Origin: a bacterium
Lineage (GTDB): Bacteria > SZUA-79 > Acidulodesulfobacterales > Acidulodesulfobacteraceae
Direction: 5' to 3'
Length of the DNA stretch: 49,744 bases
Assembly (NCBI GenBank): GCA_021794475.1
Contig: JAJYQS010000068.1
Location: forward strand, 1,504 to 51,247
Part shown: piece by piece, positions 1 through 49,744 of the stretch
Layout of the letters: every line of letters starts with the position of its first letter
How positions within the stretch are numbered: position 1 is the stretch's first letter
Translations under genes and position numbers: made by a program
Notes under the pieces: model-generated
The model's database searches: none
The model's input: only the letters and a program-made list of their open reading frames with translations
Told to the model about the DNA's origin: nothing

Positions 1-99
1 CCAGTTGAACCGTTAAAGACAATTATACCCCTCCAATTAATAAAAAAGATTTTAAATGAGGGAGATTTAAAAGTAAATAAAATGTTCTTAATTTTTTAA
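1..99 (+). CDS. C-terminal fragment of an unrecognised protein (runs off the window start)
   Basis: Frame 1 is open from the first base and encodes 32 residues ending LKVNKMFLIF before a TAA at 97-99. Its 5' part lies outside the window. I recognise no family, and an open frame this short in AT-rich DNA could be chance. It lies on the same strand as the toxin-antitoxin pair 84 bases downstream and would belong to the same putative mobile element. Confidence 0.25.
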   Translation, partial: PVEPLKTIIPLQLIKKILNEGDLKVNKMFLIF

Positions 100-136
100 A
101 TATCAAAATAATTAATTCTATATTATAATAATAATT

Positions 137-156
137 AATAGGTTGTTATACCTATT
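137..156. promoter_or_regulatory. Candidate toxin-antitoxin operator (inverted repeat)
   Basis: A 6-bp inverted repeat, AATAGG (137-142) and CCTATT (151-156), is separated by 8 bases and lies 28 bases before the antitoxin start. The spacer includes TTATAC, which could serve as a -10 element. VapB-type antitoxins usually bind palindromes over their own promoter, so this is a plausible autoregulatory operator. The assignment rests on position and symmetry only. Confidence 0.4.
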
Positions 157-183
157 CGTAAATGTAAACAGGGGCTTTAAATA

Positions 184-387
184 ATGAAGATAGTGTTGGA
201 AATAAAAGATATAGAGAAAGCAAAAACCGTCATAAACTTTTTAAATCAGAATCCCTATATAGAAATTAAAGATATCGAAAATATAGAGAAAAATAAACAA
301 ACATTCGATATGAACCAAATGTTCGGATTATGGAAAAAAAGAGCTATTACAAAAGAAGAAATCAGGGAAAAGGCGTGGGGTTATTAA
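184..387 (+). CDS. VapB-like antitoxin
   Basis: This 67-residue protein lies directly upstream of a PIN-domain toxin, with its stop codon one base before the toxin ATG. That is the standard antitoxin-toxin layout. The N-terminal half (MKIVLEIKD then a helix with KAKTVINFL) resembles small antitoxins that use a strand-helix DNA-binding region. The charged C-terminal half, ending in KKRAITKEEIREKAWGY, is the sort of flexible segment that wraps a VapC active site. A good ribosome-binding site (AGGGGC about 8 bases upstream) supports this ATG. The predicted role is to neutralise the toxin and repress the operon. I infer the antitoxin role from gene order more than from sequence; the exact family is not recognised. 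Confidence 0.7.
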   Translation: MKIVLEIKDIEKAKTVINFLNQNPYIEIKDIENIEKNKQTFDMNQMFGLWKKRAITKEEIREKAWGY

Positions 388-388
388 A

Positions 389-760
389 ATGGTATTATGC
401 GATACCGATGTAATGATAGAATTTTTCAAGGGAAACGTTTCTACAAAAAACATATTGGAAATCGATATCCTGCCCAAAAATATTGCCCTAAGCGCCATCA
501 CTTTAATGGAACTCTATTTCGGAGCTAAAAGTAAAAAAGAGCTTATACTTATTAAAAAATTCCTTTCAGCCTTTGAGATTTTAAAACTAAATGAAGACGT
601 TACAAATATATCCTTAAATTTAATAGAAATTTATTCCAAAAGCCACAGCCTTAAAATACCCGATGCCTTAATCGGCGCTACATCCATTTATCATAAAATA
701 CCTTTATTTACTTATAATAAAAAAGATTTTAATTTTATAAAGGAATTAAAGTTATACTAA
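389..760 (+). CDS. vapC: VapC-type PIN-domain ribonuclease toxin
   Basis: This 123-residue PIN-domain protein is predicted to cleave RNA in a metal-dependent way when its antitoxin is lost. The acidic metal-binding residues of PIN domains are visible: D5 in the opening LCDTDVMIEFF strand, E41 in the TLMELYFGA helix, D92 in the KIPDALIGA segment, and D113 in the closing YNKKDF motif. Length and motif order match complete VapC proteins, so it looks intact. It is translationally coupled to the preceding antitoxin gene. The pair sits about 140 bases inside a tRNA-Leu fragment that probably marks the edge of an integrated element, which fits a role in maintaining that element. The RNA target cannot be read from the sequence. 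Confidence 0.88.
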   Translation: MVLCDTDVMIEFFKGNVSTKNILEIDILPKNIALSAITLMELYFGAKSKKELILIKKFLSAFEILKLNEDVTNISLNLIEIYSKSHSLKIPDALIGATSIYHKIPLFTYNKKDFNFIKELKLY

Positions 761-897
761 TCGTAGAAACTTTTTTGATTCATAAAGAATTAAATGCGGA
801 ATTAAATAAAAAACCGCTGATGGCCGGATTTTCACATAGGCATATTTTTTATAAGCTTTAATACTCTTTAAAATAAATAAGTTATAAAAAATCATAA

Positions 898-957
898 CCG
901 GACTCAAAATCCGGCGGGAGCAATCCCATGGGGGTTCGATTCCCCCCTTCGGCACCA
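898..957 (+). pseudogene. 3' fragment of tRNA-Leu(CAA), probable attachment-site remnant
   Basis: This stretch reproduces the 3' part of a class II tRNA. It has an anticodon stem CCGGA/TCCGG (898-902 with 910-914), loop CTCAAAA giving anticodon CAA, a long variable arm with a GGGA/TCCC stem, and a T-arm GGGGG-TTCGATT-CCCCC. The acceptor strand CTTCGGC, discriminator A and encoded CCA end at 957. The 5' half (acceptor GCCGAAG and D-arm) is absent upstream, where the sequence is unrelated AT-rich DNA, so it cannot make a functional tRNA. Many tyrosine-recombinase elements integrate into tRNA genes and duplicate exactly this 3' portion. With the tRNA on the plus strand, the element would lie to the left and include the vapBC pair. 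A plain decayed tRNA gene is the alternative. Confidence 0.85.
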
Positions 958-1007
958 CATATTTTATAAGGTTCTCCGGTTTTAAGCCCTTTTCATAACT
1001 AATTTTA

Positions 1008-2072
1008 TTATAATTTTGCTCTTTTATACTGATTCGGCCATTCAATATCGACGCCTAACTTGTACGCAGCGTTCAATGTCCAATATGGATTTCTTAAAAG
1101 TTCTCTTCCTAATGCAACCATATCAACTAAATCTGAAGTAACAAGATAATCCGCAAACTCCGGCTTTGTAATCAGACCGACGGCGGAAACCGGAATACAC
1201 GCCTGTTTTTTTATTTCCTCTGCAAATTTTATCTGATATCCGTGATATATATTCATTTTAGCATGCGGGGATATGCCGCCGGAAGAGCAATCAATTAAAG
1301 ATACGCCGACTTTTTTAAGCATATCTGCAAGATTGACGGAATCTTCCAGCTGAACACCGCCTTCAATCCAATCAATAGTAGAAATTCTTACAAAAATCGG
1401 TTTATTTTCAGGCCAGACAGCTTTAATGTTTGATATTATTTCCAATAACAGTCTTGCCCTTCCTTCAATCGAGCCTCCGTATAAGTCGGTTCTTTTATTG
1501 GATTCCGGAGATAAAAATTCATTAATAAGATAACCGTGCGCCGCATGAATTTCAATAACATCAAATCCCGCATCATTTGCGTTTTTTGCTGCATTAGTAA
1601 AATCATTAATTACTTTTTTTATGTCATTAAAATCCATTTCCTTTGGAAGAGGTGACTCATTATTAAACGGGATAGCGCTTGGAGCAAGCGTTTGCCATCC
1701 GCCATCCTTGGGAGATAAGGCTTTTTCGCCAAGCCATGGTGCATCCGTTGAAGCCTTTCTGCCTGCGTGTGCCAGCTGAATACCCATCGCAGCGCCAAAA
1801 TTTTGACAAAAACTAACGATTGGTTTAAATGCTTTAACATGCTTCTCATCCCAGATGCCGGCATCATAAGGACTTATTCTGCCTTCAGGGCTAACGCCAG
1901 TCGCTTCGACCATAATTAGACCTACACCCCCGACTGCTCTAGCACCGAGATGCGCCATATGAAAATCGGATACAACACCGTCTTTAGCCGAATACATACA
2001 CATCGGCGCCATCATTACTCTATTTTTAATAGTTAAATTTTTAAACGTTATAGGCTTAAAAAGTTTACTCAT
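1008..2072 (-). CDS. namA: Old Yellow Enzyme family NADPH dehydrogenase (YqjM/NamA type)
   Basis: A 354-residue FMN-dependent ene-reductase with a TIM-barrel fold, predicted to reduce activated C=C bonds such as those of enones using NAD(P)H in the cytosol. The N-terminus LFKPITFKNLTIKNRVMMAPM continues into CMYSA, placing Cys25 and Tyr27 where YqjM-class enzymes have their flavin-tuning Cys and Tyr. The substrate-binding HAAHGYL motif, the GGSIEGRARLLLEI helix and the C-terminal VALGRELLRNPYW phosphate-binding segment are all present. Full length for the family. AGGAG about 7 bases before the ATG supports the start. It is the first gene outside the putative tRNA-Leu-bounded element and is transcribed alone, toward the tRNA fragment. 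The physiological substrate is unknown. Confidence 0.9.
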   Translation of the reverse strand: MSKLFKPITFKNLTIKNRVMMAPMCMYSAKDGVVSDFHMAHLGARAVGGVGLIMVEATGVSPEGRISPYDAGIWDEKHVKAFKPIVSFCQNFGAAMGIQLAHAGRKASTDAPWLGEKALSPKDGGWQTLAPSAIPFNNESPLPKEMDFNDIKKVINDFTNAAKNANDAGFDVIEIHAAHGYLINEFLSPESNKRTDLYGGSIEGRARLLLEIISNIKAVWPENKPIFVRISTIDWIEGGVQLEDSVNLADMLKKVGVSLIDCSSGGISPHAKMNIYHGYQIKFAEEIKKQACIPVSAVGLITKPEFADYLVTSDLVDMVALGRELLRNPYWTLNAAYKLGVDIEWPNQYKRAKL

Positions 2073-2212
2073 GGTTAATTCTCCTATTGTAATTATAATT
2101 CAATTATTCTAACAGTTATTTTATTATACTTATCATAATAAAATATATAACTATATATAACTATAAATACATAAAACTACACATATATAACTATCATAAC
2201 TATGCAAATATT

Positions 2213-3235
2213 TTATAAGTTAACGAAACAATTAGCTATATTTTCAAGTACTTCGTAAGTTTGTCTAAAATTGTGTATGTAATAGTCCGCAGCTGATTTT
2301 TTTTCTCCTATGATACAATTTATAGACTTTACATTAATTTTTTTAAAATCTGAATTTAAATTTAATTCTAAGTCCGAATTTAATCCTAAATTTGGATTAA
2401 ACCAGAATGAATATTTATCTCCTCTATCAAACATAGTTTCATCGGTTAAATCATCACCCATGCAAATTTTCAGAATATTTCTCATTCCTTTTTTGCTTTC
2501 GGTATTCGCATTATTGTCAGAGCTGACATTGTTATTGATATTGTTATTAATATTAGTATCTAATTGTTTATTTGACCGTTTATTTGAATTATAAGTTAAA
2601 TTACAACTCAGCTGCACTATTAACTCTTTGACAATAAAATCGCATGCTTTCCCTTTATTCCATTGGATTTTTGGTCTTATTTCTATAATTTTCTTTCCCT
2701 TTTTTAATTCAAACATACGCTTATAATCCGCATTTGAATCCATAACGGATGCTACAGCACCTTTTAAAAGCTTAATATCTTCATGCGGTAATATACGGTA
2801 ATGCAGACTTATTGAATATTTCTTGTTTTCAATAATTAAATTTTTTATCGGAATTTGACTTACTTTATCAAAGATGTCTTTTAAAACAGGCAGATAATTT
2901 TTTAAACCGTCATATATGAAGTTTAATCTAATTTTTTTATAAAAACTTTCTATCTCAAAACCATGATTACCGGAATATATAATATTACCGTCTATAGATA
3001 CTATCTTAATTATATCGGATATCTCTCTTCCGGTAACTATACAAAAAAATACATTTTCAATATTTATTATACGTTCAATAATCTTTTTATAATTATTTTC
3101 TAACACTGCATCAAAGGGACTCTTGTAAATCTTAGTTAAAGTTCCGTCAAAGTCAATGCAAAAAACTAACATATCGGGTTTAAAATTTTTTATTTCCTGT
3201 TCTACATTTTTGAAATTATCTAATATATTAATCAT
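2213..3235 (-). CDS. otsB: Trehalose-6-phosphate phosphatase (HAD superfamily)
   Basis: A 340-residue HAD-type phosphatase predicted to release trehalose from trehalose 6-phosphate. The catalytic DFDGTLT motif has the nucleophile and acid aspartates at D28 and D30. Other OtsB hallmarks are TGREISD, SGNHGFEIE, SLHYR, the EIRP..WNKGKA motif, and the acidic metal site GDDLTDE near residue 260. An Asn/Ser-rich stretch of about 35 residues (roughly 216-251) interrupts the domain just before GDDLTDE and explains the greater length. The matching synthase OtsA is not next to it. A TreT-type trehalose synthase lies elsewhere in the window (36948-38183), so trehalose may be made by more than one route. 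It appears to be transcribed alone. Confidence 0.88.
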   Translation of the reverse strand: MINILDNFKNVEQEIKNFKPDMLVFCIDFDGTLTKIYKSPFDAVLENNYKKIIERIINIENVFFCIVTGREISDIIKIVSIDGNIIYSGNHGFEIESFYKKIRLNFIYDGLKNYLPVLKDIFDKVSQIPIKNLIIENKKYSISLHYRILPHEDIKLLKGAVASVMDSNADYKRMFELKKGKKIIEIRPKIQWNKGKACDFIVKELIVQLSCNLTYNSNKRSNKQLDTNINNNINNNVSSDNNANTESKKGMRNILKICMGDDLTDETMFDRGDKYSFWFNPNLGLNSDLELNLNSDFKKINVKSINCIIGEKKSAADYYIHNFRQTYEVLENIANCFVNL

Positions 3236-3437
3236 ATGTTACCATTAATAATTATAAATCATTTTATATTATAGCACATAATTAGCTATCAACTAACCAT
3301 TAAATGCTATTATTGTTTATTTTTATATTGTAACACATAATTAGCCATAATATTATATACAATATACCTTAATTTATCCTGCTGCGCCAAAAAGTTCAGC
3401 AGATTTGTATTTATAGTATTATAACATATAATATAGC

Positions 3438-4412
3438 TTAATTTGGGGCGGGTATGTCTATTAGACAGAGAAATTTGATATTATTTATTAAATTAAATAC
3501 ATATATCAAATATTGTAGAGAAATCGATATTTCTCGAAGCTTTACACCGTTTTCATACATATTTTCTTCTTTATCATAAACAGAAATACAGCAAGGAATC
3601 TCAGATTTATAATTAGAATTTAATTTGCTTTCTAAATCATTAAAATACTTAATCCTGAATCCGAGATAATCAATAATATAATTTTCGTCGTCGAAAATAT
3701 CATATTGAAGCGTATAATTGATTAATGCCAATAAAATGTTGTAGAAATTAAATCCAGCTTTTTCTAATCTATTGTAATTTGCAAAAATATAATCATAAAA
3801 TTTATCTGAATCTTTAATAACTGTTAGATGATTTTCAAATATTTTCTTTATTGCAAAATTTATTAATTTTTCATGTTCTGTTAAGAAATATTCTATCCCT
3901 TCAACGTCAAACAACAAATCTTCTTCTTTTAAGATTAAATTCAGAACGGTATATTTCCGGTTTGAAAGTCTGCTTACCAGTATTTCTATGTTACCTTTTG
4001 CTATTTTTTCAGCTGCGATATTTTCAACATTTTTATATTGATTATAAATATTGTTTGTTATTGCGATTATTTTATCTTTTGTTGCAGCGTCTATCTTTAA
4101 TTTATAAATTTTTCCGCCATATTCAAATTCTATCGGTATCCCTGCTTTATTATAAATTAGATATTCATCTCCTTCGGAGCATAAAGAACCGCGAATGTTT
4201 TTCGTATAAATCCTTTCTCTATTATCGCCAGATTGTCCTCCGAATGATTCATTATTTAATAAATATATTTCATTATTAAATTCTATATTCCATACAATAG
4301 TGGGATTAACAGCATCGCATTCATAACTATAATATACGTTAATCGGCATCATATAAAAAATAACGCCGGCACATAAATATTCTATTTTATAGATATTATT
4401 ATTGGTTCCCAA
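3438..4412 (-). CDS. Hypothetical protein, no recognised family
   Basis: A 324-residue open frame on the minus strand that I do not recognise. It shows no signal peptide or clear membrane segments. The composition is rich in Asn, Ile, Lys and Tyr with a mixed alpha/beta pattern, so it is probably a soluble protein. A Cys pair (IPCCISVYD) lies near the C-terminus, and a hydrophobic stretch (ISLQYLIYVFNLINNIKFLCL) lies close to the end. The longest frame starts at a TTG with no ribosome-binding site. ATG codons at 4352 and 4349 are alternatives, also without a clear site, so the start is uncertain. The neighbours (OtsB, Lgt) give no functional hint, and gaps of about 200 bases on each side suggest a single-gene unit. 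Confidence 0.6.
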   Translation of the reverse strand: MGTNNNIYKIEYLCAGVIFYMMPINVYYSYECDAVNPTIVWNIEFNNEIYLLNNESFGGQSGDNRERIYTKNIRGSLCSEGDEYLIYNKAGIPIEFEYGGKIYKLKIDAATKDKIIAITNNIYNQYKNVENIAAEKIAKGNIEILVSRLSNRKYTVLNLILKEEDLLFDVEGIEYFLTEHEKLINFAIKKIFENHLTVIKDSDKFYDYIFANYNRLEKAGFNFYNILLALINYTLQYDIFDDENYIIDYLGFRIKYFNDLESKLNSNYKSEIPCCISVYDKEENMYENGVKLREISISLQYLIYVFNLINNIKFLCLIDIPAPN

Positions 4413-4618
4413 GGTCTATTGTTAATTGCTTAAGTATTGTGTCTTATATATGATTAATAATTAGTTAAAAAATCATTATTAATACCATGCCATAAATGTT
4501 ATACGAGTTGCAGCATACAATACTATAAAGTATGTATTAAAAACACCAAACTCTTAACATTCCACAAATCGTGCTATGCAGCATCTAATAATAATGCTAT
4601 GCAATAGACGTTATATTT

Positions 4619-5488
4619 TTATACGTTTTTATAACGATAATGACGATAAATCACAAAAGCAACAGCGCATATAACTGCAACCATGCTTAGCACCTGCGAA
4701 ATTCTTATAGTATTCCCAAACCATAAACTATCTATTCTTGTCCCCTCCGTAAAAAATCTTGTGGTGCCGTACCATATTAGGTATCCTATTAATATCTTGC
4801 CTGCTACTTTCGGTTTTTTGCGTGATAACCACATCAGGAAAATAAACCCGAAAAAATCCGGCACGGATTCATAAAAAAATGAAGGTTCAAAGTAACGATA
4901 CATGGTCAGGTTCGTTGGAAATGACGCCTGAAAAGGATAACCCCACAGACCGAAAATAAGAGATTTTTTAAAATCTTTCGGCGCATAAGCATTTATAGGG
5001 CGTAACGCTTTTGCAATCGGCAATCCCCACTTCACAGGATATCCAAAAGCCTGCTGGTCAATAAAATTGCCCCATCGCCCTATTGCCTGCCCTAAAAGCA
5101 GACTTGGCGCAAATGTATCTATGTAAAGCCATACATTCAGTTTTTTAACTTTAGTATAAATAAAAAGAGCTATTAAACCGCCTATTTCTCCGCCGTATAT
5201 CGCTAGCCCTCCATCCCATATGTATAATACGGATATAGGATTTTTAGCGTAATAACCCCATGCAAAAACGACATAATATAAACGCGCAAAAATAATAGAC
5301 AGCGGGATAGCAAAAACCATAATATTAATAATATTTTCAGGGTCTTCTCCCCATGATTTTGCACGATAATATGCTATGGCTATACCTACAATAAATCCTA
5401 TCCCTATTAGCACGCCATACCAGTGAACAGGAAGAGGACCTATTTTTACAATAGGGTTTGGAGCATACCAGTTATTAAAATTAAACAT
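4619..5488 (-). CDS. lgt: Prolipoprotein diacylglyceryl transferase
   Basis: Lgt transfers diacylglycerol from phosphatidylglycerol to the lipobox cysteine of prolipoproteins in the inner membrane. The 289-residue protein has about seven hydrophobic segments and the family signatures: VHWYGVLIGIGFIVG near residue 21, WDGGLAIYGG at 91-100, and the signature GRWGNFIDQQAFG at 137-149 with the key Arg138. In most Lgt proteins the signature reads GNF-N-x-E; here the Asn is Asp and the Glu is Gln, which is unusual but leaves the rest intact. The C-terminus has the usual RFFTEGTRIDS segment. The lipoprotein CpoB encoded at 19008-19907 would be a substrate. It is 64 bases downstream of the LysM/NlpC gene on the same strand, possibly one transcript. 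Confidence 0.93.
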   Translation of the reverse strand: MFNFNNWYAPNPIVKIGPLPVHWYGVLIGIGFIVGIAIAYYRAKSWGEDPENIINIMVFAIPLSIIFARLYYVVFAWGYYAKNPISVLYIWDGGLAIYGGEIGGLIALFIYTKVKKLNVWLYIDTFAPSLLLGQAIGRWGNFIDQQAFGYPVKWGLPIAKALRPINAYAPKDFKKSLIFGLWGYPFQASFPTNLTMYRYFEPSFFYESVPDFFGFIFLMWLSRKKPKVAGKILIGYLIWYGTTRFFTEGTRIDSLWFGNTIRISQVLSMVAVICAVAFVIYRHYRYKNV

Positions 5489-5552
5489 AATTTTAAAAAT
5501 CCTCGTTTAAATTTTACATGTACCAAAAAAAATAGATAAAGCGCATTACATT

Positions 5553-6836
5553 TTATTTAACAACTTTTGCAAAAGCGTACGTCCTTGCAAAATATTCGTT
5601 TGATAGACTATTTACCGTAACCTTCCCTACGCCGGAATTTTCCTGAATAAATTTGCCGTGTCCTATATATATACCAACATGCGAAATATACGGAGCATAC
5701 GTTCTGAAAAATAACAGCATGCCCGGTTTTAATTTATTTTTCGGAATATATTTTCCGACCCTCGACTGTTCCTGAGCAGTTCTTGGAAGGTTTATATCTA
5801 ACTTTTTAAAAACATGCTGGACAAACCCTGAACAATCCATGCCGCTGCGCGTGGTTCCTCCCCAAACATATGGAACTCCCCTGTATTTAAATGCTATTTT
5901 AACTATTTTTTTTCCTAAATAATCATTATTTTTATAATCATTAAGTCTGTCATCGGAATTATTGCAAACATTTTTGTCTATTACTTTAAAAGAAACCGTT
6001 TTCTTATTGCCGTAATTACTGGTATAACCCCTACCTTGACCAGTTTCATTGTTATATGCGACTTTATAACTTTCAGGTACCGTTAAAACAGCGCCCTGCC
6101 TTATTACATTGGAATAAAGATGATTCAATCTTCTTAATTCACTTATAGATGTATTATATTTTTGAGCTATTAAGGAAAGAGTATCTCCGAACTGGACGGT
6201 ATAATGACCGTATGTAACCGCTGGCGGCTGGGGAGCATAAGAACCGCCGGAAACTATTTTTAATTTCTGACCCGGATATATATTGTAATTGGATAAACCG
6301 TTTTCGGACATTATAGATGAAACCGACGTATTGTATTTAGAAGCAATCTGACTTAACGTATAGCCCTGCTGAACGGTAATGTAAACAACATTGGCAACGG
6401 AAACGTTATTATGAACGATAGGTACCGTTAAAACAGCGCCCTGCCTTATTACATTGGAATAAAGATGATTCAATCTTCTTAATTCACTTATAGATGTATT
6501 ATATTTTTGAGCTATTAAGGAAAGAGTATCTCCGAACTGGACGGTATAATGACCGTATGTAACCGCTGGCGGCTGGGGAGCATAAGAACCGCCGGAAACT
6601 ATTTTTAATTTCTGACCCGGATATATATTGTAATTGGATAAACCGTTTTCGGACATTATAGATGAAACCGACGTATTGTATTTAGAAGCAATCTGACTTA
6701 ACGTATAGCCCTGCTGAACGGTAATGTAAACAACATTGGCAGAGGCATCGTTCGGACTAAAATATAATATAAAGAAAACTAAAAATATTATAAAACTAAT
6801 TAAAATTATAAATTTATTTTTAATTTCATAGACCAT
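5553..6836 (-). CDS. Secreted LysM (x4) and NlpC/P60 peptidoglycan endopeptidase
   Basis: A 427-residue exported cell-wall hydrolase. The order is an N-terminal signal/anchor segment (about 9-27), four LysM peptidoglycan-binding repeats (about 36-80, 95-138, 151-195, 210-253), a polar linker, and an NlpC/P60 domain (about 308-427). The catalytic Cys335 is in MDCSGFVQ and His386 in SHVGIYIG; Gln398 or Asn400 in FIQENSG would be the third polar residue. It should cut D-gamma-glutamyl-diaminopimelate type bonds in stem peptides. LysM repeats 1-2 and 3-4 are identical to each other because 322 bp of the gene is duplicated without a mismatch, so the ancestral protein probably had two LysM domains. 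Alternatively the duplication is an assembly artefact; the reading frame is preserved either way. It is followed by lgt. Confidence 0.9.
   Translation of the reverse strand: MVYEIKNKFIILISFIIFLVFFILYFSPNDASANVVYITVQQGYTLSQIASKYNTSVSSIMSENGLSNYNIYPGQKLKIVSGGSYAPQPPAVTYGHYTVQFGDTLSLIAQKYNTSISELRRLNHLYSNVIRQGAVLTVPIVHNNVSVANVVYITVQQGYTLSQIASKYNTSVSSIMSENGLSNYNIYPGQKLKIVSGGSYAPQPPAVTYGHYTVQFGDTLSLIAQKYNTSISELRRLNHLYSNVIRQGAVLTVPESYKVAYNNETGQGRGYTSNYGNKKTVSFKVIDKNVCNNSDDRLNDYKNNDYLGKKIVKIAFKYRGVPYVWGGTTRSGMDCSGFVQHVFKKLDINLPRTAQEQSRVGKYIPKNKLKPGMLLFFRTYAPYISHVGIYIGHGKFIQENSGVGKVTVNSLSNEYFARTYAFAKVVK
6075..6396 (-). repeat. Perfect direct repeat, copy A (LysM pair 3-4)
   Basis: This 322-base segment is identical at every position I compared to 6420-6741; the two copies are offset by 345 bases. 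Flanking bases differ immediately on both sides (CA before versus TA, ACGG after versus GAGG). Both copies are in frame within the LysM/NlpC gene, and 345 is divisible by three, so the protein gains 115 residues. Zero divergence points to a very recent duplication, ongoing gene conversion, or an assembly error. Confidence 0.95.
6420..6741 (-). repeat. Perfect direct repeat, copy B (LysM pair 1-2)
   Basis: Partner of the 322-base repeat at 6075-6396. It encodes the N-terminal LysM pair, from the NVVYITVQQGYTL segment to AVLTVP. A 23-base spacer between the copies encodes the junction IVHNNVSVA. Such a repeat could expand or contract by slippage or recombination and change LysM copy number. Confidence 0.95.
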
Positions 6837-7290
6837 ATACGAAAACCTCTCAATTTAAATTTATAAATTTTATTTGTGATATTTTCAGTACGTTAATGCA
6901 ATATGTTATTTTTATTTTACATTAAAATATTACATGAAAAATACCTGAACAAACCATAGCAAGACTATTAAATTAATATATACATAAAACAAAATACACT
7001 ATACCGCATATCCGGCGTATTATAGTATTATAAAATATACAAATAACTGCTTCTTATCCGCGAATATTTTAAACAACGCCGATTAATAAAACGACTAAAT
7101 AAATATTGCAGCATAGAACGTATCAAAATATAATTAATTTAATAATAGTATTAAATTATATCTAAATGAAACAAGGATATATTTTTATGTATATTACTAC
7201 AACCAAACAAATGTTGTCAAGTTTTTATGCAAAATTTTTAATATAAAATAACAAAAAAATGAAAATAATAAATTTAAAATAAAATTAGTG
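6837..7290. other. AT-rich gene-free stretch
   Basis: No credible coding frame, RNA gene or strong hairpin seen in this stretch of about 450 bases between the LysM/NlpC gene start and the tRNA-fMet promoter. It should hold the promoter of the minus-strand LysM/NlpC-lgt genes, but no element stands out against the AT-rich background. Confidence 0.6.
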
Positions 7291-7320
7291 TTGACAACAA
7301 TACTAAATTAGTGCTATGAT
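7291..7320 (+). promoter_or_regulatory. Strong sigma-70-type promoter for tRNA-fMet
   Basis: A perfect -35 hexamer TTGACA (7291-7296) is followed after 18 bases by -10 TATGAT (7315-7320), preceded by an extended -10 TG at 7312-7313. Transcription would start near 7327, about 20 bases before the mature tRNA 5' end, leaving a short leader for RNase P. It is one of the best-matching promoters in the window and fits a highly expressed stable RNA. Confidence 0.8.
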
Positions 7321-7345
7321 TGCAAATCAGCACATGCAATTATAC

Positions 7346-7422
<77 letters not shown>

Positions 7423-7553
7423 ATCAAAACCGCAGTAAATAAGCCTTTCAGAGTAAACCTTAAAAAATTATAATTGCTAAATTTTAGTTAATTTTATATA
7501 ATTTTTAACATAGTTTGGCACCTATTTGTCACCTCATAATAAGGTAAAAAATT

Positions 7554-7907
7554 ATGGCAAGTATTTATAAAAAACAAGGTGGTAATGTTTGGTATTATAA
7601 TATCTCGTTCAACGGCAAAAGATATCGCGTAAGCACTAAAACGACTGATAAAAAGACAGCACAACAAATTCATACAACCTGCAAAAATGCCGGATTTAAG
7701 GATATACATATACACGATTTAAGGCACGTCTTCGCATCTAAAATGAAAATGGTAATGAACGGCACGTCTCTTTATATTACCGGCGAACTATTGGGACACC
7801 GTACGACGCAGATGACGAAAAGATATAGCCATTTAGTGCCGGAAACTTTAAAGAAAGCGGTTGACGATGTATGGGGCAATAATACAGCGGATAATAAAAT
7901 TAAATAA
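7554..7907 (+). pseudogene. Tyrosine recombinase/phage integrase remnant with internal deletion
   Basis: A 117-residue in-frame remnant of a tyrosine recombinase, which would normally be about 320-400 residues. Residues 1-39 look like an integrase N-terminal arm-binding segment (MASIYKKQGGNVWYY, then GKRYRVSTKTTDKKTA). Residues about 42-103 are the C-terminal catalytic part: HDLRH at 54-58 (H54 and R57 of the HxxR motif), LLGH with H82, and the nucleophile Tyr91 in TKRYSHL. The whole core-binding domain and the start of the catalytic domain are missing between them, including the first catalytic Arg and the Lys. It should be inactive as a recombinase. Its place 131 bases after tRNA-fMet, same strand, is typical of tRNA-integrated elements. 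It could still be expressed as a small DNA-binding protein. Confidence 0.85.
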
Positions 7908-7923
7908 ATTCATAACTATATAT

Positions 7924-8172
7924 ATGACTATAAACCAAAAATTTATAACAAAACTGTTTAATCCTGATTCAAGAAAAAATATAGACTTTAATGATTTAAT
8001 AAAATTCTTGAAAAATTTAGGCTTTGCCGAAAGAACTAAAGGAGATCATTTTATATTTACTAAAGAAAACATTATCGAGATTTTAAATATTCAGCCTAAT
8101 GAGAATAACAAGGCTAAATCTTATCAGGTTAAACAAATTATTAGTATTTTAAAAAAATATAAAATGATATAA
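7924..8172 (+). CDS. hicA: HicA-type mRNA interferase toxin
   Basis: An 82-residue protein of the HicA (YcfA-like, double-stranded-RNA-binding fold) family, predicted to cleave mRNA when not bound by HicB. The family pattern is visible: a DFNDLIKFLKNLGF helix, the catalytic-type histidine H42 in RTKGDHFIF, then a strand carrying IIEILNIQP and a basic C-terminal KSYQVKQIISILKKY helix. I chose the ATG at 7924 rather than the upstream one at 7861, because 7861 overlaps the integrase remnant and adds residues foreign to the family. The ribosome-binding site is weak, usual for toxins. hicB follows 69 bases downstream on the same strand, the usual hicA-hicB order. Confidence 0.87.
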   Translation: MTINQKFITKLFNPDSRKNIDFNDLIKFLKNLGFAERTKGDHFIFTKENIIEILNIQPNENNKAKSYQVKQIISILKKYKMI

Positions 8173-8241
8173 AATTGAATTTGTTATTTTTTTATGCTAT
8201 ATTTTAATATGTGTATTATAAATACATAAGGAAGCGTTAAT

Positions 8242-8451
8242 ATGTATAATTACGATATGATAATCCATTACGATAAAGAAGAAAACTTTTACATAGCAGA
8301 AGTTCCGGAACTGCCCGGCTGCATGGCTGACGGCAAAACTTACGAAGAAGCCGCAAGAAATGCTCAAACCGTTATAGCCGAATGGATAGAAACCGCAAGA
8401 GAGCTCGGCAGAGAAGTGCCTTGTCCTTCCTCCGCTGCAAATTACGCCTGA
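8242..8451 (+). CDS. hicB: HicB-type antitoxin
   Basis: A 69-residue HicB-like protein with the family signature FYIAEVPELPGCMADGKTYE followed by EAARNAQTVIAEWIETARELG, a partial RNase H-like fold that caps HicA. It lacks the C-terminal ribbon-helix-helix or HTH extension of longer HicB proteins, so transcriptional autoregulation by it alone is doubtful, although short forms like this are common. AAGGAAG upstream of the ATG gives a good ribosome-binding site. It pairs with the toxin gene at 7924-8172. The codons look less AT-biased than the neighbours (runs of GCC, GGC, CCG), which may reflect foreign origin. Confidence 0.9.
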   Translation: MYNYDMIIHYDKEENFYIAEVPELPGCMADGKTYEEAARNAQTVIAEWIETARELGREVPCPSSAANYA

Positions 8452-8642
8452 ATTTAAACTTAATTTAAAACGGCCAATTTTTTCTTTATTAAAACGCCAG
8501 CAATTTTTACCAAAATTTTTCTGCTGCGGAGGCGCTCGCATATTCCACCCTTTTGTACCCCTTATATTTACTGTAAAAATTCTTGTAAAAAATAAAGGCG
8601 TAGGCTATTATCTGATATAGGTTCAATGGCCACTTTTTTATT

Positions 8643-8837
8643 TTAATTTTTTAGCCAATTTATAATTGTCATATGCGATGAAATGTTTAACTTTTCCGCT
8701 ATTTCTCTATAACTTTTGCCTTGTGCCCTTAACGGTCTTGCCGCAGCCCTTTTATTCTCGTTTTTTACATATCTTGCTATGCTGGATTTAATGCCTCGTT
8801 TTGCCTGTAATTCGCTCGTATGTGTTTGCTGTATCAA
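8643..8837 (-). pseudogene. Helix-turn-helix protein fragment
   Basis: A 64-residue minus-strand frame with a clear helix-turn-helix near its end: GKSYREIAEKLNISSHMTIINWL, preceded by a basic KNENKRAAARPLRAQ stretch. This resembles the N-terminal DNA-binding part of resolvase, transposase or integrase proteins. The only start is a TTG without a properly spaced ribosome-binding site. An ATG with a better upstream AAGGTGA lies in another frame that stops after four codons, suggesting a frameshifted or truncated gene. Lying in the decayed integration region after hicAB, it is probably debris of a mobile element. A genuine small regulator cannot be ruled out. Confidence 0.4.
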
Positions 8838-8888
8838 ATTATTTCCATATTTTCACCTTTTCATTAATGATAAACGGTTATTTCAACT

Positions 8889-9227
8889 TCATAAGCATTG
8901 GAATCTTTCCATATTTTTTATATTCTCATAATGCTCTACCGTTGGAAATGGTTCATAGAAATGATGTAAAAGCTTTTTCCATTCTTCATAATTAGGCGAC
9001 TGACGAAATCCTGCAGTATGAGCTTCAAGCGTTTGCCAATAAACTAATAAGATGTATTTACCGGAAAATTCGATGCAGCGCCGCAGCTCATGAGAAACAT
9101 AGCCCTCCATTGAGGATATAATAGATTGAGCCTGCGTAAATGCAAGTTCAAAAGCATGAGACTCTTCCGGACGAACATTTAAAATTGCTACTTCAAGAAT
9201 TGTTTCTGACCTTTTTGAAATATTCAT
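8889..9227 (-). CDS. Antibiotic biosynthesis monooxygenase (ABM) domain protein
   Basis: A 112-residue single-domain protein of the ABM dimeric ferredoxin-like fold. The N-terminal strand ETILEVAILNVRPEESHAFE, the middle SMEGYVSHELRRC and the strand YILLVYWQTLEAHTAGFR are the family pattern. The C-terminal KKLLHHFYEPFPTVEHYE is well conserved in a cytosolic subgroup of ABM proteins. Members include heme-degrading and quinol-oxidising enzymes, but this subgroup has no firmly assigned substrate that I know of. No good ribosome-binding site is visible. It lies 47 bases upstream of thiM's stop on the opposite side of the decayed mobile region, in the same direction as thiM, and could be the last gene of that transcript. 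Confidence 0.82.
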   Translation of the reverse strand: MNISKRSETILEVAILNVRPEESHAFELAFTQAQSIISSMEGYVSHELRRCIEFSGKYILLVYWQTLEAHTAGFRQSPNYEEWKKLLHHFYEPFPTVEHYENIKNMERFQCL

Positions 9228-9274
9228 ATATTATAATGCGATAAAAATAATAAACAATAATTTGGAGAAACCTA

Positions 9275-10078
9275 TTAAATTTCTTCAATTTTTGCATACT
9301 TTGACAGCATATTTGAATCAAATGCGGAAAGATTATTGAAAAACTCTAACTGAAAAGAGCCCGACAGTCTTGATTTTAATGCGGCGCGTTCTCCGCATAT
9401 TCCTATAAGCACGGCCCCGGTCAGACTCGCTTTTAGATAATTATTATCTATTGAAGCAAATGCTCCCATAACGGAAGACGATATACAGCCTGCTCCCGTC
9501 ATTTTAGTTAATAATACATCGCCGTTGTGAACGGAATATGCAGTTAATCCGTCTGATATTATATCTTCTTTGCCGCTTATACATATTACGGAAGAAGTTT
9601 TTAAAGAAAGCTCCTCAGCTAAAGTTTTTTTATCTTCTACATGACCTGAAGAATCTACACCTTTAGTTTTAAGTTTTATACCCGATAAGTTAGCTATTTC
9701 CGATTCATTTCCTCTAATAATCGAAAGTTTTACGTTTGCAATTATTTCTCTAGAAGCATCGTTTCTTAAACAGCTTGCTCCGGCTCCCACAGGATCGAAT
9801 ATTACAGGAATCCCTTTTTTATTGGCGCAGCTTCCGGCAAAAAGCATTACATCTATCAAATCTTTAGTGAGAGTCCCTATATTTAGGACTAAAGAATTAG
9901 ATATTGAAACTATGTCTTCTATCTCTTCCTTAGCATAAGCCATAATAGGACTTGCCCCTATCGCAAGCAAGGCATTGGCTGTTACGTTAGTGACAACCAT
10001 ATTGGTTATATTGTGAACTAATGGATTTTGTTTTTTTAACAGTTCTAAATTTTTAGATAAATCGTTAACAGTTATCAT
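9275..10078 (-). CDS. thiM: Hydroxyethylthiazole kinase
   Basis: A 267-residue ThiM that phosphorylates 4-methyl-5-(2-hydroxyethyl)thiazole with ATP, a salvage step for the thiazole half of thiamine. The ribokinase-like signatures are present: PLVHNITNMVVTNVTANALL at the N-terminus (substrate pocket), IPVIFDPVGAGAS, IIRGNESEI, and TKMTGAGCISS with the catalytic-site Cys in the anion-hole loop. Full length for the family. No thiE or thiD lies next to it, so it looks like a stand-alone salvage gene. The 123 bases upstream show no TPP riboswitch core. Confidence 0.94.
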   Translation of the reverse strand: MITVNDLSKNLELLKKQNPLVHNITNMVVTNVTANALLAIGASPIMAYAKEEIEDIVSISNSLVLNIGTLTKDLIDVMLFAGSCANKKGIPVIFDPVGAGASCLRNDASREIIANVKLSIIRGNESEIANLSGIKLKTKGVDSSGHVEDKKTLAEELSLKTSSVICISGKEDIISDGLTAYSVHNGDVLLTKMTGAGCISSSVMGAFASIDNNYLKASLTGAVLIGICGERAALKSRLSGSFQLEFFNNLSAFDSNMLSKYAKIEEI

Positions 10079-10201
10079 AGTTTTTTAATTTAACAACTTA
10101 ATAGAAAATATAAATATACATTAATTATGTACTGCATATTTATAGTTTACAGAGTTATAATTTTTCAATAAAACTTTTTACCCAAATACATTTATTATAT
10201 T

Positions 10202-12025
10202 TTAACATGATATATCATCTATGCAAACCTTATTTCTCCCTGTTTCTTTTGCATTGTATAAAGCCGCATCGACTCTATAGACAATGCTTTTTGATGTATC
10301 GTTCTGTTCAATATCGGTTATTCCGAAACTGCAGGTAATGGAATCGCCTATATTAAAATTATGTTTTTCTATTTTAAGCCTTAATCTTTCGGTAAGTTCT
10401 TTTGCCGTAGATATAGATGTTTCCGGCGATATTATCATAAATTCTTCACCGCCGTAACGGGCGAAAAAATCTGCCGACCTCAAGTTTTCTTTTACTAAAG
10501 CTGAAAGTTCTTTTAATATAAAATCTCCGGTTTCATGACCGTATGCGTCGTTTATATTTTTAAAATGGTCAATATCGAACATAATAAGCGATAAAGGCCT
10601 ATTGTACCTTAGAGCCGCGTTAAGCAGTTCCGCAAGTTTATTATCGAAAGAGCGGCGGTTATTAATACCGGTTAAAGCATCAATTTCTGAAAGTTCTTTG
10701 TACTCTTCTCTTTCAATTAAAATATGCTGTTCTTTTAATATCTGGTCGGTAACGTCGGCAAATATCGCAAGACCTGTCTGCTCGTTATTATAAGTTATCG
10801 CTGTTCTAAACAGGTCTATGTAGTGTATTTTATCTCCGTCAAGATATTGATATATAAATCTTGAGGAAAATTCTTTATTAAAATACGGTTTAAATATAGG
10901 GGTATTTGAATAATACAGATTTTCTTCTTTAATGCTGAAAAAATCATTAACGTTTAAATTTAAAAACTCTTCTTTACTATAATGAAATAAATCAAGGATA
11001 GCTGAATTTACATAGATAAATTTTTCTTGATTATACAACGCAATACCTGAATGAATATTTTCTATCAAAACTTTGAAGAGATCGCGTTCCTGTTCTAATG
11101 CATTTCTTAGTTTTAATTCATTCTTATAAGCATCTATTTTACCAAGACCTCTGGATATATTTTTAGCGGTTTCTTCAAGCAATATCTTCAGGTCGTCATC
11201 AAAAATGTTCTCTTCATTATGATATATCCCGAACAGCGCCCATATCTCGCCATTTCTGAAAATAGGCAGATTTGCGGTTGATTTTACACCAAAACGCTCT
11301 GCCCGTTCTTTCCAAAGAGACAAAAACGAAGCTGACGCAAAAGACTGAATGTAGCACGATTTTTGTTTTCGCCATGTTTTGCCGGACGTTCCCTGACCTT
11401 CCGGAATATCTGGATTAACAGAAATAAAGACATTGTCAAGATACCTTGTTTCGCCGGCGGAAGCCGGAAATTGGAGCCTTCCGCGCTCATCAGGTTTTGC
11501 AATATATGCAAGTTTAAGATTTCCTAATTTAACGGCGCTTTCACAGATAGACTTAAACATCTCGTTTTCATCTTTGCTGTCTGCCACAAATTCATTTATT
11601 TTAGCTAAAGCCGCATTAAAATCATACAATCGCCTGGCGCGTTCCTGCGCTTGTATTCTTTCGGTTATATCCGTTATGACCGCCAGTATATAATGTTCGT
11701 TATTGTATAAAATGAAAGATATGTTTACTTCTACATTTTTTATACTTCCGTCTTTAAGCTTATGTTTAAAAATAGCCTGATTATGACCTTCGTTTAATGC
11801 CTTGGCTCTGAAAGTTGCTAAATCGTCTGCCGGAATAAAAGGATTTATTGCGGTAATAGTCATATGTTGAAATTCGTCTTTAGTGTAACCGTAAAATATT
11901 TCAGCTTTTTCATTGGCGTCTATTATAAGACCCGTCTCAACGTCAATGATGAGCAATGGAACAGGAAGCTTATCAAAAAATATTTTCAATCTCAATTCTG
12001 TATTATTAATAATTTCAGGCGGCAT
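10202..12025 (-). CDS. Cytosolic PAS-GAF-PAS-GGDEF diguanylate cyclase
   Basis: A 607-residue soluble signalling protein predicted to make c-di-GMP. The domains in order are PAS with a PAC tail (about 12-128, ending ILAVITDITERIQAQERARR), GAF (about 150-295), PAS (about 315-432) and GGDEF (about 446-605). The active-site motif is GGEEF at 525-529. The DIDHFKNIND metal/nucleotide strand is intact. The product-inhibition I-site RxxD is present as RSAD (516-519), five residues before it, so feedback by c-di-GMP is likely. No membrane segments, so it probably senses an intracellular cue through PAS or GAF; the ligand is not evident. A 16-bp tandem repeat lies 31 bases upstream of the start. The ribosome-binding site is weak. 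Confidence 0.93.
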   Translation of the reverse strand: MPPEIINNTELRLKIFFDKLPVPLLIIDVETGLIIDANEKAEIFYGYTKDEFQHMTITAINPFIPADDLATFRAKALNEGHNQAIFKHKLKDGSIKNVEVNISFILYNNEHYILAVITDITERIQAQERARRLYDFNAALAKINEFVADSKDENEMFKSICESAVKLGNLKLAYIAKPDERGRLQFPASAGETRYLDNVFISVNPDIPEGQGTSGKTWRKQKSCYIQSFASASFLSLWKERAERFGVKSTANLPIFRNGEIWALFGIYHNEENIFDDDLKILLEETAKNISRGLGKIDAYKNELKLRNALEQERDLFKVLIENIHSGIALYNQEKFIYVNSAILDLFHYSKEEFLNLNVNDFFSIKEENLYYSNTPIFKPYFNKEFSSRFIYQYLDGDKIHYIDLFRTAITYNNEQTGLAIFADVTDQILKEQHILIEREEYKELSEIDALTGINNRRSFDNKLAELLNAALRYNRPLSLIMFDIDHFKNINDAYGHETGDFILKELSALVKENLRSADFFARYGGEEFMIISPETSISTAKELTERLRLKIEKHNFNIGDSITCSFGITDIEQNDTSKSIVYRVDAALYNAKETGRNKVCIDDISC

Positions 12026-12380
12026 TTTTTAATCGGTTATTTATCTGATATGGCTTGTAATAACTACGACGTGTAATAACTACGACGTGTGAAATATTGT
12101 AGCATGCAATAATAAAATACTCAAGTAGAAATAACTGTTCAATATTAATTTCTATTTGCTAAAGTGCATTATATACGTTTGAGGTTTATATAATATATTT
12201 CCTTTTCTCCAAGAAAGAAATTATTACGTCATAATTATGAGTAAAATTTATATTCTTCTTTTAAAAAAATTTTGATACAATATTGCCGTAATATAAATAT
12301 AATTATATATAAAACATATAATCGGATATATAGTTTATAATCATATATAACTATAATTACTTTTAATACGGCGCTTTACG
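12026..12380. other. Divergent intergenic region between the GGDEF gene and glpK
   Basis: This 355-base AT-rich stretch separates divergently transcribed genes and must hold both promoters. Besides the 16-bp tandem repeat at 12056-12090, I see runs of TATA/ATAT-type sequence before glpK but no convincing -35/-10 pair, riboswitch or terminator. glpK has no clear Shine-Dalgarno. Confidence 0.6.
12056..12090. repeat. 16-bp tandem direct repeat upstream of the GGDEF gene
   Basis: The unit TGTAATAACTACGACG occurs twice back to back (12056-12071, 12072-12087) and begins a third time (TGT to 12090). It lies 31-65 bases upstream of the GGDEF start codon, a position where a regulator could bind. It may equally be a slippage duplication without function. 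Confidence 0.8.
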
Positions 12381-13862
12381 ATGACACAGCAATGCGTGAT
12401 TGCTCTTGATTCCGGAACTACCGGAAACAGAAGCATAATTTTTGACGGCAGAGGTAAAATTATTGCTAATTTTTACTATGAATTTCCTCAAATTTTTCCC
12501 GCTCCGGCATGGGTTGAACAGAATCCTTTCGATATTTTACATTCTGCCTTAAAATCGCTGCAGGAAGCGGTATATTTCTGTAAAAATAATAATTATGATA
12601 TTTTATCACTCGGCATAACAAATCAAAGAGAAACTTCAATCCTGTGGAACAAAAAAACTGGAAAACCGGTTTATAACGCTATTGTCTGGCAATGCCGCAG
12701 AACGGAAAAGATTTGTGCAGATTTCAAAAATTATGCGGAGATTATTAAAGAAAAAACCGGTTTATTTTTAGACCCTTATTTTTCCGCTACAAAAATAAAA
12801 TGGATTATAGATAATATATCAGGCGTTAAGGAATCTATTTTAAAAGGCGATATTTTATTCGGAACGGTTGATTCATGGCTTTTATGGAATTTAACGGAGG
12901 AAAAAAATCATTTCACGGACACGTCAAATGCCTCAAGAACACTGCTGTATAATATAAACACGCTGCAATACGATGACGAATTAATCGATATCTTTAAAAT
13001 ACCGGCGAATATATTACCTGAAGTTAAAAACAGCAATTCATGTTTCGGCTTTCTTAATAAAATATATTTAAAAGGTAATCATAATAAAAAAATACCGATA
13101 ATCGGCATTCTTGGCGATCAGCAAGCATCGCTCTTTGCACATGCATCTTTTGACGGCGGAATCGTAAAAAACACTTACGGGACAGGTCTGTTTGTCATGG
13201 CTCAATCTGGAAAACATCCTTTTAAATCAGATAAATTACTCTCTACAATCGCATGGACTATTAAAAATGAAACTTATTACGCCCTTGAAGGAAGCATATT
13301 TACAGGCGGAGCATTAATCGGCTGGCTTAAAAATGGTCTGAAAATCATAAAATCATACTCCATAACGTCAAATATCGCTAAAAAATTATCTGATAACGAC
13401 GGGGTTTATTTTATACCGGCTCTTTCAGGGCTCGGCGCTCCATATTGGAACAGCAAAGCAAGAGGCATTATAACGGGCATAACCGGAAAAACCACTAAGG
13501 AAAATATCGTCAGGGCAGCGCTGGAGTCTCTGGCTTATTCTACAAAAGACGTTATCAATGAACTATTTAACATGCCCTACAAATTGAGAGTTGACGGGAA
13601 AGCAAGCGAGAATGATTTTCTGATGCAGTTTCAATCCGATATTCTGGGAATACAGGTCGAACGCACCGCTGTTTCTGAAATGACTGCATTCGGCATAGCA
13701 GGTTTTTCCGGCATATATTCAGGATTATGGTCAATAGAAGAATATTCAAAAATTTATAGAATAAAAAAGATATTCAAACCGCAGATGGACGAAAATACAA
13801 GAAATATATTATACGATAAGTGGAAACAGGCGATTTCCGCAGCTTTAAATCTGGCGGAGTAA
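12381..13862 (+). CDS. glpK: Glycerol kinase
   Basis: A 493-residue FGGY-family kinase converting glycerol to glycerol 3-phosphate with ATP, feeding lipid synthesis or glycolysis. The phosphate-1 loop is IALDSGTTGNRSIIFD (residues 7-22; Asp10 binds metal). GITNQRETSILWNKKTGKPV and IVWQCRRT are the glycerol-kinase signatures, and GDQQASLFAH and the FGGY-type GLGAPYWNSKARG segment follow. Full length. In the first loop most GlpK proteins read DQGTTSSR, so SGTTGNR is a mild variation. No glpF or glpD is adjacent. It is convergent with panC, the two stops lying 6 bases apart without a visible terminator, so read-through antisense RNA is possible. Confidence 0.93.
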   Translation: MTQQCVIALDSGTTGNRSIIFDGRGKIIANFYYEFPQIFPAPAWVEQNPFDILHSALKSLQEAVYFCKNNNYDILSLGITNQRETSILWNKKTGKPVYNAIVWQCRRTEKICADFKNYAEIIKEKTGLFLDPYFSATKIKWIIDNISGVKESILKGDILFGTVDSWLLWNLTEEKNHFTDTSNASRTLLYNINTLQYDDELIDIFKIPANILPEVKNSNSCFGFLNKIYLKGNHNKKIPIIGILGDQQASLFAHASFDGGIVKNTYGTGLFVMAQSGKHPFKSDKLLSTIAWTIKNETYYALEGSIFTGGALIGWLKNGLKIIKSYSITSNIAKKLSDNDGVYFIPALSGLGAPYWNSKARGIITGITGKTTKENIVRAALESLAYSTKDVINELFNMPYKLRVDGKASENDFLMQFQSDILGIQVERTAVSEMTAFGIAGFSGIYSGLWSIEEYSKIYRIKKIFKPQMDENTRNILYDKWKQAISAALNLAE

Positions 13863-13868
13863 ACTGCT

Positions 13869-14699
13869 TTATTCCAGAAAAATATTATCTATCAACCTCA
13901 CTCCTGAAAATTTCACTGCCGATAAAATGATATCACCCGTTTCTGCCATTGTTTTTCTGCCGATTAATTCTTTATCCATAATTTCTACATATTCTACGGT
14001 AAAATTTTTATCTATTAATTCTTTTATAGCCAGATGTTTTAAATTTTCGACAGATGTTTCGCCTTTTTTGAAAAGCAGTCTTATATTGTTTAATATCTTG
14101 TAGAAATTGCATGCACTTTCTTTATCCGCGCTGTTAAAATAGAAATTTCTTGAGCTCATAGCCAAACCGCACTCCTCTCTCACGGTAGGAACAGGCATAA
14201 TTTTCACGTCCATAAAGAAATCTTCAGCCATTTTTTTAATGAGTATATACTGCTGATAATCTTTTAAACCAAAAAAAGCAAAATCAGGCTGAACTATTAA
14301 CAGAAGTTTCATAACAATCGTTAAAACACCCTGAAAATGACCATGTCTATATAGACCGCACAATTTATTAGAAAGGAAATCGTCGATTATAAAAGTTTTA
14401 TTATTTTTTGTTATCTTCTCATCAGGCATATACACACAATCCACATTCAGCCGACGTAATTTTTCTATATCTCCTTCTATGTCGCGCGGATAATTGTTAA
14501 AATCCTCCGACGGTCCAAATTGCATAGGATTAACATAAATTGAAACAAAAACTTTTCCGTGTTTTAATGCGTTTCTAACGATATTCAGATGTCCTTCGTG
14601 CAGTTTTCCCATTGTCGGGACTAATGATATTGTCTGACCGCCGGTTTTAAATTTTTTACTCAGGTCTTTAGCGTCTTTTATACAGGTTATTATTTCCAT
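13869..14699 (-). CDS. panC: Pantothenate synthetase (pantoate-beta-alanine ligase)
   Basis: A 276-residue class I aminoacyl-tRNA-synthetase-like ligase that joins pantoate and beta-alanine using ATP to make pantothenate, precursor of coenzyme A. The HxGH nucleotide motif is HEGH at 34-37 in VPTMGKLHEGHL. YVNPMQFGPSEDFNNYPR is the pantoate-binding stretch. GLKDYQQYILIKKM and the KMSKS-like MSSRNFYF loop complete the family pattern. Full length. It is convergent with glpK and has about 215 bases of AT-rich non-coding DNA upstream. No other pantothenate gene is in the window. Confidence 0.95.
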   Translation of the reverse strand: MEIITCIKDAKDLSKKFKTGGQTISLVPTMGKLHEGHLNIVRNALKHGKVFVSIYVNPMQFGPSEDFNNYPRDIEGDIEKLRRLNVDCVYMPDEKITKNNKTFIIDDFLSNKLCGLYRHGHFQGVLTIVMKLLLIVQPDFAFFGLKDYQQYILIKKMAEDFFMDVKIMPVPTVREECGLAMSSRNFYFNSADKESACNFYKILNNIRLLFKKGETSVENLKHLAIKELIDKNFTVEYVEIMDKELIGRKTMAETGDIILSAVKFSGVRLIDNIFLE

Positions 14700-14915
14700 T
14701 ATGTTTGTTTATCTTTTAACAACTCTCATTTTTATATATATTAATATTTATGTCTATTATATTCTATGTATATTAATTTTTATGTAATTTATGTAAAATT
14801 TTTTTACAAAATATAATTAATCTTTATATATATTATATTTAATCTTTTTACTAAGTTATCTTCATTTTAGTTTTAATTTTTTATTTGCATATTTATATGC
14901 TTATACAGTATATAC

Positions 14916-16556
14916 TTAAACACTATACGCTCGTACATTTCTGTACACCTCTTTGCCGCCTATGAAAACTTTTAATATATCTTTTTCTTCAAAATCTATA
15001 ATTTTATCAAAAACATTATCCTCTGTTAATTTCAAATCTTTCGGAATTTTAAATATTATAAAATCTGCATAGGAACCAGTTTCCAACGTTCCGGTCAGAT
15101 GCGGAATATTCAGTATAGCTGCATTATTAACCGTAGCCATTTTAAATAACTCTTTTGATGAAACACAATGATTATTTTCTTCATTATGTATTTTTCTTGC
15201 ATATTTCAACTCATCCAAAATGCTTATGGAACTGTTGGAGTATAGGCTATCCGTTCCTAATCCGACATTTATATTGTTATCTAATAATTTTCTCAGTGGC
15301 AGTCTTGACGAATTAAAAAAATCGTTGCTCCTCGGACAATGAACTATCGACGCTCCTGAATCTTTTATTATTTGAATATCATGCTCATTTATTTCGTTGG
15401 CATGAATCAAGGCAGTTTTTGAAGATAGCATTTCAATCGAATTTAAGTAATCTGCCGGCGTTGAATAATTCGCCGTTCCGTACATTTTAGAAGGATTGCT
15501 AAATGCTCCTAACTGCAGGGCGTTTAATAAATTTTCGGCTATATCCCCCCTGCCTTCTTTCAAAAACGAAATCTCGGATTTATGTTCAGATGTATGAATT
15601 GCCATGTCCAATTTCCATTCTTTATTTTTTTCCGATAATTTTTTAAAAAGTTCTTTAGAAACAGAATAGACGGAATGCGGCGAAAGACCGGGCAGAAAAG
15701 TGTCTTCGGCTGTATATTCGCTGCGCTGAAAATCATCATTCTTATCATAAACGTCAGACATATAAAACCCGCGCTGCTTACTTTTTTCATTATTATTGCA
15801 GTATTTATAATAATAATTCAGCGTTTTTTCTAATTCTTTTATTTTTATATCCGCCAGAGAAGGAGCTAATCCGATTATTTCAATATAAGACTTTATTCTT
15901 GGATGTTCAATATTAAATCTTTTTACGGTAATATCATTATTTATATCTATATCATAGTTGTCATAATTATCGTATTTATCATATTTACCATATTGAACGT
16001 ATCTATTGTCGTATCCATTGTTATTATTATTGCTATTGCTATGAGCAATACCGTATTTGCCGGCTTCATCTTTTGAATTTAAATTTTGCAATTTAAAATC
16101 TTTGCCTGCGGTATAATTTTCCGCTTTATAGTTTATAGCGCAATTAGCAATATATTCTTCAAACTGCTCAAGCGGTACAATATCGCCTATTGCAGTTACT
16201 CCTGACTTTATCGAAATTTCATACGCTTTTTTGCGTATGGCTGCCGTTTCTTGAGCAGAAAGATTCATACGCATTTTAATCAGTGAAATAACCCATTCCG
16301 AAAATATATGCGGGGTACTGCCGTTCGCCTCTATAGTAAGTTCCGTGTGAATGTGAGCGTTTAATAATCCGGGAATAATCAGCGTTGAATAATTTTTATC
16401 TTTTTCTGAATTAACCGTATTTTTTTTGTTGCATGCCGCCTCCGACACCGATTTAATTTTTCCGGTATTTTCGTCTATAAGCAATTCGGCATTTTTCAAT
16501 AACGGAAATACTTCAGAATTAATTAAAATAAATTTGGAATTTATTTTTATCATCAT
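14916..16556 (-). CDS. Metal-dependent amidohydrolase, possibly aminodeoxyfutalosine deaminase
   Basis: A 546-residue amidohydrolase of the chlorohydrolase/adenosine-deaminase-like branch. The metal and catalytic residues are visible: H68 and H70 in LLNAHIHTELT, LSPHSVYS with H294, H321 in IHTSEH, ALIHANE, and the late aspartate in GLGTDSLYSNSSIS. The N- and C-terminal beta-sandwich pieces (GLLNAHIH lead-in; TGTLETGSYADFIIF) are complete. Proteins with NAHxHxELT/S plus a SEWV segment nearby resemble aminodeoxyfutalosine deaminase of the futalosine menaquinone pathway. MTA/SAH deaminases and guanine deaminase relatives are alternatives. A striking low-complexity insert of about 60 residues (150-212), rich in Asn, Asp and Tyr, includes a KYDKYDNYDNYD run. 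No menaquinone genes are adjacent to test the assignment. Confidence 0.75.
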   Translation of the reverse strand: MMIKINSKFILINSEVFPLLKNAELLIDENTGKIKSVSEAACNKKNTVNSEKDKNYSTLIIPGLLNAHIHTELTIEANGSTPHIFSEWVISLIKMRMNLSAQETAAIRKKAYEISIKSGVTAIGDIVPLEQFEEYIANCAINYKAENYTAGKDFKLQNLNSKDEAGKYGIAHSNSNNNNNGYDNRYVQYGKYDKYDNYDNYDIDINNDITVKRFNIEHPRIKSYIEIIGLAPSLADIKIKELEKTLNYYYKYCNNNEKSKQRGFYMSDVYDKNDDFQRSEYTAEDTFLPGLSPHSVYSVSKELFKKLSEKNKEWKLDMAIHTSEHKSEISFLKEGRGDIAENLLNALQLGAFSNPSKMYGTANYSTPADYLNSIEMLSSKTALIHANEINEHDIQIIKDSGASIVHCPRSNDFFNSSRLPLRKLLDNNINVGLGTDSLYSNSSISILDELKYARKIHNEENNHCVSSKELFKMATVNNAAILNIPHLTGTLETGSYADFIIFKIPKDLKLTEDNVFDKIIDFEEKDILKVFIGGKEVYRNVRAYSV

Positions 16557-16777
16557 TACAACGGCTTCAATCTTAACTTGAAAGCCTGCACTTATATTTA
16601 GCGTATTGTGTTAGTATAATAATATTCCTGCATTGCGACTCTATTTTGCCCATAACCGTTCCGAAAATATATATGCGGTATATACGAAAAGTTAATGCGT
16701 TGTTATAGTTATAGATAGATAACATAAACGTTGCGAAAATACATATACGGCATATGCGGTATATGTTCTGCCCTGGT

Positions 16778-17686
16778 TTATTCCAATCCTAGGTAGTCTC
16801 TATATTTTATAGCTATTTTAATAAATTCTTCCAACGTTAACGATTGCGGTCTTTTATCTAAGTCTATATTTGAATCTTCATACATTTTTGCCTTCACATC
16901 CGGCGGTATGCCCTGAAAAGAAGCATATATCGAATTCCTCAATTTTTTTCTTCTTAATTTAAAAAGCTGATGGACTAAATAGCTGAAATATGGGGAAGAC
17001 GCAGCCCATTTTATATCTTCCGAATATTTTAAATCTTCAAATTTATTTAAATCAAGCGGGGTCATTTTCATCACGGATGAATCAATTTTTGGCATTGGAC
17101 GGAAATTTTCTTTAAAAACATCAAATAATAATTCAGTTTTAAAATTTGCTTCCACTATTACGCTAAAAGCGCTTCTGGCTGATTCATCGTTTTTAGCAAG
17201 AAGTCTTCCGGCAAATTCTTTTTGAAACATTAACGTAAAATCTTTGAAAGCAGCTTTTTCTTTGTTAAATTTTTCCATTATAGGGCTTGATATTTCATAA
17301 GGAAGATTTGAAATTAATCTTAATTTTGAATTTATATTTTTAGAATATTCAATAAAATCAAATTTTAATGCATCTATATTAAAAAATTTCAAATTGCATT
17401 TGTTTTTTTGTTTATCTTCGGTTTGTCTATTAGAATTGTGGTTATTCGAATATAATTTTCCCTCTACATAAGATAGATAAAAGGGGTCTATTTCAATAAT
17501 AGTCAAGGTTTTAACCTTATATGCTATCAAATCGGTTAAAACGCCTTCTCCCGGTCCTATCTCAACAACATTGTCGTCTTCCGTAAAATTGCAGGACTCT
17601 ACTATCTTTTCCGCAATTTCTTTATTTATCAAAAAATTTTGACCAAATTTTACTTTTGTTTTGACAGACATATTATGTATAGACAA
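16778..17686 (-). CDS. rsmA: 16S rRNA (adenine1518/1519-N6) dimethyltransferase
   Basis: A 302-residue KsgA/RsmA methyltransferase that dimethylates two adjacent adenines in the 3'-terminal hairpin of 16S rRNA during small-subunit assembly. KVKFGQNFLINKEIAEKIV at the N-terminus, the SAM-binding VVEIGPGEGVLTDLI, the acidic TIIEIDP, and the catalytic SNLPYEISSPI (NLPY) motif are all present. The C-terminal domain has the usual FRPMPKIDSSVMKM and FKLRRKKLRNS. A short polar insert around NNHNSNRQTEDKQKNK interrupts the Rossmann domain. It is followed on the same strand by 221 bases of non-coding DNA before the amidohydrolase gene, and preceded by tsaD 187 bases upstream. Confidence 0.95.
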   Translation of the reverse strand: MSIHNMSVKTKVKFGQNFLINKEIAEKIVESCNFTEDDNVVEIGPGEGVLTDLIAYKVKTLTIIEIDPFYLSYVEGKLYSNNHNSNRQTEDKQKNKCNLKFFNIDALKFDFIEYSKNINSKLRLISNLPYEISSPIMEKFNKEKAAFKDFTLMFQKEFAGRLLAKNDESARSAFSVIVEANFKTELLFDVFKENFRPMPKIDSSVMKMTPLDLNKFEDLKYSEDIKWAASSPYFSYLVHQLFKLRRKKLRNSIYASFQGIPPDVKAKMYEDSNIDLDKRPQSLTLEEFIKIAIKYRDYLGLE

Positions 17687-17873
17687 ACAGATATTAATAT
17701 ATAACTAAAAGATATTATTAGAAAATAAATATTAGCACCAGGCACATTAAGATAACACATAAAATATTTTAAGCCTGAAACATTAAGCTCTTACAATCGC
17801 AAACATTCAAATATGTAAACATGGAAAAATGCAAACATATTAAACTAGATAAATACAGCTTAAGCAAGAAATT

Positions 17874-18923
17874 CTATAATTCCCAAGCAGGTTCTGCGTT
17901 TAAACTATAAAATATTTTTTTATTCCTGCTTGGGTCAATATTTTTTTTAAAAAAACCCGTATATCCTATCATAGCAGCGTTATCTGTACTGTATGCAGGC
18001 TCCGGGAAGAAAGCGTTTAATTTAGAACTTTCAAGAAAGATGCTTCTTATCCTAGAATTTGCCGATACGCCGCCGGAAACAGAAACATTTTTTATTCCTG
18101 TATAATCGCACACTGCCAAAACTTTTTTATATAAAATTTTTGCTATAGTCTCCCTGAGGCATGCAAAGATATCAAAAACTGCCTTCTCCTGCAATTGCTT
18201 TGGACCGCCCAATTTATTGATTTCTGATATTACCTGCGTTTTTAATCCGCTAAAACTTAAATCAAAGCTGCCGGAATGTTCCATGGGCATAGAAAAATTA
18301 AAAGCATCAATACTTCCTTTTTCAGCTAATGTATCAATAATTTTGCCGCCGGGATATCCGTAATTTAAAAAATTGGATATTTTGTCAAACGCTTCTCCGC
18401 ATGCGTCATCTCTCGTTTTACCGACTAATTTTATATCTTCGTGAGATTTTACGATATAAATATGCGAATGTCCTCCTGATATAACAAGAGCAATAAAAGG
18501 GAAAAATTCCTCAATTTTTAGAAAAGGGCTAAAGATATGTCCCTCAATATGATTTACGGCGGCTATGGGAATTTTAAGCGCATAGCTTATTGTTTTGGCT
18601 GTCATAAGACCGACAAGCAGAGAACCCGCAAGACCGGGACCTGAAGTAACGGACAGCAGATTTATATCTTTTAATTTCATATCTGCTTTCAACAATGCTG
18701 CTTCCACAGCCGGGATAGCGCTTTTTATATGATTTCTGGAGGCTAATTCCGGAACGACTCCCCCGTAAATTCCGTGTATGAAATCTTGAGAGTATACCAC
18801 ATTTGAAATTATACTGATTTTAAAATTATCTTTTTTAAGAATTGAGCAGGAAAAATCATCGCAGCTTGATTCTATAGCAAGATTGAAAATAGGTTGACTA
18901 TTCACATGTTCATGTTGCGGCAT
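17874..18923 (-). CDS. tsaD: tRNA N6-adenosine threonylcarbamoyltransferase
   Basis: TsaD (349 residues) transfers the threonylcarbamoyl group to A37 of ANN-decoding tRNAs, working with TsaB and TsaE. The ASKHA-fold signatures are all visible: LAIESSCDDFSCSIL at the start, YGGVVPELASRNHI, the iron-binding VNHIEGH with H125 and H129, LVISGGHSHIY, and the C-terminal VSGGVSANSRIR and STDNAAMIGYTG (third metal ligand, Asp). Full length for bacterial TsaD. Its start has no strong ribosome-binding site but fits family alignments. It is followed by rsmA on the same strand and preceded by the cpoB end, 84 bases away. TsaB and TsaE are not in the window. Confidence 0.96.
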   Translation of the reverse strand: MPQHEHVNSQPIFNLAIESSCDDFSCSILKKDNFKISIISNVVYSQDFIHGIYGGVVPELASRNHIKSAIPAVEAALLKADMKLKDINLLSVTSGPGLAGSLLVGLMTAKTISYALKIPIAAVNHIEGHIFSPFLKIEEFFPFIALVISGGHSHIYIVKSHEDIKLVGKTRDDACGEAFDKISNFLNYGYPGGKIIDTLAEKGSIDAFNFSMPMEHSGSFDLSFSGLKTQVISEINKLGGPKQLQEKAVFDIFACLRETIAKILYKKVLAVCDYTGIKNVSVSGGVSANSRIRSIFLESSKLNAFFPEPAYSTDNAAMIGYTGFFKKNIDPSRNKKIFYSLNAEPAWEL

Positions 18924-19007
18924 TATTTTCTTTATGTATCATTTATTATTATATGACTGGTTATATTGATTAAAGCATATATTTTGTTGTTTAAGATTTA
19001 TATTTTA

Positions 19008-19907
19008 TTATTTCGCTAATTTTTCTAATGCCGATTTAGCTAACGCTGCCGCCTTGCTGGAACCGTAATCAGCTATAACCTGCTTGAACAAAATAATAGC
19101 ATCTGAAGGGTCGGATAATTTGGAAAAGCCTATGCCCTGCAGATATATTGCCATAGCCGCATGTTTGTTTTTTGGATAAAGTCTTGTAAATTTATGAAAT
19201 TCAAGAATAGAGACGGGGTAATTTTTCAATTTGAAATTAGAAACAGATTTATAATAATTTGCATCGCCCGCCTTTTGAGATTGAGGATATTTATTAAGAT
19301 ATTTTTTAAATAAAACTAATGCCTTCTTATACGAACCTTTATTATAATATGATTTAGCCCTGCCGTATTCTTTCAGTTCTTTTCTGAGCGCAAGCTGTTT
19401 TACCGAAATTTTGGGTGCAGGTTTGACTTTAACTATTGCAATTTTCGGAGTAATCTTAGGCGTTATTTTTTGTTTTGATATAACGGAAGATTTAAACTTT
19501 TCTTTTTTTAGCAGCTTTATTAATTCTTTATTTACCAATATTCTATAATTTCTAAATTCCGCTTGAAGCAATTTCATATCATGCGAAATAATTTCATATT
19601 TCCCGTATAACGAACTGAGATTTGATTTTATACTTGCAATTTTTGTGCCCTGATTAGCAACATTCACCTGAGTTTGATGAAGAGCCTGCTCTGAATCTGT
19701 TGAATTTTGCGATAGATTGGCAACCTTTCTGTTTAAATTACGCACCTGAATTTTAATATGATGTATCGTGTCCGGTTCCATTTGAGCGCATCCCGACAAT
19801 ACAAAAGAAAGCGTAAAAATACATAAAGATAATAAAGAAATAATTTTAAAATAATGAATAATATGTTTTTTATTTACGGCGTCTTTTTCTTTTATTATCA
19901 TAGGCAT
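19008..19907 (-). CDS. cpoB: CpoB/YbgF-like Tol-Pal system lipoprotein
   Basis: A 299-residue predicted lipoprotein. The signal peptide ends in a lipobox FVLSGC with Cys40. A long coiled coil of heptads follows (about 45-135: IKIQVRNLNRKVANLSQNST and onward), then a Lys/Pro-rich linker, then C-terminal TPR repeats (about 175-299: YNKGSYKKALVLFKKYLNKY, AIYLQGIGFSKLSDPSDAI). This coiled coil plus TPR design is CpoB (YbgF), which couples peptidoglycan synthesis with outer-membrane constriction in enterobacteria. It is the last gene of the tolQ-tolR-tolA-tolB-cpoB series. E. coli CpoB is periplasmic rather than lipidated, so the lipobox is a lineage difference. A pal gene, usually between tolB and this gene, is absent. 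Confidence 0.88.
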   Translation of the reverse strand: MPMIIKEKDAVNKKHIIHYFKIISLLSLCIFTLSFVLSGCAQMEPDTIHHIKIQVRNLNRKVANLSQNSTDSEQALHQTQVNVANQGTKIASIKSNLSSLYGKYEIISHDMKLLQAEFRNYRILVNKELIKLLKKEKFKSSVISKQKITPKITPKIAIVKVKPAPKISVKQLALRKELKEYGRAKSYYNKGSYKKALVLFKKYLNKYPQSQKAGDANYYKSVSNFKLKNYPVSILEFHKFTRLYPKNKHAAMAIYLQGIGFSKLSDPSDAIILFKQVIADYGSSKAAALAKSALEKLAK

Positions 19908-20203
19908 AATATCAATCCTCTAATTTTATTTTTAATTTGTCTTTGTAAATAAATTTTATAGAAATAAAATTTTTATCTTTATTTTATATGTATTATGAAA
20001 ATTTATCAACAATAAATGAGAAAAATTTGACATATACTTTATATATATCTATCTTTTTCCTTTATCGATAAAATTATAAAATTATTCATGTTAATCTCTT
20101 TAATCTTTCTGTTAATCTCTCTGCAATCCTCTCTATATATTTTTACTGCAAATATATTTCAATTTATTAATAAATATCTTTAAGCTTTAAAACTTTAAAA
20201 ATT

Positions 20204-21649
20204 TTAATAAGTCGATTTAAGCGTCCAAGCCGGATTATAATAATTTTGCATCTCCGGAAAAATATGCGGCATCAGAAGCATAATTCCGCTTGCCGTGGTG
20301 TCCATTAAATATATTTCTTCTCTGCCTCCAAATTCGGTATCAAAAGATATTATCCGCGAATCCCTTGTCCACGAAGGGTGATGACATCCGTAAGGGGTAT
20401 CAGTCAATTGTCTTTCATTGCTTCCGTCAGGATTAATAATGCATACCTGAAGAGCTCCGTTGATAAACGATGTAAAAACTATTTTTTTTCCGTTTGGCGA
20501 CCACGCAGGGCTTGTATTATAATAACTGCCGTTGAAAGAAATCATATGAACATCGGAACCGTTTGAATTCATGACATATATCTGAGGTCCGCCGCCGCGG
20601 TTTGAAACAAAAACAATTCTATTGCCGTTTGGAGAAAATGACGGCGACGTGTTTATTCCAAATATATCTGTAAGTCTTTTTAAACCGGTACCGTCGGCAT
20701 TAATCGTGTATATCTGAGTATTATAATGACCGGGGGTCAACGCTAAAGCCAGCTTTTTTCCGTTAGGCGACCAGCTTACAAAATCAGCCGGTCCGGGCAA
20801 ATCTAATTTTATTGTCCTGTCTGTAATCAAATTTTTTATAAATACGGCGGGGTCTCCGTCTTTAAACGAAATGTAGGCTACTTTTTTTCCGTCTGGAGAA
20901 GGATACGGAAATATATTGATAGAGTTGTTATCGGTTATCCTTCTAACCCTATGTCCTCCAAAGTCCATTTCAAATATATTTTTCACGTTGTTCTTTTCAC
21001 CCACAAAAAAAACTTTTGTAGTAAACGGTCCTTTTTTGCCTGTTAAAAATTTTAAAACGGCATCGGCAAACTTATTGGCAAGATACCTGTCTTTGCTGAG
21101 ACTGCCTTCCAGAACCTCGCTAAACAAAAGTTTTTGCGAATATATACTTATAAGATTAGCTTTAAGAGTGATATGGCCGCCTTTAACTTTATAGGAACCG
21201 TTGATTAAATATTCAGTATTTAATACCGTCCAGTCGGAATATTTTATTTTAGATGCGCTGAGATGGGCATCTTGCGGATTTTCAAGATAAGACAGCGGAT
21301 TTACTATATGAAAATAACCGATAACAGAAAAATCGTGGCGTACTACATGAGCTAATTTGGATGCCAAGGAAGAATGCTGTTTGTATTTTGTTAAATTCTT
21401 GAAATCAGGCACCGCAATTCTAATTTTTTTTATACTTGCCTGATATATGTTAATATAAACTTTTGCACTGGCATTATGCGGCTTAAATAAAACGCTGCAG
21501 AACATTGCAGCTAGAAAAATAAATAGATAAAAAAATATAAGGCTGGAGGATTTAAATTTAAGATAATTAAAACCGATTGTATATTTTATCTTTGCTGCAT
21601 CTGCATCTAAGCCATTATTTATTTTTGTCGATTGAAACATCTTTTGCAT
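20204..21649 (-). CDS. tolB: Tol-Pal system beta-propeller protein TolB
   Basis: A 481-residue periplasmic protein with an N-terminal membrane/signal segment (about residues 35-55, ending in the HNASAK region). A TolB N-terminal domain follows (KIRIAVPDFKNLTKY, VNTEYLINGSYKV-type strand order), then a six-bladed propeller built from repeats of the form YPSPDGKKVAYISF, WSPNGKKLALAL, FSPNGNRIVFVSN and WSPNGKKIVFTS. TolB normally binds Pal and TolA to keep the outer membrane tethered during division. Two ATG codons (21649 and 21640) are possible starts, either side of a GAGAGGAT ribosome-binding site. It is 153 bases downstream of tolA. The 296 bases between tolB and cpoB contain no coding frame. 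Confidence 0.94.
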   Translation of the reverse strand: MQKMFQSTKINNGLDADAAKIKYTIGFNYLKFKSSSLIFFYLFIFLAAMFCSVLFKPHNASAKVYINIYQASIKKIRIAVPDFKNLTKYKQHSSLASKLAHVVRHDFSVIGYFHIVNPLSYLENPQDAHLSASKIKYSDWTVLNTEYLINGSYKVKGGHITLKANLISIYSQKLLFSEVLEGSLSKDRYLANKFADAVLKFLTGKKGPFTTKVFFVGEKNNVKNIFEMDFGGHRVRRITDNNSINIFPYPSPDGKKVAYISFKDGDPAVFIKNLITDRTIKLDLPGPADFVSWSPNGKKLALALTPGHYNTQIYTINADGTGLKRLTDIFGINTSPSFSPNGNRIVFVSNRGGGPQIYVMNSNGSDVHMISFNGSYYNTSPAWSPNGKKIVFTSFINGALQVCIINPDGSNERQLTDTPYGCHHPSWTRDSRIISFDTEFGGREEIYLMDTTASGIMLLMPHIFPEMQNYYNPAWTLKSTY

Positions 21650-21802
21650 ATCCTCTCATTTTTTATTAATTTATTTAATTTTATATAATATTATATTTAT
21701 ATAATGTTTAATAATACTTAATTTATATTTGCATCAATAGGTTGTGTGAACTGTTTATATTATATATATTATATATAATATAAATTATTTATATTAAGTA
21801 AG

Positions 21803-22642
21803 CTATTCACCTTTTAATATCTCTTTTGGATAAAAAATAGCTAAAACACCGTTGTTTTCATTTTCAGAGTTCATGTAAGACATAAAACCGTGCGGCGGAG
21901 GCGGCAGCGGGGCAGATGATTTTACGGCTGCTATAGACTGAGCGTCAAAAAAACCGCTTCCGGATGACTTTATTAATCTTACATCGTAAACCAGACCGCT
22001 TTTCGTTATTTTAAAAGCAATTATAGATTTAAAATGCAGATACTTGGATAAATTAATATTAAAATTTGAAATAATTATGCTTGTTATCTTGCTTATATAG
22101 CTGCCGAATCTATGAACATTGCCGGCTATCATAGAACTTTGCAGTTTGCTATAAGCGCTGTTTAATCTTATAGTTGTGCTTAAATGCGAATATACGCTGG
22201 ATGATACCTGCATGGGCGGTGTATAAACCGGTTTATGAGGAACAATTTTATGCGGCTGCGGTTTTATGTGCCGGCGCACAACTTTCTTTGGATAAATCAT
22301 TGATGATTTTGATTTAGCAATAGGTATGACTGCTTTACTGATCGCAGGGACAGATGCAATCTTCTTCTCTATTGCAACCTTATGCTGCCTGTTATGAATG
22401 ACGGCAGGCTTTTTAACTGCACGTACGGTATTTTTTTTTATAGAATGGATTAAAGCTCTTGTGGAAGTTAACGGTCCTGGAACAGTACTTACAACGCTTA
22501 CAACAACTTTTGAACCTAACGATTGAATCTTAGATTTAAATTTTATTGAAATAAAAACCAGCAATCCTATCAGGAGCACATGAAACAAGAATGATACAAT
22601 ATAATATTTTCCTATTCCTTTAGCTTTATCTTCATTATGCAT
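21803..22642 (-). CDS. tolA: TolA/TonB-like energy-transducing protein
   Basis: A 279-residue protein with a short cytoplasmic N-terminus, one membrane segment (about 14-34: IVSFLFHVLLIGLLVFIS) and a long basic, Pro/Lys-rich periplasmic spacer (about 60-150). The C-terminal TonB/TolA domain ends with the typical IIAFKITKSGLVYDVRLIKS and FFDAQSIAAVKSSAPLPPPP. By position (tolQ-tolR-this-tolB) it is TolA, passing proton-motive-force energy from TolQR to TolB or Pal. The spacer is shorter and less helical than in enterobacterial TolA, as in many delta-type proteobacteria, where the C-terminus reads as TonB-like. The fit with the locus makes TolA more likely than TonB. Confidence 0.85.
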   Translation of the reverse strand: MHNEDKAKGIGKYYIVSFLFHVLLIGLLVFISIKFKSKIQSLGSKVVVSVVSTVPGPLTSTRALIHSIKKNTVRAVKKPAVIHNRQHKVAIEKKIASVPAISKAVIPIAKSKSSMIYPKKVVRRHIKPQPHKIVPHKPVYTPPMQVSSSVYSHLSTTIRLNSAYSKLQSSMIAGNVHRFGSYISKITSIIISNFNINLSKYLHFKSIIAFKITKSGLVYDVRLIKSSGSGFFDAQSIAAVKSSAPLPPPPHGFMSYMNSENENNGVLAIFYPKEILKGE

Positions 22643-22733
22643 TATACATTGCTATAATAATAATTATCAATAATCGTATTGTTAAAACTGTAAAAAAAAT
22701 TTGACATTTATTTTAATATTTTAACGTATATTT

Positions 22734-23177
22734 TCAACGTTTTAGTACAGGATTTTTAGTTACCATGCCAATCTTGCTTATACCTGCCATTTTTACGGCG
22801 GCCATTACTCTTATAACAACGCCGTAAGGTATGGAAGAATCAGCTTTTAAAAATATTTCTTTATCGGTTCTATTTTTATAAATAGCCCGCAATTTAGAGG
22901 ATAATGTCGGCAGACTAACCTCTAGCGCATTAATATAGACCTCTCGCGAACTGTTTATAGAAACCACTATTGTCTTTTCAGGCGACTTTATTGCGCGCGC
23001 CGATGCGGTAGGAAGATGAACTTTTATGCCATGCTCAAGCATAGGCGCCGTCACCATAAATATTACCAGCAGCACAAGCATCACGTCAACAAATGGGGTG
23101 ATGTTTATTTCAGCCATAAATTTATAGTTTGAAGACAAATTATTTTTTTCTTCTCTATTGTTATTTTGAACAAACAC
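22734..23177 (-). CDS. tolR: TolR/ExbD biopolymer transport protein
   Basis: A 147-residue ExbD/TolR protein: one N-terminal membrane helix holding the essential aspartate in ITPFVDVMLVLLVIFMVTAP, then a periplasmic domain with KVHLPTASA, EIFLKADSSIPYGVVIRVMA and a C-terminal GISKIGMVTK strand. It forms the proton channel with TolQ. The ATG lies 6 bases after the tolQ stop, so the two genes are probably translationally coupled. tolA follows after 91 bases. Confidence 0.93.
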   Translation of the reverse strand: MFVQNNNREEKNNLSSNYKFMAEINITPFVDVMLVLLVIFMVTAPMLEHGIKVHLPTASARAIKSPEKTIVVSINSSREVYINALEVSLPTLSSKLRAIYKNRTDKEIFLKADSSIPYGVVIRVMAAVKMAGISKIGMVTKNPVLKR

Positions 23178-23183
23178 GGTTAA

Positions 23184-23885
23184 TTAATCTTTTAAAATTT
23201 GTTTTTCTACTATTGTCATAAATTCATACGCAAAATCATCCATCTCATTGACAAGCACTCTAACCTTGTTAGTATAATAATTATAGGCTATTACGGCCGG
23301 TATAGCGGCAAAAAGACCTGCTGCGGTAGCAACAAGCGAATCGGCTATTCCCGGAGCCACTACGGCAAGTCCGGCCGTTCCGGCTTTTTGAATACTTTCA
23401 AACGATGTCATGATACCCCAGACGGTACCGAATAAACCGATAAACGGCGAAGTAGAACCTGTCGTAGCAAGAAAAGGCAAAGTCAATTCTAATTTTGATA
23501 TTGAAGAAAGCTGCGATTTTTTTAAGGCTCTTTCAACCAAGTGGGAACCGTTTAATTTGGTATCGTACTCGCTCAGAGATTTTTCTTTATCCTCCGCGGC
23601 TATTTTTTTCAGACTCACTAATTCTTTATATGCCGACTCAAACATGGAAGCGACGGGGCTATAACCTAAATTTTTAGCGGCAGACATAACATAGTCCAAT
23701 CTTTTAGATTCCCAAAAAATGTCTATAAATTCTTTATTCTCTCTTTTAGCTCTATTTAAATAACGGAGCTTGTAAAAAATAATTGCCCATGAAGTCAAAG
23801 AGAAAAAAGCAAGAATTAAAAGAACAAGTTTTACTATTATATTTGCGTCTAAAATATGGGTTAAAATGCCAATGCTATGAATCAT
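23184..23885 (-). CDS. tolQ: TolQ/ExbB proton-channel protein
   Basis: A 233-residue MotA/TolQ/ExbB protein with three membrane segments (about 15-38, 130-155, 172-200). The family signature lies in the second half: LPFLATTGSTSPFIGLFGTV followed by WGIMTSF, then IADSLVATAAGLFAAIPAVIAYNYY. It forms the pentameric part of the TolQR motor in the inner membrane. First gene of the tolQ-R-A-B-cpoB set; its promoter should lie in the 150 bases up to the rubredoxin-like gene. Within this locus TolQ is preferred over ExbB. Confidence 0.93.
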   Translation of the reverse strand: MIHSIGILTHILDANIIVKLVLLILAFFSLTSWAIIFYKLRYLNRAKRENKEFIDIFWESKRLDYVMSAAKNLGYSPVASMFESAYKELVSLKKIAAEDKEKSLSEYDTKLNGSHLVERALKKSQLSSISKLELTLPFLATTGSTSPFIGLFGTVWGIMTSFESIQKAGTAGLAVVAPGIADSLVATAAGLFAAIPAVIAYNYYTNKVRVLVNEMDDFAYEFMTIVEKQILKD

Positions 23886-24038
23886 AAAAGTAGATTGAAT
23901 TTTTATTTTGTTGAATTGCCGTTTAATTTATAATATTGCCGCTATTTCTTTAGGAATAGAAACGGCATAAAACATTTCATTTAGTTAATTATTTAATTAT
24001 TAAATTTATTATTAAAACTATTAAATTAAACACGCAAA

Positions 24039-24167
24039 TTAAACACGGACATCTTCATCGGGAAGCATTTCAAATTGAGTACAGTCAACACCGCATTCAG
24101 GACATTCATCAGGCGGAGTTTCGCCGTAATAAATATATCCGCAAACCACACATCTCCACGTATGCAT
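24039..24167 (-). CDS. Rubredoxin-like small iron protein
   Basis: A 42-residue protein, missed by common length cut-offs. It begins MHTWRCVVCGYIYYGETPPD and holds two CxxC pairs (C6/C9 and C22/C25), the tetrahedral Fe(Cys)4 site of rubredoxins, plus the conserved WRC-VCGYIY opening. The spacing is the short type found in the C-terminal domain of rubrerythrin rather than in classical 52-residue rubredoxin. A GGTGAT sequence about 8 bases upstream serves as ribosome-binding site, and codons 2-42 are in a clean frame to TAA. It lies between tolQ and the divergent nrdJ. Predicted role: one-electron carrier, often in oxygen or peroxide defence of anaerobes. Confidence 0.85.
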   Translation of the reverse strand: MHTWRCVVCGYIYYGETPPDECPECGVDCTQFEMLPDEDVRV

Positions 24168-24335
24168 AATTAAATCACCCCTCTTGAACTTTATTAATTA
24201 TTTTATTTTAATTTTTCTATACTATATTATATTTTTTCATGAAATATAGAAAATGAAACCGCCTCTTAAGCAGTATAATTTAATTATAAATTATTATTGC
24301 CGAATTTACAATAATTATTGTAGGTAAGAAATCTA

Positions 24336-24364
24336 TTGACAATTTAAAATAATAACTATATATT
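24336..24364 (+). promoter_or_regulatory. Sigma-70-type promoter of nrdJ
   Basis: -35 TTGACA (24336-24341), a 17-base spacer, and -10 TATATT (24359-24364). The predicted start near 24371 leaves a leader of about 77 bases before the nrdJ ATG. The -10 lies inside the first NrdR-like box, the classic geometry for repression. Confidence 0.7.
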
Positions 24365-24368
24365 GTTG
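24353..24368 (+). promoter_or_regulatory. NrdR-like box 1 upstream of nrdJ
   Basis: The 10-base core CTATATATTG (24356-24365) matches the centre of the known NrdR consensus ACACWATATATWGTGT exactly; flanks match less well, 12 of 16 positions overall. It overlaps the promoter -10. NrdR is the nucleotide-sensing repressor of ribonucleotide reductase genes. Confidence 0.65.
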
Positions 24369-24382
24369 AATGTTTGAATATA

Positions 24383-24398
24383 ATTCTACATATTGTTG
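24383..24398 (+). promoter_or_regulatory. NrdR-like box 2 upstream of nrdJ
   Basis: Core CTACATATTG (24386-24395) differs at one position from box 1 and lies exactly 30 bases downstream, about three helical turns. NrdR boxes typically occur as such in-phase pairs. The downstream TATTGTTGAATGTTT is repeated perfectly after both cores. Confidence 0.6.
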
Positions 24399-24447
24399 AA
24401 TGTTTAATTTTTAATTTATTTTATAACCATAAAACATAGGTGTGAAA

Positions 24448-27099
24448 ATGGACATTGCTAAGAAGAATTTAAATGTTGAAAAACCTGCAGATTTAAAAAT
24501 GGATTGTGAGGCGGATATTAAAAAAGACACTCTATTAAAAAATTTTAGCGAAAATGCCGTAACGGTTCTAAAAAAACGTTACTTAGCAAAAAATGCGGAC
24601 GGTTCTATAATTGAAAATATTTCAGGGATGTTCGAGCGGGTTGCGGAAAACATCTCCGAAGCAGATTACAACTATAAATCCTCTAAAGAAAATATCGCAA
24701 AATTAAAATACGATTTTTACGATGAAATGTCCAATTTGAGATTTCTTCCGAATTCTCCCACTTTGATGAACGCCGGCAGACCGCTTCAGCAGCTGTCCGC
24801 GTGTTTTGTGCTTCCCATAGAAGATTCTATGAGTTCAATATTTGAAACATTAAAAAATACGGCGCTTATCCATCAGAGCGGGGGCGGCACAGGGTTTTCG
24901 TTTTCAAGATTGCGGCCGAAAAATGACGTTGTTCATTCAACAAAAGGCGTATCCAGCGGTCCTGTTTCGTTTATGCAGGTTTTTAATGCAGCTACGGAAG
25001 CAGTTAAGCAGGGAGGCACCAGAAGAGGCGCTAATATGGGAATTCTTAACATAGACCATCCTGATATCATTGATTTTATAACCTCTAAAAAAGATACTTC
25101 AAAACTTAATAATTTCAATATATCTGTTGCAATTACCGAAGATTTTATAAATAAAGCACTAAAAAACGAAGAATATCCGCTAATAAATCCGAGAAGCAAA
25201 GAAGTAGTAAAATACCTCAACGCAAAAGAAGTGTTGAATGCAATAATAGAACTGGCATGGAAAAGCGGTGAGCCGGGCATAATTTTTATAGACAGAATTA
25301 ATAAATTTAACCCTGTCCCGTCCGCCGGTCCGATCGAATCTACAAATCCTTGCGGCGAACAACCGCTTATCCCTTACGAATCCTGCAATCTTGGTTCTAT
25401 AAATATTGGCAAATTTATAAAAAAACATCCGATAAATATAAATATAAGCGGATTAGAAATAATGGGCTCCACTCGAACAAAGTTCAGTGAAACTAATTTG
25501 TCAGCCGATTATTATGCAAATTTTATAGATAGTTTAATAGACTGGGAATCTTTAAGGAAAACTATTCATATAGCTACCCATTTTTTAGACAATGTTATAG
25601 ACAAAAATAATTATCCTCTTGACAAAATAAAAGAAACTACGCTGTCAAACAGAAAAATAGGGTTGGGCTTAATGGGATATGCGGACACCCTTATAAAATT
25701 GGATATTCCGTATAACAGCAATATCGCATTGCAAACAGCTGAAAAAATAATGAAATTTATAAACAGCGAATCAAAAGAAAAATCTCAAGAGCTTGGAGAA
25801 ATCCGCGGAAGTTTTCCTAATTTTGAAAATTCAATATGGAAAACAAACGGATATAAGGCAATGCGCAACGCGACTACAACCACAATCGCTCCGACAGGCA
25901 CCATAAGCATTATAGGCGGAGCTTCAAGCGGCATAGAACCTTTATTTGCGCTAAGTTATGAAAGACATGTTTTAGATAACCAGTCATTAATAGAAATTGA
26001 TAAAAATTTAAAAGATAAATTTGAAGAACTGGGCATTTTTTCCGATGAATTAATAAATTTTATAGCAAAAGAGGGTAAATTTGACAAAAATACATATCAA
26101 AACTGGAAATATCACAATCCATTGCCTTTAAAAATAAACCCTGAAATAAAAAATTTATATGAGAAAAATGGAGAAAAATTAGAAGAAGAAAAAATATTTG
26201 AATATTTAAATTCGGTTTTTATCACAAGTCATGATATTTTGCCTAAATGGCATGTATTGACCCAATCGGCTTTTCAAAAATATACGGATAATGCCGTCAG
26301 CAAAACGGTTAATTTTCCTCATGACGCTACCAAAGAAGATATTGAAGAAGTTTATATGCAGGCTTATAAACTTAATCTTAAGGGAATTACCGTTTATAGA
26401 GACGGTTCTCGCGAACAGGTTTTAACAACGCCGAAATCACAGGAACGAAAGACACGAAACGAAAATAGCATTGCAAACAACAACGACAATGCGGACAATA
26501 ATTCCGCTGAATTTGATAATTCATCAAGATGCATGCCTATAGAGCCGAGAAAACGACCTGATATTATTCACGGAGTGACGATAAAAACCGTAACAGGCTG
26601 CGGACCTTTGTACGTTACCGTAAATAAAGACGAAAATGGAGCGCCTTTTGAAATTTTTAACTCTATAGGTAAGTCTGGCGGCTGTGCTCAAAGCCAGACA
26701 GAATCCATAGGCAGAATGGTCAGCATGGCATTGCGCTCAGGAATAGATGCCGGGGAAATTATAGGTCAGCTAAAAGGAATAAGGTGCAATCAGCCATACG
26801 GATTTGGAGAAAATATTATTTATTCCTGTGCAGATGCTATAGGCAAGGCGCTTGAAAAAAGCTTAAAAGAAATGACATATATGAAAAAACAAAATTGCAG
26901 CGGCACCTCTTTAAATATTAATATTGTAAATGAAAATAACGGCAATAACCGCAATTATAATAACAACAAAGGTAATATTAATGCATCGGGTTTAAACGCT
27001 CAATTCAGAGGCGCATGTCCGTCCTGCGGAGGTTCAAATCTTAAACATGCCGAAGGCTGCACCGTATGCTTAGACTGCGGCTATTCCGACTGCGGGTGA
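24448..27099 (+). CDS. nrdJ: Adenosylcobalamin-dependent (class II) ribonucleotide reductase
   Basis: An 883-residue class II reductase that makes deoxyribonucleotides with a B12-generated thiyl radical and needs no oxygen. SPTLMNAGRPLQQLSACFVL carries redox Cys119. NPCGEQPLIPYESCNLGSI carries radical Cys302, Glu304 and redox Cys313, spaced as in Thermotoga NrdJ. PTGTISIIGGASSGIEPLF follows. The C-terminus has the usual cysteine-rich tail (CPSCGGSNLKHAEGCTVCLDC) that re-reduces the active site. Asn-rich linkers occur near residues 665-695 and 825-850. I prefer ATG 24448 over GTG 24442 because the AGGTG site is correctly spaced for the ATG. The promoter carries NrdR-like boxes. No cobalamin riboswitch is visible upstream. 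Confidence 0.95.
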   Translation: MDIAKKNLNVEKPADLKMDCEADIKKDTLLKNFSENAVTVLKKRYLAKNADGSIIENISGMFERVAENISEADYNYKSSKENIAKLKYDFYDEMSNLRFLPNSPTLMNAGRPLQQLSACFVLPIEDSMSSIFETLKNTALIHQSGGGTGFSFSRLRPKNDVVHSTKGVSSGPVSFMQVFNAATEAVKQGGTRRGANMGILNIDHPDIIDFITSKKDTSKLNNFNISVAITEDFINKALKNEEYPLINPRSKEVVKYLNAKEVLNAIIELAWKSGEPGIIFIDRINKFNPVPSAGPIESTNPCGEQPLIPYESCNLGSINIGKFIKKHPININISGLEIMGSTRTKFSETNLSADYYANFIDSLIDWESLRKTIHIATHFLDNVIDKNNYPLDKIKETTLSNRKIGLGLMGYADTLIKLDIPYNSNIALQTAEKIMKFINSESKEKSQELGEIRGSFPNFENSIWKTNGYKAMRNATTTTIAPTGTISIIGGASSGIEPLFALSYERHVLDNQSLIEIDKNLKDKFEELGIFSDELINFIAKEGKFDKNTYQNWKYHNPLPLKINPEIKNLYEKNGEKLEEEKIFEYLNSVFITSHDILPKWHVLTQSAFQKYTDNAVSKTVNFPHDATKEDIEEVYMQAYKLNLKGITVYRDGSREQVLTTPKSQERKTRNENSIANNNDNADNNSAEFDNSSRCMPIEPRKRPDIIHGVTIKTVTGCGPLYVTVNKDENGAPFEIFNSIGKSGGCAQSQTESIGRMVSMALRSGIDAGEIIGQLKGIRCNQPYGFGENIIYSCADAIGKALEKSLKEMTYMKKQNCSGTSLNINIVNENNGNNRNYNNNKGNINASGLNAQFRGACPSCGGSNLKHAEGCTVCLDCGYSDCG

Positions 27100-27236
27100 T
27101 ACATACCATACCGCATGATATAATATAAATTAATAATAAATGATATAAAGAATAAAAATATCTGGTCGGCCGTCCGATTAAATGTAAAATTTAATTTATG
27201 TATTTAATCCCTGCCTATTTAGATGAATGAACAAAT

Positions 27237-27305
27237 AAAACCCCTGTTTAATCTCTTAGTATCAAATAATATGATATGCTATTAAGAGTATTAAACAGGG
27301 GTTTT
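27237..27305. terminator. Large bidirectional hairpin terminator
   Basis: Left arm 27237-27258 pairs with right arm 27283-27305 over 22 base pairs with a single bulged T at 27289. The stem contains a CCCC/GGGG block flanked by AAAA and TTTT, so a U-run follows the stem in either direction. A smaller TATCA/TGATA stem sits in the loop. It lies between the convergent nrdJ and the minus-strand gene at 27351-28349, where a bidirectional terminator is expected. It is the strongest hairpin I see in the window. Confidence 0.9.
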
Positions 27306-27350
27306 TCTTCCAGGGGGATGGAAAATTATAGAATCATGATTGTTTTCAAA

Positions 27351-28349
27351 TTAATACGCAGTTCCGTAAAGGATTAATTTTTTCAGCGAACCCTGAATGG
27401 AGCCCGGCATTCCCATATGCTGCATAAATGCCCACATTCCTGCATCGGAAAAATAATATTTCATCCTCCACATTTCGCCCAATATGCCTATATTTGTATA
27501 GTTTCCGTCACGATATACTAAGATTTCAACAGGAAAAGCAGAACTGTGGTCTATACCAGGATTTTTATACGTTTTTGTAGCCCTTACTCCGCTGTCTATT
27601 GTAATACTGTGTCTTTCGGTAGAATTTCTTGTTAGTCCCAACTCTATAAAACCTGATGACGGATCATTTATTTCATAAGCATAATGCCACCTGCTTTTGT
27701 TTATTTGAATTCCCTTCTTAACTAAAGCGGCAACACCTTCAAGATTTGCATTTGTGCTTCCCGAATAATTCTGAACAACAACAACGCTGCCGGGAAAAGA
27801 ACCGCCTCCTACGCCGCCCGGAAATCTGCCCGCTCTCATCGGACCATATTGAGTGTTCGATGCCGTACCTCCTACCGCTGCGCTAATCGCACTTTTAATC
27901 TTATTGTTTATCTTGGCGGCATAAGAAATGTATGAATTTCCTGAAAACGTTCTTGCAATAGCCGGAAGATTGACCATACTTACAACCGTTCCCTGCGTGG
28001 GGGTTGTATAGACACTTACTCTGAGCGGCAAACCGAATGCTGCAACGGGGTTTTTACCGTTATCCGTCATATATGCGTCATAAGATTTATTATTAGCTAC
28101 AACGACAGTAGATATGTGAGAATCTCCCTTGGGAAGCGAAATTCTTTTTACGGAAACCACATTCCAGCCGATATTATTTAAAGCATTTTTAACTTTACCC
28201 ACAACAGACGAATAGCTGCCTCCGACATTCACTGCAACATTTGTAAAAACCCCATAAGTAGCGGCATGAGATTTTATACTGCTAAACGAAATAATAAATA
28301 CACTCAGCATAAAAATAAAGATTGACTTTCTAAATAATTTTAAACCCAT
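27351..28349 (-). CDS. Secreted protein with DUF302-like segments
   Basis: A 332-residue exported protein with a clear signal peptide (MGLKLFRKSIFIFMLSVFII, cleavage after SHA near residue 29). Two halves look related to DUF302-type domains. The first is about 33-160, with VGKVKNALNNIGWNVVSVKRI and FGLPLRVSVYTTPTQGTVVS. The second is about 205-325, with VAALVKKGIQINKSRWHYAY and FPVEILVYRDGNYTNIGILG. A Gly-rich linker (about 172-190, GRFPGGVGGGSFPGS) joins them. I am confident about export and reasonably so about the duplicated layout; the family name is tentative and the function unknown. An almost perfect Shine-Dalgarno (AAAGGAGG) suggests high expression. It is a single-gene unit bounded by the large hairpin. 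Confidence 0.75.
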   Translation of the reverse strand: MGLKLFRKSIFIFMLSVFIISFSSIKSHAATYGVFTNVAVNVGGSYSSVVGKVKNALNNIGWNVVSVKRISLPKGDSHISTVVVANNKSYDAYMTDNGKNPVAAFGLPLRVSVYTTPTQGTVVSMVNLPAIARTFSGNSYISYAAKINNKIKSAISAAVGGTASNTQYGPMRAGRFPGGVGGGSFPGSVVVVQNYSGSTNANLEGVAALVKKGIQINKSRWHYAYEINDPSSGFIELGLTRNSTERHSITIDSGVRATKTYKNPGIDHSSAFPVEILVYRDGNYTNIGILGEMWRMKYYFSDAGMWAFMQHMGMPGSIQGSLKKLILYGTAY

Positions 28350-28664
28350 AATGCACTTTCCTCCTTTAATGTTTGTTAATGTGATTGTTAATATGATTAA
28401 TTATTATTTTTAACTAAAATCAATATTTAAAAATAATATTTAGTTTTTATCATATTATAAAATGTAAGTCAATTAATAATTTACATTAAATTAATATAAT
28501 ATTTGCATACTTAGATATTTATATAATTTAATAATTGGATACTGAATACTGGAATTATAAAGATAGATATAGATTAGATATTTAGATAAGATAATAATTA
28601 TCGGTTATAATTATAAGGGTAGAGGTATTTTTAAGCTCTTATTTATGATTTTATTTTTTGCGTT
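28350..28664. other. Intergenic region upstream of the secreted protein gene
   Basis: 315 bases, very AT-rich. It contains the AAAGGAGG ribosome-binding site of the secreted-protein gene (complement of about 28364-28371), and its promoter must also lie here. No clear hairpin follows the GGDEF-EAL stop codon at the right edge. Confidence 0.55.
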
Positions 28665-31283
28665 TTACGATTTTAATTCCGGGGCCGGCTTGGCAAGAAA
28701 AAAGCCCTGTCCGTAATCTACGCCTAATTTTGTAACTTCCTGCAATATTTCATCATTTTCTATAAATTCTGCAATAGTTTTTATACCGACTTCTTTTGCT
28801 ATGGAAACAGAACTTATTACAAAAGCCCTGTCTATTTTATCTGTCATAATGCTTCTTATAAATTCACCGTCAATTTTGATAAAATCAACCGGGAAATGTT
28901 TAATATACAGAAATGAACTGAAACCGGAACCGAAATCATCTACCGCAAACCTGAAACCTTCGTACTTCAAATTGGTAACAAACTTTTCAAGCAGTGTTAT
29001 ATTTTTAATAGTTTCTCTTTCCGTAAGTTCAAAAACTATTCTATCGGGATTTATATTATATTTTAAAATGATATCTTTAACATTTTTAATAAACTCGGAA
29101 AGAATCAATGATTTTGGAGACAAATTAACAAATAAAAACCCGTCGAAATCGCTTTCTTTCATAATTTTAAACGCTTTTTCCATTAATAAAAGGTCTAATT
29201 TATGCGCTACACCTATTGCCTCAGCCACTTCTATAAATTCACCCGCCGAAAGCGTTGCCCCTTTATAATTTATTCTCATAAGAAGTTCATTGGCAAGAAT
29301 TTTACTGTCTTTTAATCCGACAATAGGTTGAAAATAAGGGACGATGACTTCTGTTCTATTTAATGCGTCTATTACCATATTGCTCTTTTCCCGAGCTTCC
29401 TGATATACAGTAATCATGTCTTCTTCCTGTGCGACATAAACCTGATTTTTGCCTTTAGCCTTCGCTTTGTACATCATATTGTCCGTAAGCATAAAAATAT
29501 CTTTTTCAGTAGCTGCGGACTGAGGATATGATGCAACGCCTATTGAAGACGTTATTCCAATATTTTTTTTGCTATCGGGATATTTTAGAAGCAAAGTTCC
29601 GATTTTCTCTCTGATTCTTTCGGCTATCATATAAGCCTGCTCTATACCCGCCCCCGGCAGAATTATCGCAAACTCATCTCCTCCATATCTTGCTAAGATA
29701 TCCCCGCTTCTTTTTAATTTATTTAAAATATCTGCAACATTCTGAAGCATTGTATCTCCGAAATTATGCCCATACATATCGTTAATAAATTTAAAATTAT
29801 CTAAGTCTATAAACAATAAACTGAAGATAGAATTATTTCTGTTGGCTCTTTCCGCTTCGTAATGAAGGAATTCATTAAAAACTCTCTGATTATAAAGTTC
29901 CGTAAGTCCGTCTCTCGTAGCATAATATTCAAGGTCTTTGGTATATTTGTAAATTGCTTTTATTGAACCTATGACATTCAAAAGCGTCGTCAAAACACTA
30001 TTTATTACTAACTCTCTGGTACTGTCAAGAGATTCTTCGGATTGGACTCCTATCCCGACAATGCCGCCAATATGAGGCGTGTTCAGTATTATTTTTTTAG
30101 TTTTAACTGAAATATCGTCAGCAGTCAATTCAGGCAGTTTAATCTTTTTATCGGCTATATTATGGGTTATTATTATATTTTCCATATCTTTTAATAAAGG
30201 ACTGAAACTGTCGTGGTATATATTTTTATTTACCATTTCGTTGAATATTATTTTTGTTTTTTCTGTCGGTTCCCCTTTCCAGAAAACTTCTAATTCTATA
30301 AGCTCTTCATCCTGCACGAATATTGAAAATACATTATAAACTTTAATAATATTATTCATTTCAATCAGCAGATTAAAAACATGCTCTTTCCAGTCTTTTA
30401 CCACTTCGGAAGTTATTATAAAACGTTCCAGAAGTTTGATTTCAAATTCCAATATGTCTTTATCTATAGCAACATCTCTGAGTTTTGACGAAAGTTTTAC
30501 GATACCCTGATAAACATTGTTAAACTCTTCAAATTTAAGGTCGGAGAGATTGGACTCTAACATTTTTAAATCTCTGACGGTATTAATATTTTCAACTTCT
30601 TTATTAATACTGTTTATGCCTTTTTTAACGGATTTTCTTAAAATAAAAGCTACAAATGCTCCGCCTATAATAGGCAGCAAGAATATAAGTATTAAAAGCG
30701 CATAATAATAATATTGAATTTTTTTAGTTAAATAAACAGGGTTGAATGAAACTTCAATGACGCCGTTAACATCGCCTATCTTAGCCATAGTATGACATTG
30801 AAGACATAGCTCTTTATCTTTTAGCGGATAGGCATAAACGGACAAACCTTTGAGTTTTTTATATTCAGGCAAACCTGTTAAAAATGACTGCGTTACGACA
30901 GAATTCTCGGCAGGCTGAGAAATTTTACCGAACTGCTTAGAAACAATTTTACCTCTGAAGATACTTACATTTACCATTTTTTCAGAATCAGAGGATTTTT
31001 TTAACGCTCTTATAAATTCGGCAACCTGCTTTTCATTCCATCCTCTTTTCATTACCTGAAACATAGCATTAAATGTTTCATCTGCAATATAAGAACTTGT
31101 AATCTTTGTTCCGGTATTAATTATTTTATTGCTGAAATTTGATAATAACAAGGCGGATACCGCAGCAATCAGGATAGAAACAGATATCGCTATAGATAAA
31201 ATAAACTTATCCAACCGTTTGAATTTAAACAGTTTAAGTATAATATTTCTTGCAAATTTGATTATATTATGAAAGTAATTCAT
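28665..31283 (-). CDS. Membrane c-type-heme sensor with GAF, GGDEF and EAL domains
   Basis: An 872-residue c-di-GMP signalling protein. Membrane helices at about 27-48 and 192-214 enclose a periplasmic domain of about 140 residues with one heme-c motif, CLQCH (C160, C163, H164), in a Tll0287/DUF3365-like context, suggesting redox, NO or oxygen sensing. Inside the cell come a linker helix, a GAF-like region (about 285-440), GGDEF (534-538, with the I-site RSGD at 525-528) and EAL (about 645-870). EAL residues are present: E666 in NELLMR, ELTERE, DDFGSG at 782, KIDG at 803, E839. Both catalytic halves therefore look active. I chose ATG 31283 over the longest frame (31349) because AGGAAG is correctly spaced; it overlaps the upstream thioredoxin-like gene by 17 bases. 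Confidence 0.9.
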   Translation of the reverse strand: MNYFHNIIKFARNIILKLFKFKRLDKFILSIAISVSILIAAVSALLLSNFSNKIINTGTKITSSYIADETFNAMFQVMKRGWNEKQVAEFIRALKKSSDSEKMVNVSIFRGKIVSKQFGKISQPAENSVVTQSFLTGLPEYKKLKGLSVYAYPLKDKELCLQCHTMAKIGDVNGVIEVSFNPVYLTKKIQYYYYALLILIFLLPIIGGAFVAFILRKSVKKGINSINKEVENINTVRDLKMLESNLSDLKFEEFNNVYQGIVKLSSKLRDVAIDKDILEFEIKLLERFIITSEVVKDWKEHVFNLLIEMNNIIKVYNVFSIFVQDEELIELEVFWKGEPTEKTKIIFNEMVNKNIYHDSFSPLLKDMENIIITHNIADKKIKLPELTADDISVKTKKIILNTPHIGGIVGIGVQSEESLDSTRELVINSVLTTLLNVIGSIKAIYKYTKDLEYYATRDGLTELYNQRVFNEFLHYEAERANRNNSIFSLLFIDLDNFKFINDMYGHNFGDTMLQNVADILNKLKRSGDILARYGGDEFAIILPGAGIEQAYMIAERIREKIGTLLLKYPDSKKNIGITSSIGVASYPQSAATEKDIFMLTDNMMYKAKAKGKNQVYVAQEEDMITVYQEAREKSNMVIDALNRTEVIVPYFQPIVGLKDSKILANELLMRINYKGATLSAGEFIEVAEAIGVAHKLDLLLMEKAFKIMKESDFDGFLFVNLSPKSLILSEFIKNVKDIILKYNINPDRIVFELTERETIKNITLLEKFVTNLKYEGFRFAVDDFGSGFSSFLYIKHFPVDFIKIDGEFIRSIMTDKIDRAFVISSVSIAKEVGIKTIAEFIENDEILQEVTKLGVDYGQGFFLAKPAPELKS

Positions 31284-31608
31284 TGGCATCTTCCTTGGTA
31301 GGAATACCCACATATGAAAGTTTGCCGTCGATAATAGTTGAAGGAACACTTCTTATATACAAGCTGATAGATATCCGTCTGCCTTCAGGTTCTGAAACAT
31401 CAATCAGTCTATAAGTAAAATCCTTCCTTTCATCAAACAACGTTTTCCAGACTCTGTCGGCAGGAACACATTCTTCGCACCATTTCGAGACAAGCAATAT
31501 GACTTCATGCTTAATTGCTTTTTTGTTTTCCTTAGCACTGTCGGCAGCACCGCCGATATTATCATTGCCGTCTCTATGTGCACCGCTGTCTTCATTATTA
31601 CTATTCAT
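31267..31608 (-). CDS. Thioredoxin-like protein
   Basis: A 113-residue thioredoxin-fold protein. After a polar, low-complexity N-terminus (residues 1-32) come the strand HEVILLVSKWCEECVPADR with a CxxC site (C44, C47), a second strand FTYRLIDVSEPEG, the cis-proline VPSTIID (P89) and the last strand GKLSYVGIPT. CEEC is an unusual active-site pair, more acidic than CGPC, which would raise the thiol pKa. No signal peptide, so it is cytosolic as annotated. It overlaps the start of the heme-c GGDEF-EAL gene, so the two are translationally coupled; a redox link between them is possible but unproven. Confidence 0.8.
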   Translation of the reverse strand: MNSNNEDSGAHRDGNDNIGGAADSAKENKKAIKHEVILLVSKWCEECVPADRVWKTLFDERKDFTYRLIDVSEPEGRRISISLYIRSVPSTIIDGKLSYVGIPTKEDANELLS

Positions 31609-31804
31609 TTTTTTAATATAAACTATAAAATTTAATTAATTTATGCAATGCCTTATTGTTTTATCTAAATATCCATTCTGTCGAAACGCCGAATATTCTG
31701 CCGGTCAACATTTGTTCATAATAAAATAGTTATTATATTTTATTTATTTGCCGGCGCATTTGTTTGCATATTTACAAAAATAATACCGTAGTAAAAGTCT
31801 CATC

Positions 31805-32254
31805 TCACTGACTGGAACACCTCATACATTGAATCTGCTCTTTTATAATTTTTTCTCTGTAGAGCTCAATGGCTTCTTTACCTGTTACAAGAAATTTGAG
31901 TTCATCTAAATTAGAAGCTTTAACTTTTGTCACCCAACCGTCGGTATAAGGAAGTATATTTAATAAAAGAGGATCGTTCAAAAGCTTTTCATTGACCTCT
32001 ATTATTTCACCTGAAACAGGCGACGGGATAGGTCCAACCCATTTTCCGCTTTCTATCGTAGCCGTATTGCCGCGTCTATTAACCATTGCTCCTATTTTTT
32101 TAAATGTAACATGAAGAATTTTCCCCGCCTGAGTCTGAGCAACATCAGTCATTCCTAAAATCACTATATTATTATCCACAGGTTTAGCCCATGTATCTTT
32201 TTCTGTATCGTAATAAATGTCTTCCGGTAACTCGCATCCTTGAACTTCAGCCAT
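31805..32254 (-). CDS. GcvH-like lipoyl-carrier protein, orphan
   Basis: A 149-residue lipoyl-domain protein of the glycine-cleavage H family. VILGMTDVAQTQAGKILHVT and the hairpin TIESGKWVGPIPSPVSGEII with the lipoylable Lys71 are clear. In the glycine cleavage H protein this reads ESVKA; the ESGKWVGP form marks a separate H-like branch. No gcvT, gcvP or lipoate ligase lies nearby, so a role outside glycine cleavage is likely. Related free-standing lipoate-binding proteins serve the sHdr sulfur-oxidation pathway, but no hdr genes are in the window. The C-terminal tail has an unusual CMRC motif (C143, C146), perhaps redox active. It is divergent from the hemerythrin gene, with a CRP/HcpR-like palindrome about 74 bases upstream of its start. 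Confidence 0.85.
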   Translation of the reverse strand: MAEVQGCELPEDIYYDTEKDTWAKPVDNNIVILGMTDVAQTQAGKILHVTFKKIGAMVNRRGNTATIESGKWVGPIPSPVSGEIIEVNEKLLNDPLLLNILPYTDGWVTKVKASNLDELKFLVTGKEAIELYREKIIKEQIQCMRCSSQ

Positions 32255-32599
32255 AGCATCTCCAAGTTTATATTTTATTATATTTATAATAATATTATAA
32301 ATAATAATTCTTCATTTTAAATATTTATGTGATTTTTATCACTGATATTTATATTATATATGATAAAATTTAAAAATGAATTAATATAAAACTAATATAA
32401 CTAATAAATACATCTTAATTTATATAATATATATAATAAATATAGAATAGAATATACAATAATATAATTTAAAATATTGTATCAGAATTAATCAAATTTA
32501 CAAAATTAAAAAATAAAAAGAATAAATTCACAATAGATAATGACAGCGAACATTATATTAATATTACATTTTAATATTGCATTATAACAGGAGAATATT
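32255..32599. other. Divergent regulatory region, GcvH-like / hemerythrin
   Basis: 345 bases, almost pure A/T apart from the palindrome at 32328-32343. It must hold the promoters for both directions. The hemerythrin gene has a good AGGAGAATATT ribosome-binding site at its right edge. No RNA gene or coding frame seen. Confidence 0.6.
32328..32343. promoter_or_regulatory. CRP/FNR-family (HcpR-like) binding site candidate
   Basis: TGTGA-N6-TCACT is one mismatch from the TGTGA-N6-TCACA palindrome used by CRP, and close to the motif of HcpR, a CRP-family regulator of nitrosative stress in delta-type proteobacteria. It stands out as GC-containing symmetry in an otherwise A/T-only region, between the lipoyl-protein and hemerythrin genes. 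Confidence 0.5.
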
Positions 32600-33094
32600 A
32601 TGGATACAATGTTGGATCCGATAGACGCATTAAAAAGCGATCATGAGGCAGTAAAGGTTGTTTTAGGAAATCTTGACGGTTATTTAAAAAAAATAGGAGG
32701 TCAGACATCCGATTCTCTGAGAAAAAATCTAATAAATCAGCTTCACGAAATTACTTCTTTTATTGATAAAGACCTTGAAATACATTTTAAAAAGGAAGAG
32801 AACGCTTTATTTCCCGTCCTTGGAAATTATATAGGGATAGAAACAGGACCAATTCACGTAATGCTTTTGGAACATGAACAGTCAAGACAGCTTTCTAAAG
32901 AATTTAAAGATGCTATAGCAGAATATTCAATAGACGGCAAGTACGGAAAGATCATATCGGAAGGAGACAGCCTGACACAGCTGCTATCGGAACATATAGA
33001 AAAAGAAGATAATATATTGTTTAATATGGCAGAAATGCAATTAAGCAATGAAGAAAAAAATGAAATTATGGACAAAATGAGGACTGTTAAATAA
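32600..33094 (+). CDS. Hemerythrin HHE-domain protein
   Basis: A 164-residue four-helix-bundle hemerythrin. The di-iron ligands follow the HHE pattern: H15 (LKSDHEAV), H62 and E66 (IHFKKEENALFPVL), a histidine in the third helix (H86 or H92 in IHVMLLEHEQSR), and H132 and E136 (LSEHIEKEDNILF). Such stand-alone cytosolic proteins bind O2 or NO, or repair Fe-S clusters as in RIC/ScdA. The next gene, 25 bases downstream and probably cotranscribed, encodes two DUF2249 domains; hemerythrin-DUF2249 pairing is common in denitrifiers and anaerobes. A HcpR-like site lies upstream. Confidence 0.9.
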   Translation: MDTMLDPIDALKSDHEAVKVVLGNLDGYLKKIGGQTSDSLRKNLINQLHEITSFIDKDLEIHFKKEENALFPVLGNYIGIETGPIHVMLLEHEQSRQLSKEFKDAIAEYSIDGKYGKIISEGDSLTQLLSEHIEKEDNILFNMAEMQLSNEEKNEIMDKMRTVK

Positions 33095-33119
33095 TTCAAT
33101 AAAAAATGAGGACAATAAA

Positions 33120-33659
33120 ATGCAAACGGAAAAATTAAAAAAAGTGAAATTAGACGTGAGAGAAGACATAGCAAAAGGGGCTGACCCGTTTCAAAAAATA
33201 ATGGAAGCGGTAAACTCTCTAAAAGATGGTGAAGCATTAGAGGTTATTAACAGTTTTGAACCTTTTCCGCTGTATTCCGTACTTAGAAACAAAGGATTTG
33301 AACATACCGCAAAACATTTTGACGGCGGATTTGAAATTACTTTCTATAAAACAGATAATCACAAAAACGAACCTGCTGGCGATGAAGATTGGAAAAATGA
33401 AAATAATTTCAATGACGATGATTTAAAAAAACTCGCCCACTGCAGAGAAACAGAGCTTGATGTTAGAGAATTAGAGCCTCCGCAGCCTCTTTTGAAGATT
33501 TTCGAGATTATTGAAATTATGGATAAAGACGAGGCATTATCTATAATTCACGACAGAAAACCGATACATTTATATCCGAGACTAAAAGATGCAGGATTTA
33601 AATTTTTAACAGAAGATATCGGAAACGATTTATATTCAATAAAAGTTTGGAGGAATTAG
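33120..33659 (+). CDS. Tandem DUF2249 domain protein
   Basis: A 179-residue protein made of two DUF2249 copies, about residues 8-77 and 112-179, each opening with LDVRE and containing the helix-loop DGEALEVINSFEPFPLY or DEALSIIHDRKPIHLYPRL. An acidic linker joins them. The fold is TusA-like; the domain often accompanies hemerythrin, nitric-oxide reductase-like proteins and DUF59 proteins, and its function is not settled. The strong GAGGAC ribosome-binding site and 25-base gap put it in one operon with hemerythrin. The stop is 18 bases from that of the convergent membrane-protein gene. A single protein with two fused domains is less usual than one domain. Confidence 0.85.
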   Translation: MQTEKLKKVKLDVREDIAKGADPFQKIMEAVNSLKDGEALEVINSFEPFPLYSVLRNKGFEHTAKHFDGGFEITFYKTDNHKNEPAGDEDWKNENNFNDDDLKKLAHCRETELDVRELEPPQPLLKIFEIIEIMDKDEALSIIHDRKPIHLYPRLKDAGFKFLTEDIGNDLYSIKVWRN

Positions 33660-33677
33660 AAATTTTTAAGACATTTT

Positions 33678-34952
33678 TCAGGCATTTTTTTCCATGATTA
33701 ATAAATTCATGAAAAATATTAACGAAGCCGCTGCCAGTATTCCGGATAAAATCCTTATTAAACTGACATCTGTAATAAGTAAAGCAAAAGACATCACCGG
33801 AATAGCCGCTATAAATAATATTGCATCAAAATATTGAAGATACTTTTTCTGCATATTGCTTATTAAACCTTTATAAGCTCCTTTTTTAACCTTTTCGAAT
33901 TTTTTAAGGCTTATGAGAAATGGAAATATTTTATGCAAAAAACCTACTATTACCATACCTGCATAACCAAATAATCCGATAAATCCAAACGCATAATAAA
34001 TGCCCTGATTTTCAGCTATTGCTCTTGCCGGTAAAAATAATATTATATTTCCGGCAAAAACCGCAGATAGTAAAAAAATAATACCGGCATACAGGTAAAA
34101 AATTGTAATATCCAATTTTTTCTTAATCCTGCCGTTCATTAATTTGTAAAATTCAAAAGAAAATAAGATTATTCCCGCCGATAATAAAAAATCACCTATA
34201 TAAAAGAGATTTTGTCCAAATGAACTATAGAAACCGTTTGCTATTGACGATATTATTATCAGAATTATTCCTAAATTTAATAATACAAAATCTGTTATCC
34301 ATATAAAATGTCCGGGCTTTTTTGTCATATAAAACATAGGAAGCAGGCGGTAAGATATTGCAATAAACAGCATAACGATAAAACCGCCGGACATAATATA
34401 AATATGGCTCGTTAAAAAATTAAAAATATATTTGCCTATTATGTTATTATAATAAAAAGAAACAGCCATGTACGCACCTGCTAAAAGCCCGATAAAAAGA
34501 TATATATAAGCAAAAAGAATGCCGAAACCGGTGTAATCCCATTTTTTTATTTTCTTCAAACTTATCATAATATTTAAATCATAAATAAAGACGGCTATAA
34601 ATAAAAGCACGCCTCCGGACGCTATAAGCTCAGCATTAAAATAATGCATTCCCGCAATAAAAATTATAAGGGATGCGGTATAGCCATAATAAACGTAATA
34701 AAATATTTTATCAAAGGCTATCTTTACGCCGAGCGCCACAGGAATCAGCATATACGAAGCGCCCATTATTACCATAAGAAGGAAGCCCAGCGTGAAAATA
34801 TGGGTCAGGGCAATAATTTTTGTATTCATAAAAAAATAAGTCAAAAAACTGTTTGAATCAATCATCATATAACAAAAAAACAGTATTAGAAATATAGATG
34901 CTGTTTTAATATGCTTTAAAGCGATGTTGACAGAGCTATCTCCGGAATTCAT
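33678..34952 (-). CDS. Heme-copper-oxidase subunit I-like membrane protein
   Basis: A 424-residue integral membrane protein with about eleven to twelve helices. IIALTHIFTLGFLLMVIMGA (His51) near the second helix, SHIYIMSGGFIVML (His183) and FGFIGLFGYAGMVIVGFLHK with a late His resemble the helices of cbb3/NorB-like subunit I proteins that hold heme or sense NO. The full six-histidine set of an active oxidase is not evident, so it may be a NnrS/NorB-like helper rather than a true oxidase. I use ATG 34952 (GGGAG spaced 8 bases) instead of the longer frame from 35021, which would overlap the DUF59 gene. It lies directly downstream of the DUF59 gene and converges on the hemerythrin-DUF2249 operon. 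Confidence 0.75.
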   Translation of the reverse strand: MNSGDSSVNIALKHIKTASIFLILFFCYMMIDSNSFLTYFFMNTKIIALTHIFTLGFLLMVIMGASYMLIPVALGVKIAFDKIFYYVYYGYTASLIIFIAGMHYFNAELIASGGVLLFIAVFIYDLNIMISLKKIKKWDYTGFGILFAYIYLFIGLLAGAYMAVSFYYNNIIGKYIFNFLTSHIYIMSGGFIVMLFIAISYRLLPMFYMTKKPGHFIWITDFVLLNLGIILIIISSIANGFYSSFGQNLFYIGDFLLSAGIILFSFEFYKLMNGRIKKKLDITIFYLYAGIIFLLSAVFAGNIILFLPARAIAENQGIYYAFGFIGLFGYAGMVIVGFLHKIFPFLISLKKFEKVKKGAYKGLISNMQKKYLQYFDAILFIAAIPVMSFALLITDVSLIRILSGILAAASLIFFMNLLIMEKNA

Positions 34953-34992
34953 TATTTGTTCTCCCAAATATATATAATATAATTTATCACTA

Positions 34993-35298
34993 TTATCTAT
35001 TTTGAAGCTTTTTAAGAACATCGGGTTTCAGCATAGAATAATTCCATTCAGGTTCCCATACAATATTGACTTCTGCATCTTGTACGCCTTCAATTTTTTT
35101 TAAAGATTCCTCTGTTTCAAATTTTAAAACATTACTCAACGGACATCCTCTTGACGTTAGAGTCATATTAAGAACTATTTTCTTATTTTGTTCGTCAATT
35201 TTTATATCATATATCAACCCGAGGTCAACAATATTTATTTCGAGCTCCGGATCTACAACGCTTTTCAAGTTTTCTAAAACACTTTCTTTTGTAAGCAT
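34993..35298 (-). CDS. DUF59/MIP18-family Fe-S assembly protein (SufT/PaaD-like)
   Basis: A 101-residue DUF59 protein. It begins MLTKESVLENLKSVVDPELE and continues NIVDLGLIYDI; the conserved Cys lies in MTLTSRGCPLSN, and VNIVWEPEW is the usual last strand. Family members (SufT, MIP18/CIA2, PaaD) help mature Fe-S clusters. The stop lies 40 bases before the membrane-protein ATG, so the two form an operon. GTG at 35304 is a possible alternative start; ATG 35298 fits the GGTG ribosome-binding site better. With hemerythrin and DUF2249 nearby, it points to Fe-S repair under oxygen or NO stress. A second FNR/CRP-like site lies about 150 bases upstream. Confidence 0.9.
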   Translation of the reverse strand: MLTKESVLENLKSVVDPELEINIVDLGLIYDIKIDEQNKKIVLNMTLTSRGCPLSNVLKFETEESLKKIEGVQDAEVNIVWEPEWNYSMLKPDVLKKLQNR

Positions 35299-35450
35299 AA
35301 TCACACCGCTGTTATTTTTTAATTTTTTTTAATAATATTTTAAAGATATTTAAAGAATATTTAATAATTGTTTGCAACCGCAGATGTTAAATATTAGCGC
35401 TTTTTGTATACCCTTATATTTATATATTATAGCAATAAAAATAAAAATAA

Positions 35451-35466
35451 ATTGATTATTATCACA
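35451..35466. promoter_or_regulatory. Second CRP/FNR/HcpR-like site candidate
   Basis: ATTGA-N6-TCACA; read with its flanks it is TTGAT-N4-ATCAC followed by AA, which also matches FNR (TTGAT-N4-ATCAA) at all but one position. It lies about 24 bases before the -35 of the plus-strand promoter and about 150 bases upstream of the minus-strand DUF59 gene. Its resemblance to the site at 32328 suggests one regulator covers the whole cluster. Confidence 0.45.
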
Positions 35467-35489
35467 ATTTTTTTTTATTTTTTGCCTGC

Positions 35490-35518
35490 TTGACATCTGC
35501 GATAATTTTAGATAGTAT
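35490..35518 (+). promoter_or_regulatory. Candidate promoter for the TPR-protein gene
   Basis: A perfect -35 TTGACA (35490-35495) with a weak -10 TAGTAT after 17 bases (35513-35518); TATAAA at 35516 after 20 bases is an alternative. It would give a leader of about 130 bases. Confidence 0.4.
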
Positions 35519-35652
35519 AAATAATAAAGCGGTACTGCAATCTGTTTCTTCTATATAATTACATTAACCATAAATAATATTAAAATAAACATTAAAATAT
35601 CTAAATAAAATTGAATAAAATAAACATTAAATATTAAAATGGAGAATTTATT

Positions 35653-36033
35653 ATGAATTTAATATCTGAAAGATTAAAAAATATTATTATTATTTCTTGT
35701 TTAATAATATTTTCAATTGGCGTTTTTAATATATTTATGCAGTCAAATGCCTACGCTCTTAAAATTAATGTAAAAAGCCCTTCTTTCCAATTTAAAAAGG
35801 GTATGGGCGCATTGAAAGGCGGATATAATTACACGGCAATACAGCACTTTCAAAAGGCTATACTTTTAAAACCGCATTTTGCTGAAGCATGGGGAGAAAT
35901 GGGAATTGCCCTTCATCGGTTAGGTTTTCCATCTCTTGGCATTGTTTCGCTCAAAAAAGCGCTGTCATATAATCCAAGGCTCGTATGGGCAAAAAAATTT
36001 CTGAAGAAATATCTAGCAGAGCCAGGTAGGTAA
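35653..36033 (+). CDS. Small exported TPR-repeat protein
   Basis: A 126-residue protein with an N-terminal signal or anchor segment (about 10-30: NIIIISCLIIFSIGVFNIF, possible cleavage after AYA near residue 35) and two TPR-like helix pairs: YNYTAIQHFQKAILLKPHFAEAWGEMGIAL and the matching GFPSLGIVSLKKALSYNPRLVWAKKFL. Small periplasmic TPR proteins usually act as scaffolds; partners are unknown. GGAGAA supports the ATG. It has its own promoter candidate, next to a CRP/FNR-like site shared with the divergent DUF59 gene, so it might be part of the same stress response. Confidence 0.8.
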   Translation: MNLISERLKNIIIISCLIIFSIGVFNIFMQSNAYALKINVKSPSFQFKKGMGALKGGYNYTAIQHFQKAILLKPHFAEAWGEMGIALHRLGFPSLGIVSLKKALSYNPRLVWAKKFLKKYLAEPGR

Positions 36034-36276
36034 TTTTTTAATTTGATAATTTGTGGCAGGCATCTATTTTACAGACACCTATTTTATTAAGGTAAGTGGT
36101 TTTTAAATTTTTAATGTATTTCTATCCAGTATAGTTATAACTAATAATAATTTAGTATTAAAATATAATTAAAATATTGGTAAATTATTAAAAGTATTTT
36201 TATATCGGTTTTAAATTTCGATACAACTAATATTACTGTTAACATATATCATTTTTGTTAAAGCGTTGTTAAAACT

Positions 36277-36933
36277 ATGAGCAATGTTCAGGCGAAATAT
36301 CCGTTCAGATTTTTTGTTAAACTTAGTCTTCCTCAATTAACCGGCTTATTTGCTTTAAATCTGAACGATTTTCTTAAAGGCATTAGAATGTCCGACGATG
36401 CGATATTATATTATCACACACACCATTTCTTGCTTCAATTTCATAATACCGCGCCGGCAGCTCCCAATGATTTTGCCTACTGGGTTACTAATGTGCTTGG
36501 TGAAAATTTGCTGGGTGAACAGTTGGCAGGCATTGATATGTTTAGTTTTAATTCAATGGAAGAGTTTAAACAAAAACTTATTGAAATTATCGAAAACTTC
36601 ATTACTAAAAATAAGAAAACAAGACAGGTTGAAATGTCTTCCAGATTTAATTTTATTAAATCAGTAACATATGTAATGGATACAAAAAAATATGCTTATT
36701 CTCTCAATGATTTCGTAAATATTCTGCAGAGCTTATCCATCTATTGTCTATATTATCATTTTTTTGAATCTTCTTTCAGATTAAAAGAAAGAAAAAATGA
36801 TTTTTCAATGTGGATTGCCAGTGAATTTAAATTAACGGAACTTGCCGATAAAATTAATAACCTTGACCCTTACACACATACAATGAACGAACTTAAAAAT
36901 GCAATAATAAAATTAGTAAAACAATATCAATAA
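36277..36933 (+). CDS. DUF5752-family protein paired with trehalose synthase
   Basis: A 218-residue cytosolic protein matching my recollection of DUF5752: an N-terminal FRFFVKLSLPQLTGLFALNL segment, the signature DAILYYHTHHFLLQFHNTAP followed by PNDFAYWVTNVLGENLLGEQ, and a helical C-terminus. Such proteins are commonly encoded just before TreT-type glycosyltransferases, as here: the next ATG is 15 bases away. The biochemical role is unknown; the conservation of the HTHHF and DFAYW motifs hints at an enzymatic or ligand-binding part. The ribosome-binding site is weak. Confidence 0.75.
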   Translation: MSNVQAKYPFRFFVKLSLPQLTGLFALNLNDFLKGIRMSDDAILYYHTHHFLLQFHNTAPAAPNDFAYWVTNVLGENLLGEQLAGIDMFSFNSMEEFKQKLIEIIENFITKNKKTRQVEMSSRFNFIKSVTYVMDTKKYAYSLNDFVNILQSLSIYCLYYHFFESSFRLKERKNDFSMWIASEFKLTELADKINNLDPYTHTMNELKNAIIKLVKQYQ

Positions 36934-36947
36934 TTTTGAGATTTATT

Positions 36948-38183
36948 ATGAACTCAATAAACGATTACGCCGAGATTGTCGGCAAAGAAACGGTCGATGA
37001 ACTTCAAGAAATTGCATCTCATTTAGAAGGAAAAGTAATACAAAATATTAACTCAACCGCCGTCGGCGGAGGCGTTGCAGAAATATTAAGCAGAATGATT
37101 CCTCTCCTTAAAGAAGTAAATGTGAAGGCTGAATGGGATTTTATTAAAGGAGGAGAAAGATTTTTCGAAATTACAAAAAAAATACATAATTCTCTACATG
37201 GAGTTTCCGATGCCGTTATAACAAAAGAAGAATTTAATTATTTTGATAAAATTACAAATGACAATTTAGCCGATATGAATTTAAACGGGGATATAATATT
37301 TATTCACGACCCTCAGCCTATCGGACTTATAGCGGCAAAAAAACGAGCCGGGTTTAAAGAAAAAAAATTTATATGGCGATGCCATATAGATATCAGTTCA
37401 GCTAATACAAACACTTTCAACTTTTTAAAAAAATATATAGAGCTCTATGATGCATCCGTATTTTCTTCTCCTTTATTTTCAAAAAAATTAAAAATTCCTC
37501 AGATGCTGATTTCTCCTTCGATAGACCCTTTATCTGACAAAAATAAAGAACTTGACAAAAAACAGATTGATGAAGTTGCAAACCGATTTAATATAGATTT
37601 GGATAGAAAAATAATAACTCAGGTCTCAAGGTTTGACAGATTAAAAGATCCGCTCGGTGTAATTGATGTGTACAGGTTAGTCAAAAAATATACCGACTGT
37701 CAGCTTATCTTGGCAGGCGGCGCTGCCGACGACGATCCGGAAGGAATGGAAGTGTACAAAGAGGTTCTTGAAAAAGCTGACGGTGACAAGGATATTTTTA
37801 TTTTGAACCTGCCGCCTACAAGCAACATTGAAATTAACGCAATTCAGAGAATGTCAACCGTAATTCTGCAAAAATCAATAAAAGAGGGTTTCGGGCTTAC
37901 CGTTTCAGAAAGCTTATGGAAGAAAAAGCCTACAATTGCTTCGGCGGTAGGCGGAATACCTCTCCAAATAACCCATAAATATTCAGGATTGCTTTCGCGG
38001 ACTATAGAAGGAACTGCTCTTTACGCAAAACAGCTTCTTCAGAATCCTGAATATGCCGATAAATTAGGTTTAAACGGACATGAACACGTTAAAAACAATT
38101 TTCTTATTACAAGACATTTAAGAGATTATTTATTGTTATTTATAAAAACACAATATAATAATGAAAATATTATTTATCTATGA
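36948..38183 (+). CDS. treT: Trehalose synthase, GT4 glycosyltransferase (TreT)
   Basis: A 411-residue GT-B glycosyltransferase predicted to form trehalose reversibly from an NDP-glucose and free glucose. TreT hallmarks are INSTAVGGGVAEILSRMIPL (donor-side loop), WDFIKGGERFFEITKKIHN with LHG following, FIHDPQPIGL, WRCHID, and the GT4 motif ILQKSIKEGFGLTVSESLWK with the catalytic EX7E pattern near residues 309-317. I chose ATG 36948; the longer frame uses a TTG at 36936. It is in an operon with the DUF5752 gene. With OtsB at 2213-3235 it shows that this cell invests in trehalose, an osmolyte and stress protectant. Confidence 0.9.
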   Translation: MNSINDYAEIVGKETVDELQEIASHLEGKVIQNINSTAVGGGVAEILSRMIPLLKEVNVKAEWDFIKGGERFFEITKKIHNSLHGVSDAVITKEEFNYFDKITNDNLADMNLNGDIIFIHDPQPIGLIAAKKRAGFKEKKFIWRCHIDISSANTNTFNFLKKYIELYDASVFSSPLFSKKLKIPQMLISPSIDPLSDKNKELDKKQIDEVANRFNIDLDRKIITQVSRFDRLKDPLGVIDVYRLVKKYTDCQLILAGGAADDDPEGMEVYKEVLEKADGDKDIFILNLPPTSNIEINAIQRMSTVILQKSIKEGFGLTVSESLWKKKPTIASAVGGIPLQITHKYSGLLSRTIEGTALYAKQLLQNPEYADKLGLNGHEHVKNNFLITRHLRDYLLLFIKTQYNNENIIYL

Positions 38184-38267
38184 TGTTTATTTTTGATAAA
38201 ATCAAAAAACTTAATTTGCAAATTTAATTTATATTTGATACTATAGATAAATTGTTTTATTATATAC

Positions 38268-38363
38268 GGAGAGATGGCCGAGCTGGTCGAAGGCGTTCGC
38301 CTGCTAAGCGAATGTATGTTTACAAAGAATGTACCGAGGGTTCGAATCCCTCTCTCTCCGCCA
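38268..38363 (+). tRNA. tRNA-Ser (GCT)
   Basis: A 96-base class II tRNA. The acceptor GGAGAGA pairs with TCTCTCC, anticodon stem TTCGC/GCGAA has loop CTGCTAA (anticodon GCT, decoding AGY serine codons), a long variable arm follows, then T-arm GAGGG-TTCGAAT-CCCTC, discriminator G and encoded CCA. The G discriminator and long variable arm are serine identity features. It looks intact, with no integrase fragment beside it. Confidence 0.96.
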
Positions 38364-38547
38364 TTGCACGCTATTTTAGTTTAAGAACTGCATCATAGAC
38401 ATCTTTTATATATTTCGTTCTTTACATTTAATTAATAATATTTATTGCCGTTATAACACATACCCTACAATATAATATAAAAATTCTTAAATTGATTTTA
38501 AATAATAGTCAGTCCCGCAAATTAAACTTAACTGGAGGTGAATACTC

Positions 38548-38820
38548 ATGGAATACAGCATGCCGCTTGGCAATTTATTGGATGTTATCAATGATTTTAT
38601 TGAATCAAACGACGAATTTTCGTATGAAGAGATTATTGAATTATTAAATAATCACACGATAGAACTTAACTGTGTAGAAGACGATGATGATTTTTTATGT
38701 TCGCTTTTAGAAGAAATTTCTGAAGATTCCGAAGAAGAAGAAGAAGAAGAAGATGATGATGAAGAAGAAGATGATGATGAGGAAGAGGAGGATGAAGACA
38801 ATGACGACGACAAATTTTAA
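38548..38820 (+). CDS. Small protein with an extremely acidic C-terminal tail
   Basis: A 90-residue protein I do not recognise. Residues 1-55 look folded and helical (MPLGNLLDVINDFIESNDEF, YEEIIELLNNH, DFLCSLLEEIS) with two cysteines. Residues about 56-88 are almost only Glu and Asp, built from GAA/GAT codon repeats. A textbook ribosome-binding site (GGAGGTG, 7 bases before the ATG) argues that it is a real, well-expressed gene. Acidic tails occur in nucleic-acid mimics, histone-like chaperones and metal or proton buffers; none can be assigned. It stands alone between tRNA-Ser and the pyk stop, on the opposite strand to pyk. Confidence 0.7.
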   Translation: MEYSMPLGNLLDVINDFIESNDEFSYEEIIELLNNHTIELNCVEDDDDFLCSLLEEISEDSEEEEEEEDDDEEEDDDEEEEDEDNDDDKF

Positions 38821-39028
38821 CTATAGTGAATCTTTTTAGGATGTTGCTTATTGTTCTAATCTTGCGGACATTACGGCAAGGGCAATTACATTTTCATTAA
38901 TGACATAAAATGCCATGATTTACTTAACTTGAATTAATCATAAATCATATCTAAATCACAAAAGATAAGTTAAAATTATTGCCGTTTAAAAATTTTAAAT
39001 TTATTTTTTGTGATTTATTTAATATTAT

Positions 39029-40507
39029 TTAATATTTCTGTAAATCGATTATCCTTACAAAATCGGTGGAACCCGGCTCTCCTAAAGGCAGTCCGCCAGT
39101 AATAATTGCGTATCTGAAGTTATTATCAGCCTTAAATTTTTTATTTCTTATTTTTTTATAATTATCTTTGATAAATTTAATGATATCTTCAATCTTAACA
39201 TTTTTTTCCGCTATTTCTCTCATTACAATAGAAAACACTCCGGAATTAAGCGCCAGCCGTCTTTTTGCAGATAAATCAGGAACTACGGCGATTATAGGCG
39301 TAAGTGGTCTAAACGATGAAATCAGACTTGCAGTATAGCCGGTTCTTGTAATTGCCGCAATAAAAGAATCTTCAATTATAAATGAGGATGAAACGGCCAT
39401 TTTTGCTGATGCAATGGATACAATATTGTCTGCCGTGTTTACGCCTGTTTCAGAAGTTCGATTATTGTATGCATTGTGACATAAATTTTTAAAAAAATAA
39501 CTCTCCTCCGTAGTTTCTATTATTTTTTCCATATAGGCCGCGGCTAAGTCGGGATACTGCCCAATTGCCGTTTCTTCAGAAAGCATGACGGCATCAGTAC
39601 CGTCCAATATTGCATTTGTAATGTCTGTGACCTCTGCCCTCGTCGGAGACTCATCGGCAACCATAGATTCAAGCATCTGCGTTGCCGTTATTACCGGTTT
39701 CTTCAAATTGTTTGCCGCAGCTATTATCATCTTTTGTTTTAGGGCGATAGTTTCTATCGGAGTTTCTACGCCGAGGTCGCCCCTCGCCACCATAATTCCG
39801 TCCGATATCTCTGCTATCTTATAAATATTTTTAACCGCTTCTGCTTTTTCAATTTTTGAAATTATAAAAAATTTTTTGCCGCTATAATTTTTTTCCAAAA
39901 AATCTTTAACCTCGGCTATATCATCCGGTTTCCTGACAAATGAAACCGCAAACATATCTACATCATGTTCAGCTCCAAACTTCAGCGATTTGAAATCATT
40001 ATCGGTAACGGAAGGAACGCTTAATTTTATATTTGGAAAATTCACTCCCTTTTCTGTTCTTAAAATACCTTCTTTAATTATTTTACATGACAGTTCATTT
40101 TCGGATAATATATCTATAACTTTAAGTTTTATTTTTCCGTCATCTATAAAGACAAGGTTACCTTTCTTAACATCCTTTGTTAAGTATTTATAATCTATAG
40201 CAATATTTTTTTCATCAGAAAATTCTTTTATATTAGACAGTATTATGTCTTCATTTTTTTTTAAAATTATCTTATCTTGCAATTGTTTTTTGGTTCTGAT
40301 TTTAGGTCCGGGCAAATCTACAAGAATTGCAACATCATCGGATAATTGCCTTATGATGTCTATAAGTTTTTCAAACATATCGTTATCGCCGTGCGAAAAA
40401 TTTAGTCTTGCAACATTCATTCCCGATTCTATAAGTCTTTTAATTGTTTTTTTATCTGAACTTGCAGGACCTAATGTGCATACAATCTTAGTTTTTCTGA
40501 AATACAT
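39029..40507 (-). CDS. pyk: Pyruvate kinase
   Basis: A 492-residue pyruvate kinase converting phosphoenolpyruvate and ADP to pyruvate and ATP, the last step of glycolysis. Signatures: KIVCTLGPASSDKKTI at the start, GMNVARLNFSHGD, the active-site ISKIEKAEAV lysine region, MVARGDLGVE, KPVITATQMLESM and DAVMLSEETAIGQYP. The C-terminal regulatory domain is present and ends with the usual GEPGSTDFVRII. A good AAAGGAG supports the ATG. It is preceded by recD2 on the same strand (52 bases), probably one transcript or close neighbours. Confidence 0.96.
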   Translation of the reverse strand: MYFRKTKIVCTLGPASSDKKTIKRLIESGMNVARLNFSHGDNDMFEKLIDIIRQLSDDVAILVDLPGPKIRTKKQLQDKIILKKNEDIILSNIKEFSDEKNIAIDYKYLTKDVKKGNLVFIDDGKIKLKVIDILSENELSCKIIKEGILRTEKGVNFPNIKLSVPSVTDNDFKSLKFGAEHDVDMFAVSFVRKPDDIAEVKDFLEKNYSGKKFFIISKIEKAEAVKNIYKIAEISDGIMVARGDLGVETPIETIALKQKMIIAAANNLKKPVITATQMLESMVADESPTRAEVTDITNAILDGTDAVMLSEETAIGQYPDLAAAYMEKIIETTEESYFFKNLCHNAYNNRTSETGVNTADNIVSIASAKMAVSSSFIIEDSFIAAITRTGYTASLISSFRPLTPIIAVVPDLSAKRRLALNSGVFSIVMREIAEKNVKIEDIIKFIKDNYKKIRNKKFKADNNFRYAIITGGLPLGEPGSTDFVRIIDLQKY

Positions 40508-40558
40508 AAATAACTCCTTTCTTCTTTTTTAAATGCGCAGCTAAATTGAATTATCGAT

Positions 40559-43237
40559 TTACTGAAATATTTCTTTTAATCTATCTTTAAGACCGGAGTT
40601 CCTTTCCTCTATTTTTGAGTGCATGGCTATAGAAAAGGCTTTAAATGTACCGAATATAACTACATTCTTTTTTCCTCTCGTTATTGCGGTATATAAAAGA
40701 TTTTTTTTAAGCATCATATAATGTGTTTGATGAAATATTATAATTACATTATCAAATTCGCTGCCCTGCGATTTATGTATAGAAAGCGCATAGGCGAGCG
40801 ATAAATTGCTGTAAACATCCAAGAAGTCGTATGCGACCGGCTTAGAAAAATTCACGGTCATTGTTTTGCCTATATGGTCAATACTTATTATAACACCTGT
40901 ATCCCCGTTAAAAACATCAAGGTCATAATTATTTTTAGTCTGTATTACCCTGTCGTTCACCCTGAATTGAACGCCGTTACATATAAAAGTATCTTCGCTG
41001 CTGTTAATATTCTCTATAGGATTAAAAATTTCCTGCAAAATTGTATTTAATTTAAAATAACCCAGCTCACCCTTACGCATTGGTGTTAACACCTGAATAT
41101 CATTAAAATCTACATGATGATTATGAATATTATCATGATTATTAATATAAACGTCTTTATTTGTTTTCTGCTTTTCAATTCTTTTATTTTTGACTTTTTT
41201 TATAAAATCAATAAAATCTTCAAGAACATAAACTTTTCCTGTTTCTTTTTCATCATATATTTTTTTATATTTAATCATAAATTCATTATGCTTTTTTGCT
41301 TTTTTGCTATCAGAAACTTTGATTTCTTCATTAATTTTAACTTTGATATCATCGTGTTTAAATTCATTTAAATTATTTGCTTCATATGTAATAAATTTTT
41401 TATTATTAAGAAGATTATGCGCATTAAGATTTATAAGACCGCCTTCATTTTGCCTGAAAACTTTGGTGAGAAAAACGGAAGGTATAATTTTTTCATTAAA
41501 ATTTATTAAATCTCTGAGCAAATCACCCGGGTTAACAGACGGCAGCTGATTAACATCTCCGACCAGCACTACTTTCGCTTCGTCCTTCAAAGCCTTCAGC
41601 AGCTGCGAAAATATAACTGCGTCTACCATGCTCATTTCGTCAATAACTACTAAATCAAAAGGAAGTTTGTTATTTTCATTATAAGTGAAATAAGACTCAT
41701 TTGTTTCTCTATTAATAGTCGCTTTTAACAATCTGTGGATTGTAGAAATACTATAAGTTGTGCCGTCTTCCGCATCGGAACCGTTGTTTTTGTCATTATT
41801 TTTTTTATCCGCTGCAAAAATTATATCTTCCAATCTTTGAGCAGCTTTTCCGGAAAGGGACGTCAAGGCGATATTTTTTTCATTATGAATTTTACAAATT
41901 TCTTTAATAATCGTAGATTTGCCTGTCCCAGGTCCGCCGGAAATAATGGATATTTTATATTTTAGGGCGTTAATAACTGCATTTTTCTGCTCTTCAGTAA
42001 GAAATTCCGAAAAATTATGAGCTGCAGCGCCTGCATCTTTATTGGCGGTATTGCAGTTGGCACTGCCGTTGCTATTATTGCTTCCGATGTTATCCTTATC
42101 ATAGGGCAACAGCCTTTGCAGTTCCTTTGCGATTCTTAATTCAGAATAATAATAAACAGGGAGATATATTTTGCGCATAGTAAAATCTGTCTGGTAAACA
42201 TCGGCGTTTTCGTTATTAAAATCGGAAAATAAAAATGGCGGGTCTATTATTATCTGCTTTGCTGTACTGAGTTCAATAATAAATTTTTTAAGGTCTTTAA
42301 AATTAAAATTAACCTGTTCCGTGTCTGCATCGGCACTTATGTTAATTTCGCCGTTTATGCCGGTTTCATCGTTATTTCCAAAATCTTCTATCATTTCTGA
42401 AATATTATTTTTAATATCGGAAAAATAAACAAAAGTATTGCCGTTATTCATGCATAATTCGTTTATCAGATATTTCACGGCTTCTTTAATCCTATTAGGG
42501 TCATGTTTAGAAATGCCTAATTTGTTAGCCATAATATCCGCTTTTTTGAAACCTATACCCTTTATCTCTGTAAAAATATACGGATTTTCTTTCGCTAGTT
42601 GAATTGATTTTTCTTTGAATTTATTATAAATGGCTTTAATCTGATAATCGCTGAACTGGTAAGGTTTAAAAAACATTATGGCTCGCCTCAGTCCTGCGCT
42701 TGATTTTATTCCTTCAATAACAAAATTTATTTTAACATCGCCTATACCCTTGACTTCTCTAATTCTTTCAGGTTCATTATCAATTATATTTAAAGTGTCT
42801 TCTTTAAATTTGTTATATATCTCTTCGGCTAAAAATTTGCCTATGCCCTTAAATATACTGGAGGATAGATAGTTCACTATGGCAGTTTTTGTAGTGGCAA
42901 GAAATAATTCATATTCATCAAAATTAAACTGGTAGCCGTATTTTTTATGATAAACATATCTGCCTTTAAGTTTAATTTTTGAATCTACAACAGGCATATC
43001 AAAAAAATTGCCTGAAGCTATTAATATTCTGTCTTTAGAAAAAAGTCTTAAAATAATAAAACCGTTCGCCTGATTATAAAAAATAACGCTTTTAATTATT
43101 CCGTGTATGGTCTGAAGGCGGGAATCTCCGGATGTTTGCAAACCATCGTCCTTTGCAGGATTTGCTTCTTCTGATTCCGGCGGGTTTACTTCTGCATCTG
43201 GCTCCAATGATTCCAATTGCAATGATTTATCGTCCAT
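40559..43237 (-). CDS. recD2: RecD2-family ATP-dependent DNA helicase
   Basis: An 892-residue RecD-like (RecD2/TraA-type) SF1B 5'-3' helicase, involved in recombination and repair without RecBC. The N-terminal OB-like region (HGIIKSVIFYNQANGFIILR) and helix-hairpin-helix segments (GIGKFLAEEI, VKGIGDVK, IKGIGFKKADIMANKLGI) precede the motor. Walker A GGPGTGKST is at 434-442, DEMS at 533-536, VGDVNQLPSVNPGDLL and VFRQNEGG follow, and the C-terminal AYALSIHKSQGSEFDNVII and LLYTAITRGKKNVVI are motifs V and VI. Asn-rich insertions lie near 384-400, 476-492 and in the late linker, making it longer than the usual 720-750 residues. It precedes pyk. Confidence 0.92.
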   Translation of the reverse strand: MDDKSLQLESLEPDAEVNPPESEEANPAKDDGLQTSGDSRLQTIHGIIKSVIFYNQANGFIILRLFSKDRILIASGNFFDMPVVDSKIKLKGRYVYHKKYGYQFNFDEYELFLATTKTAIVNYLSSSIFKGIGKFLAEEIYNKFKEDTLNIIDNEPERIREVKGIGDVKINFVIEGIKSSAGLRRAIMFFKPYQFSDYQIKAIYNKFKEKSIQLAKENPYIFTEIKGIGFKKADIMANKLGISKHDPNRIKEAVKYLINELCMNNGNTFVYFSDIKNNISEMIEDFGNNDETGINGEINISADADTEQVNFNFKDLKKFIIELSTAKQIIIDPPFLFSDFNNENADVYQTDFTMRKIYLPVYYYSELRIAKELQRLLPYDKDNIGSNNSNGSANCNTANKDAGAAAHNFSEFLTEEQKNAVINALKYKISIISGGPGTGKSTIIKEICKIHNEKNIALTSLSGKAAQRLEDIIFAADKKNNDKNNGSDAEDGTTYSISTIHRLLKATINRETNESYFTYNENNKLPFDLVVIDEMSMVDAVIFSQLLKALKDEAKVVLVGDVNQLPSVNPGDLLRDLINFNEKIIPSVFLTKVFRQNEGGLINLNAHNLLNNKKFITYEANNLNEFKHDDIKVKINEEIKVSDSKKAKKHNEFMIKYKKIYDEKETGKVYVLEDFIDFIKKVKNKRIEKQKTNKDVYINNHDNIHNHHVDFNDIQVLTPMRKGELGYFKLNTILQEIFNPIENINSSEDTFICNGVQFRVNDRVIQTKNNYDLDVFNGDTGVIISIDHIGKTMTVNFSKPVAYDFLDVYSNLSLAYALSIHKSQGSEFDNVIIIFHQTHYMMLKKNLLYTAITRGKKNVVIFGTFKAFSIAMHSKIEERNSGLKDRLKEIFQ

Positions 43238-43463
43238 TTTTTATATTTAGAAATTATTATAAATTATAAATCAAATAATTTTTATAAACAACATATATAA
43301 ATGCATAGTATTTTATAGTATTTTCAATTTTATTATCTATTATTATATTACATTGCCTGCTTATTTTAAATAATTATTATCTGTTATTATATTATTCATT
43401 TATAACAATATATATAATATATACGATGTTTATACTTTTAATATTTCCTTATATATAAACACT

Positions 43464-44654
43464 TTATTGCGATTTTTTGTCTGAGGAAAATTTATTAGAT
43501 GTAGTGGGAACTACATGAAAAGAAACATCGGGAAGAGCATCTATAAGTTTATTGACAATACTTTTATAAAAAAATTTAGAGATTCTATTTTTTTTTACAT
43601 TAGTAGCGCCTATAACTACGTGGGAAACATTATTATTTTTAACAAAATCAATCACACCCTGCACAACATCGTCCGCCTGAAAACTGAATATTGACGCTCC
43701 CATATTTTCTGCTATTGATATATTCTTTGCAAGCGATTTGTCATAATTTTTATTGACCGTTCCTATTTTATGCCTGTTTCTTAAATTTATATGAAGTGCA
43801 TAAAAATTAGAGTTAAGCCTGCCGGCTAATTTTGAGCCTATCCTCAGCAGTCTTGCAGAGTCAGGATTTGAGCTTATCAGAACCAGAATTTTTTCATTTG
43901 ATTTTAATTCTAATTTATTTTTTGTTTTTAAATCATCTATATCCGCTGACTGTTCGCTAAGCTCATCGGCAACTTTTCTTAAAGACAGTTCTCTTAAGAT
44001 AATCAGATTTTCAAGTTTAAAAAAATTTTCAAGGGCAATGTTTATTTTTTCTTTAGAATATATTTTCCCTTCTTTTAACCTTTTTATCAATTCATTAGCG
44101 GGTATATCTATGTTAATAATTTCTGTAACATAATTTAAAATATAATCAGGCACCCTTTCGGCAACCTTAATCCCCAGTTCTGCTTCGACTTTTTCGGCAA
44201 TAGAATTTATATGAAAAATATTTAACGTCGTAAAAACACTTATTCCCGATTGAAATATATCAATAGTATCCTGATATCTTTTAATATTTTTTGAACCCGG
44301 AATATTATTGTGAGCTAGCTCGTCTATTAAAACGATATTGGGTTTCCTTGCAATAATCGCTTCTGCGTCTAATTCGTCGAATATTGAATTTTTATATTCT
44401 ATTTTTTTTCTGGCTATTATCGGAAGTTTGCCGATTGCTTTTTCCGTTTCCTTTCTTCCGTGAGTTTCGATTATGCCTATTGAAACATCTATGCCGTTCT
44501 CAAGCAGATAATTGCCGTCTTCAAGCATTGCATAAGTTTTTCCTGTTCCCGGAACCGCGCCTAAATATATTCTGAAAACGTTAGTATCGCTTGAAGAATA
44601 TTTAATTTTATTTAATATAGAATCTGCGGAAGGTCTGCTGTATTCAATTTTCAA
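43464..44654 (-). CDS. kdpD: Truncated KdpD (sensory half, no histidine kinase)
   Basis: A 396-residue protein with only the N-terminal half of KdpD: the KdpD domain (about 24-230) with Walker A GAVPGTGKTYAMLEDG at 32-47, the IETHGRKETE segment and Walker B NIVLIDELAHNNIPGSK, followed by a universal-stress-protein domain (about 245-385, ending in ASIFSFQADDVVQGVI and HVVIGATN). The membrane helices, HisKA and ATPase domains are missing, and no kinase or kdpE follows in the 226 bases downstream. Such short KdpD proteins are known, for instance in cyanobacteria, and may signal by ATP or c-di-AMP binding. It ends the kdp operon. It could be a truncated gene, but the ends look clean. Confidence 0.88.
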   Translation of the reverse strand: MKIEYSRPSADSILNKIKYSSSDTNVFRIYLGAVPGTGKTYAMLEDGNYLLENGIDVSIGIIETHGRKETEKAIGKLPIIARKKIEYKNSIFDELDAEAIIARKPNIVLIDELAHNNIPGSKNIKRYQDTIDIFQSGISVFTTLNIFHINSIAEKVEAELGIKVAERVPDYILNYVTEIINIDIPANELIKRLKEGKIYSKEKINIALENFFKLENLIILRELSLRKVADELSEQSADIDDLKTKNKLELKSNEKILVLISSNPDSARLLRIGSKLAGRLNSNFYALHINLRNRHKIGTVNKNYDKSLAKNISIAENMGASIFSFQADDVVQGVIDFVKNNNVSHVVIGATNVKKNRISKFFYKSIVNKLIDALPDVSFHVVPTTSNKFSSDKKSQ

Positions 44655-44772
44655 ATTTTAAATTTCGTAAGTCTAAATTTAAAAAAATATCAAATTCAAA
44701 CTTAAACGCCTCCTATATAATATTCACTGTGAGTTTCGTTAACAGATTAATTAAATTAAATTATTCAATAAA

Positions 44773-45006
44773 TTAATTATTTCTAACTTTAATCCATCTT
44801 ATCAACGAAAGCATTCCCCATAGACATTCTATCACACCAAACGGCCATGTTCCTGCCAAAAAACCGTAAAGCGAAGCAAGCAGGCAAGAAAACCCGAATA
44901 ATAATGTATATAATGAATTTTTATCTTCAAGAAAATAAAATATCATCATTAAAAATGTTACCGCTGCTCCAAAAATATTCAGAGTTGACATAGAAATTGA
45001 ATTCAT
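44773..45006 (-). CDS. Small membrane protein between kdpB and kdpD
   Basis: A 77-residue protein with three hydrophobic helices (about 9-25, 30-50, 53-70) and the conserved-looking end GFLAGTWPFGVIECLWGMLSLIRWIK. I recognise this WPFGxxExxW tail in a group of small uncharacterised bacterial membrane proteins, but know no function. A GGGAG ribosome-binding site 9 bases before the ATG supports it. Location inside the kdp operon suggests an accessory role in potassium uptake or in signalling to KdpD. Confidence 0.75.
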   Translation of the reverse strand: MNSISMSTLNIFGAAVTFLMMIFYFLEDKNSLYTLLFGFSCLLASLYGFLAGTWPFGVIECLWGMLSLIRWIKVRNN

Positions 45007-45232
45007 TTTTAATAACTCCCTGTATCAAGTTAATCTTTTTCAAACTAATTTTAATAAGTTATAATGCAACTAAAATGCCATGTCTATAACTTATTAAGTT
45101 TATTATATTTTATATTGAATTTTATATTAAAAGTATTCTAAATATGCCTATAAATTAATTAATAAAAATTTATTTATTTCATTTGTATATTTTATAGGCA
45201 TAAAATAAACTTACAGCGTTATATTGCCGACA

Positions 45233-47281
45233 TCAGATAATGTGAAAATAGGTTATCAGCATATCAATAAGCTTTATTCCTATAAACGGAGCTATTACCC
45301 CGCCGAGTCCGTAAATCAACAGATTTCTCGTTAAAATATTCGACGCCTTAGCAGGTCTATATTTGACGCCCCTCAAAGCAAGAGGAATAAGTATTATTAT
45401 AATAATTGCATTAAATATAACAGCCGACAGTATTGCAGACTCCGGCGAAGACAGACCCATTATGTTAAGAGGCGCAAGCCACGGCATAATTGGCGCAAAC
45501 ATAGCCGGTATTATTGCAAAATACTTTGCCAGGTCGTTTGCAATGGAAAATGTTGTAAGGGAACCTCTTGTTATAAGAAGCTGTTTTCCGGTTTCAACTA
45601 TTTCAATCAATTTTGTCGGGTTTGAATCTAAATCAATCATATTGCCTGCCTCTTTAGCCGCCATTGTTCCGGTGTTCATAGCAACTCCGACATCTGCCTG
45701 CGCTAAAGCAGGAGCATCGTTTGTGCCGTCTCCGGTCATGGCGACTAATTTGCCTAAGGACTGCTCTTTTTTAATGATTGCCATTTTTGTTTCAGGCGTT
45801 GCCTCTGAGACAAACTCGTCAACCCCTGCTTCATCCGCTATAGCCCTTGCCGTTAATGGATTATCTCCGGTAATCATAATTGTTTTAATGCCTATTTTTC
45901 TCAGGCTGTTTATTCTTTCTTTAATCCCGCCTTTTACAACATCTTTAAGCTGAATAAGTCCGAGCATACGGTTGTTAACCGCGACAGCTAAAGGGGTTCC
46001 GCCCTGTTTTGAAATATCGGCGGCGGTTTCTATAAGTCTTCTATCTTCAGTTCCGCCGTTTTGAATAACATAATTTGAAATTGCTTCAACGGCTCCTTTT
46101 CTGATATTTTCTTTTTTGTCTAAAATATCAACGCCGCTCATTCTTGTCATAGCTGAAAATGGTATAAATTTTATATTATCCTCGTCTAAATGCCTGCCCC
46201 TTAAACCGTATTTTTTTGCAAGCGTCACGACGGAACGTCCTTCCGGCGTTTCGTCGCTGATTGAAGAAAGCTGGGCATAATCTGCCAATTCGTTAATATT
46301 AACGTCCACCGCAGGAATAAAATTAACGGCCATTCTGTTTCCAAACGTTATCGTTCCCGTTTTATCAAGCAAAAGCGTGTTTACGTCGCCTGCAGCCTCT
46401 ACCGCTTTACCTGACATGGCAATAACATTATGTTTAACTAACCTGTCCATTCCCGAAATGCCTATAGCCGAAAGTAGCGCTCCAATAGTAGTAGGAATTA
46501 AACATACTAAAAGAGCAACATATATAACCGGCGAAATATAACCGTGAAAATACGCAACCATAGGTTCAATAGTTACAACCACTACTAGAAAAAGAGCTGT
46601 AAACATAACAAGAAGAATATTCAGAGCTACTTCATTAGGCGTCTTCTGCCGTGAAGCTCCTTCTACTAAACTTATCATTTTATCAATAAATCCTTCACCG
46701 GGATTTGATGTAATTTTTATAGAAATCTTATCGGAAAGGACTTTTGTTCCTCCCGTAACAGCGCTTCTGTCTCCTCCGCTTTCCCTGATTACAGGCGCAG
46801 ATTCTCCTGTAATAGCGGATTCATCCACGGATGCAATACCTTCTATAACATCGCCGTCTCCAGGTATGATGTCGTCCGTTTCGCACACGACAATATCGCC
46901 TTTTCTAAGCATTGACGCCTTAATTTTTTCTTCTTTTCCGTCGGCTTTTAATAAACGCGCTATAACCTCAGTCTTACTCTTTCTGAGGGTTTCAGCCTGC
47001 GCTTTACCCCTTCCTTCGGAAATACTTTCGGCAAAATTTGCGAAAATTATCGTAAACCACAGCCATAAAGTGATTTGAACAATAAACAGCATATACTTAA
47101 AATCATGCAAAAATAGATTTTTAAAAAGAATTGCCGTTGTAATTACCGAACCTATTTCTACCACGAACATAACAGGATTCTTAATCATTACTTTAGGATT
47201 TAATTTCCTGAATGATTCTGCAATCGCTGTTTTTAATATATTTTTGTTAAATGCCGACACGTGATACGCTTTGTTTGACAT
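45233..47281 (-). CDS. kdpB: Potassium-transporting ATPase B subunit
   Basis: A 682-residue P-type ATPase that powers the Kdp high-affinity potassium pump. TGES (158-161; Ser161 matches the inhibitory phosphoserine site of E. coli KdpB), the phosphorylated Asp306 in DKTGT, the hinge [19 protein letters not shown] and the KdpB-specific [20 protein letters not shown] are all present. Seven membrane helices in the expected places. GGAGTG before the ATG is a good site. In this operon kdpB comes third, after kdpA and kdpC, whereas the usual order is A-B-C. A 226-base gap separates it from the small membrane-protein gene. Confidence 0.96.
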
Positions 47282-47380
47282 TTTAATTTCACTCCGTTAT
47301 TGATTTTATTTAAATTTTAAATTTAGAATTACGAGCCATAAGAGCCATAAATTATTATTAAGTTAAAAATTTTTTAAGAT

Positions 47381-48004
47381 TTAGTCTGCAAGAACCGGAA
47401 AAATCTTTTTAAATAATTTCTTATTTTTAACCTTTAAAATTCCTGCAAGCATAAGATTAAGTTTATCCGTATTTAATCCCGGCGTTCCGAAAATTCCGAA
47501 TTGCCGTCCTGAAATATGTTCCATCACAAGCTTGCGCAGCGTCTCTTCCTTTATTCCGGTTAATTTTGAAATTCTCGGCACCTGGTCAAGAGCGGCGGCT
47601 ATAGAAATGTACGGTCCAAGCCCGGAACCTGAGCCTGTAACTATATCAACAGGAACATCGCCTTTCTTTACAGTAGGATTTTCTTTTAAAAAATTATCTA
47701 TAAATTTCTTTTCTATAGCGATATATTTACCGTTTGTAGGCGCATAATTAGAACCGCTTGATTCAGTGCCGTTATACCCGTTTCCGGCATAAGACGGTCT
47801 TCCGTTGAATATATAGGGGGAGGTAAATTTTTCTCCTATGAGCATTGAACCTATAGGTTTAGAGTTTTTGTACGCAATACTGCCTCCCGCCTGAAAAGGA
47901 AAAAATATTTTTCCTACTCCCCATATTAAAAATGTATATGCGATACTGCATAACAGATACAGCAATACAGTCATTTTAATGATTTTTATCAATTCTTTTG
48001 CCAT
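47381..48004 (-). CDS. kdpC: Potassium-transporting ATPase C subunit
   Basis: A 207-residue KdpC: one N-terminal membrane helix (about 8-30), then the periplasmic domain with YFNGRPSYAG-like FNGRPSYAGNGYNGT, PVDIVTGSGSGLGPYISIAA and GTPGLNTDKLNLMLAG. KdpC stabilises the KdpA-KdpB complex. The family norm is GSGSGLDPHIS; here Asp-Pro-His is replaced by Gly-Pro-Tyr, a mild oddity. GAGGTG supports the ATG. It sits between kdpA (about 97 bases upstream) and kdpB (99 bases downstream). Confidence 0.94.
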   Translation of the reverse strand: MAKELIKIIKMTVLLYLLCSIAYTFLIWGVGKIFFPFQAGGSIAYKNSKPIGSMLIGEKFTSPYIFNGRPSYAGNGYNGTESSGSNYAPTNGKYIAIEKKFIDNFLKENPTVKKGDVPVDIVTGSGSGLGPYISIAAALDQVPRISKLTGIKEETLRKLVMEHISGRQFGIFGTPGLNTDKLNLMLAGILKVKNKKLFKKIFPVLAD

Positions 48005-48101
48005 AAAACACCTCTATTTCATTTTTTTATTATTAAATTAAAATTTGCTTAATATTAAACGCTTTTATTTAATTTAAAACTAAAAGAACTATCTGCCGCC
48101 G

Positions 48102-49744
48102 TCAGCGTAAGTAGAACAGATGTCCTTTAACCATTGCAAAATGCTCGGCAATAGGTCCCAATGCAAGCGCAGGAAAGAACGTTAATGCTCCGATTAATAT
48201 TATCGTTCCCATTACGACCGAATAAAACAAAAAACCGTGTTCAGGAAAAGTTCCGGCAGACTCTGGAATTCTTTTCTTTTTTATTAACGCTCCTGCAATA
48301 GCTACCTGACATATAATAGGAATATATCTTCCAAACATTAAGGTAAATCCGAATATTACGTTATAGAACGTTGTATTTCCGTTTAAACCGGCGAAAGCAG
48401 ACCCGTTATTAGCCACGGTTGACGTAAATGCGTACAGCACTTCGGAAAGTCCATGCGGACCGGGGTTAAATATTCCCGCAAGACCTGCCGGAACAGACAT
48501 AGCTATACCGAATGGCACGAGTATTATAAAAGCGTGCGCAAACATCGCAAGAGTCGCAAGCGTGACTTCTTTTTTTCCTATCTTTTTGCCGAGAAACTCC
48601 GGCGTTCGCCCCACCATAAGTCCGGCAATAAAAACCGCTATTATGACCATAGTCAGCATATTTAATAATCCTACTCCCTTGCCGCCGAATATCAGGTTGA
48701 GCATCATTTCAACTATTAGTATCATACCTGAAAGCGGCATAAAACTATCATGAGCGCTGTCGACATTACCTGTGGTAAACGCGGTGGTTGCTCCGGCAAA
48801 CAACGAAGTCTGCGCAATGCCGAGATGCTCCTGCTTTCCTTCCATATTGCCGCCCGGATTATATTTTGCAGCGGTAACATTAGCGCCCAGATGCGCAAGG
48901 AAAGGATTGCCTGCCGCTTCCTGAGAATAAATCACGGCGACACAGACTATTAAAAGTGTTGCCGCTACCCAGAATAACGTCCATGCGTGTTTTTTATCAT
49001 CTATCATTATTCCGTACATGAAAAAAAGAGCTATCGGGATTACGCCCATCATAAAAATTGTAAGCGCATTAGTAAACGGATTGGGATTTTCGTACGGCTG
49101 AGCCGCATTAACGTCATAAAAGCCGCCTCCGTTGGTTCCAAAATTTTCGATGGATACCATAGAAGCTACCGGTCCTACCGACAGCGTCTGTTTTGTTCCC
49201 GTCATATTTGTTACCTTTTTCTGCATTGTAAAGGTTTGAGGAACGCCCTGCGAAAGCATGACGACAGCAAATATTATAGACAGCGGAATAAAAATTCTGT
49301 ATATAGTCTTAATAAAATCTACATAAATATTTCCTACGTATTTTGCTTCATGCCTTACGATACCTCTTATAAAAGCGACAGCGAAAACAAGACCGGTCGC
49401 TGCGGATGTAAATTGCAGAAAGACAAGCGCCATCTGTGAAAAATTAGACATTACTTCTTCGCCGCCGTAATTCTGCCAGTTGGTATTTGTTATAAAACTT
49501 ATTGCCGTATTAAAATCAAGTGCCCACGGAATACCCGCATAATGCATCTGATTAAACGGAAGATAGTTCTGATAATGCAGTATAAAAAATACGATTGCAG
49601 CCATAAGAAAATTAAAGACAAGTCCTATCTTTAAGTAAGTCGTCCATGTCATCTCATCTTCTTTATTGACTTTTAAAAACTTAAACGTTAAATTTTCAAA
49701 CGGATTAATTAATTTATCTAAGAAAGTATGCTCGTATTTAAAAA
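48102..49744 (-). CDS. kdpA: Potassium-transporting ATPase A subunit (5' end outside the window)
   Basis: The potassium-channel subunit of Kdp, partial. The frame stays open to the window end: residues before the internal ATG at 49652 read NPFENLTFKFLKVNKEDE, as expected in full KdpA, so the ATG there is not the real start. Selectivity-filter motifs are clear: FITNTNWQNYGGEE, SIENFGTNGGGFYDVNAA, STVANNGSAFAGL and the C-terminal FGRYIPIICQVAIAGAL region. About 547 residues lie in the window; a few dozen N-terminal residues are missing. kdpF, if present, would lie outside. First visible gene of the operon. Confidence 0.95.
   Translation of the reverse strand, partial: FKYEHTFLDKLINPFENLTFKFLKVNKEDEMTWTTYLKIGLVFNFLMAAIVFFILHYQNYLPFNQMHYAGIPWALDFNTAISFITNTNWQNYGGEEVMSNFSQMALVFLQFTSAATGLVFAVAFIRGIVRHEAKYVGNIYVDFIKTIYRIFIPLSIIFAVVMLSQGVPQTFTMQKKVTNMTGTKQTLSVGPVASMVSIENFGTNGGGFYDVNAAQPYENPNPFTNALTIFMMGVIPIALFFMYGIMIDDKKHAWTLFWVAATLLIVCVAVIYSQEAAGNPFLAHLGANVTAAKYNPGGNMEGKQEHLGIAQTSLFAGATTAFTTGNVDSAHDSFMPLSGMILIVEMMLNLIFGGKGVGLLNMLTMVIIAVFIAGLMVGRTPEFLGKKIGKKEVTLATLAMFAHAFIILVPFGIAMSVPAGLAGIFNPGPHGLSEVLYAFTSTVANNGSAFAGLNGNTTFYNVIFGFTLMFGRYIPIICQVAIAGALIKKKRIPESAGTFPEHGFLFYSVVMGTIILIGALTFFPALALGPIAEHFAMVKGHLFYLR

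Follow-up and report, generated by a model that had tools for sequence, protein, structure and literature searches.

Genes for DUF2249 proteins (COG4309) belong to NsrR, NnrR, and DNR regulons together with norB (PMC1274295) and occur in haloarchaeal denitrification (PMC11218638); a tie between DUF2249 and nitric oxide (NO) is already known from both sources. In Thermus, deletions of DrpAB alter nar control (PMC6282519). YtfE and Hcp work jointly in Escherichia coli (PMC9052748), and the DUF59 protein SufT of Staphylococcus aids Fe-S maturation (PMC4982691). The links of HcpR to hcp and hemerythrins, and that of DUF2249 to NO reductase, are likewise established; what is new here is a conserved regulon that is retained where NO reductase was not found. 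The heme-copper-oxidase-homology (HCOH) families, said to include NnrS, were reportedly described by Pei and colleagues in 2014 as having the 12-helix heme-copper oxidase (HCO) fold and two conserved histidines, with single four-helix units as separate genes.

Layout of the locus and conservation of its putative operators

The window, i.e., the whole stretch of DNA analyzed, comprises 49,744 nucleotides from Candidatus Acididesulfobacter (Acidulodesulfobacterales), which belongs to a family of uncultured acid-mine bacteria. A hemerythrin-DUF2249 gene pair on the + strand faces a membrane protein-DUF59 pair on the - strand. The initial annotation had described two convergent operons, each preceded at its outer end by a CRP/FNR/HcpR-type palindrome, and this layout was confirmed:

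31805-32254, - strand, GcvH-like lipoyl protein, divergent neighbor; module membership improbable
32328-32343, no strand assigned, CRP/HcpR-type putative operator TGTGATTTTTATCACT, upstream of hemerythrin-DUF2249
32600-33094, + strand, hemerythrin-like di-iron protein of the RIC/YtfE C-domain type (PF01814, 1.4e-19)
33120-33659, + strand, tandem DUF2249 protein (PF10006, 2.3e-30, 104.7 bits, above the gathering score)
33678-34952, - strand, 12-helix heme-copper-oxidase-homology membrane protein (by fold and ligand pattern; no Pfam match)
34993-35304, - strand, DUF59/MIP18-type Fe-S assembly factor (PF01883, 8.7e-17, 61.6 bits)
35451-35466, read on the - strand, CRP/HcpR-type putative operator TGTGATAATAATCAAT, upstream of DUF59-membrane protein
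35653-36033, + strand, TPR protein, divergent neighbor; module membership improbable

The start of the membrane protein at 34952 follows from its orthologs; the 447-aa open reading frame begins too far upstream. Translation of DUF59 probably starts at the ATG at 35298.

Conservation of the sites upstream of orthologs had been named beforehand as a test of the proposal, and the sites are conserved family-wide. The motif TGTGAY-N4-RTCA precedes the hemerythrin gene in 26/26 orthologous loci (0.02 expected by Markov resampling) and the DUF59 gene in 25/27 (0.00 expected), and no further match lies within these loci, which span 4 to 13 kb each. Both operons keep their operators in about 28 genomes across the family. 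The first base of the hemerythrin operator is 272 bp 5′ of the start in the window and ∼80 to 150 bp in most other genera. All 51 sites have a T or C right after TGTGA (base 6), and the half-sites are frequently asymmetric, reading TCACT or TCAAT.

The motif is also specific on the genome scale. The scan proposed initially, for TGTGA-N6-TCACA, was useful only once the pattern had been refined: with one mismatch allowed, the broad form gave 16 sites versus 13 for its reversed control and is uninformative alone, whereas the 16-base form TGTGAY-N4-RTCAMT gave 63 matches in 30 genomes (∼2 per genome) against 4 for the reversed pattern. Of these 63 matches, 49 are at the hemerythrin or DUF59 site. 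Intragenic sites in two genomes (G000: C24, C29, and C30; G001) were taken as chance matches.

The initial annotation had also counted the flanking TPR and lipoyl genes in the module, and both should be dropped. Since the site remains with DUF59 or hemerythrin when these neighbors sit elsewhere, neither is a consistent member. In L067 and L068, DUF59 keeps its site although the TPR gene lies elsewhere; the TPR gene was seen only in loci of the window's genus. In L070 and L089, where gcvH is displaced, the DUF2249-linked hemerythrin keeps the site, and the displaced gcvH has no operator. A second hemerythrin copy adjoining gcvH in these two loci lacks the site as well and serves as an internal control.

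Further targets and the candidate regulator

An hcp gene, which the earlier proposal had suggested looking for, was found, and TGTGAY-N4-RTCA lies upstream of it in all 12 genomes with a recognizable hcp start. This count leaves out four Prismane matches, one of them truncated and three lacking the Hcp start motif; the latter three are presumably carbon monoxide dehydrogenases, which share the Pfam family. As hcp was detected in less than half of the genomes, while the quartet and its sites persist, it is not a constant member of the regulon. The shared conserved operators, together with the motif at hcp, support the view that the hemerythrin, DUF2249, membrane protein, and DUF59 genes form one regulated module.

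The motif also precedes a single-unit COX1 (oxidase) homolog in 6/6 cases, two of them with one-base variants, and a DUF2249-ScdA_N-hemerythrin fusion gene (L256). It is a perfect palindrome before a NosZ gene (L258) and before a CBS-HPP pair (L255). A 180-aa target gene with no family assignment adjoins cydA in two genomes. qNor was rejected as a regulon member because the upstream regions of the qNor genes of other genera, in the loci examined, contain no such site; within the window's genus, full-length COX1/NOR was not found. The targets besides hcp, namely the single-unit oxidase homolog, ScdA/RIC-type protein, NosZ, and HPP, point to NO and nitrogen oxides over oxygen.

One conserved Crp/Fnr protein has an HcpR/CRP-type recognition helix, consistent with the HcpR-like gene anticipated in the initial annotation. 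This 214-aa protein (L001:1015-1659) has an ortholog in 27/30 genomes and in 19/19 of the good ones. Its recognition helix, IADIAGTAREVVSR (AREVVSR), is invariant across the 27 orthologs and follows the pattern R-E-x3-R. Desulfovibrio HcpR likewise has R, E, and R at helix positions 1, 2, and 6 (PMC5701242), and the helix also agrees with the R180-G3/E181-A6 rule (PMC1274295). An alignment to Mycobacterium tuberculosis CRP shows that the canonical cAMP contacts have not been retained. The sequence contains a single cysteine and therefore no FNR-type Fe-S motif. A genome that is 92% complete contains no other HTH_Crp_2 match, and some relatives carry a second, divergent Crp/Fnr protein. The regulator gene lies apart from its putative targets, and no site that would indicate autoregulation was found in front of it, so the case for pairing it with the motif consists of the recognition-helix logic and the sole HTH_Crp_2 match.

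Protein families and candidate functions

The two convergent operons probably represent the core of an HcpR-type nitrosative-stress regulon. Under this model, the Crp/Fnr activator, which probably responds to NO by means of a bound cofactor, for instance heme, would bind TGTGAY-N4-RTCA(M) boxes and turn on hcp (cytoplasmic NO to N2O), hemerythrin-DUF2249, and the DUF59-HCO-homology membrane protein pair; where present, the single-unit HCO homolog, DUF2249-ScdA-hemerythrin, NosZ, and the CBS-HPP pair would also be turned on. The quartet may protect sulfur-metabolizing cells even without denitrification, because NO arises chemically from nitrite in acid, iron-rich mine water; at low pH, nitrous acid gives NO (PMC10949509). 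The individual functions proposed below are assigned by family and context.

The hemerythrin conserves the di-iron ligands H15, H62xxxE66, H92, and H132xxxE136 and matches YtfE structures (E value of 1.2e-4). The RIC-type di-iron protein may handle nitrite or NO, or iron at damaged centers. The DUF59 protein, with an invariant Cys in a GCP motif and a score under the curated SUF_assoc cutoff, would act as a carrier or rebuilder of Fe-S clusters. These resemblances to YtfE/RIC and to an Fe-S assembly family, along with the fusion of DUF2249 to ScdA_N-hemerythrin in two genomes, suggest a possible though rather unlikely alternative in which the quartet mainly repairs and matures Fe-S and iron centers, with DUF2249 as an accessory, the membrane protein as an anchor, and NO as just one trigger. 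However, the window hemerythrin lacks ScdA_N and falls below the RIC cutoff (TIGR03652, 2.5e-12, 47 bits against 204.7), and outside this group DUF2249 and the oxidase-like protein are the neighbors retained most widely; in a Bacteroidetes genome, they adjoin NO reductase. Repair overlaps with the nitrosative-stress regulon rather than excluding it. Elsewhere, the same families adjoin qNor, Rrf2, hemerythrin, and protoglobin genes.

The DUF2249 protein contains two TusA-like domains, the second half also being TusA-like by profile, and its predicted structure is similar to TusA and TsuB, at weak E values. It is not identified as a TusA sulfurtransferase, as the catalytic Cys (CPxP) is not conserved in the window protein; no Cys is found among columns at least 90% conserved. 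Sequence searches against the PDB yielded nothing useful for this protein or for the membrane protein. The cysteine-less DUF2249 protein might serve as an adaptor through which the soluble di-iron protein docks onto the membrane protein. A wider arrangement, in which DUF2249, DUF59, RIC-type hemerythrin, and the HCO-homology protein (and, in genomes that have it, the single-unit HxH protein) assemble into a single membrane-docked complex for NO binding or reduction and metal-center repair without a classical NO reductase, is speculative and improbable; it would amount to a novel type of NO defense machinery with a wide distribution among anaerobes.

A predicted model of the membrane protein (pTM of 0.79) has a 12-helix HCO fold, with cbb3 and cNOR NorB as the best Foldseek matches (TM score up to 0.73). 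In a nine-row alignment, its only invariant histidines are H51 (TM2), H183 (TM6), and H14 (TM1), and, of the six metal- or heme-binding histidines of HCO/NOR catalytic subunits, the TM7 pair and those of the TM10 HxH are absent. One heme could sit between TM2 and TM6, with no binuclear center possible, and the protein may bind NO or pass electrons from the quinone pool.

Hemerythrins and oxidase-like folds are frequently O2 related, one target adjoins cydA, as noted above, and cytochrome bd is presumed to serve O2 respiration in the order (PMC6776010). We nevertheless consider it quite unlikely that the locus belongs to an FNR- or Rex-like oxygen/redox regulon for microaerobic respiration or oxygen protection, in which the hemerythrin would carry O2 and the membrane protein would assist an oxidase: hcp, NosZ, and ScdA/RIC are nitrogen-oxide functions, the regulator lacks an FNR-type Fe-S motif, and the membrane protein lacks oxidase ligands. 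The Rex box, TTGTGAA-N4-TTCACAA, has an A after TGTGA, and Rex is ruled out by the T or C at that base in all 51 sites.

The HCO/NOR fold, the persistence of the quartet in a genus without detected full-length COX1/NOR, and a separate single-unit protein that shares the operator and has a TM10-like HVH motif would fit an unrecognized NO reductase or NO-binding heme complex of these two proteins replacing qNor. This, too, has little probability, since the 12-helix protein has no histidines for a second metal and no single-unit gene was found in the genome that contains the window. Least likely of all is a role in sensing nitrate or nitrite, the function put forward for DrpA/DrpB of Thermus. The double DUF2249 half of DrpB-like proteins is homologous, and DrpAB deletions shift nar control (PMC6282519), but the window protein lacks DUF1858, the DUF2249 gene is itself a regulated target, and the stretches examined contain no linked nar genes.

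For the nitrosative-stress regulon, the DUF2249 and oxidase-homology proteins stand out: tied to NO reductase for 20 years with no function assigned, they show the greatest constancy among the targets of this very small, specific regulon. That they do so in a genus where NO reductase was not found speaks for a role of their own in NO stress, beyond aiding NO reductase maturation. The quartet is a compact, expressible gene set, and the regulon connects gene control with the NO that arises chemically in acid mine water.

Comparison with described systems

The membrane protein shares with the HCOH families the 12-helix HCO fold, two conserved histidines, and separate single-unit genes but matches no Pfam family and is not placed in any one HCOH family. 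The window hemerythrin has the H, HxxxE, H, HxxxE ligand pattern and YtfE sequence match of RIC/YtfE/ScdA proteins and differs in its missing ScdA_N domain and its score under the RIC equivalog cutoff. Staphylococcus SufT (PMC4982691) is likewise a single-domain DUF59 protein, although the window gene lies outside a suf locus and scores below the SUF_assoc cutoff.

Thermus DrpA and DrpB have single and tandem DUF2249 domains, and their expression depends on the denitrification master regulator DnrT (PMC6282519); DrpB, which contains DUF1858, influences nar regulation, whereas the window protein has no such domain. As in the COG4309 regulons (PMC1274295, PMC11218638), DUF2249 is co-regulated with NO metabolism, but here the protein is double domain, the regulator is of the CRP/HcpR type, and NO reductase was not found in the genus.

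The HcpR1 regulon of Desulfovibrio and other deltaproteobacteria (PMC1274295, PMC5701242) shares the TGTGA-N6-TCACA box, the R-E-x3-R helix, and control of hcp, and hemerythrin-like genes have been reported among its predicted targets. The regulator described here is likened to HcpR by its recognition helix rather than by established orthology. In contrast to HcpR1, hcp is patchy and the half-sites are often asymmetric, and the constant members are hemerythrin-DUF2249 and DUF59-HCO homolog.

Layout and conservation of the operators

Open reading frames and Pfam scans of the window bear out the initial annotation, which had placed a hemerythrin, a double DUF2249 protein, an oxidase-like membrane protein, and a DUF59 protein in convergent operons with palindromes at both outer ends. 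The quartet forms two convergent pairs, hemerythrin–DUF2249 and membrane protein–DUF59, and its outer neighbors encode a GcvH-like lipoyl protein and a TPR protein.

32328–32343: CRP-type palindrome
32600–33094, +: hemerythrin
33120–33659, +: tandem DUF2249 protein
33678–34952, −: multi-helix membrane protein without a Pfam family
34993–35304, −: DUF59 protein
35451–35466: CRP-type palindrome

"Candidatus Acididesulfobacter diazotrophicus," a relative retrieved with the DUF2249 protein, belongs to the acid-mine order Acidulodesulfobacterales (PMC6776010). The window also encodes a GGDEF-EAL protein (28665-31349) and a 90-aa open reading frame with a long C-terminal Asp/Glu run (38548-38820). 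In several relatives (loci L070, L071, L078, L087, L089, and L090), a GGDEF-EAL gene is divergent from and adjoins the hemerythrin gene, so the operator there lies between both genes.

Cluster loci of 4 to 13 kb each were collected from genomes of the family. The predicted operator, TGTGAY-N4-RTCA, lies upstream of the DUF2249-linked hemerythrin in 26/26 loci and upstream of DUF59 in 25/27 (chance expectations of 0.02 and 0.00, respectively, when this AT-rich sequence is resampled with a Markov model), so that the sites are conserved upstream of orthologues; no further match occurs within these loci. Both DUF59 loci without the full pattern show, as read from the listed sequences, recognizable one-mismatch versions. 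A motif scan of the genome had been proposed initially; across 30 whole genomes, the 16-base pattern TGTGAYNNNNRTCAMT gave 63 matches, 49 of which fall at the two quartet positions (counted from the match list), and a reversed-pattern control gave 4. Rex-type boxes were excluded: in 51/51 sites, TGTGA is followed by T or C, with A or G as the partner base.

The TPR gene lies away from DUF59 in two genomes, where the site remains with DUF59. In two others, gcvH lies elsewhere without a site, next to a second hemerythrin copy that also lacks one, and the DUF2249-adjoining hemerythrin retains its site. These rearrangements single out hemerythrin–DUF2249 and DUF59–membrane protein as the predicted targets; the shared sites of the initial annotation stand for these pairs and not for the TPR and lipoyl (gcvH) genes.

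Candidate regulator and predicted regulon

A candidate HcpR-like gene and hcp, for which a search had been suggested, are both present in the window's genome. One protein there matches HTH_Crp_2, with orthologues in 27/30 genomes (19/19 good ones). Its recognition helix, IADIAGTAREVVSR, invariant among orthologues, has R, E, and R at positions 1, 2, and 6, as does Desulfovibrio HcpR for TGTGA-N6-TCACA (PMC5701242); a co-variation rule links Crp/Fnr recognition residues and box bases (PMC1274295). D. desulfuricans HcpR1 is a heme-binding protein (PMC5701242). Some relatives possess a second, divergent Crp/Fnr protein besides the conserved candidate. The signal is probably not cAMP, since in an alignment with M. 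tuberculosis CRP the cAMP-contacting residues of that protein are not retained.

In the window's genome, TGTGATTAAAATCATA precedes the start of the single hcp gene by 266 bp, and family-wide, 12/12 hcp genes with a recognizable start carry an operator match. The operator or a close variant accompanies a single-unit, 140-aa COX1 homologue with an HVH motif (L249:1194-1616, L257, L262-L264) in 6/6 cases tested; this protein, encoded by a separate gene in most genomes of the family, matches the four C-terminal helices of heme-copper oxidase. A protein of ∼180 aa (MKTINDIFLNYLSSF...; L159:3073-3615, L156:3038-3610, L164-L170, L177, and others) without a Pfam match has the operator about 80 to 120 bp upstream in 8/9 readable cases, and its gene adjoins cydA in 2 genomes. 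Single cases comprise a DUF2249–ScdA_N–hemerythrin protein with an upstream operator (L256) and, each with the perfect palindrome TGTGATAAAAATCACA upstream, a NosZ-type gene (L258:3-1295, genome G010) and a CBS–HPP pair (L255:1695-2836, genome G001). Taken as targets, these genes point to NO and nitrogen oxides.

A more distant copy of the ∼180-aa protein lies at a contig edge in the window's own genome (G000:C69). In two close relatives, an operator lies 135 to 144 bp upstream of a 308-aa protein without a Pfam match (L248:1505, L250:1611), followed by a BcrAD/BadFG-type ATPase; this is possibly a double-cubane-cluster-like reductase.

Protein features and distribution

H15, H62xxxE66, H92, and H132xxxE136 of the hemerythrin are conserved in nearly all of 31 sequences. 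The protein matches structures of YtfE but has no ScdA_N domain in Pfam scans and scores below the RIC cutoff. The membrane protein model (12 helices, pTM 0.79) is structurally closest to cbb3 oxidase and cNOR NorB, but its only invariant histidines in a nine-row alignment are H51 (TM2), H183 (TM6), and H14 (TM1), from which we infer that it cannot hold the usual binuclear center and could bind one heme. The DUF2249 protein consists of two TusA-like domains without a conserved cysteine, and the DUF59 protein retains its cysteine motif.

The membrane protein is present in 59/386 genomes (E up to 1e-8). DUF2249, membrane protein, and DUF59 genes adjoin one another in many distant loci (L225–L229, L231–L233, L239, L100–L103), and hemerythrin, alone or fused, also occurs in some distant loci (L226, L228, L236, L237). 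Locus L101, from Bacteroidetes, additionally carries qNor, a DUF2249 protein with a single domain, DUF1858–DUF2249, and Rrf2, and in a high-GC lineage, protoglobin genes lie inside the DUF2249/oxidase-homology cluster (L243:4472-5317, L093:6007-6843). A search of the seven genomes available for the window's genus found no full-length COX1/NOR. Proteins of qNor size are encoded in ten genomes from other genera, and the seven such loci examined lack the operator. The quartet is thus independent of the presence of an NO reductase.

Proposed mechanism and relation to known systems

Most likely, the HcpR-like activator would sense NO and jointly induce Hcp, a di-iron protein, an Fe-S factor, and a heme membrane protein. 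Given its constant linkage and lost catalytic cysteine, our guess is that DUF2249 may be an adaptor that connects the di-iron protein to the membrane protein. Acid mine water could plausibly supply NO, which forms chemically from nitrous acid at low pH (PMC10949509). Escherichia coli YtfE and Hcp are co-regulated, with combined action proposed (PMC9052748), and SufT, a DUF59 protein, aids Fe-S maturation (PMC4982691).

The new features are the family-wide conservation of the operator, a small predicted regulon with the quartet as its constant core, and the independence of this regulon from NO reductase. Oxidase-homology families were reportedly covered by Pei et al. in 2014. The association of DUF2249 (COG4309) with norB, and of HcpR with hcp and hemerythrin-like genes, had already been reported in 2005 (PMC1274295), followed by reports of DUF2249 in haloarchaeal denitrification (PMC11218638) and in Thermus (PMC6282519).
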